Shown one piece after another: positions 1-64,000 of a stretch of 64,000 nucleotides of DNA. The DNA comes from Phycisphaerae bacterium. Its GTDB lineage: Bacteria > Planctomycetota > Phycisphaerae > UBA1845 > PWPN01. The stretch lies in NCBI GenBank assembly GCA_012729395.1, contig JAAYDF010000056.1, forward strand, positions 1 through 64,000. The letters are read 5' to 3'. The notes below the pieces were generated by a model. It ran no database searches. It was not told the DNA's origin and saw only the letters and a program-made list of their open reading frames with translations. The number at the start of each line of letters is the position of its first letter. Position 1 is the stretch's first letter. The translations under genes were made by a program, and so were the position numbers.

Positions 1-10
1 CACTGGGTGG

Positions 11-71
11 CACTGGTCTGTACCCAGACCAGTGGCTGTCCGCATTTGGCCACGGGTCGGAGTACCGACCC
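11..71. repeat. two short perfect hairpins at the window edge
   Basis: Positions 11-20 (CACTGGTCTG) and 25-34 (CAGACCAGTG) form a perfect 10-bp stem around TACC. Positions 54-60 (GGGTCGG) and 65-71 (CCGACCC) form a second stem around AGTA. The first hairpin shares the GTGGCACTG.TCTGT lead of the family A palindromes found later in the window, with both arms changed together (C to G on one side, G to C on the other). It is therefore probably a compensated variant of family A. Function unknown. Confidence 0.6.
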
Positions 72-261
72 ATGCCACCCTCGATACTTCGCCTTTGGCA
101 ACTTGCCACTGAACGGCGGATGCACCCAGAAGCCGAGTGAGTGCTCGCCGCGCCTTGACTTTCCACCTGGGGGTGCCTCATGCTTATATGGATAGCGGAT
201 GGTCCGCCTGGTCGAGGTGTTTCGCCGGGGACCTGGTTGAATGCTATGGAAGGAGCCTGGC

Positions 262-423
262 ATGCTAGTCAACAGAATGCGTCTGTTCATCGCGGGGATG
301 GTGGCGTTCCTGATTGGTGTACCCTTGACGGAGCGGGTGTTCGCTGCCGACGGCTGGGATATCACCTGGTCGGCACTGGACCTCGGTTTCGCGATCGCGG
401 ACGCCTCGTCCGGGGCAAGCTGA
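262..423 (+). CDS. short exported peptide or broken gene start
   Basis: A 53-residue reading frame starts at ATG 262, seven bases after a strong GGAAGGAG site. It reads as a signal peptide: basic start MLVNRMR, hydrophobic core FIAGMVAFLIGV, and a cleavage-like VFAADG. After only about 22 mature residues it stops at TGA 421-423. The same frame stays open beyond this stop to about position 632 and begins with protein-like sequence (SADFNRTGAISNAWVAERD). That suggests either a longer exported protein interrupted by a nonsense change or a decayed remnant. The family is not recognised. Confidence 0.35.
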   Translation: MLVNRMRLFIAGMVAFLIGVPLTERVFAADGWDITWSALDLGFAIADASSGAS

Positions 424-560
424 TCGGCGGACTTCAACCGCACGGGCGCGATCTCGAACGCATGGGTCGCTGAACGGGACGGCACGGGGACGCTCCACAC
501 TATCCGAACCGCTCCATGTGCGTCGCGAAGCGGCGAGCGGTCGGGTTTTGCGCATACCGC

Positions 561-1640
561 TCAATCATCGCGGCTTGTGGCTGGTTCGCCGGTCACAAGC
601 CGCTCTGCTATGTCTGTGCCCCAGCGAGCGTAGCCCCAGATGTACTGCGTGGGATCGCCGAGGATGATCTTCTCCAGGCCGCGCAGGTACCGGTTGGTGA
701 TGTACGCGACCGGGTCGGGCTGCCGCTGAGACTCCTCGTTCTTGATGGTGTCGGTGACGACGATCTCGAACCGGAATTGGCCACCCACTCTGCGAATGCC
801 GGCGACAGCGATGTCGGCCTCATATCGCCAAGCGAGCAACCCCACGGTTCGCCATGCGGTGGTCGGCAGGCCGAGGAAGGTGACGGGTAATCCTCGCTCG
901 GCGTGGTGATCCGCCACAATGGCCACGGCACCGCCCGCCGCGAGGATCTCGCCGAGTCGCCCGGCGGCCCGGTCGACCGGAATCATCTCGCAGCCGCCGC
1001 GGCCGCGGATACGCTTGCGGTACGCGTCGAAATCCGCGTTGCCGTGCGGCCGATAAACCACGCCCGCTCGCACGCCGCTGAAACCCAGGAACATCGGCAG
1101 CAAATCGAACGGCCCATAGTAGCCGGTCAACAGGATGAGCGGCTGGCGACGACGCTGAGCGGCCAGCAGAGCGGCGAGTTGGTCGTCCGGCAGTCGGCCG
1201 CCGTAGCGATCGAAGGTGCGGGGGTGGAGCAGTCGGTCCGCCAGCATGAGGTCGGTCAGGTTCCAGATGCGATGCACAAAGGATCGCTCCGCGATCTCGG
1301 GAATCCGCTCGATGGGGACGCGCTCACCCAGGGCCGCCCGGCATTGGGCCTCGCTGCGCAACCGGAACGCTTCGAGTGAACGATACAGGCAGCGGGCCAG
1401 CAGCCCGGTGACGGCGTACGCGACGCGCGGGCCCGCTACGCCCAGGGCCACGCCCAGTAGCCGGCGATAGACGTTACTTGCCCATAGAAAAGCCCGGACG
1501 AGCTTGGGCACCCCGGGAGCCAGACAACGAGGGGACGTGTGTTGGTCCCGCGAAGCGGCAAGCGTGTTTGTGCGTTTTGACCGCGAATCCATCATGTTTC
1601 CCGGACTCGATTTTCCAGTTTCCATTGCTTTCAGCGGCAT
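561..1640 (-). CDS. LpxL/HtrB-family acyltransferase-like protein
   Basis: The protein resembles the late acyltransferases of lipid A synthesis, which transfer an acyl chain to a glycolipid at the inner membrane. The family pattern is clear in the block LILLTGYYGPFDLL, then VVYRPHGN, then GGAVAIVADHH. In the family the first block reads GHFGxWE, with the His as catalytic base; here it reads GYYGPFD, so the His is replaced by Tyr and the Glu by Asp. Activity is therefore doubtful or altered. The first 47 or so residues include a translated repeat (LAASRD, see 1549-1597) and are poorly family-like, so the true start may lie downstream, for example GTG at 1511. Confidence 0.7.
   Translation of the reverse strand: MPLKAMETGKSSPGNMMDSRSKRTNTLAASRDQHTSPRCLAPGVPKLVRAFLWASNVYRRLLGVALGVAGPRVAYAVTGLLARCLYRSLEAFRLRSEAQCRAALGERVPIERIPEIAERSFVHRIWNLTDLMLADRLLHPRTFDRYGGRLPDDQLAALLAAQRRRQPLILLTGYYGPFDLLPMFLGFSGVRAGVVYRPHGNADFDAYRKRIRGRGGCEMIPVDRAAGRLGEILAAGGAVAIVADHHAERGLPVTFLGLPTTAWRTVGLLAWRYEADIAVAGIRRVGGQFRFEIVVTDTIKNEESQRQPDPVAYITNRYLRGLEKIILGDPTQYIWGYARWGTDIAERLVTGEPATSRDD
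1549..1597. repeat. dispersed repeat family C, copy 1
   Basis: The core CGCGAAGCGGCAAG recurs at 18777-18790 and 51856-51869. Copies 1 and 2 share more: GTCCCGCGAAGCGGCAAG, about 28 diverged bases, then a second shared block CGCGAATC near 1588 and 18810. This copy lies inside the 5' part of the acyltransferase reading frame, where it encodes TLAASRD on the minus strand. Confidence 0.55.
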
Positions 1641-1702
1641 TATCCACCGGCGGGCATGCCCACGCCATTCGGGCGGGTGTAGAATACCGTGGGAGGAGAG
1701 CG

Positions 1703-1939
1703 ATGGGCTCCAAGCGACTCAAGGGCTCGGCGATGGTTCTGATTCTGGCGGTGCTCGCCTTGATCTTCCTGGTTGGGGCGGCCCTCCTGATTGTGGCCGG
1801 GTTTCATCGTCGGGCGACAGTCGACGCCGCCCAGGGCCGCGACCTGCAACAAGTGCAGGAGGCCCTCAATCATAACCTGCTGCGGCAGCTCCGCGAGGAC
1901 GTGGTAGGGGCCGACGGCATCCCCTACAATGGCCGTTAA
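1703..1939 (+). CDS. truncated PilX/type IV pilin-like N-terminal fragment
   Basis: A 78-residue frame starts at ATG 1703 directly after GGGAGGAGAG (1691-1700). It has a basic stretch (MGSKRLKGSA), one long hydrophobic helix (MVLILAVLALIFLVGAALLIVAG) and the start of an amphipathic segment. This is the layout of the N-terminus of PilX-like or type II secretion minor pseudopilin proteins, which are normally several hundred residues long. It ends at TAA 1937-1939, just before a repeat-rich stretch (1950-2052). It may be a remnant whose 3' part was lost, or a true small single-pass membrane protein. Confidence 0.5.
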   Translation: MGSKRLKGSAMVLILAVLALIFLVGAALLIVAGFHRRATVDAAQGRDLQQVQEALNHNLLRQLREDVVGADGIPYNGR

Positions 1940-1958
1940 ACGTGATCCCCCTCATGGG

Positions 1959-2052
1959 TGTGGCACCGCTCCGCGGCCGTGCGGCCCGGGGTGTGGCGGA
2001 GCGGCCCAGGGTGTGGCACTGCTCTGTGAGCAGTGCATGCGTGCATGGCCTT
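1959..2052. repeat. family A palindrome with tandem GTGTGGC leads
   Basis: A perfect family A hairpin lies at 2016-2036: stem GCACTGCTC, loop TGT, stem GAGCAGTGC, followed by ATGCGTGCATGGCC. It is preceded by further partial copies of the lead GTGTGGC at about 1960 and 1991. It sits between the truncated pilin-like ORF and the rlmN-type gene. Confidence 0.7.
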
Positions 2053-2165
2053 CTCGTGCATAGTTTTTGCCACTATATAGGCCCGGCCGCCACGGTGGCG
2101 TGTGGGCTGCCGCGGGAGGCTGCGGTTGCGGGTTTGCTGTCCTGTGACGGCATCCGAGGTAATCT

Positions 2166-3164
2166 GTGGACGTATTGGGGCTGACGTTCGGGGAAGTGAT
2201 CGAGCTGGTTCGCCCCAAGCGACCGGCGGTGAGGGCGCTGCGCGATCGCTATCGCCGACTCATAACCGGCCAGCCTGACGACGGCCCCCTGCACGCCGAT
2301 GTCCTGCCCGTAGTTCGCCGGATCCAAGACGGCGATCTGACCAAGTACATTCAGCGCACCCATGACGGCCTGGAGATCGAAAGCGTCCTGGTACCCATGC
2401 AGCGCTACGGGCGAGCGTGGAAGACTTTGTGCGTGTCGTCGCAGATCGGCTGTGCGCGGGCGTGCGCGTTCTGCGAGACGGGGCAACTGGGTCTGCTGCG
2501 CAGCCTGACGCCCGGCGAGATCGTGGGGCAGGTGGTGGCTGCCCGGCAGGAGTTCGGCGAGCGGGTACGCAACGTGGTTTTCATGGGCATGGGCGAGCCA
2601 TTCGATAACTTCGACGCGGTCGTTCAGGCGGTCCATGTCCTGCGCGATCGGTCGGGCTTGTCGTTTGCCGGCGAACGAATCTCGATTTCGACCGTCGGCC
2701 GGGTCGCGGGCATTCGCCGGATGGCCGAGTTGGGCTGGCGGCGAGTGAACCTGGCCGTATCGCTCAACGCGCCCAACGACACCATTCGTTCACAACTCAT
2801 GCCCGTTAATCGGTTGGAACCCATGGGTCTGCTGCGAGAGGCTCTGCTCGCCTATCCCCTGCGCAAGTGCCAGTTCTTCATGATCGAGTACGTCTTGATT
2901 CCCGGGCTCAACGACGCCTACGAACATGCCCTCGAACTCGTCGAGTATCTGCGGCCGGTCAAATGCGTAGTCAACGTGATTCCCTACAACCCGCGGAAGG
3001 ATTCGCCCTGGCCCGCGCCGACGGAGGAGTCCGTGGTACGGTTCCTTGCCTGGCTCACTCAAGCGGGGCAGATGTGCAAGCGACGGCTGACCAAGGGTCG
3101 CGACCTCATGGCCGCCTGCGGGCAACTGGGCAACCGCGAACTCCTCCGCTCGCGGGAACGATGA
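2166..3164 (+). CDS. rlmN: RlmN-type 23S rRNA A2503 C2-methyltransferase
   Basis: This is a 332-residue radical SAM enzyme. The cluster motif CX3CX2C is at Cys96, Cys100 and Cys103 (CARACAFC). The second catalytic Cys, which carries the methyl-enzyme intermediate in RlmN/Cfr, lies in AACGQLG near residue 318. The motifs GMGEPFDN and SISTVGRV are typical. RlmN methylates C2 of A2503 in 23S rRNA and, in some bacteria, A37 of certain tRNAs. The GTG start at 2166 is supported by GAGGT at 2156-2160. RlmN is preferred over Cfr because housekeeping copies are nearly universal; sequence alone does not fully separate the two. Confidence 0.9.
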   Translation: MDVLGLTFGEVIELVRPKRPAVRALRDRYRRLITGQPDDGPLHADVLPVVRRIQDGDLTKYIQRTHDGLEIESVLVPMQRYGRAWKTLCVSSQIGCARACAFCETGQLGLLRSLTPGEIVGQVVAARQEFGERVRNVVFMGMGEPFDNFDAVVQAVHVLRDRSGLSFAGERISISTVGRVAGIRRMAELGWRRVNLAVSLNAPNDTIRSQLMPVNRLEPMGLLREALLAYPLRKCQFFMIEYVLIPGLNDAYEHALELVEYLRPVKCVVNVIPYNPRKDSPWPAPTEESVVRFLAWLTQAGQMCKRRLTKGRDLMAACGQLGNRELLRSRER

Positions 3165-3228
3165 GTCAATGAGACGGCGGCGCGGTTCTCTGGCCGCGAT
3201 CGGCGGTTGCCTCACGCACCAGCACCGC

Positions 3229-3427
3229 GTGGGCTGAAGCCCACGGCTCTTTGGGACCGCGGCCAGCAGCATCCGCACATCGGTCAGGTGGAGATACGGA
3301 AGCCGGTCAGGTGGAGGCACGGAGGCGGGGCGACCGGCGGCAACAAACAGAGCCGCGACCGTAAGGAAGCGGTTCCCCCTTGGCGGAATACTCGCTTCGC
3401 AACCACCGCCCCCTTGCGGTCGCGGCC
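3229..3427. repeat. small hairpin plus degenerate family B element
   Basis: Positions 3229-3246 form an 8-bp hairpin (CGTGGGCT, loop GA, AGCCCACG). Positions 3348-3374 carry a clear family B left arm (CAGAGCCGCGACCGTAAGGA, then AGCGGTT). A diverged right arm (ACCGCCCCCTTGCGGTCGCG, then GCC) is at 3405-3427. The block fills the space between the convergent rlmN and the Cys-cluster gene. Confidence 0.65.
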
Positions 3428-3436
3428 CGTCAGTGC

Positions 3437-3919
3437 TCATCGATCAATCCGCATCGGCGGGGAATCTCGCAGCGATTGCAGAGCGGCGATCCAATCCACG
3501 TATGCGTAGGGCACGTCGAGCTGCTCGTGAAGCCGCCGCAGCTTGGCCAGCAGTTCCTCGGTCAACGGCCCTTGCCACTCCTGGGCACCGGGGTCGCAGT
3601 AGAAGACGCGGCAACCCATGGGCCGCAGGTCGCGGACATGGCAACGGCCGTCGCGAGCGTGAGGGCAGGCATCCGTGTCGGCCGGGTCGGCCTCACATCC
3701 GCCGGATAGGTAGAACGCCACCTCCAGGCTGGTCACATACAGCCGATGCCCATACTGGCCAAAACGGCAGCACGCCCCGCGGTTCCAGCAGGTCGCCCCG
3801 TGGGCCGCGACACGCCGGGTAACCTCCAGATAGAAGCGATGCATTGCCTCGATCACGTCGGCGCGTTGCGCGGCTTCACGCCAAACATCAATCGGCAGCG
3901 GGCTTGCCTGTGCGCTCAT
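3437..3919 (-). CDS. YkgJ-family Cys-cluster protein
   Basis: A 160-residue soluble protein of the family annotated as putative zinc- or iron-chelating (YkgJ, CxxCxxCC-like). Visible Cys groups are TCWNRGACCRFG, then a CPHARDGRCHVRDLRP segment, then MGCRVFYCDP. The start at ATG 3919 (MSAQASPLPID) is chosen because GGAGA precedes it; the frame stays open upstream but through repeat sequence. A second member of the same family lies just upstream on the same strand at 4091-4519, so the two may be co-transcribed paralogues. The molecular function of the family is not established; metal binding is inferred from the cysteines. Confidence 0.75.
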   Translation of the reverse strand: MSAQASPLPIDVWREAAQRADVIEAMHRFYLEVTRRVAAHGATCWNRGACCRFGQYGHRLYVTSLEVAFYLSGGCEADPADTDACPHARDGRCHVRDLRPMGCRVFYCDPGAQEWQGPLTEELLAKLRRLHEQLDVPYAYVDWIAALQSLRDSPPMRIDR

Positions 3920-3960
3920 CGGGATTCTCTCCGGCAGGTTTTCTTGTGCTGGAGGCCTTG

Positions 3961-3992
3961 CACGCGAAACACTGCTCGCAGAGCGGTGCCGC
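3961..3992. repeat. degenerate family A palindrome
   Basis: On the minus strand this reads as a family A element. The arms CACTGCTC and GAGCGGTG (3970-3988) flank GCA, and the characteristic CGCG flank is at 3962-3965. One arm carries a G that breaks a pair. It sits between the two YkgJ-like genes. Confidence 0.55.
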
Positions 3993-4090
3993 ACGATAGC
4001 CGTTCGGTAACAAGGCCTGCAGAGCATTGCCACACGGGGGCGTGCCGTCGTGACCGCCGCTACGGCGACGCGTCGTCCGTCGCCGTCGGG

Positions 4091-4519
4091 TTAATCCCAC
4101 GACTTCTTGAGCCGCAGTTCCTCGATGGCCACGAAGTCGCAGGACTTGCCGTTGTTCATGCCCGGGCATTTCTCCGAGGCCTCCGCCCAATCGCCGGGCG
4201 TTCGAAGGTTGGACGACCAGAAAGGCCAGGTGCGGCACTGCAGAGGACGAACCGGGTAGATGCCGCAACCTCGCTGTCCGTTGCCCAACGACTTGAGGAA
4301 GACGCAGTCGCCGTTCTCCTTCTCGGTCAGCGAGTACTTGAAGCCCACGCGGCGAAGGATCTCCCGCGGCAGCCACTCATCATCGCGGCCAAGGTACTTG
4401 GCGATCCGGCCGATTTCCTCGCGCGTCACCCAGACGTAGCCGGGGGCACCCGTGCAGCAGTTGCCGCACTGCGTGCACTCGAATCGCAGACCGCCCTGGT
4501 ACCATTTCTCTTTCGCCAA
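4091..4519 (-). CDS. YkgJ-family Cys-cluster protein
   Basis: A YkgJ-like protein of 142 residues. Cys pattern: FECTQCGNCCTGAPGYVW, then GDCVFLK, then GCGIYPVRPLQCRTWPFW, then EKCPGM. This is the classic CxxCxxCC and C...YPxRPxxCRxWPF layout of putative Fe/Zn-binding proteins. I choose the TTG at 4519 (MAKEKWYQGG) because it has a strong GGAGG seven bases upstream. The ATG at 4534 lies before that site and lacks its own. The upstream region carries family A repeats, so the longer frame is probably not translated. Confidence 0.75.
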   Translation of the reverse strand: MAKEKWYQGGLRFECTQCGNCCTGAPGYVWVTREEIGRIAKYLGRDDEWLPREILRRVGFKYSLTEKENGDCVFLKSLGNGQRGCGIYPVRPLQCRTWPFWSSNLRTPGDWAEASEKCPGMNNGKSCDFVAIEELRLKKSWD

Positions 4520-4625
4520 CCGATGTCCTCCCATGCGTGCCGAGCGTGCAACCGCGCGTCTCCTCAACGCCGCCGCGCTTGGCAAAAAGCAGCTGTATGT
4601 CACAGCGTTACAACGGCCATTTCCT

Positions 4626-4774
4626 GTGTGGCCTTGCTTCGTGAGCAATGCCCAAAAACCACAATCGTGTGGCACTGCTCTGTGAGCAGTGCACGCGTGC
4701 AGGGCTTACTCGACCATGATGGCCGGCAGTGTCCACCCGAACGGCGAGCAGTGCACGCGTGCAGGGCTTACTCG
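4626..4774. repeat. cluster of three family A copies
   Basis: Copy one (4626-4651) is degenerate. Copy two (4672-4692) is a perfect 9-bp stem with TGT loop. Copy three is a half element. A 29-base block beginning GAGCAGTGCACGCGTGCAGG is repeated without change at 4684-4712 and 4746-4774, so this is a recent local duplication. The cluster lies between the 3' end of the GH116 gene and the 5' end of the second YkgJ-like gene. Confidence 0.75.
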
Positions 4775-4868
4775 CCACTTGCATCATCCGCCGAGCAGGC
4801 CCCGGCCGCTACTGGAAGATGCCAGCCAGTTTCGTCCTACTCATCCCCTCGCGGCCCTGTCTGGCTTG

Positions 4869-7496
4869 TCAGGCCTTGAGATCGATCTCCTGTGCGTCAA
4901 TGCGGCCGGCCTTGACCTCGAGGAAGGGCTTGCCCTTCTTCACCCCGACCGTGCCGTAACCGGTCGCGGTCGAGATGAACGCGCGGAAGTCGCCCTTGAT
5001 CGTCGGGCGAAGATGCAGCCGCTTGGTGGTCGCGTCGTACCATGTGCCCGTCAGGCCCTGCAGCAAGCCATAGGATGCCATCGCCCGGGCATACCAATGG
5101 CCGCACTCGTACTCGTTGAACGGGTTGCGAATCCTTCCATCGTAGCGGTCACGGCAGACGCGGACGATCTCCATCCCCTCGTCGACGAGCCCCACGAGCA
5201 TGAGGTGCGAGGCGACCTGGTACTCGATGCCGGTCCAGACCTCGTTGCTGTACACGAACGGAAGCGACAACGCACCGCCTTTGGGCCAACTGCACAGCAG
5301 GAGCCCACCCTCGCGGCCGCAGGCGTAGGCCGGGCGCTGCGGGTTGGCGTGTCCGCACGCCGCCAGGTCCTGCTTGAGGTTGTAGCGATGCACGGCCTTG
5401 AGGTGGCTGGCGATCTTGTCCTTGTCCAGCACCTGCCCGACGCCGCAGACCGCCGCCATCCACGAGCCAAGCACACCATCGGACAGGCAGCCCTTGCCGT
5501 ACTGGTACTTGGGTCCTTCCTTCTTGAGCAGTTCGACCGCTTCCGGCGAATAGCCCCCCCCAAAGGTTTGCACCTTGGTGGGATCCGGAGCCTGCAGGCC
5601 CTCCCACTGGATTTTCTGGATGAAGTACTCGCCGTCGAACAGCTCCGCCTCGGCATAACGGTTGCCCTTCTCCAGCAGGGCGGCGTAATCGTGCTGTTCG
5701 TCGCCGACCGCCTCGGCCATGGCCACCGCGGCAGCTAAAGCCCCGAGATAGAAGCTGGTCAACATGCCGTTGGGGCCCCAGAACTCGATGTCGTAGGTGT
5801 TGTGCTGCGGCTCTTCCAGGTAACCCTTGCGCTTGGGATCCCAGGTTTTGATGCAGTACTCAAGGCTTTGCTTGACCCGCGGCCAGATCCCCCGCAGCCA
5901 GCCGGTGTCGCCGCTGATCCGCCATTCGCGATGGGCCTTCATGATCCCGCCGAGTTGCCCATCAGTGGCCGCGTGGAACCTGTATACCGGTGGGCGGATC
6001 GGCAGGGAGGCGCGGAAGACCTGCCGGCCCTCGGCGTTCTGATTCACCTCAAACTCGGTCTCACGCAGCGTCCGTTCCAGGGCCGGGAACAGATGGGGGA
6101 TCGCCTGTGCGTAATTCCATACGTGCGTGCAGGAGCCGTGGCAGGAGCCGTGGCCGTCACAGCAACCCTCCCAGCACCAGAGCTTCCCATCCGCCTGCCG
6201 CAATATGGTCGGACTCTTGAGGATGGTCAGGTTGGCCGCTACCGCCTCGACGACTTCGGGCGGCAACGTCGTGTCGTAGAAGCAGTCGCTGAAGCGGCGG
6301 GTGTTGGCTTTCAGCGTGTCATAGTGGTCGCGCCAGTAGCCGGCCAGCTCCTCGATGCCCGGGAACCTCGAGCTATACCACGGCCGGTAGAACTGCATCG
6401 CGGGCGACGGATCCTGCTGCGCGCCTCCATCCGGATCCTCGCCCAGCCGGATGTTCGATTGTCCCGAATACCAGCTCAGTTGCAGAACCACGGTCCGCGA
6501 CGCCCCCGCGGCCAAGTTCACAGGCACGAAGATGCTGCCGCCCGGTGACGCCGCTCCTTCGCTGATCGGCGGGCGATCGAAACACGCCCCCTCCTGCACG
6601 TCCTTCCAGGCCATGGTCAGCGAGTCAAACCAGCCGCCCCTGAACCAGGCACAGTTTACCTTGGTGGCCGCGTCCGTCGCCGCCGCGCAAAAGGCCGCTC
6701 GCTCCCAGGGCTTGTCCTCCGCGCCGGGCGCAAAGAAAATGAATCCCTTCGGAAACGCCTTGACCACCTGCCCGTTGCCAGGCATGAAGTTCTTCGAGTT
6801 GAACGAGAAGACCGCCTCGACCGCCTTCTTCGAGCGGTTCTTGAAGGTGTACTCCAGTCCCGCCACGGGCAGGCAGGCGTGGTCCGCGTCGTTGGGCTCG
6901 AACGGGCTCCAACCGGTGATTTCCACGTCCAGAGGCAATGCGGGATCGCTCAGTCGCACCATCCCGAAGGGAAAACGTGCTTGGAACTCGGCATCCATGA
7001 AGCGCGGCAAGCCGTACGCCCGGTTGCCGGCGCCATTGCCAGTTTGCGGCGGGCCGAACAGCTTCCACGTCGGTACTTGGCCTTCCAGCACGCGAGCGAC
7101 GTGGCCGCCGTCCGATCCGATGCCCTTGACGCAGACCGCCGCGAACACGCAGGGCTCGTTGTAGACGTCCGGCTGGTTGCGCAGCGAAACGTGCGACAGG
7201 GCGCCGGTGCCCTCCAGGCAGATCATGCCGGCCCCCATCCCGCCCATGGGGAACGCGATGCGGCTGTTGTGCTCACCCGCGTAGGGGCCGTTGTAAGTCC
7301 GGAGTTGACGCCGGCTTGCCCCCCGCCCGCCTCGCCCGCGTGGTGCGTCTGCCATGGCGAGAACCTGCCCGTCAAGACTGCTTCCGGGAACTGCCTCCGC
7401 CGCGCTCGTCGCTCCCAATGCTCCGGCGGTCACCACTGATTTCCTCAGAAAATCGCGACGTGGCATCGAAGTCTCGTCCTTGCGGTAGTTGGGCAT
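4869..7496 (-). CDS. Tat-exported GH116 glucosylceramidase-like glycosidase
   Basis: An 875-residue secreted enzyme starting at ATG 7496, with GGAGG just upstream. The N-terminus has a twin-arginine motif (MPRRDFLRKSVVTAGALG). The core matches the non-lysosomal glucosylceramidase/GH116 family: an N-terminal beta domain (MGGMGAGMICLEGTGALSHV) followed by an (alpha/alpha)6 barrel. Candidate catalytic residues by family comparison are the nucleophile Glu near residue 443 (LWCWEG) and the acid/base Asp near residue 569 (HNTYDIEF). The Cys-rich stretch CCDGHGSCHGSC beside the nucleophile is notable. The family cleaves beta-glucosides, beta-xylosides or N-acetylglucosaminides; the substrate here is unknown. 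Confidence 0.85.
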   Translation of the reverse strand: MPNYRKDETSMPRRDFLRKSVVTAGALGATSAAEAVPGSSLDGQVLAMADAPRGRGGRGASRRQLRTYNGPYAGEHNSRIAFPMGGMGAGMICLEGTGALSHVSLRNQPDVYNEPCVFAAVCVKGIGSDGGHVARVLEGQVPTWKLFGPPQTGNGAGNRAYGLPRFMDAEFQARFPFGMVRLSDPALPLDVEITGWSPFEPNDADHACLPVAGLEYTFKNRSKKAVEAVFSFNSKNFMPGNGQVVKAFPKGFIFFAPGAEDKPWERAAFCAAATDAATKVNCAWFRGGWFDSLTMAWKDVQEGACFDRPPISEGAASPGGSIFVPVNLAAGASRTVVLQLSWYSGQSNIRLGEDPDGGAQQDPSPAMQFYRPWYSSRFPGIEELAGYWRDHYDTLKANTRRFSDCFYDTTLPPEVVEAVAANLTILKSPTILRQADGKLWCWEGCCDGHGSCHGSCTHVWNYAQAIPHLFPALERTLRETEFEVNQNAEGRQVFRASLPIRPPVYRFHAATDGQLGGIMKAHREWRISGDTGWLRGIWPRVKQSLEYCIKTWDPKRKGYLEEPQHNTYDIEFWGPNGMLTSFYLGALAAAVAMAEAVGDEQHDYAALLEKGNRYAEAELFDGEYFIQKIQWEGLQAPDPTKVQTFGGGYSPEAVELLKKEGPKYQYGKGCLSDGVLGSWMAAVCGVGQVLDKDKIASHLKAVHRYNLKQDLAACGHANPQRPAYACGREGGLLLCSWPKGGALSLPFVYSNEVWTGIEYQVASHLMLVGLVDEGMEIVRVCRDRYDGRIRNPFNEYECGHWYARAMASYGLLQGLTGTWYDATTKRLHLRPTIKGDFRAFISTATGYGTVGVKKGKPFLEVKAGRIDAQEIDLKA

Positions 7497-7712
7497 ATCG
7501 ACCTCCTCATGTTGTCGTGCGGATACCCCCACCAAACCGTCTGAATGGCGGTATCTTACTTGGATCGGTCCGCCCGTCCACCTGCCCCGCCGCCATGTCT
7601 CGACGCCAGGGGCCGTCAGTGTATTGGCCAGCGATCGGATCCCACCTCGCACCGGGGCGGGTGCCGGGCCAGTTCATCGCATCGCCCGTGGTGGGTTGGC
7701 GACGATCGGCCG

Positions 7713-9650
7713 TCAGGGGCTCGCGCCGCACGAGAGATTGATCGGGATCGTCTCGCCGCTGGCGCACAGCTTGAAGGCCAGGACATCCAGCGTATCGACG
7801 TTCCGATCACCGTTGAGATCCGCCTTGGCGCATTGGGGAGCCGCCTCCAGGTCCGTGGTGCCCAGGCACCACTGCAGATGGGCGAAGTCCGCGAGGTCCG
7901 CATCGTTGTCATTGTCGAAGTCCGGCCAGCCTACGGCCAGGGTAGCCGCGTTCGAGGGTACACTGCCTCCGATGTTGGTCGCCACGCAACGATAGGAGCC
8001 TGCTTCGCTGGGAGTGACCCCGGCCACGGTCAGCATGGTGGTTTGCGCGCCCGAATAGGAGCCGCCGTCGTTCAGGTCCACGGTGTCCTTCTGCCAGCGG
8101 TAGCTCAGCGGGGCTGTGCCCGTCGCCTGGGCGATGAAGGTCGCGTTTCCACCAGGCAACACGGTGCGGCTGGCCGGGTGCTGCGTGAACACCGGAGGCA
8201 GATCGCCCGACACGAACGCGAGCTGCGATTCCTGGACCCAGCCGACGGTGCCGTCGAAATCGCACCTCCACCAATACTGGCCTTTGGCCAGCACGCCGGC
8301 AAGGCTGTGAGCCAGGATCGTGCCCTCGTCGTTGGTCGGCAGGCTGGCGAAGGACTCGTAGTTGGTTCCCGGGCCGAGCCGGACGGACGTGGAAGCAATC
8401 GTGCGAACCACGTTGTCCGCCGTGAACGACGTGCTCTGCACCTTGGGTAGTACGTTGACCATCATGATGCCGTTGGCTACCGCTCGCTCGGAACCGTCCG
8501 AAGGGACGTTCTTGACCTGACCGTTGACCACCATGGTCGACGAGCCGCCGCCGTCGAGGTTGTAGCCCCAGGTGGCAGCCAGAGAGTTGACCGAGAAGGC
8601 CGCGAGTTCCGCCATGGTCATGCCGACACTGGCGGTGCTCCGCCCGTCCACGACGATGAAGAAGATGTGCGTGTCGTTGTAGGCGACCGCCGTTCGCGGA
8701 TGGCGAACGATCAAGCCGGCGTTGTCCGTGGGCCGCGCCACACCGTTGGCCAGGTAGATGAAGTTGCCCCCCACGCAGGCGTAGGTCTTGGTCCAGTCGT
8801 TGGAGCTTCGCGTGCTACAGCCGGATTCGTAATCGTTGAGCTCCTGCGAGATGCCGATTGTGGCCCCGATGCTCACGTTGGCCAGCAGCGTCGTCGCCTG
8901 CGACCCCGTGGCCGACAGCACGATGTGATCGAACGGGATCCACGACGAGCCCTGGTTCTGCCGGATCTCACGCACGGTGCCGATGACCTGAGCCGGCTGC
9001 GGCTTGATGAGCAGAGGTTCGCTGAGCTGCACGAGCACCTCGACGCCGCTGTGATCGGTATGGGTGTTGTTGTCGTATTGCGGCGTGTAAAGGATGAGGT
9101 GGTTGGCGCCGCGGCTCTCGTTGATTCCATTGAACGTCTGCGTTGCGCCGGTCGCATGGTATCGAACGTACTGGCGGTCAGCCGTATGGTTGACACAACC
9201 GCCCATGAACACCGTCCGGTTGAGCTTCCAGGCCATCCCGCTCCAGCCGCCGAACTCGGGGAATCGCTTGCTGTACCAGCCGGAGTGAATCTGCCCGCCG
9301 GCTGGTACGCCGGTGGTCGTGTTGTAAAAGTCCCCGTTGACCGCCACGACCACTTGGTTGCGCTGGCCCCAGGTCTGGCCCCAGTAGTTGATGGCCCCGT
9401 CGTATCGAGAAGCCTGGTTGCGGACAGTCTCCTTGCCACTGTACAGCTTGCCGCCGGCGATGCTGGTCTCCAGCGTGCAGTTGAGGTTGCTCCGCTGCAT
9501 CCTCGCGACGAAGCAGTTGTTGGGTCCGGAGACGGTGAACTCGCGATACTCGAAACCATCTCCGATCGTAATCCATTGTGCCCACGATATTTGAGGGCAA
9601 ATGGCGGCCCACAGGAGGGCCAAGGTCAACGCGCGGTGTTTGATCGTCAT
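7713..9650 (-). CDS. secreted phosphodiester glycosidase (NAGPA domain) with SH3, Ig and dockerin-like tail
   Basis: A 645-residue multidomain exported protein. Order: signal peptide ending near SWAQ; a NAGPA/DUF2233-type phosphodiester glycosidase domain (motifs VVAVNGDFYN, RTAVAYN, FIVVDGRS, WGYNLDGGGSSTMVVNG); an SH3-like segment (VRLGPGTNYESFASL...WWRCDFDGTVGWV); an Ig-like domain (PPVFTQHPASRTVLPGGNATF...YRCVATNIGG); and a C-terminal dockerin-like pair of Asp/Asn loops (DFDNDNDADLADF and DLNGDRNVDTLDV). The family removes sugar from sugar-phosphodiesters. The dockerin-like tail suggests calcium binding or attachment to a surface partner. Transcribed divergently from the beta-helix gene. 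Confidence 0.85.
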   Translation of the reverse strand: MTIKHRALTLALLWAAICPQISWAQWITIGDGFEYREFTVSGPNNCFVARMQRSNLNCTLETSIAGGKLYSGKETVRNQASRYDGAINYWGQTWGQRNQVVVAVNGDFYNTTTGVPAGGQIHSGWYSKRFPEFGGWSGMAWKLNRTVFMGGCVNHTADRQYVRYHATGATQTFNGINESRGANHLILYTPQYDNNTHTDHSGVEVLVQLSEPLLIKPQPAQVIGTVREIRQNQGSSWIPFDHIVLSATGSQATTLLANVSIGATIGISQELNDYESGCSTRSSNDWTKTYACVGGNFIYLANGVARPTDNAGLIVRHPRTAVAYNDTHIFFIVVDGRSTASVGMTMAELAAFSVNSLAATWGYNLDGGGSSTMVVNGQVKNVPSDGSERAVANGIMMVNVLPKVQSTSFTADNVVRTIASTSVRLGPGTNYESFASLPTNDEGTILAHSLAGVLAKGQYWWRCDFDGTVGWVQESQLAFVSGDLPPVFTQHPASRTVLPGGNATFIAQATGTAPLSYRWQKDTVDLNDGGSYSGAQTTMLTVAGVTPSEAGSYRCVATNIGGSVPSNAATLAVGWPDFDNDNDADLADFAHLQWCLGTTDLEAAPQCAKADLNGDRNVDTLDVLAFKLCASGETIPINLSCGASP

Positions 9651-10023
9651 GGCCGTCTCCGTTCTGCGGATTGGGTGCTCCGGGGCGATAACCGCGAGTC
9701 GATTTCCCCTGTCGCCCGGGCTTCGACGCGTCCCCTCGTCCTTCGATTCGGATGACCGAGTTAGCTCATATATGTTAGCAGGAATGGCCCCCGAAAAGCA
9801 AGTTTCCGCCCCGAGCCGCGTCTCTGTGGTGTGTGCAAGGCTGGGGGGGCGTGTTTCGGCCCGGTGTGCGCGAGCATGGGTATTGCTGTATAAGATACAG
9901 TGCGACAGCCTGGTGGAGTCTGGAACGTGGGCGGATCACACAGCAAGGATGTGCCTGCGTTTCAATCACAATCACCTGAAGCGCTGCCACGGAGAACAAC
10001 CCTACACAGAAGGATGGAGTCAT
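9651..10023. promoter_or_regulatory. divergent intergenic region
   Basis: This 373-base region separates two divergently transcribed secreted-protein genes and must contain both promoters. AT-rich islands stand out in otherwise GC-rich DNA: TCATATATGTTAGCAGG near 9770 and TATTGCTGTATAAGATACAG near 9885-9903. I cannot pair either with a convincing -35 box. GAAGGATGGAGT just before ATG 10024 is the ribosome-binding region of the downstream gene. Confidence 0.35.
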
Positions 10024-12303
10024 ATGCGAACCCTCCTCGTCGTCGCGGTCGGTGGCCTCGCGTTTGTCGGTGTTCTGCGGGCCGCGGAGTTGCACGTGGC
10101 CATGAACGGCGCGGATTCCAACCCCGGCACGCGGGCTGAGCCCCTACGCACGATTCAGCGGGCCGCCGACCTGGCCCAGCCGGGCGACACCATCACCGTG
10201 CACGAGGGCGTGTATCGTGAGCGTGTCAACCCGCCACGAGGGGGCGAGTCCGACATTAAACGCATCACCTACCAACCGGCCCCGGGGGCAAAGGTCGAGA
10301 TCAAGGGCTCCGAAATCGTCACCGGCTGGACCAAGGTGCAGAACGATACATGGAAAGTCGTCCTCCCGAACTCGTTCTTCGGCGAGTTCAACCCTTACCG
10401 CGATTGCATCCACGGCGACTGGTTCAACGGCCGGGGCCGCGAGCATCACACCGGGGCCGTGTATCTCAACGGCGACTGGCTGACCGAAGCGGTGACCCTC
10501 GACGAGGTGCTGGCACCCGCGGGAAGCATCCCTTCATGGTTCAGCGACGCGGGGGGCGGGACGCTGTTGAACGTGGCTTGGTTGCGGCTCGGCGGTGATG
10601 ACGAGGGCGGCCGGCGCATCCCGGCCTCAAGCTTCGCCGCCCAGCACGGCATTCAGACCGCCCCCGCCAGCGAAGGCGGCGACTGCGTCGGCTGGATCGA
10701 GCACGGCGACTGGCTCCGCTACGACGGGGTAGACTTCGGGCAACGCACGGAACGCCTGGAGGTTCGCGTGGCTTCCGCCACGGCCGGCGGGATTATCGAG
10801 TTCCACCTGGACACGCCCCAGGGCGAATTGCTCGGCACCTGTTCGGTGCCCCACACCGGCGGGTGGCAGGCGTGGAGGTCCATGGCCGTCGAGCTCCAGC
10901 CGGTCAGTGGCGTGAAAACCCTCTGCCTGACCTTCAAGGACCGCCGATCCGATGGCAAGGCCAACCCGACCTTGAACCCGCAGCTCTGGTACGCCGAGGT
11001 CGACGGCGCGAACACCACCATCTGGGCGCGGTTCCACGGCGTCGATCCCAACGTGCAACTCGTCGAGATCAACGTCCGACAATCGGTCTTCTACCCCGAT
11101 CAGCCGGGCCGCGACTACATCACCGTCCGCGGTTTCGCGATGCGACATGCGGCCACACCCTGGGCGCCGCCGACCGCCGAGCAGATTGGGCTCGTCGGCA
11201 CCCACTGGAGCAAGGGCTGGATCATTGAGAACAACGTCATCAGCCACTCGACCTGTACCGGCATCGCGCTCGGCAAGCACGGCGATGAGTTCGACAACAC
11301 TTCCGCCAATACCGCCGAGGGCTACGTCAAGACCATCGAGCGGGGATTGGCCAACAACTGGAACAAACAGACCATCGGCCACCATATCGTCCGCGACAAC
11401 GTCATTTCGCATTGCGAGCAGGCGGGGATCGTCGGCAGCCTCGGCCCGGTCTTCAGTGTCATCACCGGCAACGTCATTCACGACATCCACGTACGCCGCC
11501 TGTTCACCGGTGCGGAGATGGCGGGCATCAAGCTCCATGCCGCGATCGATGTAGAGATCACCCGCAATCACATCTATCGCGCTTGCCGGGGGATCTGGCT
11601 GGACTGGATGGCCCAGGGAACGCGTGTGACCCGCAACCTGCTGCACGACAACGGACCCAGCGAGGATCTGTTCGTCGAGGTCAACCACGGACCGTTTCTG
11701 GTGGACAACAACCTGCTGCTGTCGCCGACGGCTATTTTGGACATGTCGCAGGGTGGGGCCTACGCGCATAACCTGATCGCGGGGCGAGTCCTCCTGCGGC
11801 CCGAACTGGGGCGTGAAACGCCGTTTCATCCGCCGCACTCGACCGAGGTCGCGGGGCTGCGCAACATCCCCGGTGGCGACAGCCGCTTCTACAATAATCT
11901 CTTCGTCGCGGCGAACGGTCTGGCCGAGTATGACGGTGCCCACTTCCCCGTGTGGATGGCCGGCAACGTGTTTCTGAACGGAGCGGCGCCATCTCGGCAC
12001 GAGGCCGACCCGGTGGTCAAACCCGAGCCCGTGCCACCCCCGCAGATGAATGAGGCCGCCGACGGTTGGTACGTGGAGCTCAATCTGGGGCTCGACCCGG
12101 CCGCCGGGGCTCGCCGGCCTTTGGTCACCACCGAATTGCTCGGCAAAGCCCTCGTGCCGGGTATGCCCTACGAGCAGCCCGACGGTGCGCCGATCCGCGT
12201 GGACACCGACTACCTCGGCCGGCCGCGGAGCGATTCCAACCCGACGCCCGGCCCGTTCGAGCACCTTGCCGCTGAGCCGCTCCGCGTCAAAGTCTGGCCG
12301 TGA
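10024..12303 (+). CDS. secreted right-handed beta-helix protein with embedded CBM6-like domain
   Basis: A 759-residue exported protein with signal peptide (MRTLLVVAVGGLAFVGVLRAAEL). It opens like many polysaccharide-degrading beta-helix proteins (LHVAMNGADSNPGTRAEPLRTIQRAADLAQPGDTI, GVYRERV). A beta-sandwich resembling CBM6 interrupts the helix at about residues 205-320 (DCVGWIEHGDWLRYDGVDFG...ATAGGIIEFHLD). Helix coils then resume with repeated N-x-I/V motifs (IENNVISHS, VRDNVISHC, ITGNVIHDI, ITRNHIYRA, VTRNLLHDN). Likely a polysaccharide lyase or glycoside hydrolase; substrate and catalytic residues cannot be named. The stop is 8 bases before a family B inverted repeat that could form a terminator-like hairpin. 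Confidence 0.8.
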   Translation: MRTLLVVAVGGLAFVGVLRAAELHVAMNGADSNPGTRAEPLRTIQRAADLAQPGDTITVHEGVYRERVNPPRGGESDIKRITYQPAPGAKVEIKGSEIVTGWTKVQNDTWKVVLPNSFFGEFNPYRDCIHGDWFNGRGREHHTGAVYLNGDWLTEAVTLDEVLAPAGSIPSWFSDAGGGTLLNVAWLRLGGDDEGGRRIPASSFAAQHGIQTAPASEGGDCVGWIEHGDWLRYDGVDFGQRTERLEVRVASATAGGIIEFHLDTPQGELLGTCSVPHTGGWQAWRSMAVELQPVSGVKTLCLTFKDRRSDGKANPTLNPQLWYAEVDGANTTIWARFHGVDPNVQLVEINVRQSVFYPDQPGRDYITVRGFAMRHAATPWAPPTAEQIGLVGTHWSKGWIIENNVISHSTCTGIALGKHGDEFDNTSANTAEGYVKTIERGLANNWNKQTIGHHIVRDNVISHCEQAGIVGSLGPVFSVITGNVIHDIHVRRLFTGAEMAGIKLHAAIDVEITRNHIYRACRGIWLDWMAQGTRVTRNLLHDNGPSEDLFVEVNHGPFLVDNNLLLSPTAILDMSQGGAYAHNLIAGRVLLRPELGRETPFHPPHSTEVAGLRNIPGGDSRFYNNLFVAANGLAEYDGAHFPVWMAGNVFLNGAAPSRHEADPVVKPEPVPPPQMNEAADGWYVELNLGLDPAAGARRPLVTTELLGKALVPGMPYEQPDGAPIRVDTDYLGRPRSDSNPTPGPFEHLAAEPLRVKVWP

Positions 12304-12311
12304 CCAGCAAG

Positions 12312-12380
12312 CAGAGCCGCGACCGTGAGGGAGCGGTGGCTTTGATAGCGAAGAACCGCTTCCTTACGGGCGCGGCTCTG
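12312..12380. repeat. family B inverted repeat between convergent genes
   Basis: The left arm (12312-12337, CAGAGCCGCGACCGTGAGGG, then AGCGGT) and the right arm (12355-12380) are near-perfect inverted copies with about three mismatches over 26 bases, around a 17-base loop. It lies 8 bases after the beta-helix gene stop and 27 bases before the end of the convergent minus-strand gene. It may act as a bidirectional transcription stop, but there is no T-tract. Confidence 0.8.
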
Positions 12381-12407
12381 ATCGGGCGAGAACGTTTTCA
12401 CACGTTC

Positions 12408-13817
12408 TCAGTCCTTTGAAATCGACGATCGAGGATGTGGGCCGACCAGCCGTATGTCGTGGATGGTGACGTCGTCCGGGACATCGAGCGCCAGGCCGGT
12501 GATGCCGCCGACGTAGGCGGGTGATCCCGCAAGATCCACCGTGACCCAGTTCTTGTCGCCTGCGGGGATTGTGGCGCTGGCGGACCGCTCTTTCTGCCAC
12601 CACGTGTTCCGCCAGGCGGCCCATTCGCTGGGCTTGGTCGAGGCCTTGTCCGGGGGCGTGCCGCGCCAGAACACCGTCATGCTGCCGGCGTTGCTCGCGG
12701 AGATCCGCACGGTGAGGCGTGGAGCGGCCTCCGCTCGCCAGAAAGCCATCGGGCCAATCATCCGCACCGGTCGAGTGGTGTCCACGGCTTGGATCGTCAA
12801 CCCCCGGCCCGCTATCGGGTGGCCCGCGTCCCGGCCGTTCTGGTAGTGCCACCCCTGCCTCGCGCGATCGAAGCTCCACGCCGGCGGCTCGGGCGAAGCC
12901 AACCGCCGGGCCTCGGCCCGGATCTGCTCGATGCCGCCCAGAACGAACGTGCAGGCGTATTCATAGACGATGTTGTGATCGAGGATCTCGGTGGCAATCG
13001 GTGACATGTAGCCCGTGTTGGCGGACTTCTCGTCGCCGCTGCCGCGTTGGCCATGGAATCCGCCGTGAAACTCCATCGCCGTCGGCACGCATACCCCGAT
13101 CCCGGTGCCCGCGTCATTGAGCAGCGCCGCCCAGTGCTCCGTCGCCAGGAAGTTGACCCACGGCCAGGGCTCTCGGTGGTCGTTGCGCACTTCGCTCGTC
13201 TCCTCGCCGGTGAACGGCTTATCTCCCTGGTAGGTGATGAGCCTATGCCATGGCCCGTTCACATAGACCGCGGGCACCTCCTGGCTCGTGCCGGGATACT
13301 GGGTCTTGTCTTCGCGGGCGTTGGTCAGACGGGCCCGGTAGGCGAACTTCGGCGCATCCGTCGACAGGGTGATCCAGGTCTCCATGACGCACTCGCCGGG
13401 GTCGTTCTCCATCGGCCAGAGCATGGGCACTGTCTTGACGTAGAGCTCGCCGTCGCGGACCCGATGCTCGAGCACCTTGGAGCCGTTATGGAAGGCATCG
13501 CCGGTCTGGATCGGATTCCATGGGAAACCCGCCCAATGTGGGCTCTTGCGTTTGCCTTCGCGTTGGTAGTTGCCGGGCCCGGAGTAGTACGACTGCTGGA
13601 TCTGCCGACCCAGATCGTGCGAGTTGATCAGGTTCGGTCCGCCGGGCTGGGAGACGTGCGTGATCGCGCCGCCCCAGTCGAGGTGGATGCCGACGCGGAT
13701 GAACTCGTTCTCGACGAACACCACGGCGGATCGGCTGTCGCCGGATGGGGGCTGACCTTCCGACGCGATCGCAACGGACATCAAACCACAAACAACAAGG
13801 AGGATCTTTGCACCCAT
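12408..13817 (-). CDS. secreted protein of unknown function, possible sugar-active beta-sandwich
   Basis: A 469-residue exported protein with signal peptide (MGAKILLVVCGLMSVAIASEG). The start at ATG 13817 is supported by AGGGGAGA upstream. The N-terminal two thirds is rich in beta strands with aromatic patches (FVENEFIRVGIHLDWGGAITHV, PHWAGFPWNPIQTGD, WPWVNFLATEHWAALL). This resembles galactose-mutarotase-like or glycosidase accessory folds. The last ~130 residues (WSFDRARQGWHYQNGRDAGHPI to the end) look like a carbohydrate-binding-type jelly roll. I do not recognise a named family. The neighbourhood of glycosidases suggests polysaccharide use. Confidence 0.6.
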   Translation of the reverse strand: MGAKILLVVCGLMSVAIASEGQPPSGDSRSAVVFVENEFIRVGIHLDWGGAITHVSQPGGPNLINSHDLGRQIQQSYYSGPGNYQREGKRKSPHWAGFPWNPIQTGDAFHNGSKVLEHRVRDGELYVKTVPMLWPMENDPGECVMETWITLSTDAPKFAYRARLTNAREDKTQYPGTSQEVPAVYVNGPWHRLITYQGDKPFTGEETSEVRNDHREPWPWVNFLATEHWAALLNDAGTGIGVCVPTAMEFHGGFHGQRGSGDEKSANTGYMSPIATEILDHNIVYEYACTFVLGGIEQIRAEARRLASPEPPAWSFDRARQGWHYQNGRDAGHPIAGRGLTIQAVDTTRPVRMIGPMAFWRAEAAPRLTVRISASNAGSMTVFWRGTPPDKASTKPSEWAAWRNTWWQKERSASATIPAGDKNWVTVDLAGSPAYVGGITGLALDVPDDVTIHDIRLVGPHPRSSISKD

Positions 13818-14029
13818 TTCATTCTCCCCTATCGAATCAGGCCGCCATCCCGCCTGAAGTTACGCCGATCATCGCTCCCACTTGGGCGCCTCCCATCGGC
13901 GTTTATCAGCGTATATCGGCGGTTGTCCTTCCCGTCCGCCAGCCCGGGCGGTCAACGGATCGTCGATGTCCCTTGCCGATCCTCGCGACCCTCGCGTTTG
14001 CCAGGATTCCCGTCGCCTGCGTTGACGGG

Positions 14030-14197
14030 TCATCCGGGGCATCTCTCCTCCGGCCGGCCGGAGGACGCGGAACCCGTCGAGACGACCTTACCGCATTCGG
14101 GGCAGACGCCCGAACTGTTGCCGGTCAGATTGTACTCGCACCGGGGGCACAGTCCTCTTGCCTCCCGGCGCCTCGATGGCGTGCCTTTGGGTGTTAG
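14030..14197 (-). pseudogene. remnant of a zinc-ribbon gene
   Basis: On the minus strand a frame without a start codon encodes a double CxxC zinc ribbon: GLCPRCEYNLTGNSSG, then VCPECGKVV. It ends at TGA 14032-14030, with an in-frame stop just upstream near 14203. The same ribbon type forms the intact C-terminus of the membrane protein at 61063-61779 and the N-terminus of the one at 61649-62158. This looks like the leftover 3' end of a decayed gene. The remainder of the 13818-14397 gap shows no other coding signal. Confidence 0.45.
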
Positions 14198-14397
14198 AGC
14201 ATTTCACGCAATGGCGTAGCGGCCGCCGCCCCTGGTAGCCCGCGAACTCGCAAGGAATACGCCAATCGCCACGGCTCGGCTGAGCTCGCCGAAGTCGGGG
14301 GGCGACCGCTACGATGGGGCGTGAATCGCTCTAGCTCGGTTCTTGACGGGCGTATACTCAGTGTGCCGGAGGAGTCGCCTTGAACCGGGTATCATCT

Positions 14398-14676
14398 CTA
14401 CGGTCGACGCGCGGATGGCCGATCCTTGATGGCCCGCAGTTCATCCATTCCCGGGTCGGGAGGCGCGACGGCTGATTCGGCGAACAGCTCTGCATCCAAC
14501 TTCCGCGGCAGGTTGGCGAACCGCCCCGTACGGGTGCGGTATTCCCGCTCAACCTCCAGAAGGTGGTCGCAGAGACGGTCCACGTCGTTGCCGAAATCGG
14601 CACACACCGCGCGGCGAATCGCGCGCACTTCGTCGATCAGCGGATCGCTGATGGGCCGGTCCTCGGTATCGCTCAT
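14398..14676 (-). CDS. probable antitoxin of a PIN-toxin pair
   Basis: A 92-residue acidic-to-neutral protein (DPLIDEVRAIRRAVCADFGNDVDRLCDHLLEVEREY) starting 9 bases after the PIN-domain gene on the same strand. Short proteins of the form DPxxEEVxxIRxxxAxxxGxDxxxL are often encoded directly next to this PIN subfamily and are taken as the antitoxin partner. The reversed order (toxin first) fits that subfamily. There is no obvious DNA-binding motif. Function is inferred from position and pattern. Confidence 0.6.
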   Translation of the reverse strand: MSDTEDRPISDPLIDEVRAIRRAVCADFGNDVDRLCDHLLEVEREYRTRTGRFANLPRKLDAELFAESAVAPPDPGMDELRAIKDRPSARRP

Positions 14677-14685
14677 GACGTCACC

Positions 14686-15162
14686 TCACGTTCCCCACAC
14701 TACCTCCGGTGTGGTAATCATCGGCGGCATATAACCCAATCGCTGGCAGATGATCCGCAGATGCTCCAGCTTGTTCATGTTGGCCAAGTGCCGGACATTC
14801 CAGGACAAGACATACTCCACGCGGTGGACGATGGCCGCAGCCACGTGTACCGCATCGCCAGATTCCTCTGGACCGGGCATCACCTTTTCGCCCACAAGGA
14901 TTTTGGCCACGCCGCGGACCTCTTGCGTCAGCGGGAGGATCTCGATTTCCACAGTCATCTTCATCGCGAGATCCGCAAGCGGGAAGACGGGATTCGAGAG
15001 TTCGGTCAGGACTTCGGGGGAAATCAACAACTGATGACGCTCCCGTTGTCTTGCCCACCACTGCCGGCTCTGCTCTCGCCGGTAGACGCTCGCGGCGTCC
15101 GTCCGGTCAGAAACGCACGCGCTGAAGAAGCTAGTCTCAAGGTACACTCGAGCCATGACCAC
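14686..15162 (-). CDS. PIN-domain toxin-like ribonuclease (VapC-like)
   Basis: A 158-residue PIN-domain protein. The acidic residues of the fold are visible: VYLETSFFSA (Glu where most VapC have Asp), SPEVLTELS, SGDAVHVAAAI, and then LSWNVRHLANMNK. Its C-terminus (PPMITTPEVVWGT) matches the PIN subfamily that ends in xICTPEEL-like sequence. These are Mg-dependent RNases, usually toxins neutralised by a partner; the candidate partner follows at 14676. The second ATG (15156, MARVYLET) may be the true start, since GGGGTGG precedes it. Confidence 0.75.
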   Translation of the reverse strand: MVMARVYLETSFFSACVSDRTDAASVYRREQSRQWWARQRERHQLLISPEVLTELSNPVFPLADLAMKMTVEIEILPLTQEVRGVAKILVGEKVMPGPEESGDAVHVAAAIVHRVEYVLSWNVRHLANMNKLEHLRIICQRLGYMPPMITTPEVVWGT

Positions 15163-15463
15163 CCCATTTTAGCCTATGCCTGCCGGTGAAGCGACGCGAT
15201 GGATCCTGCTTTGCGCTGAATTGGAGCGTTGGGTCGCGCATCTTGCAGACATTTCATCACGGCTTCGGCATGGCATTTGAAACCACCTGGCGGCTCGACT
15301 CCGTGGCTCCCGGATTGTCCGCGTCCGGGACACGGGCTGGATGCCATTATGTCTGTGTGCAGCGGGTGTGGCAAGGGTGTCCTGGGCGGATGGCGACTCC
15401 GGGTGCGTGACAACTCAGGCGGGTGGGATTGGCGTTCTACCGGCCCGATAGGGGCCAAGGGGG

Positions 15464-15572
15464 GTAGCCACGGGTGGAGTGAGCCGCAGGCGAGCGGAGG
15501 AATAGGCGGATCTCGTTTCGACGGGTTTTGCGTCGGCTGGCTGCGCGGTCGCACCGCTCCACCCGTGGCTAC
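15464..15572. repeat. long inverted repeat
   Basis: A perfect 15-bp inverted repeat (15464-15478 GTAGCCACGGGTGGA, 15558-15572 TCCACCCGTGGCTAC) encloses 79 bases. The next bases inward (GTGAGCCGCAG and CTGCGCGGTCGCAC) still pair partly. It fills much of the 535-base gap between the PIN toxin and the URO-D gene; I see no gene in the rest of that gap. No coding capacity and no transposase. Confidence 0.7.
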
Positions 15573-15697
15573 AGCCATCGGGGTTCGTCTGCCGGGGCCT
15601 TGTGCGGTCAGGCACTTTCGTTGTGGTGCGGGCATCCTGCCTGCCCCGGCAGTCTGGAAGGCTGCATCACGACGAAGCTGAGGAACCGAGACCGCCG

Positions 15698-16759
15698 CTA
15701 CCGAACCGGCCTCGCGGCCTCGACGAAGGCCAGGACGTTCTCCCAGGGCGTCTCCGGCTGAATCATGTTCGACGGGCAAAGGATGCCGCGCTTTCCTTCG
15801 CCGCACAGTTGCTTCAATTCGCGCACCGTGCGGCGAACATCGTCCGGCGTGCCGAACGGGAAGGTTCGTTGCGAGCTGATGGTGGCGCAGAGGGTGATGC
15901 GCTTGCCGAACTCGCGGTGGACCTCGGCAAAGTCCATGCACTCGGGCTGGATCGGATGCAATATGTCGAAGCCGAGGTCGACGATGTCGGGCACGATATC
16001 CCGGATGCAGCCGCAACTGTGGAGGAAGGTGCGCACGTGCGGGAATCGGCAGCGGACGTGGTCGAGGACCATCGCCCACCGCGGCTTGATGAGCCGTCGC
16101 CACATGGCAGGCGAGATCTGCATGCCCGTCTGCGCCCCCGCATCGTCGTAGAAGCAGAGCACGTCGATGCCCGCCTGCGCCGAGGCCAGGGCCAGTTGCC
16201 GGGTGTAGTCGGCGACCTTGGCGATGAGGGCCTCGGTCAGGGAGGGATTGAGGATGGTGTCGGCCAGAAAAGTCTCCATGCCCCGCAGCCACCACGACCA
16301 TTCGTAGATACTCCCCGCGTAGCCGAAGACCGGGTAACCCCGCTCCTGGTACCTGGCAATAGGGGTCAGGTCGATGGCCGCGTCGAGTGCCGGGCTTGGG
16401 TACGCCTCGATCTCTCGCACCGATTCCGCCCGGGCCAGCGGCGGGTAGGTCCGGTCGACGGTGCCCTCCACGCCGCCGGCACTGTGGCCGATGCCCCATT
16501 CATCGAAGGTGGTGCCGGGCTCGATATGGTCATGCCAGGCTTGGGGATCTTCTCCCGCGAATCGGGCCTTGAGCGAGAACGTGCGGAAGTCGCAGTGGAA
16601 GTACTCTGCCGGATCGGCCGCGCCGGTCCACTCGGCAAACTGCCTCCGGATGGGTGGTGTGAAGCCGGGGAGCGCACCCACGTCCACGGTGAAGGGCATC
16701 CACCGCGGTGTGCCGCCCTCCAGGAGCGCGTTCAGGTTGTCGCGCGAATGGCTTGGCAT
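15698..16759 (-). CDS. uroporphyrinogen decarboxylase (URO-D) family protein
   Basis: A 353-residue TIM-barrel protein of the URO-D superfamily, which includes HemE and the MtaA/CmuA-type corrinoid methyltransferases. Features include SRDNLNALLEGGTPRWMPFTVDVG near the start, GIDVLCFYDDAGAQTGMQISPAMWRRLIKP, and FLHSCGCIRDIVPDIVDLGFDILHPIQPECMD, the HSCGxxxxxxPxxxxxGxDxLxPxQ pattern of the methyltransferase-like branch. The His and Cys in HSCG suggest zinc binding as in MtaA. No haem genes are adjacent, so a corrinoid- or methyl-transfer-related role is more likely than HemE. Substrate unknown. Confidence 0.8.
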   Translation of the reverse strand: MPSHSRDNLNALLEGGTPRWMPFTVDVGALPGFTPPIRRQFAEWTGAADPAEYFHCDFRTFSLKARFAGEDPQAWHDHIEPGTTFDEWGIGHSAGGVEGTVDRTYPPLARAESVREIEAYPSPALDAAIDLTPIARYQERGYPVFGYAGSIYEWSWWLRGMETFLADTILNPSLTEALIAKVADYTRQLALASAQAGIDVLCFYDDAGAQTGMQISPAMWRRLIKPRWAMVLDHVRCRFPHVRTFLHSCGCIRDIVPDIVDLGFDILHPIQPECMDFAEVHREFGKRITLCATISSQRTFPFGTPDDVRRTVRELKQLCGEGKRGILCPSNMIQPETPWENVLAFVEAARPVR

Positions 16760-16906
16760 TCTGTTTCCGTCTCAATTCCGTCCATCCCGCAATGGCTCCG
16801 CCGCCGGCGGCGCTTCCGGTCGCCCTCAACTCTACCTGCCAACGTGCTGGTGATCCACCCGCCGGTCGCCGCAGCCCGCCTTCGGTGGCGGGGGGGCGCT
16901 GTTGAA

Positions 16907-17593
16907 TCAGTCCTCGGGCTGTGGCTTCTGGGGCTGCGGGGGAGCCTTGCCGCCGGGCGGGAGTTGGGCGAGCGTTTGGCGATCGATGCGGGGGTCGAGG
17001 CCGGCCTTGACGACGCTGCGTCGGCGGCGGATATGCCAGTAGATGCCGCCGGCGAGCAGGGCGGCCAGGGAGACGACGACCACGATGGTGTGGGTGGCAC
17101 TGCGGACGCCGCCCTGGATCTCAGCGAGGTTCTCGCCGAAGAACCAGCCGAGCATGATGAAAGCAGGGACGCTGATGGCGGCGGCGAGGCCGTCGGCGAC
17201 GAAGAAGGTGTACAGCGGAACCTTCAGCACGCCGGAGGCCACGAAGATCATCGGCCTTGGGCCGGGCATGAAGCGGCCGGCGAAGATGATCTTGTTGCCG
17301 TGGCGGGCGAAGAGTTGCTCGGCCAGCAGCAATCGCGAGGGGTGCACGAGTCGGCGGACGAAGCGGTGTTCGAGCACGTGGTGTCCGAAACGTCGCCCGA
17401 TGGTGAAAAGCACCAGATCGCTGCCCAGCACGCCGACCAGGGCGACCGCGATCATAATCGGAACGCGGGCATAGCCGGCATGGCAGAGGTACCCTGCCGT
17501 CAGCAGAGGCACATCTTCAGGCATGGGCAGCCCCATCCCGGTGCACAGCAGGATGAGGAACACGCCCAGATAGGGCCAATGCTCATAGCTCAT
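16907..17593 (-). CDS. DedA-family membrane protein
   Basis: A 228-residue integral membrane protein of the DedA (SNARE-associated/VTT) family, implicated in lipid carrier flipping and membrane homeostasis. Family marks: TGMGLPMPEDVPLLTAGYLCH near residues 18-39, GSDLVLFTIGRRFGHHVLE, and the F.GRFMPGPRPMIFVASG motif (residues 105-121). Several hydrophobic helices follow, then a basic, Pro-rich C-tail. The start at ATG 17593 follows GGAAGGGG. It lies 101 bases downstream of hypB on the same strand, but its role has no obvious link to hydrogenase assembly. Confidence 0.85.
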   Translation of the reverse strand: MSYEHWPYLGVFLILLCTGMGLPMPEDVPLLTAGYLCHAGYARVPIMIAVALVGVLGSDLVLFTIGRRFGHHVLEHRFVRRLVHPSRLLLAEQLFARHGNKIIFAGRFMPGPRPMIFVASGVLKVPLYTFFVADGLAAAISVPAFIMLGWFFGENLAEIQGGVRSATHTIVVVVSLAALLAGGIYWHIRRRRSVVKAGLDPRIDRQTLAQLPPGGKAPPQPQKPQPED

Positions 17594-17694
17594 CGAGCGA
17601 CCCCTTCCACATCGGCCCTATCCAGAGGGCCGCGGCGTCCCATGGAACAGCCACGGAATATAACGCGTGGTGCCGTTTGCGGCAATCGCGCGAC

Positions 17695-18354
17695 TCAACC
17701 GGCGACGATCGCGGCGCGTTGTGCGTGGAGCCAGGCGAGCCATTCGTCGATGCCCTCGCCGGTCTTGGCCGACAGGGGGATGAGCGGGGCACGCGTGTTG
17801 AGCCGGGCGAGATCCTCGCGCACACGATCGACGCGAAAGTCGAGCACGCCGAGCAAATCCACCTTGGTCAGTAGGATCACGTCCGCTTGTTGGAAGAGGG
17901 TGTAGTACTTGGCGACCTTGTCGTCGCCTTCGGGCACGCTGAGCAGGACGACCTTGCGGTGCTCGCCGAGGTCGAACGCCGCCGGGCAGACCATGTTCCC
18001 CACATTCTCGATAAACAGGAAGGCGAGCGACTGTAAATCGAGTCCGGCGAGGGCCTCGGCCACCTGCGTGGCGGAGAGGTGGCAGCCGGTGCCGGTGTTG
18101 ATCTGCGTGGTGTGCACGGCCAAGTCGCCGAGCCGCTCAGCGTCGCGGGTGGTCTGCAGGTCGCCGACCAGCACGCCGCACGGATGCCGCGGGCCCAGTA
18201 GGGGGATGGTCTTTTCGAGCAGGGTGGTCTTACCGCTGCCGGGGCCGCTCATCAGGTTGAGAGCTAACAGACCGGCCTGCTGCAGGGTACGGCGGATCGC
18301 GGCGGCCACCGCGTCGTTGGCTTTCAGCACACTCTCGACTACGTGAATCTTCAT
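17695..18354 (-). CDS. hypB: hydrogenase nickel-insertion GTPase HypB
   Basis: A 219-residue SIMIBI GTPase that works with HypA to deliver nickel to the large subunit of [NiFe]-hydrogenases. G1 is GPGSGKTTLLEKT. The conserved metal-site Cys/His lie in NTGTGCHL, and the switch-region Cys in FIENVGNMVCP. The nucleotide-specificity motif is TKVD. The N-terminal CxxCGC and His-rich nickel-storage regions found in some species are absent, so this is the short form. It overlaps hypA by 4 bases and is the last gene of the hypF-C-D-E-A-B operon. Confidence 0.95.
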   Translation of the reverse strand: MKIHVVESVLKANDAVAAAIRRTLQQAGLLALNLMSGPGSGKTTLLEKTIPLLGPRHPCGVLVGDLQTTRDAERLGDLAVHTTQINTGTGCHLSATQVAEALAGLDLQSLAFLFIENVGNMVCPAAFDLGEHRKVVLLSVPEGDDKVAKYYTLFQQADVILLTKVDLLGVLDFRVDRVREDLARLNTRAPLIPLSAKTGEGIDEWLAWLHAQRAAIVAG

Positions 18355-18722
18355 GGCAGCGGGGTCTCCGCGGGAGTATCACATTCAACAGCCTTGAGCA
18401 CAATCTCGTGCCCGGCGATTATCTCCACGTCGGCCTGTCCGCACGATGGGCAGGCAAAACTCAGAGCCGTCAGGTCCGGCTCGAACTCTCGCCCGCACGG
18501 TCGGCATAACGCGACCGCCGGCCGCACGGTTTGGCTCAGAACCGCGCCCTCGGCCAGGGTGCCCTCGGCACACGCCTCGAACGCCAAGTCCAGGGCCTCG
18601 GGCACCACCTGTTTGAGTGCTCCGAGTTCGACCTCGATCGCGGTGATGCGCGCGGCCCCGTGCTGCATGGCTACGGCGGCGGCCTGGTCAACGATCGCCA
18701 TGGCAATGGTCGCCTCATGCAC
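18351..18722 (-). CDS. hypA: hydrogenase nickel-insertion protein HypA
   Basis: A 123-residue protein with N-terminal MHE, whose His2 is the nickel ligand in the family. The zinc loop has two CxxC pairs: CRPCGREFEPDL...CPSCGQ. It delivers nickel with HypB. Translation starts at GTG 18722 (then CAT GAG), with GAAGGA seven bases upstream. It overlaps hypB by 4 bases (ATGA-type), indicating translational coupling. A 205-base stretch separates it from hypE and holds repeat family C and a 21-bp tandem array. Confidence 0.95.
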   Translation of the reverse strand: MHEATIAMAIVDQAAAVAMQHGAARITAIEVELGALKQVVPEALDLAFEACAEGTLAEGAVLSQTVRPAVALCRPCGREFEPDLTALSFACPSCGQADVEIIAGHEIVLKAVECDTPAETPLP

Positions 18723-18776
18723 GGGCGGATTCCTTCAACGAAACGCTACGCGGCGGCGGCGCCTGCACGCTTGTCC

Positions 18777-18826
18777 CGCGAAGCGGCAAGCCGGTCCGTG
18801 AGTCTTGCTCGCGAATCATGGATGCT
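18777..18826. repeat. dispersed repeat family C, copy 2
   Basis: The core CGCGAAGCGGCAAG at 18777-18790 is followed at a similar distance by CGCGAATCATGGATG, matching copy 1 at 1549-1597 in both blocks. It lies between hypE and hypA inside the operon. Confidence 0.55.
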
Positions 18827-18829
18827 ACT

Positions 18830-18935
18830 CATACGCGCCGGCTCAGCATTTCGAACGCGCCGGTTACGCGCTCGTATGTGCCGGCTCATCGCTCATACGC
18901 GCCGGCCCATTACGCATACGCGCCGGCTCAGCAGA
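18830..18935. repeat. 21-bp tandem array running into the hypE stop
   Basis: Five units with core CATACGCGCCGGCTCA begin at 18830, 18852, 18873, 18894 and 18915. The period is therefore 21 bases (22 once), about two helical turns. Units two and three are diverged. The last unit overlaps the 3' end of hypE: the hypE stop (18928-18930) lies inside the unit. No coding role is apparent. Possible roles are a protein-binding array or plain slippage. Confidence 0.75.
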
Positions 18936-19944
18936 TTCGCGGGAGCTCCTCACCGTAGGGGCGCTGCACGAGCCGTCGCCCGCCGCTGCGGGTCACCAGT
19001 TCCACCAGCGGCGGCTGGGCCTCCAGTACATGCCCCACGACGGCCGCATGCTTTCCGAGCGGATGCTCGCGGCACGCGGCCAGCGCACGATCCGCGTCTT
19101 CGGGCGGCACGACCACGACGACCTTGCCCTCGTTGGCGACCAGCAGGGGGTCAAGGCCTAGCAGCTCGGCCGTGTGCCGGGCGATGCCGGTCATGGGGAT
19201 CGCCCGCTCCTCGACGCATACGGTCATTCGGGTCGCCTGGCACAGGTCCGCGAGCACGCCCGCCAGCCCACCGCGCGTCGGGTCGCGCATGAACTTCAAA
19301 TCGACCCCGGCGGCATACAACCGATCGATCAGCCCGTTGACCGGGGCTACGTCGCTGCGCAACTGGGTTTGCAGGCCGAGACCCTCGCGGGCACACATCA
19401 CCGCCAGTCCGTGCTCGGCGATCCGGCCGGTCACGATAACCGCGTCGCCGGGCGCGACGCGGCCGAGATCCAGCCGGACTCCGCCGCGAAGCTCGCCCAC
19501 GCCGGCCGTGGTGATGATGAGCCCGTCGCCACGCTGGTGTTCGACCACCTTGGTGTCGCCGGTGACGATGTTCACACCGGCCTCACTGGCGGCGGCAGCG
19601 ATCGAGTCGATGACCCGATCGAGCAGCGAGAGCGGCAGGCCCTCTTCGAGGATCACTGCCAGGCTTAAGGCTCGCGGGACGGCCCCCATGACCGCGAGGT
19701 CGTTGACCGTGCCGCAGACCGCCAGTCGGCCGATGTCGCCGCCGGGAAACTCGATCGGTTGAACCACGTGGCTGTCGGTGGTGAAGGCCAGACGGCCCGG
19801 TGGCAACTCCAACAGGGCGCTGTCGCCGAGCGGGTCGAGTAGCGGATTGCCCAGCCGAGGCAGGAACCGCTCGGCAATCAGCCGCTGCGTCAGTTCGCCG
19901 CCGCCACCGTGGGCGAGCACAATCTGGTCGTTCGGGTCGCTCAT
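18928..19944 (-). CDS. hypE: carbamoyl dehydratase HypE
   Basis: A 338-residue PurM/ThiL-like ATP-using enzyme. It converts the carbamoyl group placed by HypF on its C-terminal Cys into a thiocyanate, the source of the cyanide ligands of the Fe site. The essential C-terminus PRIC is intact. Motifs: LAHGGGGELTQRLI near the start, FTTDSHVVQPIEFPGGDIGRLAVCGTVNDLAVMGA, and MRDPTRGGLAGVL. It overlaps hypD by 4 bases. The gene end falls within a 21-bp tandem array unit. Confidence 0.96.
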   Translation of the reverse strand: MSDPNDQIVLAHGGGGELTQRLIAERFLPRLGNPLLDPLGDSALLELPPGRLAFTTDSHVVQPIEFPGGDIGRLAVCGTVNDLAVMGAVPRALSLAVILEEGLPLSLLDRVIDSIAAAASEAGVNIVTGDTKVVEHQRGDGLIITTAGVGELRGGVRLDLGRVAPGDAVIVTGRIAEHGLAVMCAREGLGLQTQLRSDVAPVNGLIDRLYAAGVDLKFMRDPTRGGLAGVLADLCQATRMTVCVEERAIPMTGIARHTAELLGLDPLLVANEGKVVVVVPPEDADRALAACREHPLGKHAAVVGHVLEAQPPLVELVTRSGGRRLVQRPYGEELPRIC

Positions 19945-21017
19945 GCGTTCGTGTGACCGTACTTATACCACGCCGCGCAGGTTCCTTCACTGCTGACCAT
20001 GCACGGGCCGATCGGGGTGGCCGGTGTGCAGCGGCTCGCGAAGAGGCCGCAGTCGGTGGGCACGGCCTTGCCCTGGATGACCTCGCCGCACTTGCAGCCG
20101 GGCGGGTCGTAGTCCGGGCCGATGGCCAGCCCGAAACGCTTCAGGGCGTCGAATCGCCGGTATGGCGGACGCAGAGCCAGGCCGCTGACAGGGATGGTCC
20201 CCATGGCGCGCCAGACCGTGTCGGCGGGCTCGAAGACCTCCGCGATGCAGGCTCGGGCGGCCGGGTTGCCCTCGGGACGCACGGCGACACCGTAAGCGTT
20301 TTCCAGTCGCGGCCGGCCGTCGGCGATCTGCTCGAGCAGGTGGGCGATCGCGGCGAGAAGCTGCTCCGCCTCGAAGCCGGCCACCACGCAGGGTTTGCCG
20401 AACCGCTCGACGATCGGCCGGTAGGGCTCCATGCCGATCACCACGCTCACGTGGCCGGGCAGCAGAAATCCGTCCAGGGGCACATCGCCGGCCGACAGGA
20501 TCGCGTTCAGGGCGGGCATCACCAGTTTGTGCCCCATGAGCAGGGTGAAATTGTCGAGGCCCTGGGCATGGGCTTCCATGACCGCCGCCGCACTGGCCGG
20601 CGCCGTGGTCTCAAACCCGACGGCGAGGAACACGACTTGACGGTCCGGGTGCTCCCGTGCGTGCCGGACGGCGTCGCGTGCGGAGTAGACGACGACGATG
20701 CGGCCCCCCTCCGCTCGGCGACGCTCCAGACTGCCGGTCGCGCCGGGTACACGCACCATGTCGCCGTAGGTGCAGACGGTCACGTCAGGCCGACCGGCGA
20801 TCTCGCAGGCCGCGTCGATGTAGCCCTGCGAGGTGACGCAGACCGGGCAGCCCGGGCCGCTGATCAGCCGAACGCCGGCCGGCATGAGCGACTTGACCCC
20901 GCTGCGAAACAGCGAGACGGTGTGCGTTCCGCAGACCTCCATGATCCGGGCTTCGCCAACCCGCTCGGCCAGGCGGCAGATGCGCTCCGCGAGCGGCGAT
21001 CTCGTCGGCTGGATCAT
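19941..21017 (-). CDS. hypD: hydrogenase Fe-cofactor assembly protein HypD
   Basis: A 358-residue Fe-S scaffold for Fe(CN)2CO assembly, acting with HypC and HypE. Conserved motifs: IMEVCGTHT (Cys for iron binding), SGPGCPVCVTSQGYID, VGFETTAP, and the C-terminal [4Fe-4S] cysteines in PPGCKCGEVIQGKAVPTDC...CTPATPIGPCMVSSEGTCAAWYKY. It overlaps hypC and hypE by 4 bases each, so hypC-D-E are tightly coupled. Confidence 0.96.
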   Translation of the reverse strand: MIQPTRSPLAERICRLAERVGEARIMEVCGTHTVSLFRSGVKSLMPAGVRLISGPGCPVCVTSQGYIDAACEIAGRPDVTVCTYGDMVRVPGATGSLERRRAEGGRIVVVYSARDAVRHAREHPDRQVVFLAVGFETTAPASAAAVMEAHAQGLDNFTLLMGHKLVMPALNAILSAGDVPLDGFLLPGHVSVVIGMEPYRPIVERFGKPCVVAGFEAEQLLAAIAHLLEQIADGRPRLENAYGVAVRPEGNPAARACIAEVFEPADTVWRAMGTIPVSGLALRPPYRRFDALKRFGLAIGPDYDPPGCKCGEVIQGKAVPTDCGLFASRCTPATPIGPCMVSSEGTCAAWYKYGHTNA

Positions 21018-21274
21018 GGGCTCAGCTCCCCGGGAATCTCATCGACCAGCTCGGCCTCTTGGAGGTATTTCCAGGTTTCCGCGGCCTCGGTCTCGTCGAG
21101 CACGTTCAAGGCAAAGCCCGCGTGCACCAGAACCCAGTCGCCGACCCCCGCCTGGGGCGTGAAGGACAGCCCTACCTCGACACGCGTGCCCTGAAAGTCG
21201 ACCGTGCCCACCCGCGATACGGGGCCGTCGCCCTCGCGAACCTCGATGATCTTGCCCGGTACCGCCAAACACAT
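21014..21274 (-). CDS. hypC: hydrogenase assembly chaperone HypC
   Basis: An 86-residue chaperone of the HypC/HybG family, starting MCLAVPGKIIEV. Cys2 becomes N-terminal after Met removal and binds the Fe(CN)2CO group and the hydrogenase large-subunit precursor. The start at ATG 21274 is supported by GGAGA. It overlaps hypD by 4 bases. The 165 bases between hypF and hypC hold a family B inverted repeat and part of a family A palindrome. Confidence 0.95.
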   Translation of the reverse strand: MCLAVPGKIIEVREGDGPVSRVGTVDFQGTRVEVGLSFTPQAGVGDWVLVHAGFALNVLDETEAAETWKYLQEAELVDEIPGELSP

Positions 21275-21348
21275 GGCTCGATTCTCCAAGACTGCACACC
21301 CGTAGCGCTCGCCCCCCCCGCCACGGCGGGCAGGCTGCGGCGACCGGG

Positions 21349-21410
21349 CAGAGCCGCGACCGTCAGGGAGCGGGGCATGCGAGAACCGCTTCCTGACGGG
21401 CGCGGCTCTG
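21349..21410. repeat. family B inverted repeat upstream of hypC
   Basis: Arms 21349-21373 and 21386-21410 are 25-base inverted copies with two mismatches around a 12-base loop. It lies within the hyp operon between hypF and hypC, so it would fold in the polycistronic mRNA. Confidence 0.8.
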
Positions 21411-21420
21411 CTGGGCGACC

Positions 21421-21460
21421 ACGCACGCGAAAGCACTGCTCACAGAGCAGTGGCACACGG
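21421..21460. repeat. family A palindrome supplying the hypF stop codon
   Basis: On the minus strand this is a family A element with 21433-21453 as the hairpin: stem GCACTGCTC, loop ACA on the plus strand, then GAGCAGTGG. Read in the hypF frame, the element encodes the last residues PCATAL, and its TGA (21442-21440) ends the protein. The normal end of hypF has therefore been replaced or extended by the repeat. Confidence 0.75.
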
Positions 21461-24064
21461 GACGCTGACACGCGACGAGACGCGGCCCTGCCGGGCGGCC
21501 ACCACCGCCTGGCCCAAGGCCAGCCCGCCATCGCCGGCAGGTACCTGACGGTGCGTGAGAACCTCATGTCCCCGGACCGCCAGCAGATCGTAGATGCGAT
21601 CGCTCAAGAGCGAATTCGCGAAACACCCGCCGGTGAGTATCACCCGGTTGAGCCCCCGTTCCCGAGCCACGTGATCCGCAGCCTCAACCAACATTGTAGC
21701 GATTGTCTCGTGAAATGCTCGCGCCAGCGACGCCGGATCGGCGCCCGCCCGCTGACGACGCAGCAACTCGGCCAACATGGGGCGCGCATCGAGAACGAAC
21801 GGGCCGCCGCCCTCAGACGCTGCTTTCTCCTCAGAAGGTGTGCACGATGCCTGCTCAGAGCCGCGACCGTCCTCAGAGCCGCGACCGTCAGGGAGCGGTT
21901 CTTCTCCGCAGCGACCAACCGCTCCTCGACAGTCGCGCCTCTGATACGCTGCGATCTTCTCCGGTATCCTCGTATGGGGCAGAATCTCCGCGGCGGGCAC
22001 ACGGCTCGCGATCGCTTCAAGGATCATCGCCGCCTGGGCCTCGCAGCGGTTCTCGTCGCATAAATCCATCAGAAACGCGACCGCGTCAAACAACCGCCCG
22101 AGGCTCGATGTGGGCACGCCGCTTGCCGTGTGTCGCAATCGCTGCGCGGCGATAGCGAGGGCCTGTGGATCCACCCGCGCGAACGCCTCCGGGGCCAGCT
22201 CCGCAAACGGGCCGTCGCTCATCCGCGAGAGCAGTCCCGCCGCCGGTCGCCACGTCTGCCGAGCCCCCGCGTCGCCGCCCAGTAACGGGAAGTATTGCAG
22301 ATGCGCCGCTCGCTCGAAGCCCGCCTCGTCGGCAACGAGTACCTCGCAACCCCACACGGCTCCGTCCGGCCCGTAGCCCGTGCCGTCGCACGAAACGCCG
22401 ACCACCGGTTCGGTCAGCCCATGCTCGGCCATGCAGGCGACCACGTGGGCGTGATGATGCTGCACCTCGACGACCGGCAGACCGAGTTGCCGGGCATATC
22501 GCGTGGCCGCGTAGTCCGGGTGCATGTCACAGGCCACCACTTGCGGCTCGACACGCAACAAGCGCTTGAACTGCTCAATCGTGTCCACGAAATGCCGATA
22601 GGCCTCGGCATTCGACAACTCGCCCAAGTGTTCACTGACCACCGCTTGCCGACCGGCCAGCAGGCAGACGGTGGACTTCAACTCGCCACCGACGGCCAGC
22701 ACAGGCCGCGGCGATTCAAACGCCAGCTCGATCGGGGCCGGGGCGAATCCCCGTGCTCGCCGAATCGGCAGGGCGGGTACCTCCGGCCGACCGGAAGCCA
22801 GCACCACCGAGTCGTCCACCCGGCGGGCGATCTCGCGGTTGTGCATCAGGAACACGTCAGCCAGGCCTCCCAGTCGCCGCAACGCCTCGTCGTTGTCGCA
22901 GCACAAAGGCTCCTCAGACGGGTTCCCGGAAGTCATGACCAAAGGCGGCAACCCCTCCGCAAAGAGCAGGTGATGCAACGGCGTATACGGCAGCATCAGC
23001 CCGATCCGATCCAGTCCCGGCGCCACCTGCCGGGAGAGAGGTCGTGCATCACCGCTCTGCAACTGCCTGTCACTGTCTATCATTCGTGTGGCACTGCCCT
23101 GTGAGCAGTGCGGAACGCGTGTAGGCGCTCCCATGTCGCTGCCCTGTGACCAGTGTCCATCCCGCATCGCCACCAGCACGATCGGCCGCTCAACGCGACT
23201 CAACTCCGCTATGGCCGCCTCGTCAATGACCGCCAGCCGCTGGGCCTCTTCGAGCGAGCCAACCATCACCGCCAGCGGCTTGGCTTCGCGCCCTTTGCGC
23301 TCCCGCAGTCGGGCCACCACCTCGTCGTCATCCGCCCGGCAGGCCAGATGAAAACCGCCCAGCCCCTTGATCGCCGCGATCTCGCCTTTCCGCAGTCGCT
23401 CCGCGCATTCACGGATGGCATCACCCTCCAGTTCCCGCCCAACCGCGTCCGTCAGCCATACCCGCGGCCCGCAGACCGGACAGGCGTTCGGCTGGGCGTG
23501 GAACCGCCGGTCGGCCGGGTCGTCGTATTCCGCCTGGCACTGCGGGCACATGACGAACGAGCGCATGGTCGTGTTCGGCCGGTCGTACGGCACCGCCTCG
23601 ATGATCGAGTATCGCGGGCCGCAGTTCGTGCAGTTGGTGAACGGGTAGCGATATCGCCGATCCGCCGGGTCGTGCAATTCCCGCAGGCAGTCGGCACAAG
23701 TGGCCACGTCGGGCGTGATCTCGGCATCCTGCACACCGTTCCGCTCGCTGGCTTCAATGTGAAACGCGGTCTCGTGTCGCGCGGGGATCGCCGTGCGGAT
23801 CAACTCGGAGATGCGGGCTAGCGGCGGCAGCTCAGCCTGCAACCGGGCGACGAACCGCTCGATGCTCTCTGGTGGCCCCTCGATCTCGATGAACGCTCCG
23901 CGGCTGTCATTGCCGACCAGCCCCGCGAGCCCGAGATCCCGGGCCACCCGATAAACAAACGGCCGAAACCCCACGCCCTGCACACGCCCACGCACGTCCA
24001 GCCGCTGCCGCGTTCGCGTATTATCCTCTCGTGGTTCGCCCATGTCTGCCTGCCGACCCGTCAT
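21440..24064 (-). CDS. hypF: carbamoyltransferase HypF with repeat-encoded insertions
   Basis: An 874-residue enzyme that makes the carbamoyl group for the CN ligands of [NiFe]-hydrogenase. Order: acylphosphatase domain (about 20-110, GRVQGVGFRPFVYR), two zinc fingers (CADC..CTNC at 123-148, CPQC..CPVC at 173-198), a YrdC-like domain (about 210-440, KGLGGFHLACRA, LPYTPLHHLL, MTSGNPSEEPL), and a Kae1-like domain (450-860, HHHAHVVACMAEHG, SCDGTGYGPDGAVWG, GGCFANSLL). Two stretches are foreign: residues 301-346 (DGHWSQGSD, VPHCSQGSATR) encoded by family A palindromes, and residues 705-752 (EEPLPDGRGSEDGRGSE) encoded by family B. The C-terminus PCATAL also comes from a palindrome. Key motifs are intact. 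Confidence 0.95.
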   Translation of the reverse strand: MTGRQADMGEPREDNTRTRQRLDVRGRVQGVGFRPFVYRVARDLGLAGLVGNDSRGAFIEIEGPPESIERFVARLQAELPPLARISELIRTAIPARHETAFHIEASERNGVQDAEITPDVATCADCLRELHDPADRRYRYPFTNCTNCGPRYSIIEAVPYDRPNTTMRSFVMCPQCQAEYDDPADRRFHAQPNACPVCGPRVWLTDAVGRELEGDAIRECAERLRKGEIAAIKGLGGFHLACRADDDEVVARLRERKGREAKPLAVMVGSLEEAQRLAVIDEAAIAELSRVERPIVLVAMRDGHWSQGSDMGAPTRVPHCSQGSATRMIDSDRQLQSGDARPLSRQVAPGLDRIGLMLPYTPLHHLLFAEGLPPLVMTSGNPSEEPLCCDNDEALRRLGGLADVFLMHNREIARRVDDSVVLASGRPEVPALPIRRARGFAPAPIELAFESPRPVLAVGGELKSTVCLLAGRQAVVSEHLGELSNAEAYRHFVDTIEQFKRLLRVEPQVVACDMHPDYAATRYARQLGLPVVEVQHHHAHVVACMAEHGLTEPVVGVSCDGTGYGPDGAVWGCEVLVADEAGFERAAHLQYFPLLGGDAGARQTWRPAAGLLSRMSDGPFAELAPEAFARVDPQALAIAAQRLRHTASGVPTSSLGRLFDAVAFLMDLCDENRCEAQAAMILEAIASRVPAAEILPHTRIPEKIAAYQRRDCRGAVGRCGEEPLPDGRGSEDGRGSEQASCTPSEEKAASEGGGPFVLDARPMLAELLRRQRAGADPASLARAFHETIATMLVEAADHVARERGLNRVILTGGCFANSLLSDRIYDLLAVRGHEVLTHRQVPAGDGGLALGQAVVAARQGRVSSRVSVPCATAL
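21856..21951. repeat. family B element inside the hypF coding region
   Basis: Within hypF, CAGAGCCGCGACCGT occurs twice in tandem (from 21861 and 21878). It is followed by CAGGGAGCGGTTCTTC, and an imperfect right arm (CGCTCCTCGACAGTCGCGCC) ends near 21947. On the minus strand it encodes EEPLPDGRGSEDGRGSE. The surrounding insert (about residues 705-752, nt 21809-21952) keeps the frame and lies between two conserved blocks of the Kae1-like domain. Confidence 0.75.
23086..23156. repeat. two family A copies inside the hypF coding region
   Basis: Copy one (23091-23111) keeps GCACTGC and GCAGTGC as 7-bp arms. Copy two (23135-23155) is diverged (CGCTGCC...ACCAGTG). On the minus strand they encode HWSQGSD and HCSQGSATR, two related peptides in the inserted segment of the YrdC-like domain. 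The open frame is kept. Confidence 0.7.
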
Positions 24065-24094
24065 CCGTGCGATCCTACCGCGGCCACTGGCCCT

Positions 24095-24156
24095 CGACCG
24101 TAAGGGAGCGGTCGCACGCTGCCATGAGGAGCCGCTTCCTTACGGTCGCGGCTCTG
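24095..24156. repeat. family B inverted repeat upstream of hypF
   Basis: The arms CGACCGTAAGGGAGCGG (24095-24111) and CCGCTTCCTTACGGTCG (24132-24148) differ by one base. The right side continues into CGGCTCTG (24149-24156), whereas the left arm lacks the matching CAGAGC. It lies 31 bases upstream of the hypF start. Confidence 0.75.
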
Positions 24157-24253
24157 ACGCCACACACAGCTTCAGAAAATCTACCGCCTGGATCATAGGC
24201 TTGCACGGCGACCCAGGCCCTCTGCGATCAACGCGGCCAAGAACCTCTGACCA

Positions 24254-25516
24254 TCACGGCAAGCGTTCGAGCCGATAGACCGCACCGGCGGTGAGCTTGG
24301 CGGTCAGCGGCGCCCCGAGCGGGGTGCGGCCGTCCTCGGCGAAGATGGCGAGTCGGCCCTCGACGTCGCTCTGCTTGCCCATCGAGATGATCTGGCGATC
24401 GGGGCCGAGAGCACGGTCCGCCTCGTGGTCGTGCCCCTCACCGTCGGTGAGCACGAGCTTCTTTTGCAGCCAGCGGGCGAACAGCCGATTGCGGTCCAGG
24501 CTGGAGATCGCCCCCGCCCCATAGAGCACGCCAAGCACCCGCCCGTCGCGGATGACCCATCCGGCGGCCACGATGTACCGATCGGCTTCATCGAGGTTGC
24601 CGAGCATCTCCCGCGGCTCGGCGAACGCCATCCCGTCATTCGACAGGGCGTACCACAGCTTGTCCCGGTTAGCGTGTAGAGCCATCAGGTACCAGGGCTT
24701 GCCGCCCGAGGTGAGCTTCTTCACGTCATTGACCATCCGCGGCACGTCCAGACAGAGCCCCTCATAGCGAAACCGCCGACCGTCTACCTGCACCGCCCGA
24801 TGCACCTTGAGGCCGTCGCGGAAGTTGCCGAAGTAGAGGTACAGACGCCCGTCATCGTGCAGCAGCACGTTGATCCCATTGATGTCCGCCGACTTGTACA
24901 GGGCATGGCCCTCTATCTCGATAACATCATCCTTGCGGGCCGGGTAGGGGGCGGGCGTGCCGTTCCAGGTCGCCCCGTCCGGGCTGGTGAACAAGGCCGG
25001 CTTGTTGAGCCCCGCCGCGTCCGGGTAGGCCGTGCAGACCATCCGGTAGCTGCCGTCGGGCAGGCGAAGGGCGTTGACGTTGCACACGTGGACGAACGGC
25101 CCGTGCTCGATATCCGTGCGTGGTTCGCCAAAGTCGACGAAGTCCGTCGTCCAGCGGCTGAAGATCCGGTCGTTGCCGGTGGGCACGCCGTCCCAGGCGC
25201 CGTAGTAGAGACGCCAGCCGTCTTCCAGTTCCACCGCGCTGGGGGCGTAGATGTTGCGGAATGCTCCCGCCAGTCGCGGGCGGATCAGCGGGTGCCGGGC
25301 GTCAGGCAGCAGATGAAGCGTGCCCGCCTCCCAGATCGCCGCGTCGAACGTTCCCGCGGCCGTGCCCTGGATCTCGACCGTGCCCAACTCCGCCTGCCCG
25401 GGCACACGCACCAGCCGAAACATCGGCTCCGCCAAACTCGCGGACGTCATCGTCATCGTCCACAGCGCGGCCAGCCCGACCGCCGTCATCCGCGTGATGG
25501 GTTGTTTCATTCGCAC
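24254..25516 (-). CDS. secreted beta-propeller glycosidase-like protein (GH43/GH32 superfamily-like)
   Basis: A 420-residue exported protein with signal peptide (MKQPITRMTAVGLAALWTMTMTSASLAEP). The body looks like a five-bladed beta-propeller of the GH32/43/62 type: NIYAPSAVELEDGWRLYYGAWD, GPFVHVCNVNALRLPDGSYRMVCTA, ALFTSPDGATWNG, DGRLYLYFGNF, and LWYALSNDGMAFAEP. The pattern of W/YYxG and SxDG repeats supports the propeller. I chose GTG 25516 because GGAGG lies eight bases before it; ATG 25510 is two codons later. The catalytic acids and the substrate cannot be assigned with confidence. Confidence 0.65.
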   Translation of the reverse strand: MRMKQPITRMTAVGLAALWTMTMTSASLAEPMFRLVRVPGQAELGTVEIQGTAAGTFDAAIWEAGTLHLLPDARHPLIRPRLAGAFRNIYAPSAVELEDGWRLYYGAWDGVPTGNDRIFSRWTTDFVDFGEPRTDIEHGPFVHVCNVNALRLPDGSYRMVCTAYPDAAGLNKPALFTSPDGATWNGTPAPYPARKDDVIEIEGHALYKSADINGINVLLHDDGRLYLYFGNFRDGLKVHRAVQVDGRRFRYEGLCLDVPRMVNDVKKLTSGGKPWYLMALHANRDKLWYALSNDGMAFAEPREMLGNLDEADRYIVAAGWVIRDGRVLGVLYGAGAISSLDRNRLFARWLQKKLVLTDGEGHDHEADRALGPDRQIISMGKQSDVEGRLAIFAEDGRTPLGAPLTAKLTAGAVYRLERLP

Positions 25517-25659
25517 CGGGTGGTCCTCCCAAGAGTAACATGACAGCGCTGCTTTGTTGCGGCCACCGCCTCTGGCGGCCGTTGGGCGGAGATAGAACCT
25601 CAAAAGACGTTCAGCGCTACCATGTGAAGCTCGCCGTTCGTGCTCCGCCCGGCCGCACC

Positions 25660-27675
25660 TTACTCGCTCGCGCCGTCGGGTTCCAGAACAACATAGCCAA
25701 ACGGCGGCACGGTAATCGGCGCCTCAAACCGATCCCCGCGCGGGCGGCAGGGCCAACCGCGCGGCCGATAGGGCAGCCGAACAAGCAGTGCCTGCGGAAC
25801 ATCGGTGTTGTTGTAGGCGAGGTTCCCACTGATCGAAGCCTGCTCCATGTGGTCGCCGAGGTAGCGCGTCGCGATGCGAGGTTTCGGGTCGGGCACGCGG
25901 TACTCCACGCCCGCGTGATCCAGGATGTTTCTCATGAGCCTTTGCCCGACGCGGTTGGAGGGGTGGGTCGAGCTGTACGGACCCCACATGTCCACCTCGT
26001 TGGCGGAGGCGTCCGCCGATCCGCCGCGATCCGGAGGCGTGCGTTGGGGGTCATAGGACAGGCCGGCGAACACGTGACCATGAACATAGACAAGCCGGCC
26101 GTTATCGGCCGTGGACAGCAGCGTCCGATCGCCACAGGCCAGCCACGGCCGCACCATCACGGGGGCCTCGACGTACTCGAACGTCTCGTCTTCCGGCAGA
26201 ACCACGCCCTCCTCGCCGAGTCCGTGCGTCAACGTATGCTCCGCGACAACACGCATCTCGCCCGCGGGCCGGCGCAGGTAGCGAACCCGCACACCATCGA
26301 TCGTGCGCTGCCCGCCTTCAGGAACGAGTTCCGCGTCCAGCGATCGGCCGAAACTGCCCGTCAAGAGCACGGTGGCCGAGCACTGCTTCAACCGGCCCAA
26401 CGTCTCAGACAGCAGGTACGCCGCACAGGGCACGATGATCAGCCGGTAGCGATCCAACTCCGCGACGGTCATCTTGTCCAAGGCCGGCGAGCCGCAACGC
26501 CGAAGCTGGCATCCGAACATCCGCAGGAGCACGTCGATGGTCATCGCGTCGACCGCGTGCGCGGGCCCCTCGCTCAACGCGGCCGCGGCATAGGTCGGAA
26601 ACACCAGCAACACATCCCGCTGCACAACTTCCAGGGGCGCGTCATGCAGCCGCTTGAGGTACGGCGCGAACCGATCCTCCCACGCGTCAAAACCCACGGC
26701 AGCCGCCTTCTCCGGCGACCAGCCATAGTTCTTTACCGCGTAGTCGTTGGACAGTTGGCAGCCCATGAACCGTTGCCCCTCGCCGCGCTTACGGGCCAGA
26801 AGTGGCAGGTAGTAGTCGCGGTAGCTGTCTGCCGAGTCGCAGCGGTAGCGAAACCCCATCGTCTCGGCCAGCGTGCTCTCGGGGCGATGCGAGGTCTGGA
26901 ACGGGAAGCACGACTCGTACAGCGCGAAGTCCGCCGTGGGCACCGCGACCATGGTCCACAGGTAGCCGACCACCGGGTACAGCTCCTGCCACGTGCCCAC
27001 CGGTTTGCCGCCCGCTCGCGTCTTCAGCCGTCGCATGATCCCGTCGAACTGCTCCTCCATGTAGACATAGCGGAAGCGGATGAAGCGGTTGCACTCGGTA
27101 TTCGGCCCTTCGCGGCACGTGGGGATCGCCTCCACCGGCGACCAGCCCTGCCGCTTGCGCCATTCGTTGAACCGGGCCAGGGCATGGTCGCTCCGGCCGG
27201 CCGCGAAGCTGATGAACCCCGCCTCGCCGTAGATCCCCCACGTCGGCACGAAGGCGATGACGTCCGGGTCGCGGTGATAGCGGTCAATGATTTGACCATA
27301 GGCCCACTCGAGTCGCGCCATCGCTTCCGGCCAGAAGGGATCGAGCTGGTTCGGCAGCTTCTTGCCATCCTCGTCGATGTCGAAGTACGCGCCTGTGCCC
27401 AGCCCAGCCTCGCCCAGAATCGCCACCATGCTCTTGAGCCCATAGCGCCGGGCGAGGGCCAGACGTTCATCAAGCAGCTTAAAGTCAACGCCGCTGTGGT
27501 CCGGTACCGGGGTGGGCCGAATCTTCCACAAAACCGTGTCAAAACCCGCCTTCGCCGCCTCCGCCATCTGTTCGTCGGTCGCCCCGGTCATGGGTAACCA
27601 GACGAGATGCTCGCCCAACGGCCACGAGGCGTCCGGCGCGATTAGCATCAGGCCGGCCAGCAGGGCCCAAGGCAT
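25660..27675 (-). CDS. secreted GH42-like glycoside hydrolase
   Basis: A 671-residue protein with a hydrophobic leader (MPWALLAGLMLIAPDASW). The N-terminal part is a TIM barrel: GFDTVLWKIRPTPVP, LKSMVAILGEAGLG, VIAFVPTWGIYGEAGF (the Glu here is a candidate acid/base) and YESCFPFQTSH. The second half has a Rossmann-like trimerisation-type domain (RDVLLVFPTYAAAAL, YRLIIVPCAAYLLSETLGRLKQC, VLLTGSFGRSLDAELV) and a C-terminal beta domain (PPFGYVVLEP). The layout resembles GH42 beta-galactosidases, but the specific family is uncertain. It sits in a row of three secreted sugar-active genes. Confidence 0.65.
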   Translation of the reverse strand: MPWALLAGLMLIAPDASWPLGEHLVWLPMTGATDEQMAEAAKAGFDTVLWKIRPTPVPDHSGVDFKLLDERLALARRYGLKSMVAILGEAGLGTGAYFDIDEDGKKLPNQLDPFWPEAMARLEWAYGQIIDRYHRDPDVIAFVPTWGIYGEAGFISFAAGRSDHALARFNEWRKRQGWSPVEAIPTCREGPNTECNRFIRFRYVYMEEQFDGIMRRLKTRAGGKPVGTWQELYPVVGYLWTMVAVPTADFALYESCFPFQTSHRPESTLAETMGFRYRCDSADSYRDYYLPLLARKRGEGQRFMGCQLSNDYAVKNYGWSPEKAAAVGFDAWEDRFAPYLKRLHDAPLEVVQRDVLLVFPTYAAAALSEGPAHAVDAMTIDVLLRMFGCQLRRCGSPALDKMTVAELDRYRLIIVPCAAYLLSETLGRLKQCSATVLLTGSFGRSLDAELVPEGGQRTIDGVRVRYLRRPAGEMRVVAEHTLTHGLGEEGVVLPEDETFEYVEAPVMVRPWLACGDRTLLSTADNGRLVYVHGHVFAGLSYDPQRTPPDRGGSADASANEVDMWGPYSSTHPSNRVGQRLMRNILDHAGVEYRVPDPKPRIATRYLGDHMEQASISGNLAYNNTDVPQALLVRLPYRPRGWPCRPRGDRFEAPITVPPFGYVVLEPDGASE

Positions 27676-27740
27676 GATTCATCGCTCCTCTCGGCCACGT
27701 CGAGCGGCCTCATCGGCGGGAACCGTGCTCAAGCTTCGCC

Positions 27741-30281
27741 TCACCGTCCCGCGGTCAGTACGCCCTCCGGCAGCGGAATGGCGTTGGCGGGTCGTGTGTA
27801 CTCCGGCGAAGCAACCAGCCTCCAGGACCACGCGCCCGGACCCGGCGGGAAGAACACCCCCCGGTGGTACGCACCGCCCAGCCGTCGCAGCGGCAAACGC
27901 TGAGCCTCAGCTTGCGGCTGATCCAGGTCCACCAACTCGATGTGGAAGCCCGCCTCCGCCGATGTCGGCAACAACACCGCGTCGAAATTCACAGCCTCAC
28001 CGCTCGATACACGGTTGGGCACCGGGAAAACGGTCAGCACCTCGCCACCTTCCCATGCCACATTGCCACGAGCTTCTGGAAGCGGTTCTCCCAGGATCCG
28101 CCCAATCCGCTCGATAAAGCACGCGTAATACCGCCCATACCGAGCGTTCGCCGTCGCCAGCATGCCCAACTCACCCCGCGTGCGGCAGGTGGTCGCCAGG
28201 GCCCGCATCGCCGACGCAAAGTCGTATCGCTCCAAGTCGCGCAGCACGCTGCGGGCCGCTTCGCGAGCTTCCGCCTGTTGCCCGTCGGTATACAGCTTCT
28301 CCGCTTGGCGAAGAGCCTCCTCAAGCGGCGCGGCATCACCCCAGATCGCCAACCCGACCCGGGCTCGCTTCACCAGCCACTCGATCGTGCGAGCCAGGTC
28401 GTGGTACGCCACCGCCGCATGCCGACGCCCATCCTCCGCCGCCTTGAGACTGCGGTCCAGCAGGTCGCCGGCCAACGCATCCAACTCGCCGAATCGTTCC
28501 GGATCGGGCAGGATACCGGCCATGTTCGGCTTGCGGCTCAGTAGCGGACTCCGGCCGCCGCAAAACCAGCCGAAAAACTTCGACCCACATTCCACCGTCC
28601 CAACCGCACCAACATACTGCGGCCCCAACTCCTCCAAACGCAGGTGGACGCTCGTCATCCGATCCACGTCCTCCGGAGCGTACTGATCCCGTACATATTG
28701 CCGCAAAAACTCCGTCGCGCTCAGGCCGTCGTTCCAGCCGAACCGATACAGGTAGCCGGCCACATCCTCCACGTTGCGGGTCCGCCAGTGAATGCCCAAG
28801 GCACCCTCGCACCCCTTGCGGGCGATATCCTTCAGCAGCGGCTCAAACGCGGTCACGTTGGTCTGCGGCCCGGTCTGATCGATGCGAGTATGCCCCGCGT
28901 CCGACTCGAACCAGGGGATGGGCCAGCACGCTCGCCCGGGCTGCAACTGGCCGTAGACCTCCGAGACGTGGTCCGCGTGTCGCGGGTCGATGTTGTCCAA
29001 CGCCGCGAAGATGATGTCCGCGGGCACCACCTTGTCCAGGCCACTGTAGTAGTCCGTGAACCGCATGTGCTGGTCGCCACCCCACCCGCTGACCACCATG
29101 CGTACCTCCGGCCGGACCGCCCGCATGGCCTCGTACGATAGCCGTACATGCCGAGCCATCCGTACCCCTTCCGCCTGGTGCTTGCTGTCCGGCAAGTAGG
29201 CGAACGCGTCCCAGAGCTCCTTCGCGTCGCTGGCCGTGTCACCCTCTCGCGTGCCGGTCGCACCGGCGAGGCCCAGATGCTCCGCCTGCCAGATCCCCAG
29301 GTAGTCCAGCGGGTAGGTCTCCAGAACGTGCGTGATTCGCCGTCGGAGCTGCTCTCCCACCTCCTCGTCCAGCGGGTCACCACTGACCTCGAAGCCTAGG
29401 CACGTCGCCAAGCCCAGCGACCGGGCATAGGTCAGGGCGTCGGCCATCATCCGCTGCTGCCAGCGCGTCGCCCGGCCCGGAGCGAACGTCCACCCTTGCT
29501 CGACGCCCACTTCGCAACCCCACTCCCCGCGGTCGAAAAACAAGCCCGTGCCGAACAGGTGATCCTTGGTCGACATCGCGTGAGGCGACCACCAGCGATG
29601 CTCCGAGATCGTGGTCATCAGCGGACCACCCATCGTCACCTTGTAATCCGTGATGTCGTAACCGCAGAACGGCTCGTGGTCATAGACGTGGAAACTGACC
29701 AGATTGGCCTTCTGCTTGGCCATCTGAGCGAAGAAGGTCTTGTAGTCCTGTGGATTCCACGTCGTCGGGCTGTTCAGAAAGTTGAACCAAGGCAGATTGC
29801 CGCGGATGGCGAGCACGGGGCGATATCGGCCCTCGACCAGCTCAACCATCTGGGGTGGGTTGCGACGCGGCACAGCATCACCGCCCAGGTAGAACCCTAC
29901 GCCCCAGCTCTCAATCAGCGTGTATGCCGCCCACAACGTCGCCCGTGCGGATGCCCCGTGTACGACCTGTTGACCGCCCTCGATGTACAACGCGAAGTTC
30001 TGAATGGGGTCGGGGCCGTCGCCCGGCACGAGCTCGCCCGAGCCGGTCCGCAACACAATGGCCGGCCTTCCCGCCGTCGGACTCGTCGCCAGTACCGGCC
30101 AAATCCCTGTCAACTGGCGAATGTATCCCCGTAGCTCGTCCGCCGCCAAGTAGACCATCGGATCCTGCTTGTCGGCCGCCACCACAGTGACGTCCGCCAA
30201 GCGATACGGTGCCGCCCACGCCGCCGTCTTCACCAGCAGCAGGAGGATCGTGGTGATCGCCAACTGACGCCGCAGCTTCAT
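27741..30281 (-). CDS. secreted alpha-glucuronidase-like (GH67/GH20-type) protein
   Basis: An 846-residue exported protein with signal peptide (MKLRRQLAITTILLLLVKTAAWAAP). The N-terminal domain is of the GH67/GH20 accessory type (VVAADKQDPMVYLAADELRGYIRQLTG, ASARATLWAAYTLIESWGVGFYLGGD). A TIM-barrel region follows (RGNLPWFNFLNSPTTWNPQDYKTFFAQMAKQKANLVSFHVYDHEPF, LGIWQAEHLGL, MVVSGWGGDQHMRF, ALGIHWRTRNVEDVAGYLYRFGWN). A helical C-terminal part and a beta tail complete it. Related proteins act on uronic-acid or hexosamine-containing polysaccharides. No catalytic assignment is attempted. Confidence 0.65.
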   Translation of the reverse strand: MKLRRQLAITTILLLLVKTAAWAAPYRLADVTVVAADKQDPMVYLAADELRGYIRQLTGIWPVLATSPTAGRPAIVLRTGSGELVPGDGPDPIQNFALYIEGGQQVVHGASARATLWAAYTLIESWGVGFYLGGDAVPRRNPPQMVELVEGRYRPVLAIRGNLPWFNFLNSPTTWNPQDYKTFFAQMAKQKANLVSFHVYDHEPFCGYDITDYKVTMGGPLMTTISEHRWWSPHAMSTKDHLFGTGLFFDRGEWGCEVGVEQGWTFAPGRATRWQQRMMADALTYARSLGLATCLGFEVSGDPLDEEVGEQLRRRITHVLETYPLDYLGIWQAEHLGLAGATGTREGDTASDAKELWDAFAYLPDSKHQAEGVRMARHVRLSYEAMRAVRPEVRMVVSGWGGDQHMRFTDYYSGLDKVVPADIIFAALDNIDPRHADHVSEVYGQLQPGRACWPIPWFESDAGHTRIDQTGPQTNVTAFEPLLKDIARKGCEGALGIHWRTRNVEDVAGYLYRFGWNDGLSATEFLRQYVRDQYAPEDVDRMTSVHLRLEELGPQYVGAVGTVECGSKFFGWFCGGRSPLLSRKPNMAGILPDPERFGELDALAGDLLDRSLKAAEDGRRHAAVAYHDLARTIEWLVKRARVGLAIWGDAAPLEEALRQAEKLYTDGQQAEAREAARSVLRDLERYDFASAMRALATTCRTRGELGMLATANARYGRYYACFIERIGRILGEPLPEARGNVAWEGGEVLTVFPVPNRVSSGEAVNFDAVLLPTSAEAGFHIELVDLDQPQAEAQRLPLRRLGGAYHRGVFFPPGPGAWSWRLVASPEYTRPANAIPLPEGVLTAGR

Positions 30282-30641
30282 CGTGAGCCTCCCTGTCGAT
30301 CAACAGTGGTACGCCCGCCATTGTGTCCGAGCCCTCATCCACTCGCAAGCAAACCTCCTTGAAACGCCGGACGGTCCGACGGCGCAGGGGCACCGATGCC
30401 TCCTTCGGTTCGTGGCCCCCGCGGGCGGTCCCGCTCGGCGAAGAGCGGGGATGATCCGCTTGAACCTGGCAGAATGGCTTCTGCTCGTTGTGCTCAGCAA
30501 TCTCGTTGCGTTCTTGCAGGCTTGATCGGGCGCGCACAGCCAACGCAATCCGTTCACATGCCTCAGCAGCCCGCGAGCGAGCCCGCAGTCCGATGCGGAC
30601 CCATTCGCTCAGATGTCAAAATGAAGAAACGGTCCACCCAG
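30282..30641. other. intergenic region without recognisable features
   Basis: This 360-base stretch lies between panD (minus strand) and the start of the alpha-glucuronidase-like gene. I see no gene, tRNA or repeat family member. A GCGGGCGGTCCCGC hairpin near 30422 is the only clear structure. Confidence 0.4.
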
Positions 30642-30995
30642 TCACTTAGCCACCGGGCGGTTGTGGGCGTCGACGTGGACGATGATCGGCTTGTGTTGCC
30701 GAGCGTCCTTGTCGTCGACCTGGCAGTAAGTCAGGATGATCAGCAGATCACCCGGAACACCCATCCGGGCGGCGGGCCCGTTCAGCATGACCGTCCCAGA
30801 CCCCGCCGGTGCGGTAATGATGTAAGTCGTCAACCGGGCACCGCTGTTCACGTTCAGCACGTGCACCTGCTCGCCGGGCAGCATGTCCGCCTTACGAAGC
30901 AGATCCTCATCGAGACTGATGCTGCCCTCATAGTTGAGCTCACAGCCGGTGAGAGTTGCCCGGTGGATCTTCGATTTCAGCATGAAACGTTGCAT
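30642..30995 (-). CDS. panD: aspartate 1-decarboxylase
   Basis: A 117-residue pyruvoyl enzyme making beta-alanine from aspartate for pantothenate. The self-cleavage site Gly24-Ser25 (NYEGSISLDE) falls at exactly the usual position counted from ATG 30995, which supports this start. Other marks: MLKSKIHRATLTGCELNY, GARLTTYIITAPAGSG, LNGPAARMGVPGDLLIILTY. It lies downstream of serC, lgt and panC on the same strand. With panC it covers the two last steps of pantothenate synthesis. Confidence 0.95.
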   Translation of the reverse strand: MQRFMLKSKIHRATLTGCELNYEGSISLDEDLLRKADMLPGEQVHVLNVNSGARLTTYIITAPAGSGTVMLNGPAARMGVPGDLLIILTYCQVDDKDARQHKPIIVHVDAHNRPVAK

Positions 30996-31248
30996 GGAAT
31001 TCCCAGCCGGTGCCCTGCGGCTTGTCCCGGCTCAAAGCCCCTTCAGTATGACGTTCGGGCGGTCGGTGACTACAAACATCACCGATCGCCCGAAGATTAT
31101 ATCCCCATCTGCTGCAGTTCGCCAAACAGCCTGAAAGCTCAAGCTGTGGCAGATGCCTGCCCGCCGTAGCGGGCGTCCCGCCGGCACAGGCCGGGGAGTT
31201 TCTCCTTGGCCAGAGCTGTGTTGCCGATCACCTGGCTAAAACCACTAC

Positions 31249-32412
31249 CTACCGCGGCCGCTGGCTCTCGTAGGCCCACAGCAGCCAGTCCAACGCCATC
31301 GCCGTGTCCTTCGGATCGACCGTCGGCCCACCCCAGAAACGGAAGCCCGGCGGTGCGTCCCGGTAGGCCCCGCAATCATAGACCACGCCCTCGGCCTCCA
31401 AAGCCCCAGCTACCTTCTTGCAGAACGCCCCCTGATCTTCCGGGCTCAGCCGGCCGAACCAGTCCGCCGTGATCTTCAGACAGATCGAGGTGCAACTCCG
31501 GATCTCCGGACGCACCGGCAAAAAGTCAATCCAGTCCTGCCGGGCGACGAAGTCCGCGACCACCTTCAGATTCTCCGCACTCCGGGCGAAAAGGGCGTCC
31601 AAACCCTGCTTCCCGCCGTGAGTCAGGCTCATGGACCACTTCAACGCGTCGATGTAGTCCTCCGTGGCCAGCATCGACGGCGTGTTGATCGTCGAGCCTT
31701 CATACACGTCCTTGATCAGCTTGCCGCCCTTGGTCAGCCGGAAAATCTTCGGCATCGGCCAAGCAGGCACGTAGCTTTCCAGCCGCTCCACAGCCCGCGG
31801 CGAGAGCACCAGCATGCCGTGCGCCGCCTCGCTCCCCAGGCTCTTCTGCCACGACCAAGTCACCACGTCCAAACGCTCCCACGGCAAGGGCATGGCGTAG
31901 ACCGCACTCGTCGCGTCGCACAGCGCCAGACCCTGCCGGTCGGCCGGCGGAGCAAAAGCGTCCGGAACCTTCACGCCGCTGGTCGTCCCGTTCCAGGTGA
32001 ACACCACGTCGTGGCTCCAATCCACCTTGCCCAAGTCGGGAAGCTCACCGTACGGGGCCTTCATCACGTTGGCGTTCAGCTTGAGCTGCTTGTTGATGTC
32101 CGTGACCCAGCCTTCGCCAAAACTCTCCCAGGCCAACGCGGTGATCGGCCGGGCACCCAACAGGCTCCACATCGCACACTCGAACGCCCCCGTGTCGCTG
32201 GCCGGCACGATCCCCGTCAGGTAACCCTTCGGGATCCGGGCCAACTCCGCGGACAGGTCGATCGCCTGCTTCAGGCGGGCCTTCCCGCCCTTGGCTCGGT
32301 GCGACCGACCGAGCCAAGCATTCGACAGAACGCCGGGATTCCAGCCGGGACGCTTGCACGTCGGGCCGGAGCTGAAGTTCGGGCTGGCGGGTTTAGACTG
32401 AGGCTTCTCCAC
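31249..32412 (-). CDS. serC: phosphoserine aminotransferase (Methanosarcina-type SerC)
   Basis: A 387-residue class V PLP aminotransferase of serine biosynthesis, converting 3-phosphohydroxypyruvate and glutamate. It resembles the divergent SerC subfamily: [14 protein letters not shown] at the N-terminus, [34 protein letters not shown], and the PLP lysine in [27 protein letters not shown]. The GTG start at 32412 is chosen because GAGGAGAGA stands about seven bases before it. Confidence 0.88.
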
Positions 32413-32695
32413 GATGAGTCTCTCCTCATGGCAACGCTCGGCGACCGGGCTACCGCAGGTGGACACGCCCACAACGGCTGGCCGTCGATACCTTCCCATC
32501 CCCCAATCGGCGAGGCACACGCTCCCCCGGATGGGTAAGGGAATGGACTACTTTATCTTGCCCCGGCCCGGCGTTCAAGGCTGCCAACCCTGCCGCCCCG
32601 AGCCCATGTCCGCGCCAGCCAATGTGACCCGCACAACTCGCCGGAACCAGTAGCTGTTCAACTCGCCAGGGCCAATAATATGCAGCAACCAGGGC

Positions 32696-33886
32696 TTACT
32701 TGCGCTTCTTCGGCGAAGGGGACGCCGCTCGACTCGGCTCGGGCTCCGCCGGCGGAACCCAGGGAACCGCTCGCGGGCTCCGCAGCGGCATCCGCCCGAT
32801 CGCCCATAGCCAAAGAACCCCGCTCACCAGCAGCACCACACTGACAAACTGCGACGCGGTCAGGCCCGCCATGTCGTGGGGGTTGTCGATCCGCACAATC
32901 TCCTCGACGATCCGGCAAAACGGATACAACAACAAGAGCAAACCAAACACCATGCCGTGCCGTCGCCGACGATGGAACACGGCATTCAGCAACACCGCCA
33001 GAACAAACCCGTTAATCGAAGCGTAAAGCTGCACCGGGTGTACATGCACCGATTGGTACTCCGGCTGACTTGCCCGCACGTCAATCGCTTCCGGCGATAC
33101 CCCGAACTTGACGCTCTGAATCGTCAGTGGGTCCAACTGCGCCTTATGCTGCCCGATCGCCGTCACCGCCTGCTGCAACTCCTGCTGCAACCGAGCCCGC
33201 GTCTCCTCATCCGCGTGCTGCATCTCCGCTGCTTCCAGCCGATCCTTCGCCTCCTGCCAGGTTTGCAGCAGGCTGTCCCGCTCCGGCCGGCTGGTGCCCA
33301 CGACCTCACGCGACAAAGGATAGGCAATCCCGGATGTGTGCAGAACAATCAACTCCGCCGGCAAGGTCATCATCCGCTCTTCCCATTGCCGATACTGGGC
33401 CGCGCTCGCATAGGGAAACCTCACCGCCCATGGCAACGTCGCCGGGCATGGCCCACCCCAGCAGCAGCCGTTCAGGAAGCAGCCGATCCGAGCCGCACCC
33501 ATCCCGAACATCAACGACGGGGCCAGAATGTCCGCATACAACCGAACCGACGCACGCTTCATCAACAGATAAGCCACCCCGGCCACAAACGCACCAATGA
33601 AGCCACCGTAGAACTCGAGCCCCCCAGCCGTGACGTCCAGAATCTTCCACAATCCTTGACCCGCAAACCGCTCCCAATAGTGCACCACGTAGAACGTACG
33701 CGCACCAATCACGCTGAACAGCAGGGCAATGAACCCCAGGTTCACGACCAAGTCCGGGTCCGCCTTCACCCGCATCGCCCGACGCGTCGCCCACCAAGTC
33801 CCGCCCAGAAAGGCGATCATCAGCATCAGGCCATATCCGCGGACGGGCATGTTCAGATACGGAATATTGAACAACGTAGGCCACAT
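32696..33886 (-). CDS. lgt: prolipoprotein diacylglyceryl transferase, with large insertion
   Basis: A 396-residue polytopic membrane enzyme that attaches diacylglycerol to the lipobox Cys of prolipoproteins. Signature pieces: YGLMLMIAFLGGTWW, GLEFYGGFIGAF, the Lgt motif GAARIGCFLNGCCWGGPC, and HPVQLYASINGF. Between the first signature and HPVQLYAS there is an insertion of roughly 105 residues with a charged, probably coiled-coil segment (WQEAKDRLEAAEMQHADEET). That makes the protein about 100 residues longer than typical Lgt. The C-tail is Pro/Ser-rich and basic. Start ATG 33886; the GGAG upstream is unusually distant. Confidence 0.9.
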   Translation of the reverse strand: MWPTLFNIPYLNMPVRGYGLMLMIAFLGGTWWATRRAMRVKADPDLVVNLGFIALLFSVIGARTFYVVHYWERFAGQGLWKILDVTAGGLEFYGGFIGAFVAGVAYLLMKRASVRLYADILAPSLMFGMGAARIGCFLNGCCWGGPCPATLPWAVRFPYASAAQYRQWEERMMTLPAELIVLHTSGIAYPLSREVVGTSRPERDSLLQTWQEAKDRLEAAEMQHADEETRARLQQELQQAVTAIGQHKAQLDPLTIQSVKFGVSPEAIDVRASQPEYQSVHVHPVQLYASINGFVLAVLLNAVFHRRRRHGMVFGLLLLLYPFCRIVEEIVRIDNPHDMAGLTASQFVSVVLLVSGVLWLWAIGRMPLRSPRAVPWVPPAEPEPSRAASPSPKKRK

Positions 33887-33969
33887 GGTTTGTTGCGATC
33901 ACTCCTTTGCGGGTCAGTCCATACACGCCACAGAGGCACAAGACGCCGTGGCTTGATGGGCGGATGATC

Positions 33970-34830
33970 CTAACGGGCGCACTCCGGCACGTCCAACACG
34001 ACATTGTCGATCAGCCGCGTCGCCCCGATCCGCACCGCTAAGGCCATCAGGCAGCGACCCGAGAGCCGGCTCCGCGCCGACAGATCCTCCGCGTCTACGA
34101 TCGAGATGTACTCGATCACGCACGGCCCCGCTCCTTCGATTCGCCGACGCATCCCCTCAACCAGCACCGCCGAGTCCCGCTCGCCCCTCTCGATCCGCTC
34201 GCGAGCAGCCGTCAACGCCGCATACAGCGACGTCGCTTGCCGCCGCTGAGCGGCATCGAGGTAAGCATTTCGGCTCGAGAGGGCAAGCCCGTCAGGCTCC
34301 CGAACCGTCGGGCAGACCACCACATCCACCGGAAGCCTCAGATCCCGCACCATCCGCCCCAGAACCACCGCCTGCTGTGCATCCTTCTGGCCCAAGTACA
34401 TCACATCCGGCTGCACCATGTTGATCAGCTTGGCTACCACCGTGGTGACCCCCTCGAAGTGGCCCGGCCGACACGGCCCACAGAGCACCTCCGTCAGACG
34501 CGATACCGTGACCCGGGTCACCTCGCCTGCCGGGTAGACCTCCTCGACCGATGGACAGAAGGCTACATCCACTCCCTCCGCCCGGCAGGCGTCCAGATCC
34601 TTCTCCAGCGGACGGGGGTACCGCTCGAAATCCTCAGCCGGCCCGAACTGCGTCGGATTCACGAAAATCGAAACCACAACCACTTCGCACTGCCCGCGGG
34701 CCGCCCGGATCAAAGACCGATGACCCGCGTGCAGTGCCCCCATCGTCGGCACCAAGCCAATCCGACGCCCCGCTCTCCGTGCCTGTCCCAGTTCCGCCCG
34801 CAGCTCTGCGATTGTGTGTAAGGTCAGCAT
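33970..34830 (-). CDS. panC: pantothenate synthetase
   Basis: A 286-residue enzyme that joins pantoate and beta-alanine using ATP. Signature motifs: GLVPTMGALHAGHRSLI (nucleotidyltransferase HxGH), VSIFVNPTQFGPAEDFERYPR, GHFEGVTTVVAKLINMVQPDVMYLGQKDAQQAVV, and ALSSRNAYL (KMSKS equivalent). It is upstream of lgt, serC and panD on the same strand, and divergent from the ECF sigma factor. The start at ATG 34830 (MLTLHTIAELRAE) matches the family start. Confidence 0.95.
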   Translation of the reverse strand: MLTLHTIAELRAELGQARRAGRRIGLVPTMGALHAGHRSLIRAARGQCEVVVVSIFVNPTQFGPAEDFERYPRPLEKDLDACRAEGVDVAFCPSVEEVYPAGEVTRVTVSRLTEVLCGPCRPGHFEGVTTVVAKLINMVQPDVMYLGQKDAQQAVVLGRMVRDLRLPVDVVVCPTVREPDGLALSSRNAYLDAAQRRQATSLYAALTAARERIERGERDSAVLVEGMRRRIEGAGPCVIEYISIVDAEDLSARSRLSGRCLMALAVRIGATRLIDNVVLDVPECAR

Positions 34831-35027
34831 TATCAAACACCTATAGCCTTTCAGGCCTCCGCTCCGCCGTACGCGTCGGCGATCGGAGTTCGTCAGCATC
34901 TCCCGTTCCCGATCCCCGGGCCCCGACCTCGAGCCCCATTGACAGCTCACCCCTCCGCTCGATATCCTCCAGCAGCCGCTTTTACCAATCCGCATCTAAC
35001 CGTGCCGGGGCCTCGGTGTCTATACCT

Positions 35028-35639
35028 ATGAAGCCAGTGAACCCGCCGTTGTTCACCGAGGAGTCAGCGGAAAGGGATGCCGCTTGGGTGAGGGCAGCAC
35101 TGGCCGGGGATACCAATGCCTTTGGTCGGCTCGTTGAAGCTTACCAGAAAGTGGCGGTTTCAACGGCCTACCGGCTGCTCAACAACAGCGACGATGCCCA
35201 GGAAGTGGTCCAGGATGCCTTCCTCAAGGCCTATCAGTCGCTGGGGAGGCTTCAGGATGCCCGTCGGTTCGGTGCGTGGTTTCTGCGGATTGTCAGCAAT
35301 TTGTCTCTAAACGCTCGCCGAGCCCGGAGATCCGCCGGCCGCGCACTGGTCGATGGACAACAAGGCCTGGACGGTGTCGCCGAGGCGGCAGACCCGCGCC
35401 AGGCCACACAGGGACCCGATCGCCGGGCCGAGGGCAGAGAGCTTCAGGCGGCCATTGATGCCGCCCTTGAGAAGCTGCCCGAGAAACAGCGAATGGCCCT
35501 GCTGCTGTTCAGTGTCGAGGGCTGGCCGCAGAAGGATATTGCCGAACTGCTCGAATGCAGTCTGGAGACGGTCAAATGGAACGTCTTCGCGGCCAGAAAG
35601 CGGCTGCGAGAGCATTTGGGAGAGATCATCGCCGACTGA
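35028..35639 (+). CDS. ECF-type RNA polymerase sigma factor
   Basis: A 203-residue sigma factor. Region 2: ALAGDTNAFGRLVEAYQKVAVSTAYRLLNNSDDAQEVVQDAFLKAYQSLGRLQDARRFGAWFLRIVSNL. A Gln/Arg-rich linker follows, then region 4: ALEKLPEKQRMALLLFSVEGWPQKDIAELLECSLETVKWNVFAARKRLREHL, with a helix-turn-helix. It is followed after 13 bases by a gene for a one-helix membrane anti-sigma candidate, so the pair probably forms a signalling unit. The start at ATG 35028 has no strong ribosome-binding site. Confidence 0.88.
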   Translation: MKPVNPPLFTEESAERDAAWVRAALAGDTNAFGRLVEAYQKVAVSTAYRLLNNSDDAQEVVQDAFLKAYQSLGRLQDARRFGAWFLRIVSNLSLNARRARRSAGRALVDGQQGLDGVAEAADPRQATQGPDRRAEGRELQAAIDAALEKLPEKQRMALLLFSVEGWPQKDIAELLECSLETVKWNVFAARKRLREHLGEIIAD

Positions 35640-35652
35640 AAGCCTGGAAACC

Positions 35653-36324
35653 ATGGAGACCATGATCCACGAACGTGATGAGTGGCTGTTGAACCGATTC
35701 CTGGATGCCGAGCTGTCGGCCGAGGAGGAGCGGTTGCTGCATCGTCGGCTCGAGGCGGAGCCTCCTTTGCGGGCCTCCTTGGACGTGTTGCGGCGTATCG
35801 ACCGGGCCTTGGCGGATCGTCGGTTGGACGAACCGGTAGTCGATTGGGGCCGTCTTCACGCCGGTATCATGCAGGCCGTCACACCCCAGGCGGCACCCGC
35901 GCACCGGGTCATCCGGTTCCCCGCCTGGTTGCGGGTAGCGATGCCTCTGGCGGCCGCGGCGGCTATCGCGTTGATGGTCCTGGTTCACGATCCGCGAGTG
36001 AAAGACTCGACCACGCCGACCCCGGGGATCGCCCGGCAGGCCGACCACACCGCGGCGCCTGTCCGTGTGGTCTTTGCCGCTCCGACAGGCCAAAGCGGCG
36101 GGCGGCTTGATGTGCGCATTCATCGGCGGGCGACGGATGCCGCCGCCTTGCCAGTGGTGGCGGGGGTGTCCCAAGTCGCCTATACCCGCTCCACCGAGCT
36201 TGATGATCACATTCGCCAGATCGACCAGTCTCGACAGAGTCAATCGTCTTGGCAGGTCTACACGGCGGACACCATGGTTCAGCCAGCGGTCATGGTTGAT
36301 TTCTTCGATATCCCGCCTTTGTAG
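35653..36324 (+). CDS. probable anti-sigma factor, single-pass membrane protein
   Basis: A 223-residue protein encoded directly after the ECF sigma factor. The N-terminal part is an anti-sigma-like domain (RDEWLLNRFLDAELSAEEERLLHRRLEAEPPLRASLDVLRRIDRAL) without the His-Cys-Cys zinc motif. One transmembrane helix follows (WLRVAMPLAAAAAIALMVLV, about residues 94-114), then an extracytoplasmic region of about 110 residues. The role is inferred from position and layout. The ATG at 35662 (MIHERDEW) is an alternative start. Confidence 0.7.
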   Translation: METMIHERDEWLLNRFLDAELSAEEERLLHRRLEAEPPLRASLDVLRRIDRALADRRLDEPVVDWGRLHAGIMQAVTPQAAPAHRVIRFPAWLRVAMPLAAAAAIALMVLVHDPRVKDSTTPTPGIARQADHTAAPVRVVFAAPTGQSGGRLDVRIHRRATDAAALPVVAGVSQVAYTRSTELDDHIRQIDQSRQSQSSWQVYTADTMVQPAVMVDFFDIPPL

Positions 36325-36539
36325 GTGCTGGCGCAGGGCTGGCGGATTGGGGCCAATTCGGGGTGCGGCAGGCCAGGATGTCAGACCAGGGGCACGGGCT
36401 CTGGAAGTGGCGACGGAGAGGTGTGTTCGTTGGACCGCCCCCGTCGCCTTGAGTATCTCGGGGCCGTCCCGGCCTTGGCTGGCCGGCAGATTGCCGGTAT
36501 CTTGACGCCCGAATAGGCGATGCAGTGAGGATGACAACC

Positions 36540-37862
36540 ATGAGGCTTGGTCGAGATTCCCGCCGGCTGTGGGCGGGATTGGGTGTAGGCGCGGTGTTGG
36601 CCTTGGGCTCCGCCCGGGCCGTCGCTCAGGAATCGGCTAGGGTCATCCCCGCCAAGCAGACCGGCGACGCGGTCGCGTCGCGTTCAGGGTCGGCGGTACC
36701 CGCTGCCCAGTCCCTGGTGCTTGGTTCGCTGCCGCCGGCGGCTCAAACCGGCCCGGCTGTCGAGGAAGAAGCCGATGACGGGCTCGAGGTGCTCATCATT
36801 CAGGCCCTCGACCAGGCGACCGACCTTCGCGTCGAGGATGTCCCCATCCGCCAGGCCCTCCAGCAGTTGGCGGACAGCACCGGCATTCCCATCCGCTTGG
36901 CCGCCGGGACGACCGATCTCCTCCCTTACGGTTCGCAGACCAAACTGACCGCGGTCATCGAGGGCCAGCCGCTGCGCAAGAGCCTGCATGCACTCCTTCA
37001 ACCGTTGGGCCTTGATTTCGAGCCGCTCAAGGATCAGGTCCTCGTCAGTCCCGCCCCGCCTTTGCGTCGGCTTGCCCGGCGGGCTACCTGGGATGAGCTG
37101 GATACGCTCCAGACGCTGCAGTCGCGGGCATGGAGCGACGAGTTATGCGAGCAACTGACCTTTCAGTTTCTCGACATGCCCGCCGGTGATGCCGCCGAGC
37201 ATCGCCAAGCCATCGCTCGTCAGGCTGCCGCCGTTGGTGCCGGGTCCGCCCTCGATGTGCTCGAACAGGCCTGCGATCAGTTGGACTGGACCTGGTATCC
37301 ACAGGGTGAGACCGTGACCGTTCTGACCAAGACTCACCAGGTCCAACGTCAGCTCGATACACGAGTCTCCCTGAGGTACGTGCAGAGCGGGCTGAGTGAG
37401 GCGCTGATGGATCTGGGCCGGCGAGCGGACGTGCTGATTCATTTCGACCCCGGCGTGCTCGCCGCTTTGCCTCCCCAAGCCAGTGAGCGATTTTCTCTCT
37501 CCATTGAGAACGCCACCGTCAGGCAGGTTCTCGAAGTGATCTCGGGCGAGACAGGGTTGGCGTTTGTCATTGAGTCCGGCGGCGTGCGCGTCAGCAGTGC
37601 TCAGGCCGTCGGGGTGCCTGCCGTTCCAGGATCGGTCAGCACGGTCAACTCGCGGGCTCAGGCTCAGGCCACCGCCGCGGCCCTGCGAGCCAACCCCATC
37701 GTCGGACAAGTCAACTTCCCCTTGCCCGGGGGAGGGTCGTTCGCGTTTTTCATTCGGCAGAGCGACCTGCCGCCCGAGGTCGAAACCCTGCGTCAGAGCA
37801 AGGTCACGTCGACGATCAACCAGATTCGCAGGCAACTCCACGGCGAGCAACAGCAGGACTGA
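36540..37862 (+). CDS. exported protein with repeated secretin/STN-like domains
   Basis: A 440-residue exported protein with signal peptide (MRLGRDSRRLWAGLGVGAVLALGSARAVAQ). It contains about three small domains of the secretin-N/STN kind: VEDVPIRQALQQLADSTGIPIRLAAGTTDLLPYG...LRKSLHALLQPLGLDFEPLKDQVLVSP; VSLRYVQSGLSEALMDLGRRADVLIHFDPGVL; and IENATVRQVLEVISGETGLAFVIESGGVRVSS. Such domains occur in secretins, TonB receptors and FecR-linked systems; no secretin pore domain is present. It follows the sigma/anti-sigma pair on the same strand, which suggests co-regulation. ATG 36540 is chosen for the GTGAGG before it. Confidence 0.65.
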   Translation: MRLGRDSRRLWAGLGVGAVLALGSARAVAQESARVIPAKQTGDAVASRSGSAVPAAQSLVLGSLPPAAQTGPAVEEEADDGLEVLIIQALDQATDLRVEDVPIRQALQQLADSTGIPIRLAAGTTDLLPYGSQTKLTAVIEGQPLRKSLHALLQPLGLDFEPLKDQVLVSPAPPLRRLARRATWDELDTLQTLQSRAWSDELCEQLTFQFLDMPAGDAAEHRQAIARQAAAVGAGSALDVLEQACDQLDWTWYPQGETVTVLTKTHQVQRQLDTRVSLRYVQSGLSEALMDLGRRADVLIHFDPGVLAALPPQASERFSLSIENATVRQVLEVISGETGLAFVIESGGVRVSSAQAVGVPAVPGSVSTVNSRAQAQATAAALRANPIVGQVNFPLPGGGSFAFFIRQSDLPPEVETLRQSKVTSTINQIRRQLHGEQQQD

Positions 37863-37949
37863 CCGGTTCGCTCCGGTTGATCGCAACGGCCTAGCGAGCT
37901 CGCTTTTCGTGGTGCGAAGGGGGGCACGACGTGGTGATCGGTGCACAAG

Positions 37950-39323
37950 TCATTCGGCGTCGGGGGATTGTCTCGCGGAAGGGCTCGCCATACCGTACTT
38001 GGCCATCTTGTCCCGAAGCGTGGTACGCGGAATGCCCAGAAATTGGGCGGCGCGGGCCTGGTTGCCGGCCGCTCGTTGCAGCGCGGAGTCGATCAGCGTC
38101 TTCTCGATTCCGGCGATCGTATCGGTCAGACCGGGGGTGCCCGCGTTCCCCAGAACCGGCACCGTCGAACGCCCGGGTCGCGAAGCGGCCGCCTGAGGAA
38201 GCACGATGTCCTTCAACTCCAGCTCTTCGCCGCCGGCACACGTGGCCGCTCGATCAATGACGTGTTCAAGCTCGCGGACATTGCCCGGCCAGGGGTAAGC
38301 CAGCAGCGCGTCCATGGCGTGCGTGCCGATTCGCGTTGGTACCGGGCGGCGGGGAGTCTGATCCGCATATTGTCGCAGAAAATGCCGGGCCAGCAACGGA
38401 ATATCCTCCTGCCGATCCCGCAGCGGTGGAACTTCGAGGCTGACCGCAGACAGGCGGTAGTACAGATCCTCGCGAAAACGTTTGATTTCCACCAGCGGTT
38501 GGAGATCGTGACTGGTGGCGCACAGCAGGCGAACATCCGCGGGGGTGGGAGCCTGTCCACCCGGAAACTCCAACTCGCCATGCTCTAAAACCAGCAACAG
38601 CTTGCGCTGGGCGTCCAGCGGCAGGGTGTCGATCTCCGTCAATAGCAGCGTGCCGCTCTGGGCGGCGGCAAAACGCGCACACATCGGCTCGGCGGTGGCT
38701 GAAGGCGATGAGGTCGAGCAGTTGAAGGTGGTCATCGGTCGGTCAGCCCGTCGGCTGAGTTGATGCAGGGCACGAGCCACCTCTGTTTTGCCGGAGCCCG
38801 GTTCGCCCTCGATCAACACGGGGCGTTCGCTGTCCGCGACGGCGCGGATCTGCTGCAGCAGCCTGCGGGCGGCATGGCTCCGCCCGAACAACGGGCCAAT
38901 TTGCTCGTAGGTTTCCGGGCCGGGGCCGCCGTTGCCCGACCACCCGTGGGCCGTCCGCAGACGGTCGAGCTTCTCCAGCAGCACATCCGTGCGGAAGGGC
39001 TTGGTGAGGTAATCGTATGCGCCCCGTTTGATCGCCTGGACCGCGGCGTCCACCGACCCATACGCCGTCATCAGGATGACGTGGGTCTGGGGCCAGTGCG
39101 TCCGCACATGTTCGAGGAATTGGATTCCATCCATCTGCGGCATACGGATATCGGTGATGATCGCATGCACCGGCTGGGATTGGAGCAGGGCCAGTGCGGC
39201 GGGTGCGTCAGGCGCGTCGATGACCGTATACCCGGCTTGGGACAGCTCGATTTGCAGAGTGATCCGCTTGAGGGGCTCATCGTCAACAACAAGAAGTACG
39301 CCTTTGTGTGATGACTCAGCCAT
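37950..39323 (-). CDS. NtrC-like response regulator lacking the GAFTGA loop
   Basis: A 457-residue regulator with three parts. The receiver domain (1-120) has the phospho-acceptor at Asp58 (ITDIRMPQMDG) and Lys in LTKPF. The AAA+ domain has Walker A GEPGSGKTE (172-181). The Fis-type HTH is at the C-terminus (NQARAAQFLGIPRTTLRDKMAKYG). The stretch between Walker A and the Walker B region is shortened: after TTFNCSTSSPSATAEP comes FAAAQSGTLLLTEIDTLP, with no GAFTGA motif. The Walker B aspartate is Thr (LLLTEID). Canonical contact with sigma-54 therefore seems impossible. No histidine kinase is adjacent. Start ATG 39323 with AAGGAC. Confidence 0.85.
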   Translation of the reverse strand: MAESSHKGVLLVVDDEPLKRITLQIELSQAGYTVIDAPDAPAALALLQSQPVHAIITDIRMPQMDGIQFLEHVRTHWPQTHVILMTAYGSVDAAVQAIKRGAYDYLTKPFRTDVLLEKLDRLRTAHGWSGNGGPGPETYEQIGPLFGRSHAARRLLQQIRAVADSERPVLIEGEPGSGKTEVARALHQLSRRADRPMTTFNCSTSSPSATAEPMCARFAAAQSGTLLLTEIDTLPLDAQRKLLLVLEHGELEFPGGQAPTPADVRLLCATSHDLQPLVEIKRFREDLYYRLSAVSLEVPPLRDRQEDIPLLARHFLRQYADQTPRRPVPTRIGTHAMDALLAYPWPGNVRELEHVIDRAATCAGGEELELKDIVLPQAAASRPGRSTVPVLGNAGTPGLTDTIAGIEKTLIDSALQRAAGNQARAAQFLGIPRTTLRDKMAKYGMASPSARQSPDAE

Positions 39324-39856
39324 GTCAGCCGTCCTTTTCAGGTGAGGTGAGACCTTCGCCACTCCTTCGACCCGGAGGCACCCCAACGTAACAAGTTACG
39401 GCGGGAGCTGTGCGCGAATGACGCGCATCTTCTTCCAAAATGTTCCATCGCTCGGTCGCGGGCCGCCAAGCCGCGGTTCCACTGAGGCCAGAGCGACCAC
39501 AGTGTAGCATCGCCCGAGACTTTTGCAACGGTTTGTTATCGGGCATGCTCCGCCGGACCGCGCAGAAAATGCGCAGGCAGGTGCAACCCGACCGAAGCCA
39601 CAACCAGCCGCAGAACTTGCTCGCGTGACCCGCCAAGCAGCTTGTATCTGAACGTGTGGCACCGGCGTCCTACCGGTCTTCGGTGTGGACCAGGGTGCCT
39701 CGCCTTGGCCCAAGCTGCGCCACAGGGTATCTGGCGGAGACTGCCAGCAAGCCGCGCGGAACGCGCACCGAGTCGCAGGATGCGTGTGCCGACCCCGTGT
39801 CCCTCACCAACAGGCCGCGGGCTTCCGCCCGCGCGGTGCTCCGGCCGGTGTAAGCA
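39324..39856. other. 533-base intergenic region with a GC hairpin
   Basis: No gene is supported here. At 39816-39833 a hairpin (CGCGGGC, TTCC, GCCCGCG) is flanked by GGC and GCGGTGCTCC. It resembles the hairpin at 3229-3246 in having a GGGCTT-type core. ACCGG...CCGGT near 39660-39676 is a weaker inverted repeat. Confidence 0.4.
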
Positions 39857-41296
39857 TCATTCCCAGTAATGCTCCCGACCACGCTGAATAGCCGGTGGCC
39901 GCAACATCACTTCCCGCAAATGTGCCGCGTCCAGCGCTAGTCGCGGACTGATCTCGAACAAACCGTCCGGCTCGCCGTCCGCTCGCCAGGGAACGCCGAA
40001 ACCGGCCGCATCCAGCCAGCGAGCCGCCCGCCGATTCATGTCCCGACGCGACGTCTCCTCACTGTCCACGCCGGTTGCGTTCTTCACCGGGCTGAACTCC
40101 TCCGCACGCGTGGTCTCCAGGATCAGTGGATTCTCCGCGTGCGGAATCGCGTCGAAGATGAACGCCTCCAGTTTGACCGCATTGGGTGTCTGCGACTCGC
40201 GGCGAATGCCCGCTTCGTCGACGTACGGTACCTTCTTGACCGCCCGGTGCCAAGGCAACGCGAAGAGGGCTTCGTCGGCCGTCAGCCGCTCGACGAACGC
40301 CCTCGAAAGCACATGGATCGCGATGCTGCCGGCATCGAACCGGCGCCCGCCGGCTCCGTCGCGAGCATGCGCCAGCTCGTCCGGTAGATCGGAGTACTCA
40401 ATGACCATCGTCCGCCCGTCGCCTACCACGAAGTTGCCGACCCGCTCCAGGTCGTCCGCCTTGGGGATCATCTTGCTGCTCATCTCCGAACCGGTCAGGT
40501 CGTGCAGCCCGATGAACAGCGGATCGATCAGCTTGACCAGCGGGTTGTCAACCTGGATGTAGCTGACGTGTTCGATGCCTTCGTTGGCCATCTCGGCCAA
40601 GGCGCCGGAGTGACGCAAAGCCAAGAGGCTGCCGCCGTGCCCATCCGGAGAAAACGCGATTCGGTGCTTCTGATCGAGCAGGATCCGTCCGTCGGCCGCG
40701 AACGCCGGCATGACGCCTTGCGGGAAGAAACGCACCCGCTCCGGCTTGAGGCCGAAGTACGCCTGCTCGCGGAAGAAAGCCCGCGTCGCCGCGTCGTTCT
40801 GCGGGCTGGTCATGATGTACCAACGCAGGTCGGATCCGTAACGGCGGTTGGTGCCCAGGATGAACTCGGCAAACAGGGCAAAGAGGGTCTTGTTGCGAAC
40901 CGGGGAAATGGGGAATGCTCCCTTGGGACCATCGAAGCCCAAACGCGTCCCCTGGCCGCCCGCTACCGTGAAGGCTGCCACTTTGTTCTTCCGGATGAGT
41001 GAGACTCCCCGTTTCACCGCGTCGGCGTATCTGCCGATCAGGTCGATCCCCGGCACGGCGGGATAGCAGGGGGCTGGCTGAATGCTCGTGGGCAAGGCGA
41101 AGGCTTGCTCCTGACGCACGTGCGACTCGATCAGGTGGCCCAAGGCGGCGAAATTGACCTGCTCGATGTCATCGAGCAGCTCCCCACGTTGCTGCGAGTT
41201 CAAGGTGTCCCAGTGGGCCAGCAGGTGGCTCTGGCCATGCTGCTCGACGGTGCTCCGGATGCGGGCCAGCCGCTCGCTGTCGGTTTCGCTCTTCAT
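39857..41296 (-). CDS. UDP-sugar (UDP-N-acetylglucosamine-type) pyrophosphorylase
   Basis: A 479-residue UDPGP-family nucleotidyltransferase. The uridyl-binding motif is VAAFTVAGGQGTRLGFDGPKGAFPISPV. Other family blocks: WYIMTSPQNDAATRAFF, FFPQGVMPAFAADGRILL, SPDGHGGSLLALRHSGALAEMANEGIEHVSYIQVDNPLVKLIDPLFIG, and VKLEAFIFDAIPHAENPLILE. The layout matches eukaryotic-type UAP1/UDP-GlcNAc pyrophosphorylases, which make UDP-GlcNAc or UDP-GalNAc. The exact sugar is uncertain. Start ATG 41296 with AGGA upstream. Confidence 0.85.
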   Translation of the reverse strand: MKSETDSERLARIRSTVEQHGQSHLLAHWDTLNSQQRGELLDDIEQVNFAALGHLIESHVRQEQAFALPTSIQPAPCYPAVPGIDLIGRYADAVKRGVSLIRKNKVAAFTVAGGQGTRLGFDGPKGAFPISPVRNKTLFALFAEFILGTNRRYGSDLRWYIMTSPQNDAATRAFFREQAYFGLKPERVRFFPQGVMPAFAADGRILLDQKHRIAFSPDGHGGSLLALRHSGALAEMANEGIEHVSYIQVDNPLVKLIDPLFIGLHDLTGSEMSSKMIPKADDLERVGNFVVGDGRTMVIEYSDLPDELAHARDGAGGRRFDAGSIAIHVLSRAFVERLTADEALFALPWHRAVKKVPYVDEAGIRRESQTPNAVKLEAFIFDAIPHAENPLILETTRAEEFSPVKNATGVDSEETSRRDMNRRAARWLDAAGFGVPWRADGEPDGLFEISPRLALDAAHLREVMLRPPAIQRGREHYWE

Positions 41297-41473
41297 GGTG
41301 GTCCTGGTTGGCTTCGTTCGCATGATGGCCTGGCGGCTGCTTGCTCCATGGCGGTGCCATCCCCCCATGGTCGCGGCTCCCCCCCCGCGGCGGCCGTACC
41401 TTGTGAACGCGGTTGGTCACCGTCTGAATCCGCGAAAGCTCAGGGCCATAAGCGACAACGCCGATAAGACTAG

Positions 41474-42607
41474 ATGCAGCCCCGATCAGTGTCAACGCGA
41501 AAGGAAGGATCCAAGGCCTTGACGTCCCGCGAACCGCATAGCGAAGCCTGTTCGACGCCGACAAATGGTACGGTCGCGGTGTCTCGTCGTACCGGTGCTC
41601 AAGCCCTTGGTCGGCGGCAGTTCCTGAGGTGCTCTGCCGGTGCGGCCATCGCTGCCGTCTGGGGCAATGGGGCCACCCTGGCCGCTGACGCACAGGGCGA
41701 GCAGCGGGAGCATTTACCCCGTTTGACCCATCCACCGGCCACGCAGCCTGTCGCCGCCCCCTCGCTCGTCGCCGATGTGCGAACCGATTTGGTATTGGAT
41801 GGCCCGCAGATTCACGCCAAGGCTTTGTTGGGTATGATCGACCGCTGCGTGCAGTTGGCCACGCGGCACACCCGCTCTACCGAAGCCTGGAGCTCACTGC
41901 TCAAGCCCGATGATGTCGTGGGTATCAAGTTCGACCCGGTCGGCGCTGAGTCGCTGGCTACGACAGAGGTGTTCGCCGAGCAACTGGTGAGCTTGATCGA
42001 GCGGGCGGCCATACCCCGCGAACGGATTGTGCTCATCGATGCCCCGGCGGGATTGGATCGGACCCTCAAGACGCAGCCTCGCGTCTACGGCTGGCTTGAT
42101 CAGGAATCAGCTTTCGGCACCGGGGCCGAGCGGCTGGCTGCGGTGCTCGAACAGGTGACCGCCGTGGTGAATGTCGCCTTCCTCAAGACCGATAACCTGA
42201 CCGGGATCAGTGGGGCCCTCAAGAACATCTCCGTGCCCTTCCTGCGCCGGCAATTACCCTATCTTCGCGATGGCGGCGTGCCCTCTATTCCCCAGATCAT
42301 CGCGTTGCCCGCGATTCGTACAAAACTGCGAATTCACATGGTCAATGCCCTCAGAGCGGTGTTCGACCGCGGGCCCGACGTGCATCCCGACTTCGTGTGG
42401 GAACTGGGCGGAGTACTGGCCAGCGTTGATCCGGTGGCCCTGGATCAGGTCGGCACGGACTTGCTCAACGAACGGCGAGATGAAGCGGAGCTCCCAGCCA
42501 TCGGCAACCGGGATGGGCACGTCTCGCACGTTCAAGCCGCCGCCGCCGCCGGTCTGGGAACCAACGACCAAGACTACATCCGTATTCTGCGTCCGGAAAC
42601 TGACTGA
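41474..42607 (+). CDS. Tat-exported DUF362 protein
   Basis: A 377-residue protein with a twin-arginine leader (LGRRQFLRCSAGAAIAAVWG, about residues 45-65) preceded by a long non-conserved stretch, so translation may start further in. The body matches DUF362: LKPDDVVGIKFDPVGAESLATTEVFAEQLVSLIERAAIPRERIVLID, TAVVNVAFLKTDNLTGISGALKN, HPDFVWELGGVLASVDPVALDQVGTDLLNERR. The ferredoxin-like cysteines of some DUF362 proteins are absent. Function unknown. A hairpin plus T-rich stretch follows at 42713. Confidence 0.8.
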   Translation: MQPRSVSTRKEGSKALTSREPHSEACSTPTNGTVAVSRRTGAQALGRRQFLRCSAGAAIAAVWGNGATLAADAQGEQREHLPRLTHPPATQPVAAPSLVADVRTDLVLDGPQIHAKALLGMIDRCVQLATRHTRSTEAWSSLLKPDDVVGIKFDPVGAESLATTEVFAEQLVSLIERAAIPRERIVLIDAPAGLDRTLKTQPRVYGWLDQESAFGTGAERLAAVLEQVTAVVNVAFLKTDNLTGISGALKNISVPFLRRQLPYLRDGGVPSIPQIIALPAIRTKLRIHMVNALRAVFDRGPDVHPDFVWELGGVLASVDPVALDQVGTDLLNERRDEAELPAIGNRDGHVSHVQAAAAAGLGTNDQDYIRILRPETD

Positions 42608-42712
42608 CGCGACTCTCGGCCGTTGACGCATTACTCAAGCCCCTCCCCCCGACAAACGATACTCCCACTGAGGCTGTGGGTATCCGCTCTGTAGAGCGGG
42701 CAGCCTGGCTTG

Positions 42713-42749
42713 GAGGGTCCGGGTTACGGCGAGCTCGGACCCTCTCTTT
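42713..42749 (+). terminator. rho-independent-like terminator
   Basis: GAGGGTCCG (42713-42721) pairs with CGGACCCTC (42735-42743), followed by TCTTTT. It lies about 100 bases after the DUF362 gene on the plus strand. Confidence 0.7.
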
Positions 42750-42786
42750 TACGCGCCGAGCTTTCCGGCTGCTTGCCAGACAACAC

Positions 42787-42824
42787 GACAGGCCGTGAGG
42801 TTTTGATAAGCCTCACGGCCTGTC
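42787..42824. terminator. strong hairpin, probable terminator of the PEP-CTERM gene
   Basis: A perfect 14-bp stem (GACAGGCCGTGAGG, 42787-42800; CCTCACGGCCTGTC, 42811-42824) around TTTTGATAAG lies 28 bases past the minus-strand PEP-CTERM gene. The tract after it is only weakly T-rich on either strand. Confidence 0.65.
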
Positions 42825-42852
42825 TTCTCGGACCTGTGTTCAACTGTGCCGC

Positions 42853-43620
42853 CTATCGCCTTCTGCGGAGCAACGCGCATCCGCCCAGGGCCAGCAGCAG
42901 GAGGCTGGCCGGCTCCGGCGTGATAACAAACGCCAGATCCAGCGAGTCGCCCGTGAGTGGATCACGCAGCTCTTGCCAGCCGGAGGGCGCCGGCATACCC
43001 GGGCTCCAGTCGGCCCAGACCGCGTCGTCGTTCCAGTGCATCGCTGACGTCTTCCAGCCCCACTCCCCAGATGCTGTTTGCACCTGGATACTCAGCCAGT
43101 ACACCACGGGATCGGCCGTGGTGCCTCGCTGGACGAACGCCTGATCCTTGGGAATCAGAACGTTGTACTGGAAGTACTGCTGATGGTCGGGCTTCATATA
43201 GAGGCCGGTGTTGGGGTCGTACCAACCCTGCGAAGAGGGTGGGTCGACCGGGCGGATGCTGAAGTCGTCGGTTTCCCATGACCACGCAAGCTGGTCGGGC
43301 TTGGAGTAGATGTTGCCCGGATCGCCACCGCCCGGCCCGACCGGGTCGTCGCTGTAGATGCCGAGCCAAACCCCGCTGATCTGGCCGATCTGGTCTTGCT
43401 GCCAAGAGCCCCAGAAGTGGATGTCCGTGATCGCGAGTGATCTTGTGCAAAGGAAGTCGTCGGCCAGAATCTTGGGCATTGTCGCCTTCACATCCCAACC
43501 GTTGGGGTCGGGCAACTGCACCCATTTGGCGGGATCCGTCGGATCCCAGTGTCCCAAGACCGGCGCGGCCGCCAGCACGACTGCCGCGACCGCGAGAGTT
43601 ACTTTTCGGAAGATGTGCAT
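42853..43620 (-). CDS. PEP-CTERM exported surface protein
   Basis: A 255-residue exported protein with signal peptide (MHIFRKVTLAVAAVVLAAAPVLG) and a classic sorting tail: TPEPASLLLLALGGCALLRRRR (PEP motif, hydrophobic helix, Arg cluster). Such tails are processed by an exosortase, which is not in this window. The mature part is Trp-, Asp- and Pro-rich (DPTDPAKWVQLPDPNGWD, ILADDFLCTRSLAITDIHFWGSW), a pattern seen in secreted planctomycete proteins of unknown function. Start ATG 43620 with GGAAGG. Confidence 0.88.
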   Translation of the reverse strand: MHIFRKVTLAVAAVVLAAAPVLGHWDPTDPAKWVQLPDPNGWDVKATMPKILADDFLCTRSLAITDIHFWGSWQQDQIGQISGVWLGIYSDDPVGPGGGDPGNIYSKPDQLAWSWETDDFSIRPVDPPSSQGWYDPNTGLYMKPDHQQYFQYNVLIPKDQAFVQRGTTADPVVYWLSIQVQTASGEWGWKTSAMHWNDDAVWADWSPGMPAPSGWQELRDPLTGDSLDLAFVITPEPASLLLLALGGCALLRRRR

Positions 43621-44042
43621 AGTCCTTCCTCTCCTGTGTGTTAGTGAACAGTGGTCGAACTCAGTCACTTGATCTCGACGAGCCCGCGCGCGATCCCCCC
43701 CGTCTCACCGGGGCGTCAGGTCTGCTGCATAGGCACCACCTCCTGGGGCCTTACGCGCTGTTGGGCGGCGAAGCTATGGGCGGTTCTTCTTTCCGTCCGT
43801 CGAAGTGTTGGCCGTCGCAGGCGGGGGCACGTCGACCCAAGGAACGACTCCGCGGCAAGGTGCCCTCATCGAGCCCTCGATTCTGCTTGCCGCGATCACG
43901 CATCCCCGAATCGTATGTGGATTTTCTTATGCCATCCGCACTGAATTGGCAATCAGATGACAGCGGCCATCATACTACCTCGAAGTACAACTGCAAGTGC
44001 CAACGCAAGAACGTCCGAGAATAGGTTTGCTCCAGTGGTGCT
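43621..44042. promoter_or_regulatory. upstream region of the PEP-CTERM gene
   Basis: This 422-base stretch lies between the PEP-CTERM gene and the end of the lipoprotein gene, both on the minus strand. It contains an open frame (43638-44024) without family resemblance, which I do not support as a gene. It probably holds the PEP-CTERM gene promoter and leader, but I cannot place promoter boxes. Confidence 0.3.
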
Positions 44043-44996
44043 TTAGCGGACGAGGCGGTGGGCGAACTCGCGGCAAGCGTGGTCGGCCTCGTCGATCTGG
44101 TCGGTGATGTAGTGCCGAAAGACCACCTCGCCCTCGCTGAGTGTGGCCGCCCCGGCGTGGGCGGCTCGGTATGCCCGGGTGGCCAGCCGCATCCGGTCGG
44201 TGCCGAGATCCCGCACAAGATGCTGAAAATCGCGGGCGTACGGCCCCTCGCGGAGAAACAGGACCAGGGCCCAGACTTGGGCGTAGTAGCCGCGAGCGAT
44301 CTGTCCGGTTTGCACGACGGCTTGGCCCGCGTGCATGCTCAGGAGCTGGGACAGCGGGATCCAGGAGCCCTGGCCGTCCAGAGCCTCGCGCAGGTTGTTG
44401 CGGCGAAAAAGGTTATGCCTGGGTGTGAAGACCGGTCGTCCCTGCCTCAGGGTGAACGCCTCGAATTGCGTGGCGAGCCCCTCGTTGAGCCAGGGGACCA
44501 CCGGCTCGGGCAGGCAGGCGGCGAAATACTGGTGAAGGCCCTCGTGGGCGAGCAGGGCGAGTGTGCGATCGCGCCCGAGGTCGTACGCCACGGTGGTGGC
44601 GGTTCGCTGATCCATATACGCCCCTTCCTGGATGTGCAGATAGGTGTGGGCATCGGTGGGGGCGAACCGCCGGGTGAAACGGGCCCACTCGGCCCGGGTC
44701 TCGAAGAGGTAGATCTCCATTCGCTGATCGCCGGGGCCGGGCACGAGTTGCCGGTATGCGTCGAGGGCGGTTTCGAGGAATCCCGGCAGATACGCCTGGA
44801 GGACCGGGTCGCGGGCGGTGAGGCGGAGGTCGTAGTGGGGGGTCTGCAGCCGGGTGCCTTGGAACCCCGGGGCCGGCTGCCATTCCGTTCGTTCAATGGG
44901 GACGGGTTTGGGGGCGACGGCGCAGCCGGCGACGGCCAGCAGGATCAGGGTGTTGGGCAGGAAGTTGATGCCGCGATGGTAGGGTGAGCGGTTCAC
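44043..44996 (-). CDS. lipoprotein metallopeptidase-like protein (DUF1570 type)
   Basis: A 317-residue lipoprotein: lipobox LAVAGC after a hydrophobic leader (NFLPNTLILLAVAGCAVAP). The catalytic region is gluzincin-like: ALLAHEGLHQYFAACLPEPVVPWLNEGLATQFEAF, with HExxH and the downstream Glu in NEGLA. DUF1570 proteins of this type are common in planctomycetes; their substrates are unknown. I use GTG 44996, as the longer frame upstream runs through a mobile inverted repeat (45081-45177). Confidence 0.75.
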   Translation of the reverse strand: MNRSPYHRGINFLPNTLILLAVAGCAVAPKPVPIERTEWQPAPGFQGTRLQTPHYDLRLTARDPVLQAYLPGFLETALDAYRQLVPGPGDQRMEIYLFETRAEWARFTRRFAPTDAHTYLHIQEGAYMDQRTATTVAYDLGRDRTLALLAHEGLHQYFAACLPEPVVPWLNEGLATQFEAFTLRQGRPVFTPRHNLFRRNNLREALDGQGSWIPLSQLLSMHAGQAVVQTGQIARGYYAQVWALVLFLREGPYARDFQHLVRDLGTDRMRLATRAYRAAHAGAATLSEGEVVFRHYITDQIDEADHACREFAHRLVR

Positions 44997-45080
44997 GGGG
45001 TTACCTGGCAAAGGGCGGGGCGGCGGCCGGCCGAGGCTGCCTTTGCAGCTTAATGTACGCGAATCGCTCGGTCTGTCCAG

Positions 45081-45177
45081 CCCAGAAAAGGTGTCAGGAA
45101 CCTTTTTCCCTGACGCAAGTTGGCGGGTGGGCAGGCGGGGTACCCCAGGCAAAAAGGTTCCTGACACCTTTTCTGGG
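45081..45177. mobile_element. MITE-like perfect inverted repeat
   Basis: A 97-base element. Arms 45081-45107 (CCCAGAAAAGGTGTCAGGAA, then CCTTTTT) and 45151-45177 are perfect 27-base inverted copies; the pairing extends inward five more bases with one mismatch. The loop is 33 bases. The motif AAGGTGTCAGGAACC is, to my knowledge, seen in many copies in diverse bacterial genomes, often near REP-associated transposases. None is present here. It sits between the divergent lipoprotein and leuB-type genes. Confidence 0.8.
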
Positions 45178-45249
45178 CGGATTTGCGGCAGGGGGAGAAC
45201 TGGGCGATAATGCAGTTTTCGTGTGGTTTTGCCAGAGGAGTCAACGAAC

Positions 45250-46344
45250 ATGCTGAAACTCGCAGTGATCGGTGGCGACGGGACGGGTCCTGAGGTGGTG
45301 GCTGAGGGGCTGAAAGTGCTCGCGGCCGTGGCCGGTCAAGAAGGGTTCAAGTACACGGCGACGGACTACGACCTGAGTGGGAAGGCGTACTTGGCTCGCG
45401 GTGGGGACGCCAAGGCGCAGACGATCCCGATCGTGACCGATGCCCAGGTTCAAGAGTTGCGTGGGTATGACGCAATCTATCTGGGGGCTGTGGGTGATCC
45501 GGCAGTGGCCCCGGGGATTCTGGAGAAGGGGTTGTTGCTCAAGCTGCGGTTTGATCTGGATCAGTACATCAACCTGCGGCCGGTGAAGCTGTATCCGGGC
45601 GTAGAGACGCCGCTGAAGGACAAGGGGCCTGAGCACATCAACTTCGACGTGGTCCGCGAGAACACGGAGGATCTGTATTTCGGCGGCGGGGGATTTCTGC
45701 GGAAGGGGACGCCGAACGAGGTGGCCACGCAGGAGATGATTGCCACGCGGTTTGGCGTTGAGCGGTGTCTGCGGTATGCGTTTGAGTTTTGCCGCAAGAA
45801 GAACACCAAGAAGATGCTGACGTTGGTGGCCAAGACGAACGTGTTGACGTTCGCGCACGATCTGTGGTGGCGGGCGTTCAACGAGATCGGAGATGCGGAG
45901 TATCCGGACATCAAACGGGACTACAACCATGTGGATGCGTGCTGCATGTGGTTTGTGAAGAACCCGGAATTCTACGACACGATCGTGGTGCCGAACATGT
46001 TTGGCGACATCATCACGGACCTGGGGGCGATGATCCAGGGCGGGATGGGGGTTGCGGCCGGTGGGAACATCAACCCGCAGGGGGTGAGCATGTTCGAGCC
46101 GATCGGCGGCAGTGCTCCGAAGTACACCGGGCAGAACGTGATCAACCCGATTGCGGCGATCGCGGCGATGGCCATGCTTCTGCGGGTGGTGGGCGACCAG
46201 AAGGGGGATGCGGTGGTTCGGCGAGCAGGCGAGCGGGTGGAGCAGGCGATCGTGGCGACTTGCCCGAAGATGAAGAGTCAGTCGGCCGGGCGGATGGGCT
46301 ACTCGACGACGGAGGTTGGCGATCTGGTGTGCGCGGCTCTGTAG
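45250..46344 (+). CDS. leuB: 3-isopropylmalate/isocitrate-type dehydrogenase
   Basis: A 364-residue NAD(P)-dependent beta-decarboxylating dehydrogenase. Motifs: [17 protein letters not shown] at the start, [37 protein letters not shown], and [32 protein letters not shown] with the metal-binding Asp cluster. The C-terminal [19 protein letters not shown] region is intact. [16 protein letters not shown] fits isopropylmalate or tartrate dehydrogenase rather than isocitrate dehydrogenase, where Ser stands at the phosphorylation position. No other leu genes are nearby, so the symbol is provisional. ATG 45250 follows GAGGAG. Confidence 0.8.
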
Positions 46345-46367
46345 GGGCTGGGGATGGGGGCTATGGG
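46344..46367 (+). other. G-quadruplex motif at the leuB stop codon
   Basis: GGGG CT GGGG AT GGGGG CTAT GGG: four runs of at least three G with loops of 2, 2 and 4 bases. The first run begins with the last base of the TAG stop codon. It meets the standard G-quadruplex pattern on the coding strand. Confidence 0.6.
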
Positions 46368-46543
46368 ATCTGAGATTCGAGATCTGAGATTTGAGATCTG
46401 AGATTCGGGATTCGAGACTCGCAATCGAAGATTGGCGACCGGGGGTAGGGGAACACGCGCCGGGGGCGTAGGTTTCCGCCAGGGGCGTAGGTTTCCGCCG
46501 GGGGCGTAGGTTGCCGGGCGCCGGAGGCGTAGGTTTCCGGGCG
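46366..46543. repeat. two short tandem repeat blocks
   Basis: Block one (46366-46430) is built from GAGATCTGAGATT-like units. Block two (46462-46543) has four units of about 19-22 bases with core GGGGCGTAGGTTTCCGCC, starting at 46462, 46482, 46501 and 46523. They fill the gap between the dehydrogenase and the sensor-kinase gene. Confidence 0.75.
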
Positions 46544-46659
46544 AGAGCGAGGGGCAGAGCCCGCGTTTTTGCGTGAAGTTGCGCACGGTAGGCGTGTGGG
46601 CTTGTGTGTGTTTCTTGTGAAGTTGCAGGCGTCGCTGTGCGTTAGGGAGGAGGTCCAAG

Positions 46660-48444
46660 ATGGATCGGCACCCCCCGGAAGCCGCACAGGAGTCGAGAGC
46701 TTCGATGGGGCGGGAAGAAGTGAAGGCTCCGGGGCGGCAGGAGGTGGAGTCGGACCGGGTAGAGTCGGATCGGGAGGAGTCGGATCGGGTAGAGGCGGGG
46801 CAGGTGGAGTCGGATCGGGAGGAGTCGGATCGGGCAGAGGCGGGGCAGGTAGAGCCGGATCGGGAGGAAATGGCGGGTCGGCAGGAAGTGGAGGCTCTGC
46901 GGGCTCGGATTCGGCAGCTTGAAGATGAGGCGGGGCGGGATCAGCAATTCCATGAGGATTTGGCCACTCTGCTGGAGATCGGTAGTCTCCTCACGCTGGC
47001 GGATACGCCGGATGAACTCTGTCGGCAAGCCGTGGAGTTGGGGCGTTCGCGGCTGCGTTTGGGACGTCTGGGCATCTGGTTCTTCAACCCGGATGGGCTG
47101 GCGATTCAAGGCTCGTTCGGCACGGACGAGGAGGGGCGGACCCGCGACGAGCGCGGCTGTTGCGTAACTCTGAGGAGTGACGTCCGGGCCAGCCTTCGTT
47201 TCACGCCTGTGCCCGAGATCACCCAAGTCGATGACACCGATCTGACCGATCACTGCAACGAGAAGGTTGGCAGGGGGTCGTTGTTGTGGGCACCGCTTTC
47301 GGATGGCAGGCGATCCATCGGGGTGATATTTGCCGACAACTTGTTAGAAGGTCGTCCGTACGAGAGGCATCAGCCGTCCATTCTCAAGCGGTATGCGGTC
47401 ATGCTGAGCCACCTGTACGCCGTGAAGAAGGCGGAGGCTCAGTTGCGAGCGAGCGAATCCCTCTATAGGGGGCTCGTAGGGGTGTGTCCCGACGGGATCG
47501 TGGTGACGGACGCGGATGGTGTGATCCGCCAGGCGAATGTTCAATTCTGTCGTCTTCACGGGTTTGATCGCACGGAAGAGGTGATCGGTCTTAACGCTCT
47601 TGATCTGGTTGTGCCGGAGGATCGGGACGCAGCCCGTCGCTATCGCCTGGATGTGGCCGCGGGGCTGACGCGCGGGTTGCACGAATGCCAGCTTCGCCGT
47701 CGCGACGGCACTGAGTTCCCCGCGGAGGTCGGGGTGGCGAAGCTGTCTGAGGGACATGCGGACTCGTCGTTGTGGATTTCCGTTGCGCGAGACATCACGG
47801 AGCGCAAGAGGGCTCAGGACGGCCTGCGTCAGGAGCGGAACCTGTTGCGTACGCTGATCGACGCCTTGCCGGACCACATATGGATCAAGGATGCGCAAAG
47901 CCGGTTCGTGGTGGCCAACAAGGCGGTGGTACGGGAGTTTGGCAAGAAGTGCATGGAGGAGGTGATTGGCCGGACGGACGCGGACTTCTTTCCGGCGAAG
48001 CAGGCGGCGGGTTACTTGGCTGAGGAGCAGGAGGTTATTCGCACGGGCCGACCGATCCGAGACCGGGAGGTCTGCGTGGTAGGCTCGGGAGGAGTTGAAC
48101 GCTGGGGGCTGACGAGCAAGATTCCATTGTCCAATGAAGCGGGCGTGGTGACCGGGTTGGTGGGTTGTGTTCGGGACGTGACGCGGGAACGGAGATTACT
48201 GCAGACTTTGGAGGCGGCAGAGGCCCGGTACCGGATGACCTTCGCGGCGATGCTTGATCCTCTGCACCTGGTGGACCGCGATCTTCGGATCGTGCTGTCG
48301 AATGAGGCGTTGCGTTCGTTTGTGAAGGAGAGCGGGAGCCCGGCGCCGGAGGCGGCCGGACTTTGCGGGAGGTGTTTCCGTTTCTGCCGGATCATGTCTT
48401 TGACGAGTACCGTGTGGTGTTCAAGACCGGCGAGACGCTGGTGA
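46660..48444 (+). CDS. multi-PAS sensor histidine kinase, N-terminal part (frameshifted)
   Basis: A 594-residue frame starting at ATG 46660 after GGGAGGAGG. It opens with a low-complexity acidic stretch built on a 45-base DNA repeat (ESDREESDRVEAGQV). A GAF domain follows (about 100-260, FHEDLATLLEIGSLLTLADTPDELC...IGVIFADNLLEGRPY), then at least two PAS domains (LVGVCPDGIVVTDADGVIRQANVQF, LIDALPDHIWIKDAQSRFVVANKAV) and the start of another (MLDPLHLVDRDLRIVLSNEALRSF). The coding sense breaks at about 48360; from there the minus-one frame continues the PAS domain. One missing T in GGACTTTGCGG would restore a single protein of about 1,480 residues. Confidence 0.8.
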   Translation: MDRHPPEAAQESRASMGREEVKAPGRQEVESDRVESDREESDRVEAGQVESDREESDRAEAGQVEPDREEMAGRQEVEALRARIRQLEDEAGRDQQFHEDLATLLEIGSLLTLADTPDELCRQAVELGRSRLRLGRLGIWFFNPDGLAIQGSFGTDEEGRTRDERGCCVTLRSDVRASLRFTPVPEITQVDDTDLTDHCNEKVGRGSLLWAPLSDGRRSIGVIFADNLLEGRPYERHQPSILKRYAVMLSHLYAVKKAEAQLRASESLYRGLVGVCPDGIVVTDADGVIRQANVQFCRLHGFDRTEEVIGLNALDLVVPEDRDAARRYRLDVAAGLTRGLHECQLRRRDGTEFPAEVGVAKLSEGHADSSLWISVARDITERKRAQDGLRQERNLLRTLIDALPDHIWIKDAQSRFVVANKAVVREFGKKCMEEVIGRTDADFFPAKQAAGYLAEEQEVIRTGRPIRDREVCVVGSGGVERWGLTSKIPLSNEAGVVTGLVGCVRDVTRERRLLQTLEAAEARYRMTFAAMLDPLHLVDRDLRIVLSNEALRSFVKESGSPAPEAAGLCGRCFRFCRIMSLTSTVWCSRPARRW

Positions 48445-51107
48445 CGCAAGAGCGTACAGTCTGTGGTGGGCAGGAGCGGTTTACTGAGACTCACAAGATT
48501 CCCCTGTTTGACAAGGGCAAGGTGGCGCAGGTAGCGACGGTGATGCACAACCTGACCACGCATCACCGCATTGCGATGGCTTTGTCGGAAAGCGAGTACC
48601 GGCTGCGCACGATCGCGGACACGGTGCCGGCCGGTCTTTGTGTCTACCAGGACGGCCGGTGTCAGTACGCCAACAAGATGATGTCGGTGCTGTTCGGCCA
48701 CACGGAAGATGATCTGTTTCGTCAACTCGGTCCGTTGGATCTGATCTGTCCTGAGGAGCGAGAAGCCGTGCGGGCGGCTATTGATCGGCAGTTGAGCGGT
48801 GATTCTGATGTGATCCGGCTGGAGCGGGTGTGTGTGCACAAGACCGGCCGGCGTTTTCCGGTTGAACTGACGGCGAGGGCATTTTCGTATGAGAAAGCTC
48901 CCGCGGTTCTGATGGTGTTTATGGACATCTCGCGGCGTCGGGATGCGGAGCGCGAGCGTCGGCTTCTGTTGGCCGCGGTGGAGCAATTGAATGAGGGGTT
49001 AGCGGTTACCGATCTGAATGGCCGCGTGCAGTTCGTTAATCCAGCGTTTGCCCAGATGCACGGCTACGAGGTCGAGGAGGTTGTCGGCAAGGATCTCTCG
49101 GTGTTTCACTCGCCCGAGCAGATGGTGACTATTCAGGAGGCCAACCGCGTACTTTGGGAAACTGGCGTTTACGACGGGGAGGTGTGGCACGCCCGCAAGG
49201 ATGGCAGCGTTTTTCCCGCGATGATGTCCAACGTGCTGTTGCGGGACAGCGCCGGTGCGGGGATCGGGATGATCGGCACCTTGCGGGACGTGAGCCGGTT
49301 GCGTGAGGCGGAGAAAGCTGTAGAAGTGGAGCGCAATTTACTGCGCGCGGTCATCGACACGGTTCCCGACCCCCTGTATGTCAAGGATACGGACTCGCGT
49401 TTTGTCCTAGCCAACCAGGCGACGGCCCGGAGCTGCAAGATGGCCGGCCCGGAGGAGCTGATTGGCAAGACGGATTACGACATCACGTCCGCCGACATGG
49501 CAACCTTCTTTCGCGAGGATGAAGTCCGGGTGATGAGGACCGGGCGGAAAGCGCGGTTCATGGATTCGGTGCCCATGGAGCTCACGGCGGATCAGCGGCA
49601 CTATCTGGTTACCAAGGTTCCGCTGAGGGACGCGAGCGGCGAGGTCGTTGGGATTGTGGGGTTCAACCATGATGTGACGGCGTTGAAGCGGGCGGAGAAG
49701 TATCTGTGGCAGACCTCGGAGCGGTATCGGCAGGTGTTGAACGCGGTGCCGGCGATCATTTACTGGGCGGATATCCAAGAGCGAAAGCTGCTGTTTGTCG
49801 ATGGGGCGGTCCAGCAGATCGCCGGGTGCAGCGCGGAGGATTTTGTGCGTGATTGTGGCTGTTTTGGAGAGATCATCTACCCTGCGGTCGTGTCTGGCGA
49901 GCGAAGCTCGATGCAAGGGCGGCTCAAGCCGTGGGAGTTCGAACATCGGATCGTGGGGGGCGAGGATTGCCCCGTTCGTTGGGTGAGTGTGAGGATTGCT
50001 CCCACGGCGGACCACAGGGGGCGGGCGCGTTGGGTCTATGGGGTGATTACCGATATCACCCAGCGCAAGGAATCCGAAGCGCACCTGGTACGGCTGGCCC
50101 AGGCGATCGAGAATGCCGGCGAGGGCATTGGGATCTGGGGTAGTGATGGCCGGCTGAAGTACGTGAATCCGGAGATGACCCGGCTTCTGGGGTTCGAGAC
50201 GGCTCCGGAGCAGTTGCGGGGTCGGTCTTGGGGTTCGCTGCTGGATGGCACGGAACCTCGCTGGCGGACGGATCTTGTAGTGACACTTGAACAGTCCGGA
50301 AAATGGGCGGGAAACTTGCTTGCCAAGCGTGGTGATGGTATGGTCATACCTGTTGCGGTGACGCTGAGCAGCCTCGGAACAGAAGCGGGCCGGTCGGAAG
50401 TTGTGGTCAATTTGCGCGACCGCACGGCGGAAGAGAACTATCTCGCCCAGATTCGTAAGCTTGCCGCTGGCACGGATCGTCTGCTCGAAGAGGAACGCAC
50501 GCGGATTGCTCGTGAATTACACGATGAGTTGGGGCAGTTGGTGACCGCGCTGGGCTTGTCGCTGGCGTGGATTCGGCGGTCGACGCCTCGAGTTCGCGCC
50601 GAAGTGCGCGAGCGCATGCGGGAAGCGGCGGGATTGGGGGAGCAGATCACGGCGATTGTGCGGGATATGTCGCGTTCTTTGCGTCCGCCGATTTTGGATC
50701 ATCAGGGGTTTCTGGCCGCGGCGAAGTCATTGGTTGTGGATTTCCGGAAGGCGACCGGTTTGCCCTGCCGGTTTATTGCGGATGTGCCGGATACTTCGCT
50801 GGGCGTGGCTGTGGTGAATGCAGCTTATCGGATCTTGCAGGAGAGTTTGACCAACGTCGCGCGGCATTCGCATGCTTCGCAATGCGGCGTGACGCTGAAG
50901 TTGATAGGTCGTTTGTTGGTGGTAACGGTGGAAGACGACGGTGTAGGGGCTAGCGAGGCGGCATTGGCCGGGCAGGGTTCCCTTGGGATTGTGGGCATGC
51001 GAGAGCGAGCCGCGGCGGTGGGTGGCCACTGGCGCATGGAGAATATGCCCGAGGGGGGTGTTTGCGTGACGGCAGAGCTTCCTTTGGTTCAAGCACCATC
51101 GAATTGA
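48363..51107 (+). CDS. multi-PAS sensor histidine kinase, C-terminal part (frameshifted)
   Basis: A 914-residue continuation of the preceding frame. It starts in mid-PAS (LREVFPFLPDHVFDEYRVVFKTGETLV) and carries about five further PAS/PAC units (TIADTVPAGLCVYQDG, AVEQLNEGLAVTDLNGRVQFVN, VIDTVPDPLYVKDTDSRFVLANQ, VLNAVPAIIYWADIQERKLLFVDG, AIENAGEGIGIWGSDGRLKYVN). The HisKA_3 phospho-acceptor is EEERTRIARELHDELGQLVTALGLSLAWIRR. The HATPase domain has AYRILQESLTNVARHSHA and GSLGIVGMRERAAAVGG. It has no membrane helices, so sensing is cytoplasmic. The NarL-type regulator gene follows after 9 bases. The given start is not a real start. Confidence 0.82.
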   Translation: MREVFPFLPDHVFDEYRVVFKTGETLVTQERTVCGGQERFTETHKIPLFDKGKVAQVATVMHNLTTHHRIAMALSESEYRLRTIADTVPAGLCVYQDGRCQYANKMMSVLFGHTEDDLFRQLGPLDLICPEEREAVRAAIDRQLSGDSDVIRLERVCVHKTGRRFPVELTARAFSYEKAPAVLMVFMDISRRRDAERERRLLLAAVEQLNEGLAVTDLNGRVQFVNPAFAQMHGYEVEEVVGKDLSVFHSPEQMVTIQEANRVLWETGVYDGEVWHARKDGSVFPAMMSNVLLRDSAGAGIGMIGTLRDVSRLREAEKAVEVERNLLRAVIDTVPDPLYVKDTDSRFVLANQATARSCKMAGPEELIGKTDYDITSADMATFFREDEVRVMRTGRKARFMDSVPMELTADQRHYLVTKVPLRDASGEVVGIVGFNHDVTALKRAEKYLWQTSERYRQVLNAVPAIIYWADIQERKLLFVDGAVQQIAGCSAEDFVRDCGCFGEIIYPAVVSGERSSMQGRLKPWEFEHRIVGGEDCPVRWVSVRIAPTADHRGRARWVYGVITDITQRKESEAHLVRLAQAIENAGEGIGIWGSDGRLKYVNPEMTRLLGFETAPEQLRGRSWGSLLDGTEPRWRTDLVVTLEQSGKWAGNLLAKRGDGMVIPVAVTLSSLGTEAGRSEVVVNLRDRTAEENYLAQIRKLAAGTDRLLEEERTRIARELHDELGQLVTALGLSLAWIRRSTPRVRAEVRERMREAAGLGEQITAIVRDMSRSLRPPILDHQGFLAAAKSLVVDFRKATGLPCRFIADVPDTSLGVAVVNAAYRILQESLTNVARHSHASQCGVTLKLIGRLLVVTVEDDGVGASEAALAGQGSLGIVGMRERAAAVGGHWRMENMPEGGVCVTAELPLVQAPSN

Positions 51108-51116
51108 GGTAGAGCG

Positions 51117-51752
51117 ATGATCAGAATCCTCATCGCGGATGATCACACATTGGTTCGGCAGGGTCTCCGGCGGTTATTGGAGGAGGAGAAGGATTTCCGG
51201 GTTGTGGCCGAGGCGGGCGACGGTGCGGAGGTCATGAGACTGGTGGGAGAGCAGCCGGTCGACGTGGTGCTGATGGATATCGCCATGCCGGGCATGGATG
51301 GTTTCGAGGCCACGAAGCGTCTGACCAAGAAGAAGGGCGGTCCGCGGGTTCTGGTTTTGACCATGTATGCGGACGAGCATTATGCGGCCAGGCTGTTGCG
51401 CATCGGGGCGATGGGGTACGTGGTGAAGGACGCGGCGGCCACGGAGTTGGTTGAGGCTGTTCGCACGGTACACGAAGGCCGGCGGTTTGTTTCGGCGTCC
51501 ATCCGCGAGCATTTGGCACTGCGTTACATTGACGGTCTTGGGGATGATGCCGTTGAGTCTCTGACCAATCGCGAGTTTCAGGTTCTGCGTTATTTGGCGG
51601 CGGGTTCGACGAACCGGGAGATCGCCAAGCAGCTTGGTTTGAGCGTCAAGACGGTCGACGCCCACCGGTTGAATATTCTGGCCAAGCTGGGCCTGCGCAA
51701 CAACTCCGAGCTGACCAAGTTCGCGCTTCGTCATCATCTCATTACGGACTGA
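51117..51752 (+). CDS. NarL/LuxR-type response regulator
   Basis: A 211-residue two-component regulator. The receiver domain has acidic pocket DD (8-9), phospho-acceptor Asp54 (VVLMDIAMPGMDG) and Lys in MGYVVKDA. The C-terminal LuxR helix-turn-helix is ESLTNREFQVLRYLAAGSTNREIAKQLGLSVKTVDAHRLNILAKLGL. It starts 9 bases after the HisKA_3 kinase stop and is almost certainly its partner. Targets are unknown. Confidence 0.93.
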   Translation: MIRILIADDHTLVRQGLRRLLEEEKDFRVVAEAGDGAEVMRLVGEQPVDVVLMDIAMPGMDGFEATKRLTKKKGGPRVLVLTMYADEHYAARLLRIGAMGYVVKDAAATELVEAVRTVHEGRRFVSASIREHLALRYIDGLGDDAVESLTNREFQVLRYLAAGSTNREIAKQLGLSVKTVDAHRLNILAKLGLRNNSELTKFALRHHLITD

Positions 51753-51855
51753 GGCTGCGTGGGGATTGGGCGGGTTTGTCGGAAGGCAAGTCCACTCATC
51801 CGTGGGGCGGTGTCGCGGGACTATGTACCGTTGACGCGGGGCGATTGGGGGTCGC

Positions 51856-51869
51856 CGCGAAGCGGCAAG
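51856..51869. repeat. dispersed repeat family C, core copy 3
   Basis: CGCGAAGCGGCAAG, identical to the cores at 1549-1562 and 18777-18790. It lies in the 208-base gap between the convergent regulator gene and trpD. A GAGAGCCGGGCTCGGCTTG imperfect hairpin follows. Confidence 0.5.
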
Positions 51870-51960
51870 TCGAGAGCCGGGCTCGGCTTGCGGCCATGTG
51901 GATGCGTTCATTTTCTGCATTCATCTGTTCTTGCGAGTGCTCGCTGACGGCCTGCCGATT

Positions 51961-52980
51961 TCACTGGTTGGATGTAAGCACCAATTGTTCGAGTGTTGCG
52001 TGGGCGGCGCCTGAGTCGACGGTTGTGATGGCGTGGCGCATGCCCGCGTGCAGATTATCGGCCAGGCCGGCGACGACGAGAGCGGCGGCGGCGTTGAGCA
52101 GGGCGTGGTCGCGTCGGGGGCCAAGGTCGCGTTGTTCAAGGATATCGCGGATGGCGGTGGCGCTGGCTTGGGGTGAATCGACGATGAGGGCTTCGAGCGG
52201 CGCGGGAGTGAGGCCGACCTCCTCGGGTCGGACGTGGAAGGTGCGGATGCAGCCGTCGCGGATCTCGGTGATTTGTGTTGGGCCGGTGATGCTCAGGTCA
52301 CAGAGGCCGTTGTGGGCGTGGGCGACCCAGGCGAAGGTAGCGCCTCGGGCCGCGAGGACCGCGGCAAGGGTCTCGGTCAAGTCGGGGCGGCAGGTGCCGA
52401 GAAGCTGACGTTTGGCGCCGGCGGGATTGGTTAGCGGGCCGAGCAGGTTGAAGATGGTGCGGATGCCGAGGGCCTGGCGGGCGGGGCCTGCGTATTTCAT
52501 GGCCGGGTGGAGGTTCGGGGCGTAGAGGAAGGCGATGTGGCACGATGCCAAGCAGCGTTGGAGGACCGGCACGGGGGCGTCGAGGTTGACGCCGAGCTGG
52601 GCGATGGCCTCGGCGGACCCGCTGGCTCGGGTGTGAGTTCGGTTGCCGTGTTTGGCGACGGTGGCCCCTGCGGCGGCGGCGATGATGGCCGCGGTGGTCG
52701 AGACGTTGAAGGTACTGATTCCGTCGCCGCCGGTGCCGCAGGTGTCGATACACTCGGCGGTACAGTGGACGCGGGTGACTTTTTCGTTCATCACATCGGC
52801 GGCGCCGGCGATTTCGTTGGCTGTTTCGCCCTTGCCGGCCAGCACGCGGAGGAACTCGGCGATTCGCTCGGTGGGCACCTGCCCGGTCATGATCTGCTCA
52901 AAGACCTCACGGGTCTGTTTGCGAGAGAGGTTGGCTCCGTCGCGAACCAGGTCCGTCGCATGGTCGAGGGAGATGGGCAT
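51961..52980 (-). CDS. trpD: anthranilate phosphoribosyltransferase
   Basis: A 339-residue enzyme of tryptophan synthesis that joins anthranilate and PRPP. Signature motifs: ECIDTCGTGGDGISTFNVSTTAAIIAAAAGATVAKHGNRTHTRASGSAEAIAQLGVNLD (PRPP and metal binding), FLYAPNLHPAMKYAGPARQALGIRTIFNLLGPLTNPAGAKRQLLG, and WVAHAHNGLCDLSI. No other trp genes are adjacent. Start ATG 52980 with GGAGAG upstream. A family A palindrome lies 56 bases upstream of the start, between galK and trpD. Confidence 0.95.
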   Translation of the reverse strand: MPISLDHATDLVRDGANLSRKQTREVFEQIMTGQVPTERIAEFLRVLAGKGETANEIAGAADVMNEKVTRVHCTAECIDTCGTGGDGISTFNVSTTAAIIAAAAGATVAKHGNRTHTRASGSAEAIAQLGVNLDAPVPVLQRCLASCHIAFLYAPNLHPAMKYAGPARQALGIRTIFNLLGPLTNPAGAKRQLLGTCRPDLTETLAAVLAARGATFAWVAHAHNGLCDLSITGPTQITEIRDGCIRTFHVRPEEVGLTPAPLEALIVDSPQASATAIRDILEQRDLGPRRDHALLNAAAALVVAGLADNLHAGMRHAITTVDSGAAHATLEQLVLTSNQ

Positions 52981-53023
52981 GAGTGGGGCACTCTCCTGCT
53001 TGAGGCCGGCCGGCACACGGGCC

Positions 53024-53065
53024 ACGCACGCAACCGCACTGCTCACAGGGCAGTGGCATGCCAGG
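53024..53065. repeat. family A palindrome between galK and trpD
   Basis: On the minus strand a near-perfect family A element: hairpin 53036-53056 with arms GCACTGCTC and GGGCAGTGG around ACA on the plus strand, and the typical GCGTGCGTGGCC-type flank (53021-53032 on the opposite strand). It begins 7 bases past the galK stop and lies upstream of trpD. Confidence 0.7.
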
Positions 53066-53071
53066 CCGGGC

Positions 53072-54241
53072 CTATAGGGAATGGACGAATGCGCCGTCCG
53101 CGGGCACGGTGACGTACACGATGGCTGGTTTCTTGAACCGGGTATCGTACTCCTTGGTGATGGCATCGCGCAGTGGCTGCTCGGCGGAGCGGTGGATGAG
53201 GGCGATGGCGCAACCGCCGAAGCCGCCGCCGGTCATGCGGGCACCGTAGCAGCCGGGCACGCCAGTTGCGAGATCTACGAGGGCGTCCAACTCAGGGCAA
53301 GAGACCGCGTAATCGTCGCGAAGCGAGACGTGTGACTCGGTCATCAACTGGCCGAACTGGGTAGCGTCGTGCAGGCGGAGTGCATCGGCGGCCTGTTGGG
53401 TTCGGCGGATCTCGGTCACGACGTGGCGGCAACGGCTAAAAGCCACGACGTCCATGCGCTTCTCGCAGGTATCCAGGTGCTCGCTGGTGACGTCGCGAAG
53501 CGAGGCGATGTGTGGGTGCCCGGCCTTGAGGATAGCCAGTCCCTCTTGGCACTGTCGCTGTCTGACCGGGTATTCCGAGCCGCCGATTTCATGTTTGACT
53601 TGGGTGTTCATGACCGCCAGCACGGTCTCGGGGAACCGCAGCGGCAACTGTTCATACTCCTGCGAGCGGCAATCGAGGAGCAGGGCGTGGTCCTTTTTGC
53701 CGAGCACGCAGATGAACTGGTCCATGATGCCGCAGGGTGAGTGGGCGTATTCATGCTCGGCTTGCCTCGCCAGCAGGGCGAGGGGGATGGGGTCGAGGCG
53801 TTGGCCTGCCAGAGTGAGCAAAGCCATGGCGGTGCCGACCTCGAGGGCCGCAGAGCTGCTGACTCCGCCGCCGACGGGTACGTCGCTGTGGATGAGGAGT
53901 CTGGCGGGTTTGATGCGCACGTTGCGGTTGAGCAGCATGCGAGCGACGCCGCGGATGTAGTTGCCCCACATAGGCGAGCCGGGCGGTCCCGGATCATTTG
54001 CGGGGAAGCGGACCGACTCGCTGAACGCGGTGGTATTGACAGTCACGTGTCCGTCGTCTGCCGGTCCGGCCACCACGTACAGGGCCTGGGACATGGCGAT
54101 GGGCAGGACGAAGCCGTCGTTGTAGTCCACGTGTTCGCCGATGAGGTTGACCCGTCCGGGGGCGCGAGCCACGCAACGGGGGCTGTCCCCGGGGAAGACC
54201 TTGGCGAACCGCTCGATGAGTTCTTGTGTATTGACCTGCAT
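53072..54241 (-). CDS. galK: galactokinase
   Basis: A 389-residue GHMP kinase that phosphorylates galactose at C1 (Leloir pathway). Motif 1: ARAPGRVNLIGEHVDYNDGFVLPIAM (substrate binding). Motif 2: HSDVPVGGGVSSSAALEVGTAMALL (ATP loop). Motif 3: GCYGARMTGGGFGGCAIALI. The catalytic Asp lies in HSPCGIMDQFICVLGKKDHALLLDCRS. Start ATG 54241 preceded by AGAGAGAA. A clear promoter lies about 30-55 bases upstream. It is transcribed divergently from the nucleoside hydrolase gene. Confidence 0.95.
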   Translation of the reverse strand: MQVNTQELIERFAKVFPGDSPRCVARAPGRVNLIGEHVDYNDGFVLPIAMSQALYVVAGPADDGHVTVNTTAFSESVRFPANDPGPPGSPMWGNYIRGVARMLLNRNVRIKPARLLIHSDVPVGGGVSSSAALEVGTAMALLTLAGQRLDPIPLALLARQAEHEYAHSPCGIMDQFICVLGKKDHALLLDCRSQEYEQLPLRFPETVLAVMNTQVKHEIGGSEYPVRQRQCQEGLAILKAGHPHIASLRDVTSEHLDTCEKRMDVVAFSRCRHVVTEIRRTQQAADALRLHDATQFGQLMTESHVSLRDDYAVSCPELDALVDLATGVPGCYGARMTGGGFGGCAIALIHRSAEQPLRDAITKEYDTRFKKPAIVYVTVPADGAFVHSL

Positions 54242-54268
54242 GGTGTTCTCTCTGACAATAGTACCGCG

Positions 54269-54297
54269 ACTTTAGCGCGTAGAGCTTGAACTGTCAA
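54269..54297 (-). promoter_or_regulatory. sigma-70-type promoter of galK
   Basis: On the minus strand TTGACA (54297-54292) is followed after 17 bases by TAAAGT (54274-54269). Transcription would start near 54262, about 20 bases before the galK start codon. Confidence 0.65.
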
Positions 54298-54324
54298 CGC
54301 TATCTTCACCGGACGGGCCTGTCG

Positions 54325-55254
54325 ATGCCGACGCCGATTCTAATCGACACGGACATGGGGGTGGATGACGCGGTGGCGATCGCGCTGGCCTTGGCCTCGG
54401 GCGATCTGGAGGTGGCGGGTCTGGCGAGCGTTGGGGGGAATGTCTCGCTGGATCAAGCGACCTTGAACATTGGCCGGCTGCTGGCGGGTTTGGGCAAGGA
54501 GACTTGGCCGCTGATGGGTCGGGGGCTGGACCAGGCCCAAGTCGGACTACGCGATGCCTCCCACGTTTTTGGCGAAGACGGTCTGGGGGGATGTTCGCTG
54601 CCTCCGCCCGGCCGGCTGGAAACGTTGGACTACCTCGACCTCTACGAGCGGTGTATCGAGACTCACGGGCGGGAGCTGGTGATTCTGGCGATTGGCCCGC
54701 TGACCAACCTGGCGGGGGTATTGCGGCACCGCTCGGGCCTGCTGCAACGGGCCGGTCGCATCGTGGTGATGGGGGGAGCCGTCTGGTGCAAGGGCAACGT
54801 TACGCCGCACGCGGAGTTCAACTTCTACCGTGATCCGGGGGCGGCGGCGGCGGTGCTGGCGGCTGGTTTGCCGGTCACGGTTGTGCCGCTGGATGTCACA
54901 CGGCAGGTGGCCCTGGATGAATCGCACGTGGCCCAGTTGTCGCGTGCGGGCACGCGGGCGGGGGATTTGCTGGCCGAGATGATCCGTTTTCCGCTGGAAG
55001 CGGAGGGCGACGCGGCCCACGGTAGTTTCCTGGTGCACGATGCCTTGGCGCTGGGGGCGGTGATCTGGCCGCCGTTGTTCATGCGCGCCCAGATGGCATT
55101 GGAGGTGGTGGTGGCAGGAGAACAGGCGGGGCGCTCCAAGCCTCTGGTGGCCAAGGATAAATCGCGTCAGATCGGGGTGGTTATGTCCGTCAAGGTGGTC
55201 GACTTCGTCGAGAACATGCTGGAGCGGCTTTGTCACCAGGGGTTCGTGGTCTGA
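54325..55254 (+). CDS. nucleoside hydrolase
   Basis: A 309-residue inosine-uridine-preferring-type nucleoside N-ribohydrolase that splits nucleosides into base and ribose. The Ca-binding motif is at the start: ILIDTDMGVDDAVAIALAL. Other family blocks: LASVGGNVSLDQATLNIGRLL, VILAIGPLTNLAGVL, IVVMGGAVWCKGNVTPHAEFNFYRDPGAAAAVL, and SFLVHDALALGAVIWP (catalytic His-Asp region). Base preference cannot be predicted. Start ATG 54325. It lies 64 bases upstream of mnmE on the same strand. Confidence 0.93.
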   Translation: MPTPILIDTDMGVDDAVAIALALASGDLEVAGLASVGGNVSLDQATLNIGRLLAGLGKETWPLMGRGLDQAQVGLRDASHVFGEDGLGGCSLPPPGRLETLDYLDLYERCIETHGRELVILAIGPLTNLAGVLRHRSGLLQRAGRIVVMGGAVWCKGNVTPHAEFNFYRDPGAAAAVLAAGLPVTVVPLDVTRQVALDESHVAQLSRAGTRAGDLLAEMIRFPLEAEGDAAHGSFLVHDALALGAVIWPPLFMRAQMALEVVVAGEQAGRSKPLVAKDKSRQIGVVMSVKVVDFVENMLERLCHQGFVV

Positions 55255-55318
55255 CCGCCCATGCGGGGGTGAGCTTCCCTGGCCAATCGGGATGTCTGTT
55301 CTCCGCCGATGAAGGTCG

Positions 55319-56767
55319 ATGACGCCGATGCTTCAATCACTGGATGATACGATCGTGGCGGTTTCCACGGGTGGCGGGGCGAGTGTTCGTGGCATCATTC
55401 GACTGAGCGGTCCCCGGTCGTTCGAGCTGGCGGATCGGGTGTATGCATGTTCAGATGCCGGTGGACCTCTCGCCGCGCGGGGCGGGTACTGCCGGGTGAT
55501 GGGCCGGGTGACAGTGGGCGACGCGGGGTCGTTGCCGGCTGAGGCTTACCTCTTTCGTTCGCCGGCCAGCTATACGCGGCAGGATGTGGTCGAGTTGCAC
55601 ACCGTGGGTTCGCCGGCGGTGTTGTCGATGCTGCTCGATCAGCTTCTGGGCGACGGTGCCCGGTTGGCGGAGCCGGGCGAATTCACCGCTCGGGCGTTTC
55701 TTGGGGGGGCGTTGGATCTGACTCGCGCCGAAGGGGTGGCGGCGCTCATTCACGCGCGGAGCGACACGCAATTGCGTGCCGCCCAGGCCTTGTTGCAGGG
55801 CGGTTTGAGTCGTCGCTCGATGGCCGGTCGCGAGCGTCTCGCCGATCTGTTGGCGCTTATCGAGGCGGAGATCGACTTCGCGGAAGAGCCGATCCAGTTT
55901 GTCACGCTTGCGGACGCGGCGGCGACGCTCGACGCGGTGGGGGCGGACATCGAGGAACTGCTCGCGCAAGCGCCGTCGGCGGAGCGTCTGGACATGTTGC
56001 CTGAGGTTCTGCTGATCGGGCGGCCCAACGTCGGCAAGAGCACATTGCTCAATCGTTTGAGCGGGGTGGATCGGGTGATCGCGTCGGCCGTGGCGGGGAC
56101 GACTCGCGACGTAGTCACTTCGCCGCTCATGGTGCCGGGTGGCGAGGTGTTGCTGCAGGACAGTGCCGGGCTTGGATTGCATGAGACGAGCACCGCGTCG
56201 GCGTCGTGCTCCGCGTTGCATGAGTTGCACCGTCAGGCGGAGTGGGCGACGCGGCAAGCCTTGGTGAGGGCGGATTTGGTGCTTGTGGTGATGGATGCGA
56301 GTGCGGTGGTTGAACGGTCGGAGGACGTGCTGGGCTGTGTGGTTGAACCGCGGCGGCTGTGCGTGGTACTCAACAAGGCCGACGCCGTGCCGAAGGCTGA
56401 GCTTGCCAGACGGCTGGGCGAATTTGAGCGTCGGGGCGAGGATGCGCTTGCGGTCAGTGCGTTGACGGGCGAGGGTCTTGGCGCGTTGCGTGAACGTATC
56501 GGTCACGCTGTGTTTGTGGAGTCAAAGCCGCACGCCGCCGACGTACTCGCGCTCTCCGCTCGGCAGCGAAAGGCTTTGCAGGAGGCCCTTTTCGCGATGC
56601 GCAGAGCCCGCGACCTCTGCGATACAGCGAGCGACGAACATGTGCCGACGGAGTTGTTGGCGCTGGAGTTGCGCGAGGCGACGCACGCTTTGTCGCTGTT
56701 GGTCGGCGAGGTCACGACGGAGGATCTGCTCGATCGTGTCTTCTCTCGGTTCTGCATCGGCAAGTGA
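55319..56767 (+). CDS. mnmE: tRNA U34 modification GTPase MnmE
   Basis: A 482-residue protein that, with MnmG, installs the carboxymethylaminomethyl or related group on U34 of tRNAs. The N-terminal folate-binding domain has DTIVAVSTGGGASVRGIIRLSGP and PASYTRQDVVELHTVGS. The inserted G domain has GRPNVGKSTLLNRLSG, TTRDVV, DSAGLG and NKAD. The invariant C-terminus FCIGK is present, with Cys as the proposed catalytic residue. The start may be the second ATG (55328). A candidate small RNA gene follows. Confidence 0.95.
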   Translation: MTPMLQSLDDTIVAVSTGGGASVRGIIRLSGPRSFELADRVYACSDAGGPLAARGGYCRVMGRVTVGDAGSLPAEAYLFRSPASYTRQDVVELHTVGSPAVLSMLLDQLLGDGARLAEPGEFTARAFLGGALDLTRAEGVAALIHARSDTQLRAAQALLQGGLSRRSMAGRERLADLLALIEAEIDFAEEPIQFVTLADAAATLDAVGADIEELLAQAPSAERLDMLPEVLLIGRPNVGKSTLLNRLSGVDRVIASAVAGTTRDVVTSPLMVPGGEVLLQDSAGLGLHETSTASASCSALHELHRQAEWATRQALVRADLVLVVMDASAVVERSEDVLGCVVEPRRLCVVLNKADAVPKAELARRLGEFERRGEDALAVSALTGEGLGALRERIGHAVFVESKPHAADVLALSARQRKALQEALFAMRRARDLCDTASDEHVPTELLALELREATHALSLLVGEVTTEDLLDRVFSRFCIGK

Positions 56768-56865
56768 AATCAGTCAAGGCACGGGTATTGTCCGGTCGAT
56801 ATATCAAGTGGCGTGCCACCGTCGGTGCTCCGCAAAAAAAGTTGCGAGGGCGACGTAAAAAGGTT

Positions 56866-56893
56866 TTGACATTCGTTGGCGACACGCTAGGCT
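56866..56893 (+). promoter_or_regulatory. promoter of the candidate small RNA
   Basis: TTGACA (56866-56871), a 16-base spacer, then TAGGCT (56888-56893). A run of A (56834-56840) and GTAAAAAGG just upstream resemble an UP element. Transcription would begin near 56900. Confidence 0.6.
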
Positions 56894-56899
56894 AGATTG

Positions 56900-57063
56900 C
56901 GAGACAGCGAACGAGGTGACGTCCGTGGCCTGGGCGTGCGGGAAAACCGGCAGGAACATGGCCATCATCAAAGCCTCGCGCAAGAAGCAGTAAGCGCCAG
57001 GCATCAGGACGTTATCCCGGTCCGGAAGGTGCTCACGCCACGGCGGCACCTTCCTTTTTTTTT
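56900..57063 (+). ncRNA. candidate structured small RNA of unknown family
   Basis: A stand-alone transcription unit of about 160 bases between mnmE and the metallopeptidase gene, with its own promoter (56866-56893) and terminator (57024-57063). Two long-range helices close the core: 56918-56924 (GACGTCC) with 57007-57013 (GGACGTT, one G-U), and 56928-56936 (GCCTGGGCG) with 56995-57002 (CGCCAGGC, one bulge). Inside lies an 11-codon frame (56958-56993, MAIIKASRKKQ) with a weak AGGA site. The unit could thus be a leader peptide or dual-function RNA. It does not match 4.5S RNA, RNase P RNA or tmRNA by inspection. Confidence 0.55.
57024..57063 (+). terminator. strong rho-independent terminator
   Basis: GGAAGGTGC (57024-57032) pairs perfectly with GCACCTTCC (57046-57054), followed by nine T. 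A smaller CGCC/GGCG stem sits in the loop. It ends the candidate small RNA and insulates the metallopeptidase gene. Confidence 0.9.
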
Positions 57064-57158
57064 GCGCGCTGCTTTTCCTTTGCCGACCAGCAGCATACCC
57101 CATTAGAATGCCCGCACCGGCTGGGCGGCCGGACTCAGTTCGCAGGACGTGATGCTCC

Positions 57159-58241
57159 ATGGCAGGCGAGCGCAAGACCATCTCGACCAAGTCGACGCGG
57201 CGCAAAGCATACCGATCGGGCCGCGGGCGGCGGTTTGTCTGGGCCGACTGGCCGGATGAGAAGTTGCTGGACATGCGGCTGTGCGATTTGGGCGTGGGCG
57301 TCGAAGGGCCGTTGCTCAAGCCCTGTCTGGCTCAGTTGTATCAGGAGATCGATCGGCGGGGGATGCGCTTTCGGCCGCACTGCTGGGTGTCGAGCGAGTG
57401 GTTCACGCCCGACGGCATTCCGGGCTTCGCCGTTCCGTTCTACCTGACACACCCGCGGCTGATGCAACTCGAAGAGCGGCAGATGCTGGAGATCGAGGGC
57501 GGCACGCACGAGGAGTGCATGCGGATTCTCCGGCACGAGCTGGGCCACGCCATCGATCATGCGTATCTGCTCCATCGGCGGCGGAAATGGCAGGAGTTGT
57601 TCGGCAAGTCCTCCAAGCCGTACCCGACGTTCTACCAGCCCCGCCCGTACAGTCGGCGGTATGTTCTGCACCTGGATTCGTGGTACGCGCAGTCACACCC
57701 GGACGAAGATTTCGCTGAGACCTTTGCCGTGTGGATGCGTCCGCGCGTGCAATGGCGCAAGCGTTATCACGGCTGGCCGGCGCTCAAGAAACTCGAATAC
57801 GTCGACGCGTTGATGGCGGAGATCGCGACCGGCAAGCCGATCGTCACCTCGAGGGCCCGGCACGAGCCGTTGTCGAGGCTGCGCACGACGCTTCGCGAGC
57901 ATTACCAAGACAAGCAGGCCAAGTACGGCTCGGAGTACCCGGATTTCTACGATCATGATTTGCGGCAGTTGTTCTCGGATGCTCCGCGGCACGCGGACAA
58001 CGAGCCCGCCGCCCGGTTCCTCAAACGTGTCCGCATCGAGATTCGCCAACTCGTCGCCCGTTGGACCGGCGAGTACGAGTACACCCTCGACCAGGTGCTC
58101 AGCGACATGATCGGCCGATGCGAGGAGCTCGACCTGCGCGTGGTGAGTGGTGAGCGCCAGCTCAAGATCGACTTCAGTATCCTGCTGACCGTGCAGACCA
58201 TGAACTACCTGCATACGGGGCGGCATCGCATGGGAATGTGA
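57159..58241 (+). CDS. putative zinc metallopeptidase
   Basis: A 360-residue cytoplasmic-looking protein with no signal peptide and a very basic N-terminus (RKTISTKSTRRKAYRSGRGRR). The zinc motif is RHELGHAIDHAY (HELGH at 126-130), and a downstream acidic motif SHPDEDFAETFAVWM supplies the likely third ligand. This is the putative zinc-binding metallopeptidase family of unknown substrate. Its stop codon overlaps a GTG start of the following ATP-grasp gene (TGA at 58239-58241, GTG at 58238). The two are therefore translationally coupled and likely work together. Confidence 0.78.
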   Translation: MAGERKTISTKSTRRKAYRSGRGRRFVWADWPDEKLLDMRLCDLGVGVEGPLLKPCLAQLYQEIDRRGMRFRPHCWVSSEWFTPDGIPGFAVPFYLTHPRLMQLEERQMLEIEGGTHEECMRILRHELGHAIDHAYLLHRRRKWQELFGKSSKPYPTFYQPRPYSRRYVLHLDSWYAQSHPDEDFAETFAVWMRPRVQWRKRYHGWPALKKLEYVDALMAEIATGKPIVTSRARHEPLSRLRTTLREHYQDKQAKYGSEYPDFYDHDLRQLFSDAPRHADNEPAARFLKRVRIEIRQLVARWTGEYEYTLDQVLSDMIGRCEELDLRVVSGERQLKIDFSILLTVQTMNYLHTGRHRMGM

Positions 58242-58246
58242 GCGGC

Positions 58247-59272
58247 ATGAAGAAGCGACGCATCCTGGCCATCATGCACAAAGACCTCGTGCCCCCTGAA
58301 TCGGTCGATGGGCTCAGCGCGGAGGAGATGGCCCCGTGGAAGACGGAGTACGACGTGACCACGGCATTGCGGTCGTTGGGTCACGATGTTCGGCCGTTGG
58401 GGGTGGGCAGTGATCTCGGCGTGCTTCGCCAGGCGCTCGACGAGTACAAGCCGCACATCGTCTTCAATCTGCTCGAGGAGTTCGACGGCGAGGCGGTGCT
58501 CGATCAGAACGTGGTCAGCTACCTCGAGTTGCTGCGTGTGCCCTACACCGGGTGTGGGCCGCGGGGCATGCTCCTGTCTCGCGACAAGGCTCTGGCCAAG
58601 CAGATCATGACCTACCACCGCGTCCCGGTGCCGGATTTCGCGGTCTTCCAACGCGGCCGAGCCGTTCGCCGGCCTCGTCGGTTGAGATTCCCTCTGTTCG
58701 TCAAGTCGCTCAGCGAGGAGGCCTCGCTGGGCATCGCCCAGGCGTCGATCGTCGACGACGATGAGAAGCTCGCAGAGCGCGTTCGCTTCATTCACGAGAC
58801 GATCGGTACCGACGCGATCGCCGAGACGTACATCGAGGGCCGCGAGTTCTATGTCGGCATTCTCGGCAATCAGCGGCTGTTGGTCCTGCCGATCTGGGAG
58901 TTGCTCTTCACCCGCATGCCCGAGGATGTCCCGCGGATCGCGACCGCCCGGGTGAAATGGAACCTCAAGTACCAGAAGGAGCGGGGGATCAAGAGCGCCG
59001 CCGCCGAGGATTTGCCGGACGGCGCCGCCCTGCAGATCACCCGTATCTGCAAGCGCATCTACCGTGGGTTGGGTCTGACCGGTTACGCTCGGATTGATCT
59101 GCGTATGACCGCCGAGGGCCGGGTCTACGTCCTGGAGGCCAACCCGAATCCGCAACTGGCCCGGGGCGAGGATCTGGCGGACGAGGCGGCGGCGGCCGGG
59201 ATCCCCTACGAGGCTCTGTGCCAGCGCATCGTCAAGTTGGGACTCAGTCGCAGCCGCGGTTCCGTCACCTGA
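58247..59272 (+). CDS. D-Ala-D-Ala-ligase-like ATP-grasp enzyme
   Basis: A 341-residue ATP-grasp protein. The N-terminal domain has HKDLVPP and VFNLLEEFDGEAVLDQNVVSYLELLRVPYTGCGPRGMLLSRDKALAKQIMTYHRVPVP. ATP-binding lysines lie in FPLFVKSLSEEASLGI. The metal-binding end is YARIDLRMTAEGRVYVLEANPNPQLARGED. The fold is that of peptide ligases such as D-Ala-D-Ala ligase, but the length and sequence do not indicate cell-wall Ddl. A GTG three codons upstream (58238) overlaps the metallopeptidase stop and is an alternative start. Coupling with a peptidase suggests synthesis or trimming of a peptide or peptide-tag substrate. Confidence 0.8.
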   Translation: MKKRRILAIMHKDLVPPESVDGLSAEEMAPWKTEYDVTTALRSLGHDVRPLGVGSDLGVLRQALDEYKPHIVFNLLEEFDGEAVLDQNVVSYLELLRVPYTGCGPRGMLLSRDKALAKQIMTYHRVPVPDFAVFQRGRAVRRPRRLRFPLFVKSLSEEASLGIAQASIVDDDEKLAERVRFIHETIGTDAIAETYIEGREFYVGILGNQRLLVLPIWELLFTRMPEDVPRIATARVKWNLKYQKERGIKSAAAEDLPDGAALQITRICKRIYRGLGLTGYARIDLRMTAEGRVYVLEANPNPQLARGEDLADEAAAAGIPYEALCQRIVKLGLSRSRGSVT

Positions 59273-59325
59273 CTCGCGATCACTGAGACCGGGTTTCAAT
59301 GGGGCGTCACTCGCCATTCGTGCAC

Positions 59326-59388
59326 GAAATGACCAATGACGAAGCACCAATGAACCATGAAGTCCGAATGACGAATGACGAACATCCC
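59326..59388. repeat. AATGACGAA-type simple repeat
   Basis: Repeated ATGACGAA/ATGACCAATGA-like units. It lies in the 336-base gap upstream of the ferritin gene, which otherwise contains the ferritin ribosome-binding site (GGGAGG at 59596) and no gene I can support. Confidence 0.55.
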
Positions 59389-59608
59389 CATCCGCAGCCA
59401 GAGCTCTGGTTTCGGGCTCGGGCAATCGCCATTTTCGCCCGGGAGCCGGGTGGGCAGCGAGTATACGGCCGTTTCGATACCCATAGAATCGTTATTTGCG
59501 CGAGAACGCGTGCTGCGCGTACACTCCCTGCCTACAATACCGCGACGTTTGTGGACGGGCGGACAATGTGTGTCGGCCACCGAGAGACGAAGAAAGGGAG
59601 GACTGACC

Positions 59609-60103
59609 ATGATGAGCAAGAAGATGCTGGATGCCCTCAACGAACAGATCGCGCTCGAGCTCAGCTCCGCGTACCTCTACCTGGCCATGGGGGCGCAGCT
59701 CGATGACGAGAACCTGCCGGGTTTCGCTCACTGGATGAAGGTTCAGTTTCAGGAGGAAACCGAGCACGGCATGAAGCTGTTCGATTACGTCGCCGACCGC
59801 GGCGGCCGGGTCACCCTCGAAGCCATCCCCAAGCCTCAAACCGACTTCGGCTCGCCCGCGGATATCTTCAAGGCGGTGCTCGAGCACGAACGCAAGGTCA
59901 CCGCTTCCATCCACAGGCTCTACGAACTCGCCTTGGCGGAGAAGGACTATGCCACTCAGGCGCACCTGCAGTGGTTCATCACCGAGCAGGTCGAGGAGGA
60001 GAAGAACGCCGAGGGCATCCTCCGCCAGATCCAGGCCATGGAGGGCAAGGCTCACCTGATGCTGATGCTCGATCGGCACCTGGGCGCCCGCAAGGCGGAC
60101 TGA
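59609..60103 (+). CDS. ftnA: bacterial non-haem ferritin
   Basis: A 164-residue four-helix ferritin that stores iron in a 24-mer shell. The ferroxidase ligands follow the family layout: ALNEQIALELSSAYLYLAMG (Glu17-region), QFQEETEHGMKLFDYVADRGG (Glu and His of the di-iron site), LEHERKVTASIHRLYELA, and QWFITEQVEEEKNAEGIL. No haem-binding Met of bacterioferritin is evident. GGGAGG stands upstream of ATG 59609. Confidence 0.93.
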   Translation: MMSKKMLDALNEQIALELSSAYLYLAMGAQLDDENLPGFAHWMKVQFQEETEHGMKLFDYVADRGGRVTLEAIPKPQTDFGSPADIFKAVLEHERKVTASIHRLYELALAEKDYATQAHLQWFITEQVEEEKNAEGILRQIQAMEGKAHLMLMLDRHLGARKAD

Positions 60104-60185
60104 TCTGCGCAAAGCGAGCGGCGGTGTTGACCCTCGCCTTGGGTGTGCCTGTGTTTGTGCACATCCCTTTGCGGTGCGGGTTCTT

Positions 60186-60365
60186 CGTGTGCAGAGCCTG
60201 CGTGCGTAGATCCTTCGTGCGCGGACTGTTTGTGTGCGGATTGTCCGTGCCCGGATTGTTTGTGTACGGATTGTCTGTGTGCGGGTTTGCCGTGTTCAGA
60301 TTGCCCGTGCACAGATCCGTCGTGTGGAGATCTTTCGTGTGGAGATCTTCCGTGTGGCACTGCTC
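60186..60365. repeat. exact 15-bp tandem array ending in a family A palindrome
   Basis: Twelve consecutive 15-base units start at 60186, 60201, 60216 and so on to 60351, with consensus YGTGYNCRGATTGTY. Unit sequences vary but the period never slips. The twelfth unit, CGTGTGGCACTGCTC, is itself the lead and left arm of a family A palindrome. No reading frame through it looks like a real protein (Cys-rich on plus, His/Ser-rich on minus). Confidence 0.85.
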
Positions 60366-60390
60366 TGTGAGCAGTGCGGTATGCGAGCGG
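60351..60390. repeat. family A palindrome after the 15-bp array
   Basis: A perfect hairpin at 60357-60377: GCACTGCTC, TGT, GAGCAGTGC, with the standard CGTGTG lead and a GGTATGCGAGCGGG flank. Confidence 0.75.
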
Positions 60391-60495
60391 GCTCTGCTTG
60401 GTGATTCCGCCTTCGTGTGCGCACTTTCGTGTGTACGCCTTACCTTGCCGGTCGGGCTTTCGGCAGATCGCGTGCGAGTGACCGGTGGCCCGATC

Positions 60496-60540
60496 GGAGC
60501 CGCGCCCGTGAGGAAGCGGTTCTTCGCGGTCGTGGCTTCA
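60496..60540. repeat. partial family B element at a gene break
   Basis: The left arm GGAGCCGCGCCCGTGAGGAA, then GCGGTTCTTCGC (60496-60527), is followed by a short right-arm-like CGTGGCTTC. An in-frame stop for the following HEAT-repeat frame lies three bases beyond (60543-60545), which suggests that the element replaced the 5' end of that gene. Confidence 0.6.
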
Positions 60541-60584
60541 CGTAGCCACTGGCAATCGAGGCGCACGACCTGTCCGAAACACCG

Positions 60585-61028
60585 GTGATCTCTGCCTTGA
60601 TTGCGTTGTACGGGGAAGCAACTGATGCCAGCCTCCGGCACTTGATCATTCAGGCACTTTCACTAAGCGGTGACCCAATGGCCGCGGATCTGTTTCGCAC
60701 CGAAGCCAAAGGGGCTCAAGATGCGGAGTTCAGGTTAGAGGCGGCATGGCGTCTATTGCAGCATGGCGGTGAAGGGCGTACTATTGAAGCCATCGAAACG
60801 GCAGTCCAGGCCGCAGTAGATTGTCTTTCGCGAGATGAGGGCGGGGCTGAAGTATCAGCTATTGTGCTCCATCGCGGGAGTGTACGATTGCTCGATGTGA
60901 TTGCCCAGACGTACGGAGTGCCGCGTGTTGATATCGGGTTGACATCCCGTCCGGCTGGTGAGCGTGTGCAATTGGTGCGCAATTGGTGGAACAAGACCCG
61001 TAAGGAAATAGAGGTGGAGCGGCAATGA
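60585..61028 (+). CDS. HEAT-repeat-like protein fragment
   Basis: A 147-residue frame from GTG 60585. The sequence looks like HEAT/armadillo helices (VISALIALYGEATDASLRHLIIQALSLSGDPMAADLFRTEA, AEFRLEAAWRLLQHGG). The same frame is open back to 60546 and reads PLAIEAHDLSETPVISAL, which continues the helical pattern before any start codon. The 5' end is therefore probably missing, cut at the family B element at 60496-60540. The downstream membrane protein starts 34 bases after the stop. No specific function can be named. Confidence 0.55.
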   Translation: MISALIALYGEATDASLRHLIIQALSLSGDPMAADLFRTEAKGAQDAEFRLEAAWRLLQHGGEGRTIEAIETAVQAAVDCLSRDEGGAEVSAIVLHRGSVRLLDVIAQTYGVPRVDIGLTSRPAGERVQLVRNWWNKTRKEIEVERQ

Positions 61029-61062
61029 ATCGTCGACATCGTGCATAGCTAGACTGCTTACC

Positions 61063-61779
61063 ATGAAGGGTGTACTGCTCATGGGAGAACAGAGAGAGCG
61101 TGAGCCTCTGGGTGATTCAGTATACGTGCCGACCATGCGGGGGTTGCGAGTCCTGGAAGCGTGCGTCGGAGCCGCCAGCGCGGGCTCGGCTGCGGGCGTT
61201 GTGTTGCTGTTTGGTTTTCGGTCCGCTCCGGACGTTATCGGCCCGGAAGCCTATCTTGTTCCCTCGTTCATGTTGAGCTGCGCACATGCGGGCCTGCCAA
61301 TCGCCATGAAGCGCTGGCGTATCGCATTGTGGGGCATTGTCCTCCTCGTGCCGTTTTGCACGCTTATTCAAGCAGTCGTGACGCTGTGGTTCGAGCAGAA
61401 TTTCCTTATCGGCTACGTGTGTGCCGCGGCCGTGTGCGGTGTGGCGGCATTTGCTTCCATTTCATGCAAGGATGAAGCACTGCTGACGGGGGCGGCATCC
61501 GCCGTCGTTGGCATTCTGATCACCTTCGTCTCAGGATGGCTTGCGCGAAGGGCGGGCCTAGCCACCATCTACAGAGTCGATGGCTCCATGCTCGTGGCTA
61601 TGCTTGTGTTTGGTCCAGCCATGGGGCTTTCCCTGGCGATTCCCGCGATCACGATTCGGCCTTGGCACACGATTGTGTGCCCTCCCGGCCAGGGCTGCTG
61701 CCCGCTCTGCGGCTACTGCCTGAGAGGTAATACGAGTGGTACGTGCCCCGAATGTGGAACGTCGATCCGGTGCGGATGA
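61063..61779 (+). CDS. membrane protein with C-terminal zinc ribbon
   Basis: A 238-residue protein with about five hydrophobic helices (AGSAAGVVLLFGF, IALWGIVLLVPFCTLIQAVVTLWF, FLIGYVCAAAVCGVAAF, AASAVVGILITFVSGWLA, LVAMLVFGPAMGLSLAIPAI). A C-terminal zinc ribbon of the type CPLCGYCLRGNTSGTCPECG follows. This ribbon type is widespread in planctomycete membrane proteins of unknown function. A second start at 61081 (MGEQRERE) is possible. Its 3' end overlaps the convergent gene at 61649-62158 by 131 bases. Confidence 0.65.
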   Translation: MKGVLLMGEQREREPLGDSVYVPTMRGLRVLEACVGAASAGSAAGVVLLFGFRSAPDVIGPEAYLVPSFMLSCAHAGLPIAMKRWRIALWGIVLLVPFCTLIQAVVTLWFEQNFLIGYVCAAAVCGVAAFASISCKDEALLTGAASAVVGILITFVSGWLARRAGLATIYRVDGSMLVAMLVFGPAMGLSLAIPAITIRPWHTIVCPPGQGCCPLCGYCLRGNTSGTCPECGTSIRCG

Positions 61780-62158
61780 ACAACGGCGTCAGGGTAACGA
61801 GCAGTAGGAGGAGGAGAGAACAGAGCAGATGCTCAGTGACACTAAGGCTCCATCTTGTCGAGAACGGTTTAACGCAAAGGATCAATGCACGGGGCAGGGT
61901 GAGACGCCGTACAAGGTATTCATAGTAGCCTTGTGGCCGGGGGACGGTCGTCAATAGGCCGCAGCCGAAGAGGAATACTGCCAGGTATAGCTGAATCCGG
62001 AGGGCTACAGTTGGCTTCCCTCCCTGCCAAAGTCCATCAGCAAGATCCGAGGCACGAAAGAACGTCGAGGGATTCGCCGGGTCGAAGGCCGTTCCGCATT
62101 CCGGGCGTCGGTTCTCGGGCAACCCATCGAGCACATACTGGCATTGTCGGCAGTGCAT
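61649..62158 (-). CDS. membrane protein with N-terminal, degenerate zinc ribbon
   Basis: A 169-residue protein starting at ATG 62158 (MHCRQCQYVLDGLPENRRPECGTAFDPANPSTFF). The zinc-ribbon pattern CxxC..CPEC is recognisable, but the third Cys is Arg (RRPECG), so metal binding is probably lost or altered. Two hydrophobic segments follow (IQLYLAVFLFGCGLLTTV, LLCSLLLLLLVTLTPLFI). The last ~40 residues overlap the zinc-ribbon end of the convergent gene. The C-terminus may therefore not be conserved and the frame may be truncated in function. Confidence 0.55.
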   Translation of the reverse strand: MHCRQCQYVLDGLPENRRPECGTAFDPANPSTFFRASDLADGLWQGGKPTVALRIQLYLAVFLFGCGLLTTVPRPQGYYEYLVRRLTLPRALILCVKPFSTRWSLSVTEHLLCSLLLLLLVTLTPLFIRTGSTFHIRGTYHSYYLSGSSRRAGSSPGREGTQSCAKAES

Positions 62159-62282
62159 GGTTGGCTTGGCAGGCTGCCGTGGCGGTGGCATCACAGCTCA
62201 ATCGTTCAGGGATATCGTTGATCGTCAAGGGCCGGTTCGGGTGGTCTTCCATCGGCGGTTCGCCACTCATGGATGGTCGTGG

Positions 62283-63185
62283 TCAGCACGACAGGAGTGT
62301 TCGGAAGCGTTTGACCAGTTGGTGGTAGGCGGGGTCGCGGGCGTCGGTGATGTTGCCCCAGTAGAGGACGCTCTGGCGGCGGGCGTCGTGGCGGATGCGG
62401 CAGAGGAGTTTCTCGATTCGGCCGATGCACTCATCGAGGATGGCGGCCGGCTCGCACAGGCCGGCGTTGATCACCGCGACGTCGGCCTCGACCAGCGGAT
62501 GATACTCCGGCTGGAGCTGGATGCGCGAGGCGATCTCCACGCCGATCGGCGAACGCAGAAACTGCCGGATTTGGGCCTCGCCAATGTCGAGGCGCTCCAC
62601 GGGGGCTGAGCCCGTCGCTCGAGCCCGCGAGGGGCACTCTTTGTGATGCCGCACGCCCGCGGAGTCGTCCAGCCCGTCGCCGTCGAAGAGGCCGAAAATC
62701 TCCGACGCGAAGGCGGCCGTGTCCTGCATCACCTCCTGCAGGGCGACGGCCGCGGCGTGGGGCTCGCGGAAGACGTCGCTGATGCGTTGCGGAGCGGGCA
62801 TCACGAACACGCGGTAGTCATAGGGGTACGCGTGACGAATGGCCGGGTCGCCGTCGGCCTCGACGATGGTGAAGCCCCGCCGCTCGAGCCGTCGCACGGC
62901 CCGCAGTCCCTCGGGGATGGTCTCGAAGACCCGGTCGGGCGTGTAGGTCGCCCGGTGCATGGACGCCCAGCCGTTGGCTTCGTGAATGGGAGTCTGGTTT
63001 TGGGCTCGTTGATCGTCAGGCGAGCCGTCCAGCCGGGTGACCGCGTTGGTATACCCGTCATGGGCGGCCTTCAACCGCAGGAGATGGACCGGCCGCTTGC
63101 TGAGTACCCGCTCGGCGATTAACCGGGCGACGGTGGTCTTGCCACCGCGGGTCGGCCCACTAATCAGCAGTGTTGTCAGAGGCAT
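62283..63185 (-). CDS. P-loop NTPase-like protein of unknown function
   Basis: A 300-residue protein with an N-terminal Walker A motif (TTLLISGPTRGGKTTVARLIAERVL). An acidic strand FTIVEADGDPAIRH could provide the metal-binding Asp. The central part contains VFVMPAPQRISDVF. The C-terminal ~100 residues (EYHPLVEADVAVINAGLCEPAAILDECIGRIEKLL) resemble the end of a nucleotide kinase or dinucleotide-handling enzyme. I do not recognise the family. It is divergent from the radical SAM gene. Confidence 0.6.
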   Translation of the reverse strand: MPLTTLLISGPTRGGKTTVARLIAERVLSKRPVHLLRLKAAHDGYTNAVTRLDGSPDDQRAQNQTPIHEANGWASMHRATYTPDRVFETIPEGLRAVRRLERRGFTIVEADGDPAIRHAYPYDYRVFVMPAPQRISDVFREPHAAAVALQEVMQDTAAFASEIFGLFDGDGLDDSAGVRHHKECPSRARATGSAPVERLDIGEAQIRQFLRSPIGVEIASRIQLQPEYHPLVEADVAVINAGLCEPAAILDECIGRIEKLLCRIRHDARRQSVLYWGNITDARDPAYHQLVKRFRTLLSC

Positions 63186-63374
63186 GTGCGCTATTCATCG
63201 TGCCGGGAGCCCAGACGTGGTCCGCAACGGCGGCACCTCGCCTCACTACTGCCGCATCCGGCAGGCCCGGCATTCTTCATTATATGCTCAGGCGGCGAGG
63301 ATCTCTACAGGCGGTTCGCTGGCCCCCCCCGGCGACTTGCTCTGGACGGCCGGCCTCGGGCATGATGGCCGGGT

Positions 63375-64000
63375 ATGAACCGCTATGCCGTGATTACCGG
63401 CAAACTGCCGCGCGAGATTCTGCTGCTGCGGGGCCTGCCCTGCGTGTGGGGCCGCTGCACGTTCTGCGATTACATCGACGACAACACCACCGACCTCGGC
63501 GAGATTCGCCGCGTCGCCGCCGCTGAGTTAGCCAAGGTCACGGGCCGCCTCGGCCGACTCGAGGTCATCAACTCCGGCAGCATCCAGGAACTGCCGCTCG
63601 ATGTGCGCACGGCGATTCGCGACCTGCTGACTGATCGCGGCATCATGGAGTTCATCTGCGAATCGTACTGGGCGTACCGGCACACCTTCACGGCGACCCG
63701 CGACTTCTTCCGCGTGCCCACACGCATCAAGCTTGGCGTCGAGACCTTCGACGATCATCTCCGCAACGTCGTGCTCAACAAGCGGATGGTCTTCAGCGAT
63801 CCGGCGGAGGTGGCCCGGCTCACGGATACCATCTGCCTGCTGGTGGGCTTTCGCGGCCAGACCCGCGAGACCGTCGCCCGCGACATCGACATTTTGCTTC
63901 GGCATTTCCGCTACGGTTGTGTCAACCTGTTCACGCCCAACCGCAAGAGCGCCGCCCTCCTCGATGAGGATATCAAGGCGTGGTTCCGCGAGACCTACGC
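63375..64000 (+). CDS. radical SAM protein with CX4CX2C motif (truncated by window end)
   Basis: The frame starts at ATG 63375 (MNRYAVITGKLPREILLLRGLPCVWGRCTFCDYIDD) and runs past the window end; 208 codons are visible. The cluster motif is C-VWGR-C-TF-C, i.e. CX4CX2C, one residue longer than the usual CX3CX2C spacing. Further radical SAM-like pieces: LEVINSGSIQELP, FICESYWAYRH, IKLGVETFDDHLRNVVLNKRM, CLLVGFRGQTRETVARDIDILL. The family is seen in other bacteria but has no function known to me. Confidence 0.75.
   Translation, partial: MNRYAVITGKLPREILLLRGLPCVWGRCTFCDYIDDNTTDLGEIRRVAAAELAKVTGRLGRLEVINSGSIQELPLDVRTAIRDLLTDRGIMEFICESYWAYRHTFTATRDFFRVPTRIKLGVETFDDHLRNVVLNKRMVFSDPAEVARLTDTICLLVGFRGQTRETVARDIDILLRHFRYGCVNLFTPNRKSAALLDEDIKAWFRETY

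Follow-up and report, generated by a model that had tools for sequence, protein, structure and literature searches.

Transposase-linked palindromic repeats in frame within HypF of a Phycisphaerae bacterium

Palindromic repeats that lie in frame within proteins are already known, as are class-3 REPs in planctomycetes. A CnGA foot has been given for the REPs of class-3 TnpA_Y1/RAYT transposases, a class reported from Planctomycetes and Acidobacteria (Quentin et al., 2018; PMC6006769); in the same study, unusually long proteins were set aside as fusions or annotation errors. In-frame REPs, including some in the PVC member Opitutus terrae, were reported by Di Nocera et al. (2013; PMC3733652), who also assign a CGTC foot to the palindromic elements (RPEs) of Rickettsia conorii.

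The window analysed here is a 64,000 nt stretch of DNA from a Phycisphaerae bacterium (contig JAAYDF010000056.1), and its hypF gene contains two in-frame inserts, at about residues 302-341 and 701-750, built of palindromes that are repeated throughout the genome (Table 1). A sequence-only reading had described residues 301-346 and 705-752 as foreign to the HypF family. The inserts exist, with limits somewhat different from those proposed, and their coincidence with family A palindromes and a family B element was borne out by mapping of the units in both.

Table 1. Genes, inserts and repeat units in the window (position 1 is its first nucleotide)
Feature	Position	Strand	Details
hypF	21440-24064	-	874 aa; ORF, Pfam domains and alignment of 30 orthologues
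Insert 1, HypF residues ~302-341	23042-23161	-	In loop flanked by PIVLV and VAPGLDRIG; contains two directly oriented family A units
Family A unit in insert 1	23092-23110	-	1 mismatch to CACTGCTCACAGAGCAGTG; then CCACACG
Second family A unit in insert 1	23137-23155	-	More diverged, 3 mismatches
Insert 2, HypF residues ~701-750	21815-21964	-	Linker inside Kae1-like domain; family B REPIN
Family B unit in insert 2	21872-21898	+	Exact consensus GAGCCGCGACCGTCAGGGAGCGG; hairpin 21876-21898, CAGA foot at 21872-21875
Inverted partner of family B pair in insert 2	21919-21941	-	4 mismatches; QRRDCRGAV in HypF frame
Partial tandem family B copy in insert 2	21854-21871	+	18-nt exact repeat of 21872-21889
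Family A palindrome across hypF end	21434-21452	+	Supplies last codons and TGA stop (PCATAL*)
Family B inverted pair just downstream of hypF, ahead of HypC domain	21351-21408	+	
Family B inverted pair just upstream of hypF	24089-24154	+	
Intergenic family A unit	2017-2035	-	
Further intergenic family A units	3970-3988, 4673-4691, 53037-53055, 60358-60376		
Intergenic family B inverted pair	12314-12378	+	
Further intergenic family B pair	3350-3428		
Further intergenic family B single unit	60497-60519		
hypC	21014-21436	-	Pfam
hypD	19941-21017	-	Pfam
hypE-like gene	18928-19944	-	Pfam
hypB-like gene	17695-18354	-	Pfam
Remainder of hyp cluster, downstream of hypF	17695-21436	-	Pfam

When 30 HypF proteins from this genome and its relatives are aligned, the first loop has 51 residues here against a median of 14, and the second 68 against a median of 20. 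Insert 1 is absent from same-family orthologues, except that one relative (G001) carries an insert of unrelated sequence there, and the columns of insert 2 are empty in most orthologues. Relatives in the same family thus lack both stretches, as expected if these residues are foreign to HypF, and the blocks on either side are conserved, as had been claimed. Solved structures of HypF, 3vth among them, align on either side of both sites and have almost no residues in between (query residues 300 to 342 correspond to chain residues 288 to 292, and 687 to 756 to 629 to 645). An AlphaFold model of HypF alone gave a pLDDT of 41, too low to place the inserts; their location in loops is therefore based on length variation among orthologues.

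Insertion at two sites, together with a family A stop codon, is unusual for one gene when most copies are intergenic, and could indicate a decaying or non-functional HypF that tolerates any insertion. This is very unlikely, however, as the frame runs for 874 codons without a stop, both insert lengths preserve it, and all catalytic domains are detected (acylphosphatase, zf-HypF, YrdC and HypF_C). The protein also retains 65% identity to HypF of G001 over residues 12-698. Genes for hypC, hypD, hypE-like and hypB-like products follow directly, so the pathway looks intact. Upstream of hypF, on the minus strand, are four long ORFs (window 24254-32520; 449, 671, 846 and 423 aa) without a Pfam match.

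Both families are dispersed well beyond hypF, and the proposal that the same elements occur between genes elsewhere is confirmed in window and genome alike. The window has 12 matches to family A and 11 to family B, compared with 0 and 0.67 in window shuffles. Genome-wide there are 113 copies of family A (≤2 mismatches) and 71 of family B (≤1 mismatch; 71-172 across stringencies), while reversed-pattern controls gave 0 for each. Because a scan of codon usage was too weak to identify intragenic copies, a Markov gene model was used instead, trained on the 1.94 Mb of genome around element copies from which the intergenic statistics are taken. Although genes make up 62% of this sampled sequence, 91 of 103 family A clusters and 90 of 99 family B clusters are intergenic. 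With more than 85% of clusters between genes and in-gene copies rare, a HypF that holds both families is unusual. Other in-frame family B copies lie in ORFs matching a D-Ala-D-Ala-ligase-type ATP-grasp protein, a SAM-methyltransferase and a phosphodiesterase, and in a membrane protein that has no match in Pfam. A special coding adaptation of the elements was considered and is unsupported: consensus units of A, B and a third family, C (see below), are open in five of six frames, compared with 4.8-5.6 for shuffles.

Each family can be linked to Y1 transposases in relatives. In G015, inverted pairs of family A palindromes recur several times with a spacing of 644 nt. At least six of them enclose an ORF that is about 206 aa long, matches Y1_Tnp and contains an HVHLL motif. 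Family A thus represents the ends of an HUH Y1 transposon, the bounding of a Y1_Tnp ORF being demonstrated in G015 only. In family B, CnGA stands directly 5' of the hairpin in 121 of 135 copies in the window's genome (background 2%) and in 47 of 49 units at RAYT loci of relatives. Neighbouring units are arranged head-to-head (+-) in 60 pairs, against one pair in the opposite arrangement (-+). Family B units flank class-3 RAYT genes in relatives (L189, L197, L206, L209, L216, L222, L225 and L228), whose products have NHVH, W[TA] and Y....Q-type motifs. By its foot, pairing, copy number and RAYT linkage in relatives, family B is a REPIN of the class-3 TnpA_Y1/RAYT type.

No A or B ends were found within 1 kb of the Y1 genes of the window's genome. 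The nearest free class-3 RAYT of this genome (C199) is surrounded by another repeat family, AGCCCCAAGCGCAAGCGAGGG, with 104 copies in the 1.94 Mb sampled. The genome yielded no family B RAYT, as would fit a transfer of repeats to hypF from copies elsewhere in the genome through recombination, gene conversion or repair and not by a Y1 transposase in trans; the additional copies in insert 2, tandem and partial, likewise fit local duplication. Such an origin is unlikely, however, given the conserved element ends with their CnGA foot, the 60:1 head-to-head pairing and the association of A and B alike with Y1 genes in relatives.

The HypF inserts are very probably non-autonomous, transposase-linked palindromic elements, a pair of A units and a B REPIN, which inserted into hypF loops of variable length, adding multiples of three nucleotides and no stop codon, and were presumably moved by Y1 enzymes in trans. 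Y1 transposases would move the palindromes as single-stranded DNA, family A presumably by means of a class-2-like Y1 element with matching ends and family B by a class-3 RAYT of the TnpA_Y1/RAYT superfamily. Most copies would survive only between genes, and those within genes only where they are in frame in a tolerant surface loop. To judge from the open frame, the inserts are probably translated as extra, likely unstructured and presumably neutral residues.

HypF proteins of relatives contain inserts of several kinds. G040 has a family B element at residue 214, with dozens of copies elsewhere in its genome. G037 and G055 have other inserts at residue 448, and the insert of G001 contains GGGGACAGTCCCC palindromes; all of these sequences recur in their own genomes, as does the simple-repeat type of insert in G004. 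Inserts are also present in G003, G006 and G013. HypF loops are thus recurrent targets.

A larger point, beyond the scope of the earlier reading, is that transposases themselves lie in frame within essential genes. A search for class-3-type RAYTs across the order gave 105 matches, and 28 of the best 35 were in ORFs of at least 500 aa, compared with 0 of 13 class-1-type TnpA controls. Pfam places host domains on both sides of Y1_Tnp in a single frame in PurH, AlaRS, ValRS, LeuRS, IleRS and MmeI; the last is a restriction-modification-type protein of 1486 aa (L188/L201/L238). Nine species have a B-flanked RAYT in the same AlaRS loop (L189, L206, L209, L216, L217, L220, L222, L225 and L228). RAYTs are found at other AlaRS sites in L212 and L224, and a single AlaRS ORF of 1686 aa in G025 contains two. 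In ValRS, RAYTs are in frame at two different loops (L190, L213, L218, L286, L299, L303, L307 and L197). The family B unit of HypF at 21872-21898 is translated as EPLPDGRGSE, and this arm and its partner QRRDCRGAV use the same two reading frames as the ends of the B-RAYT elements in AlaRS and ValRS (PSRDREGA and PLPHGRGSE). Full-length class-3 RAYTs in this lineage use the same loop niche in essential enzymes, so the HypF copies appear to be a small version of a wider habit.

In PurH, a RAYT flanked by family C (GAGCCGCGGGCTTCAGCCCGCGCGGT, foot ANGA) occupies the same loop in seven species, the window's genome (G000) included. PurH of G000 (contig C317:39810-42344; L154:8871-11405, L203) is 844 aa long and includes, in frame, a complete class-3 RAYT between inverted repeats of 31 bp that match perfectly (CCAAAGAGCCGCGGGCTTCAGCCCGCGCGGT). 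It is the sole PurH detected in this genome, which has a completeness of 99.55%. In nine family members the loop has 9 to 27 residues (exactly 9 in eight of them), and in other relatives it contains short repeats or another type of RAYT. A Y1 transposase of a different type (LPHWQ...YFVTFRT), with other repeats, is in frame in PurH of L193 and IleRS of L196, and the long PurH loops of L326 and L329 start with sequence resembling it. Between G018 and G022, dN/dS is 0.125 for the embedded RAYT (dS 0.63) and 0.109 for the host PurH (dS 0.60). The similarity of these values indicates that the two were inherited together under constraint; the RAYT embedded in PurH is under purifying selection, as is its host. 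Correlation of host and RAYT distances supports vertical descent for the PurH clades (r 0.55, p 0.01) and not for AlaRS (r -0.47, p 0.94), where repeated insertion or exchange is possible. An AlphaFold run on PurH-RAYT with four sequences had a pLDDT of 40, too low for use.

The G000 assembly has 370 contigs, and contigs break at such repeats. Contig C88, for example, starts (L075:1-60) in GCGGCTC repeat-like sequence exactly at the insertion loop of AlaRS, and the N-terminal half of AlaRS was not found in the assembly. An artefact of assembly that joined repeat copies into genes is nevertheless scarcely credible, since the frame is kept at both hypF sites and independent genomes also have inserts of this kind, among them G018 and G022 (PurH), each a single contig, and G015 (ValRS), in seven contigs. 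A further alternative is that the inserts are spliced out in the manner of inteins or introns, and the embedded elements do occupy essential enzymes, as inteins do. This is highly improbable: no Pfam match to a splicing (Hint/intein) domain was found in HypF or the RAYT-bearing enzymes, the insert edges are ragged and differ between species, and the sites are length-variable loops rather than active-site motifs.

In a scan of named genomes, most embedded copies were in MAGs labelled Phycisphaerae; other planctomycetes had free copies. A RAYT in a Planctomycetaceae MAG (L255:3950-5665) forms an in-frame fusion upstream of an EpmA-like (class II aaRS-like) protein, its identity judged by eye. 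A long antisense host ORF across free RAYTs was also considered; the one candidate, of 1349 aa, looked by eye like a chance frame. There is perhaps an even chance that class-3 RAYTs are long-term in-frame residents of essential enzymes in one Planctomycetota order (relatives labelled Phycisphaerae), chiefly of AlaRS and PurH at fixed loops. Insertion would then create a host-transposase chimera in which loss of the RAYT by frameshift or inactivation is blocked, because the host gene would die with it, and REPINs such as that in HypF would be non-autonomous offspring.

In a large environmental phylum, palindromic mobile DNA of identified transposase classes thus probably adds residues to conserved enzymes and is not confined to the spaces between genes. 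Should the RAYTs within these enzymes prove to be translated and active, essential proteins would serve as refuges for transposases, a niche hitherto associated with inteins. The same interpretation would allow a direct test of how lineage-specific insertion loops arise in proteins, and would provide a defined habitat for class-3 TnpA_Y1, the behaviour of which Quentin et al. left open (PMC6006769).

The embedded elements share with inteins their in-frame residence in essential genes at recurrent sites, as seen in the RAYT-bearing relatives, but differ in having no splicing domain, in their ragged edges and in their variable-loop sites. Rickettsia palindromic elements are likewise small palindromes found in frame in conserved proteins and also between genes, and the sequence-only reading had likened the HypF inserts to them. 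The likeness extends to in-frame insertion in coding genes and to dispersal; the inserts are not RPEs, as the CGTC foot is absent (that of family B is CAGA, and family A has no fixed 5' foot), and families A and B are linked to Y1 transposases and reside in planctomycetes. By analogy with Rickettsia, they may still be regarded as protein-coding palindromes, although the elements are REPs and REPINs of known transposase classes. The GTAG/CGTC REPs are also mostly between genes, with some in frame in known proteins, but their feet and sequences are different, and a transposase embedded in a host ORF is not reported in the available text on them (PMC3733652). The view that such families were undescribed in Planctomycetota does not stand as to their kind, since family B belongs with the CnGA-footed class-3 REPs (PMC6006769) and in-frame REPs had been reported by Di Nocera et al. 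(PMC3733652). No description of RAYTs embedded in essential genes was found in the open-licence literature, and such cases may have been hidden by the exclusion of long proteins noted above. Family B shares the CnGA foot, high copy number, hairpins and RAYT linkage of the class-3 TnpA_Y1 elements (PMC6006769). In those elements the REPs flank separate tnpA genes, whereas here the REPs, and in relatives a whole RAYT, lie in frame within host proteins.
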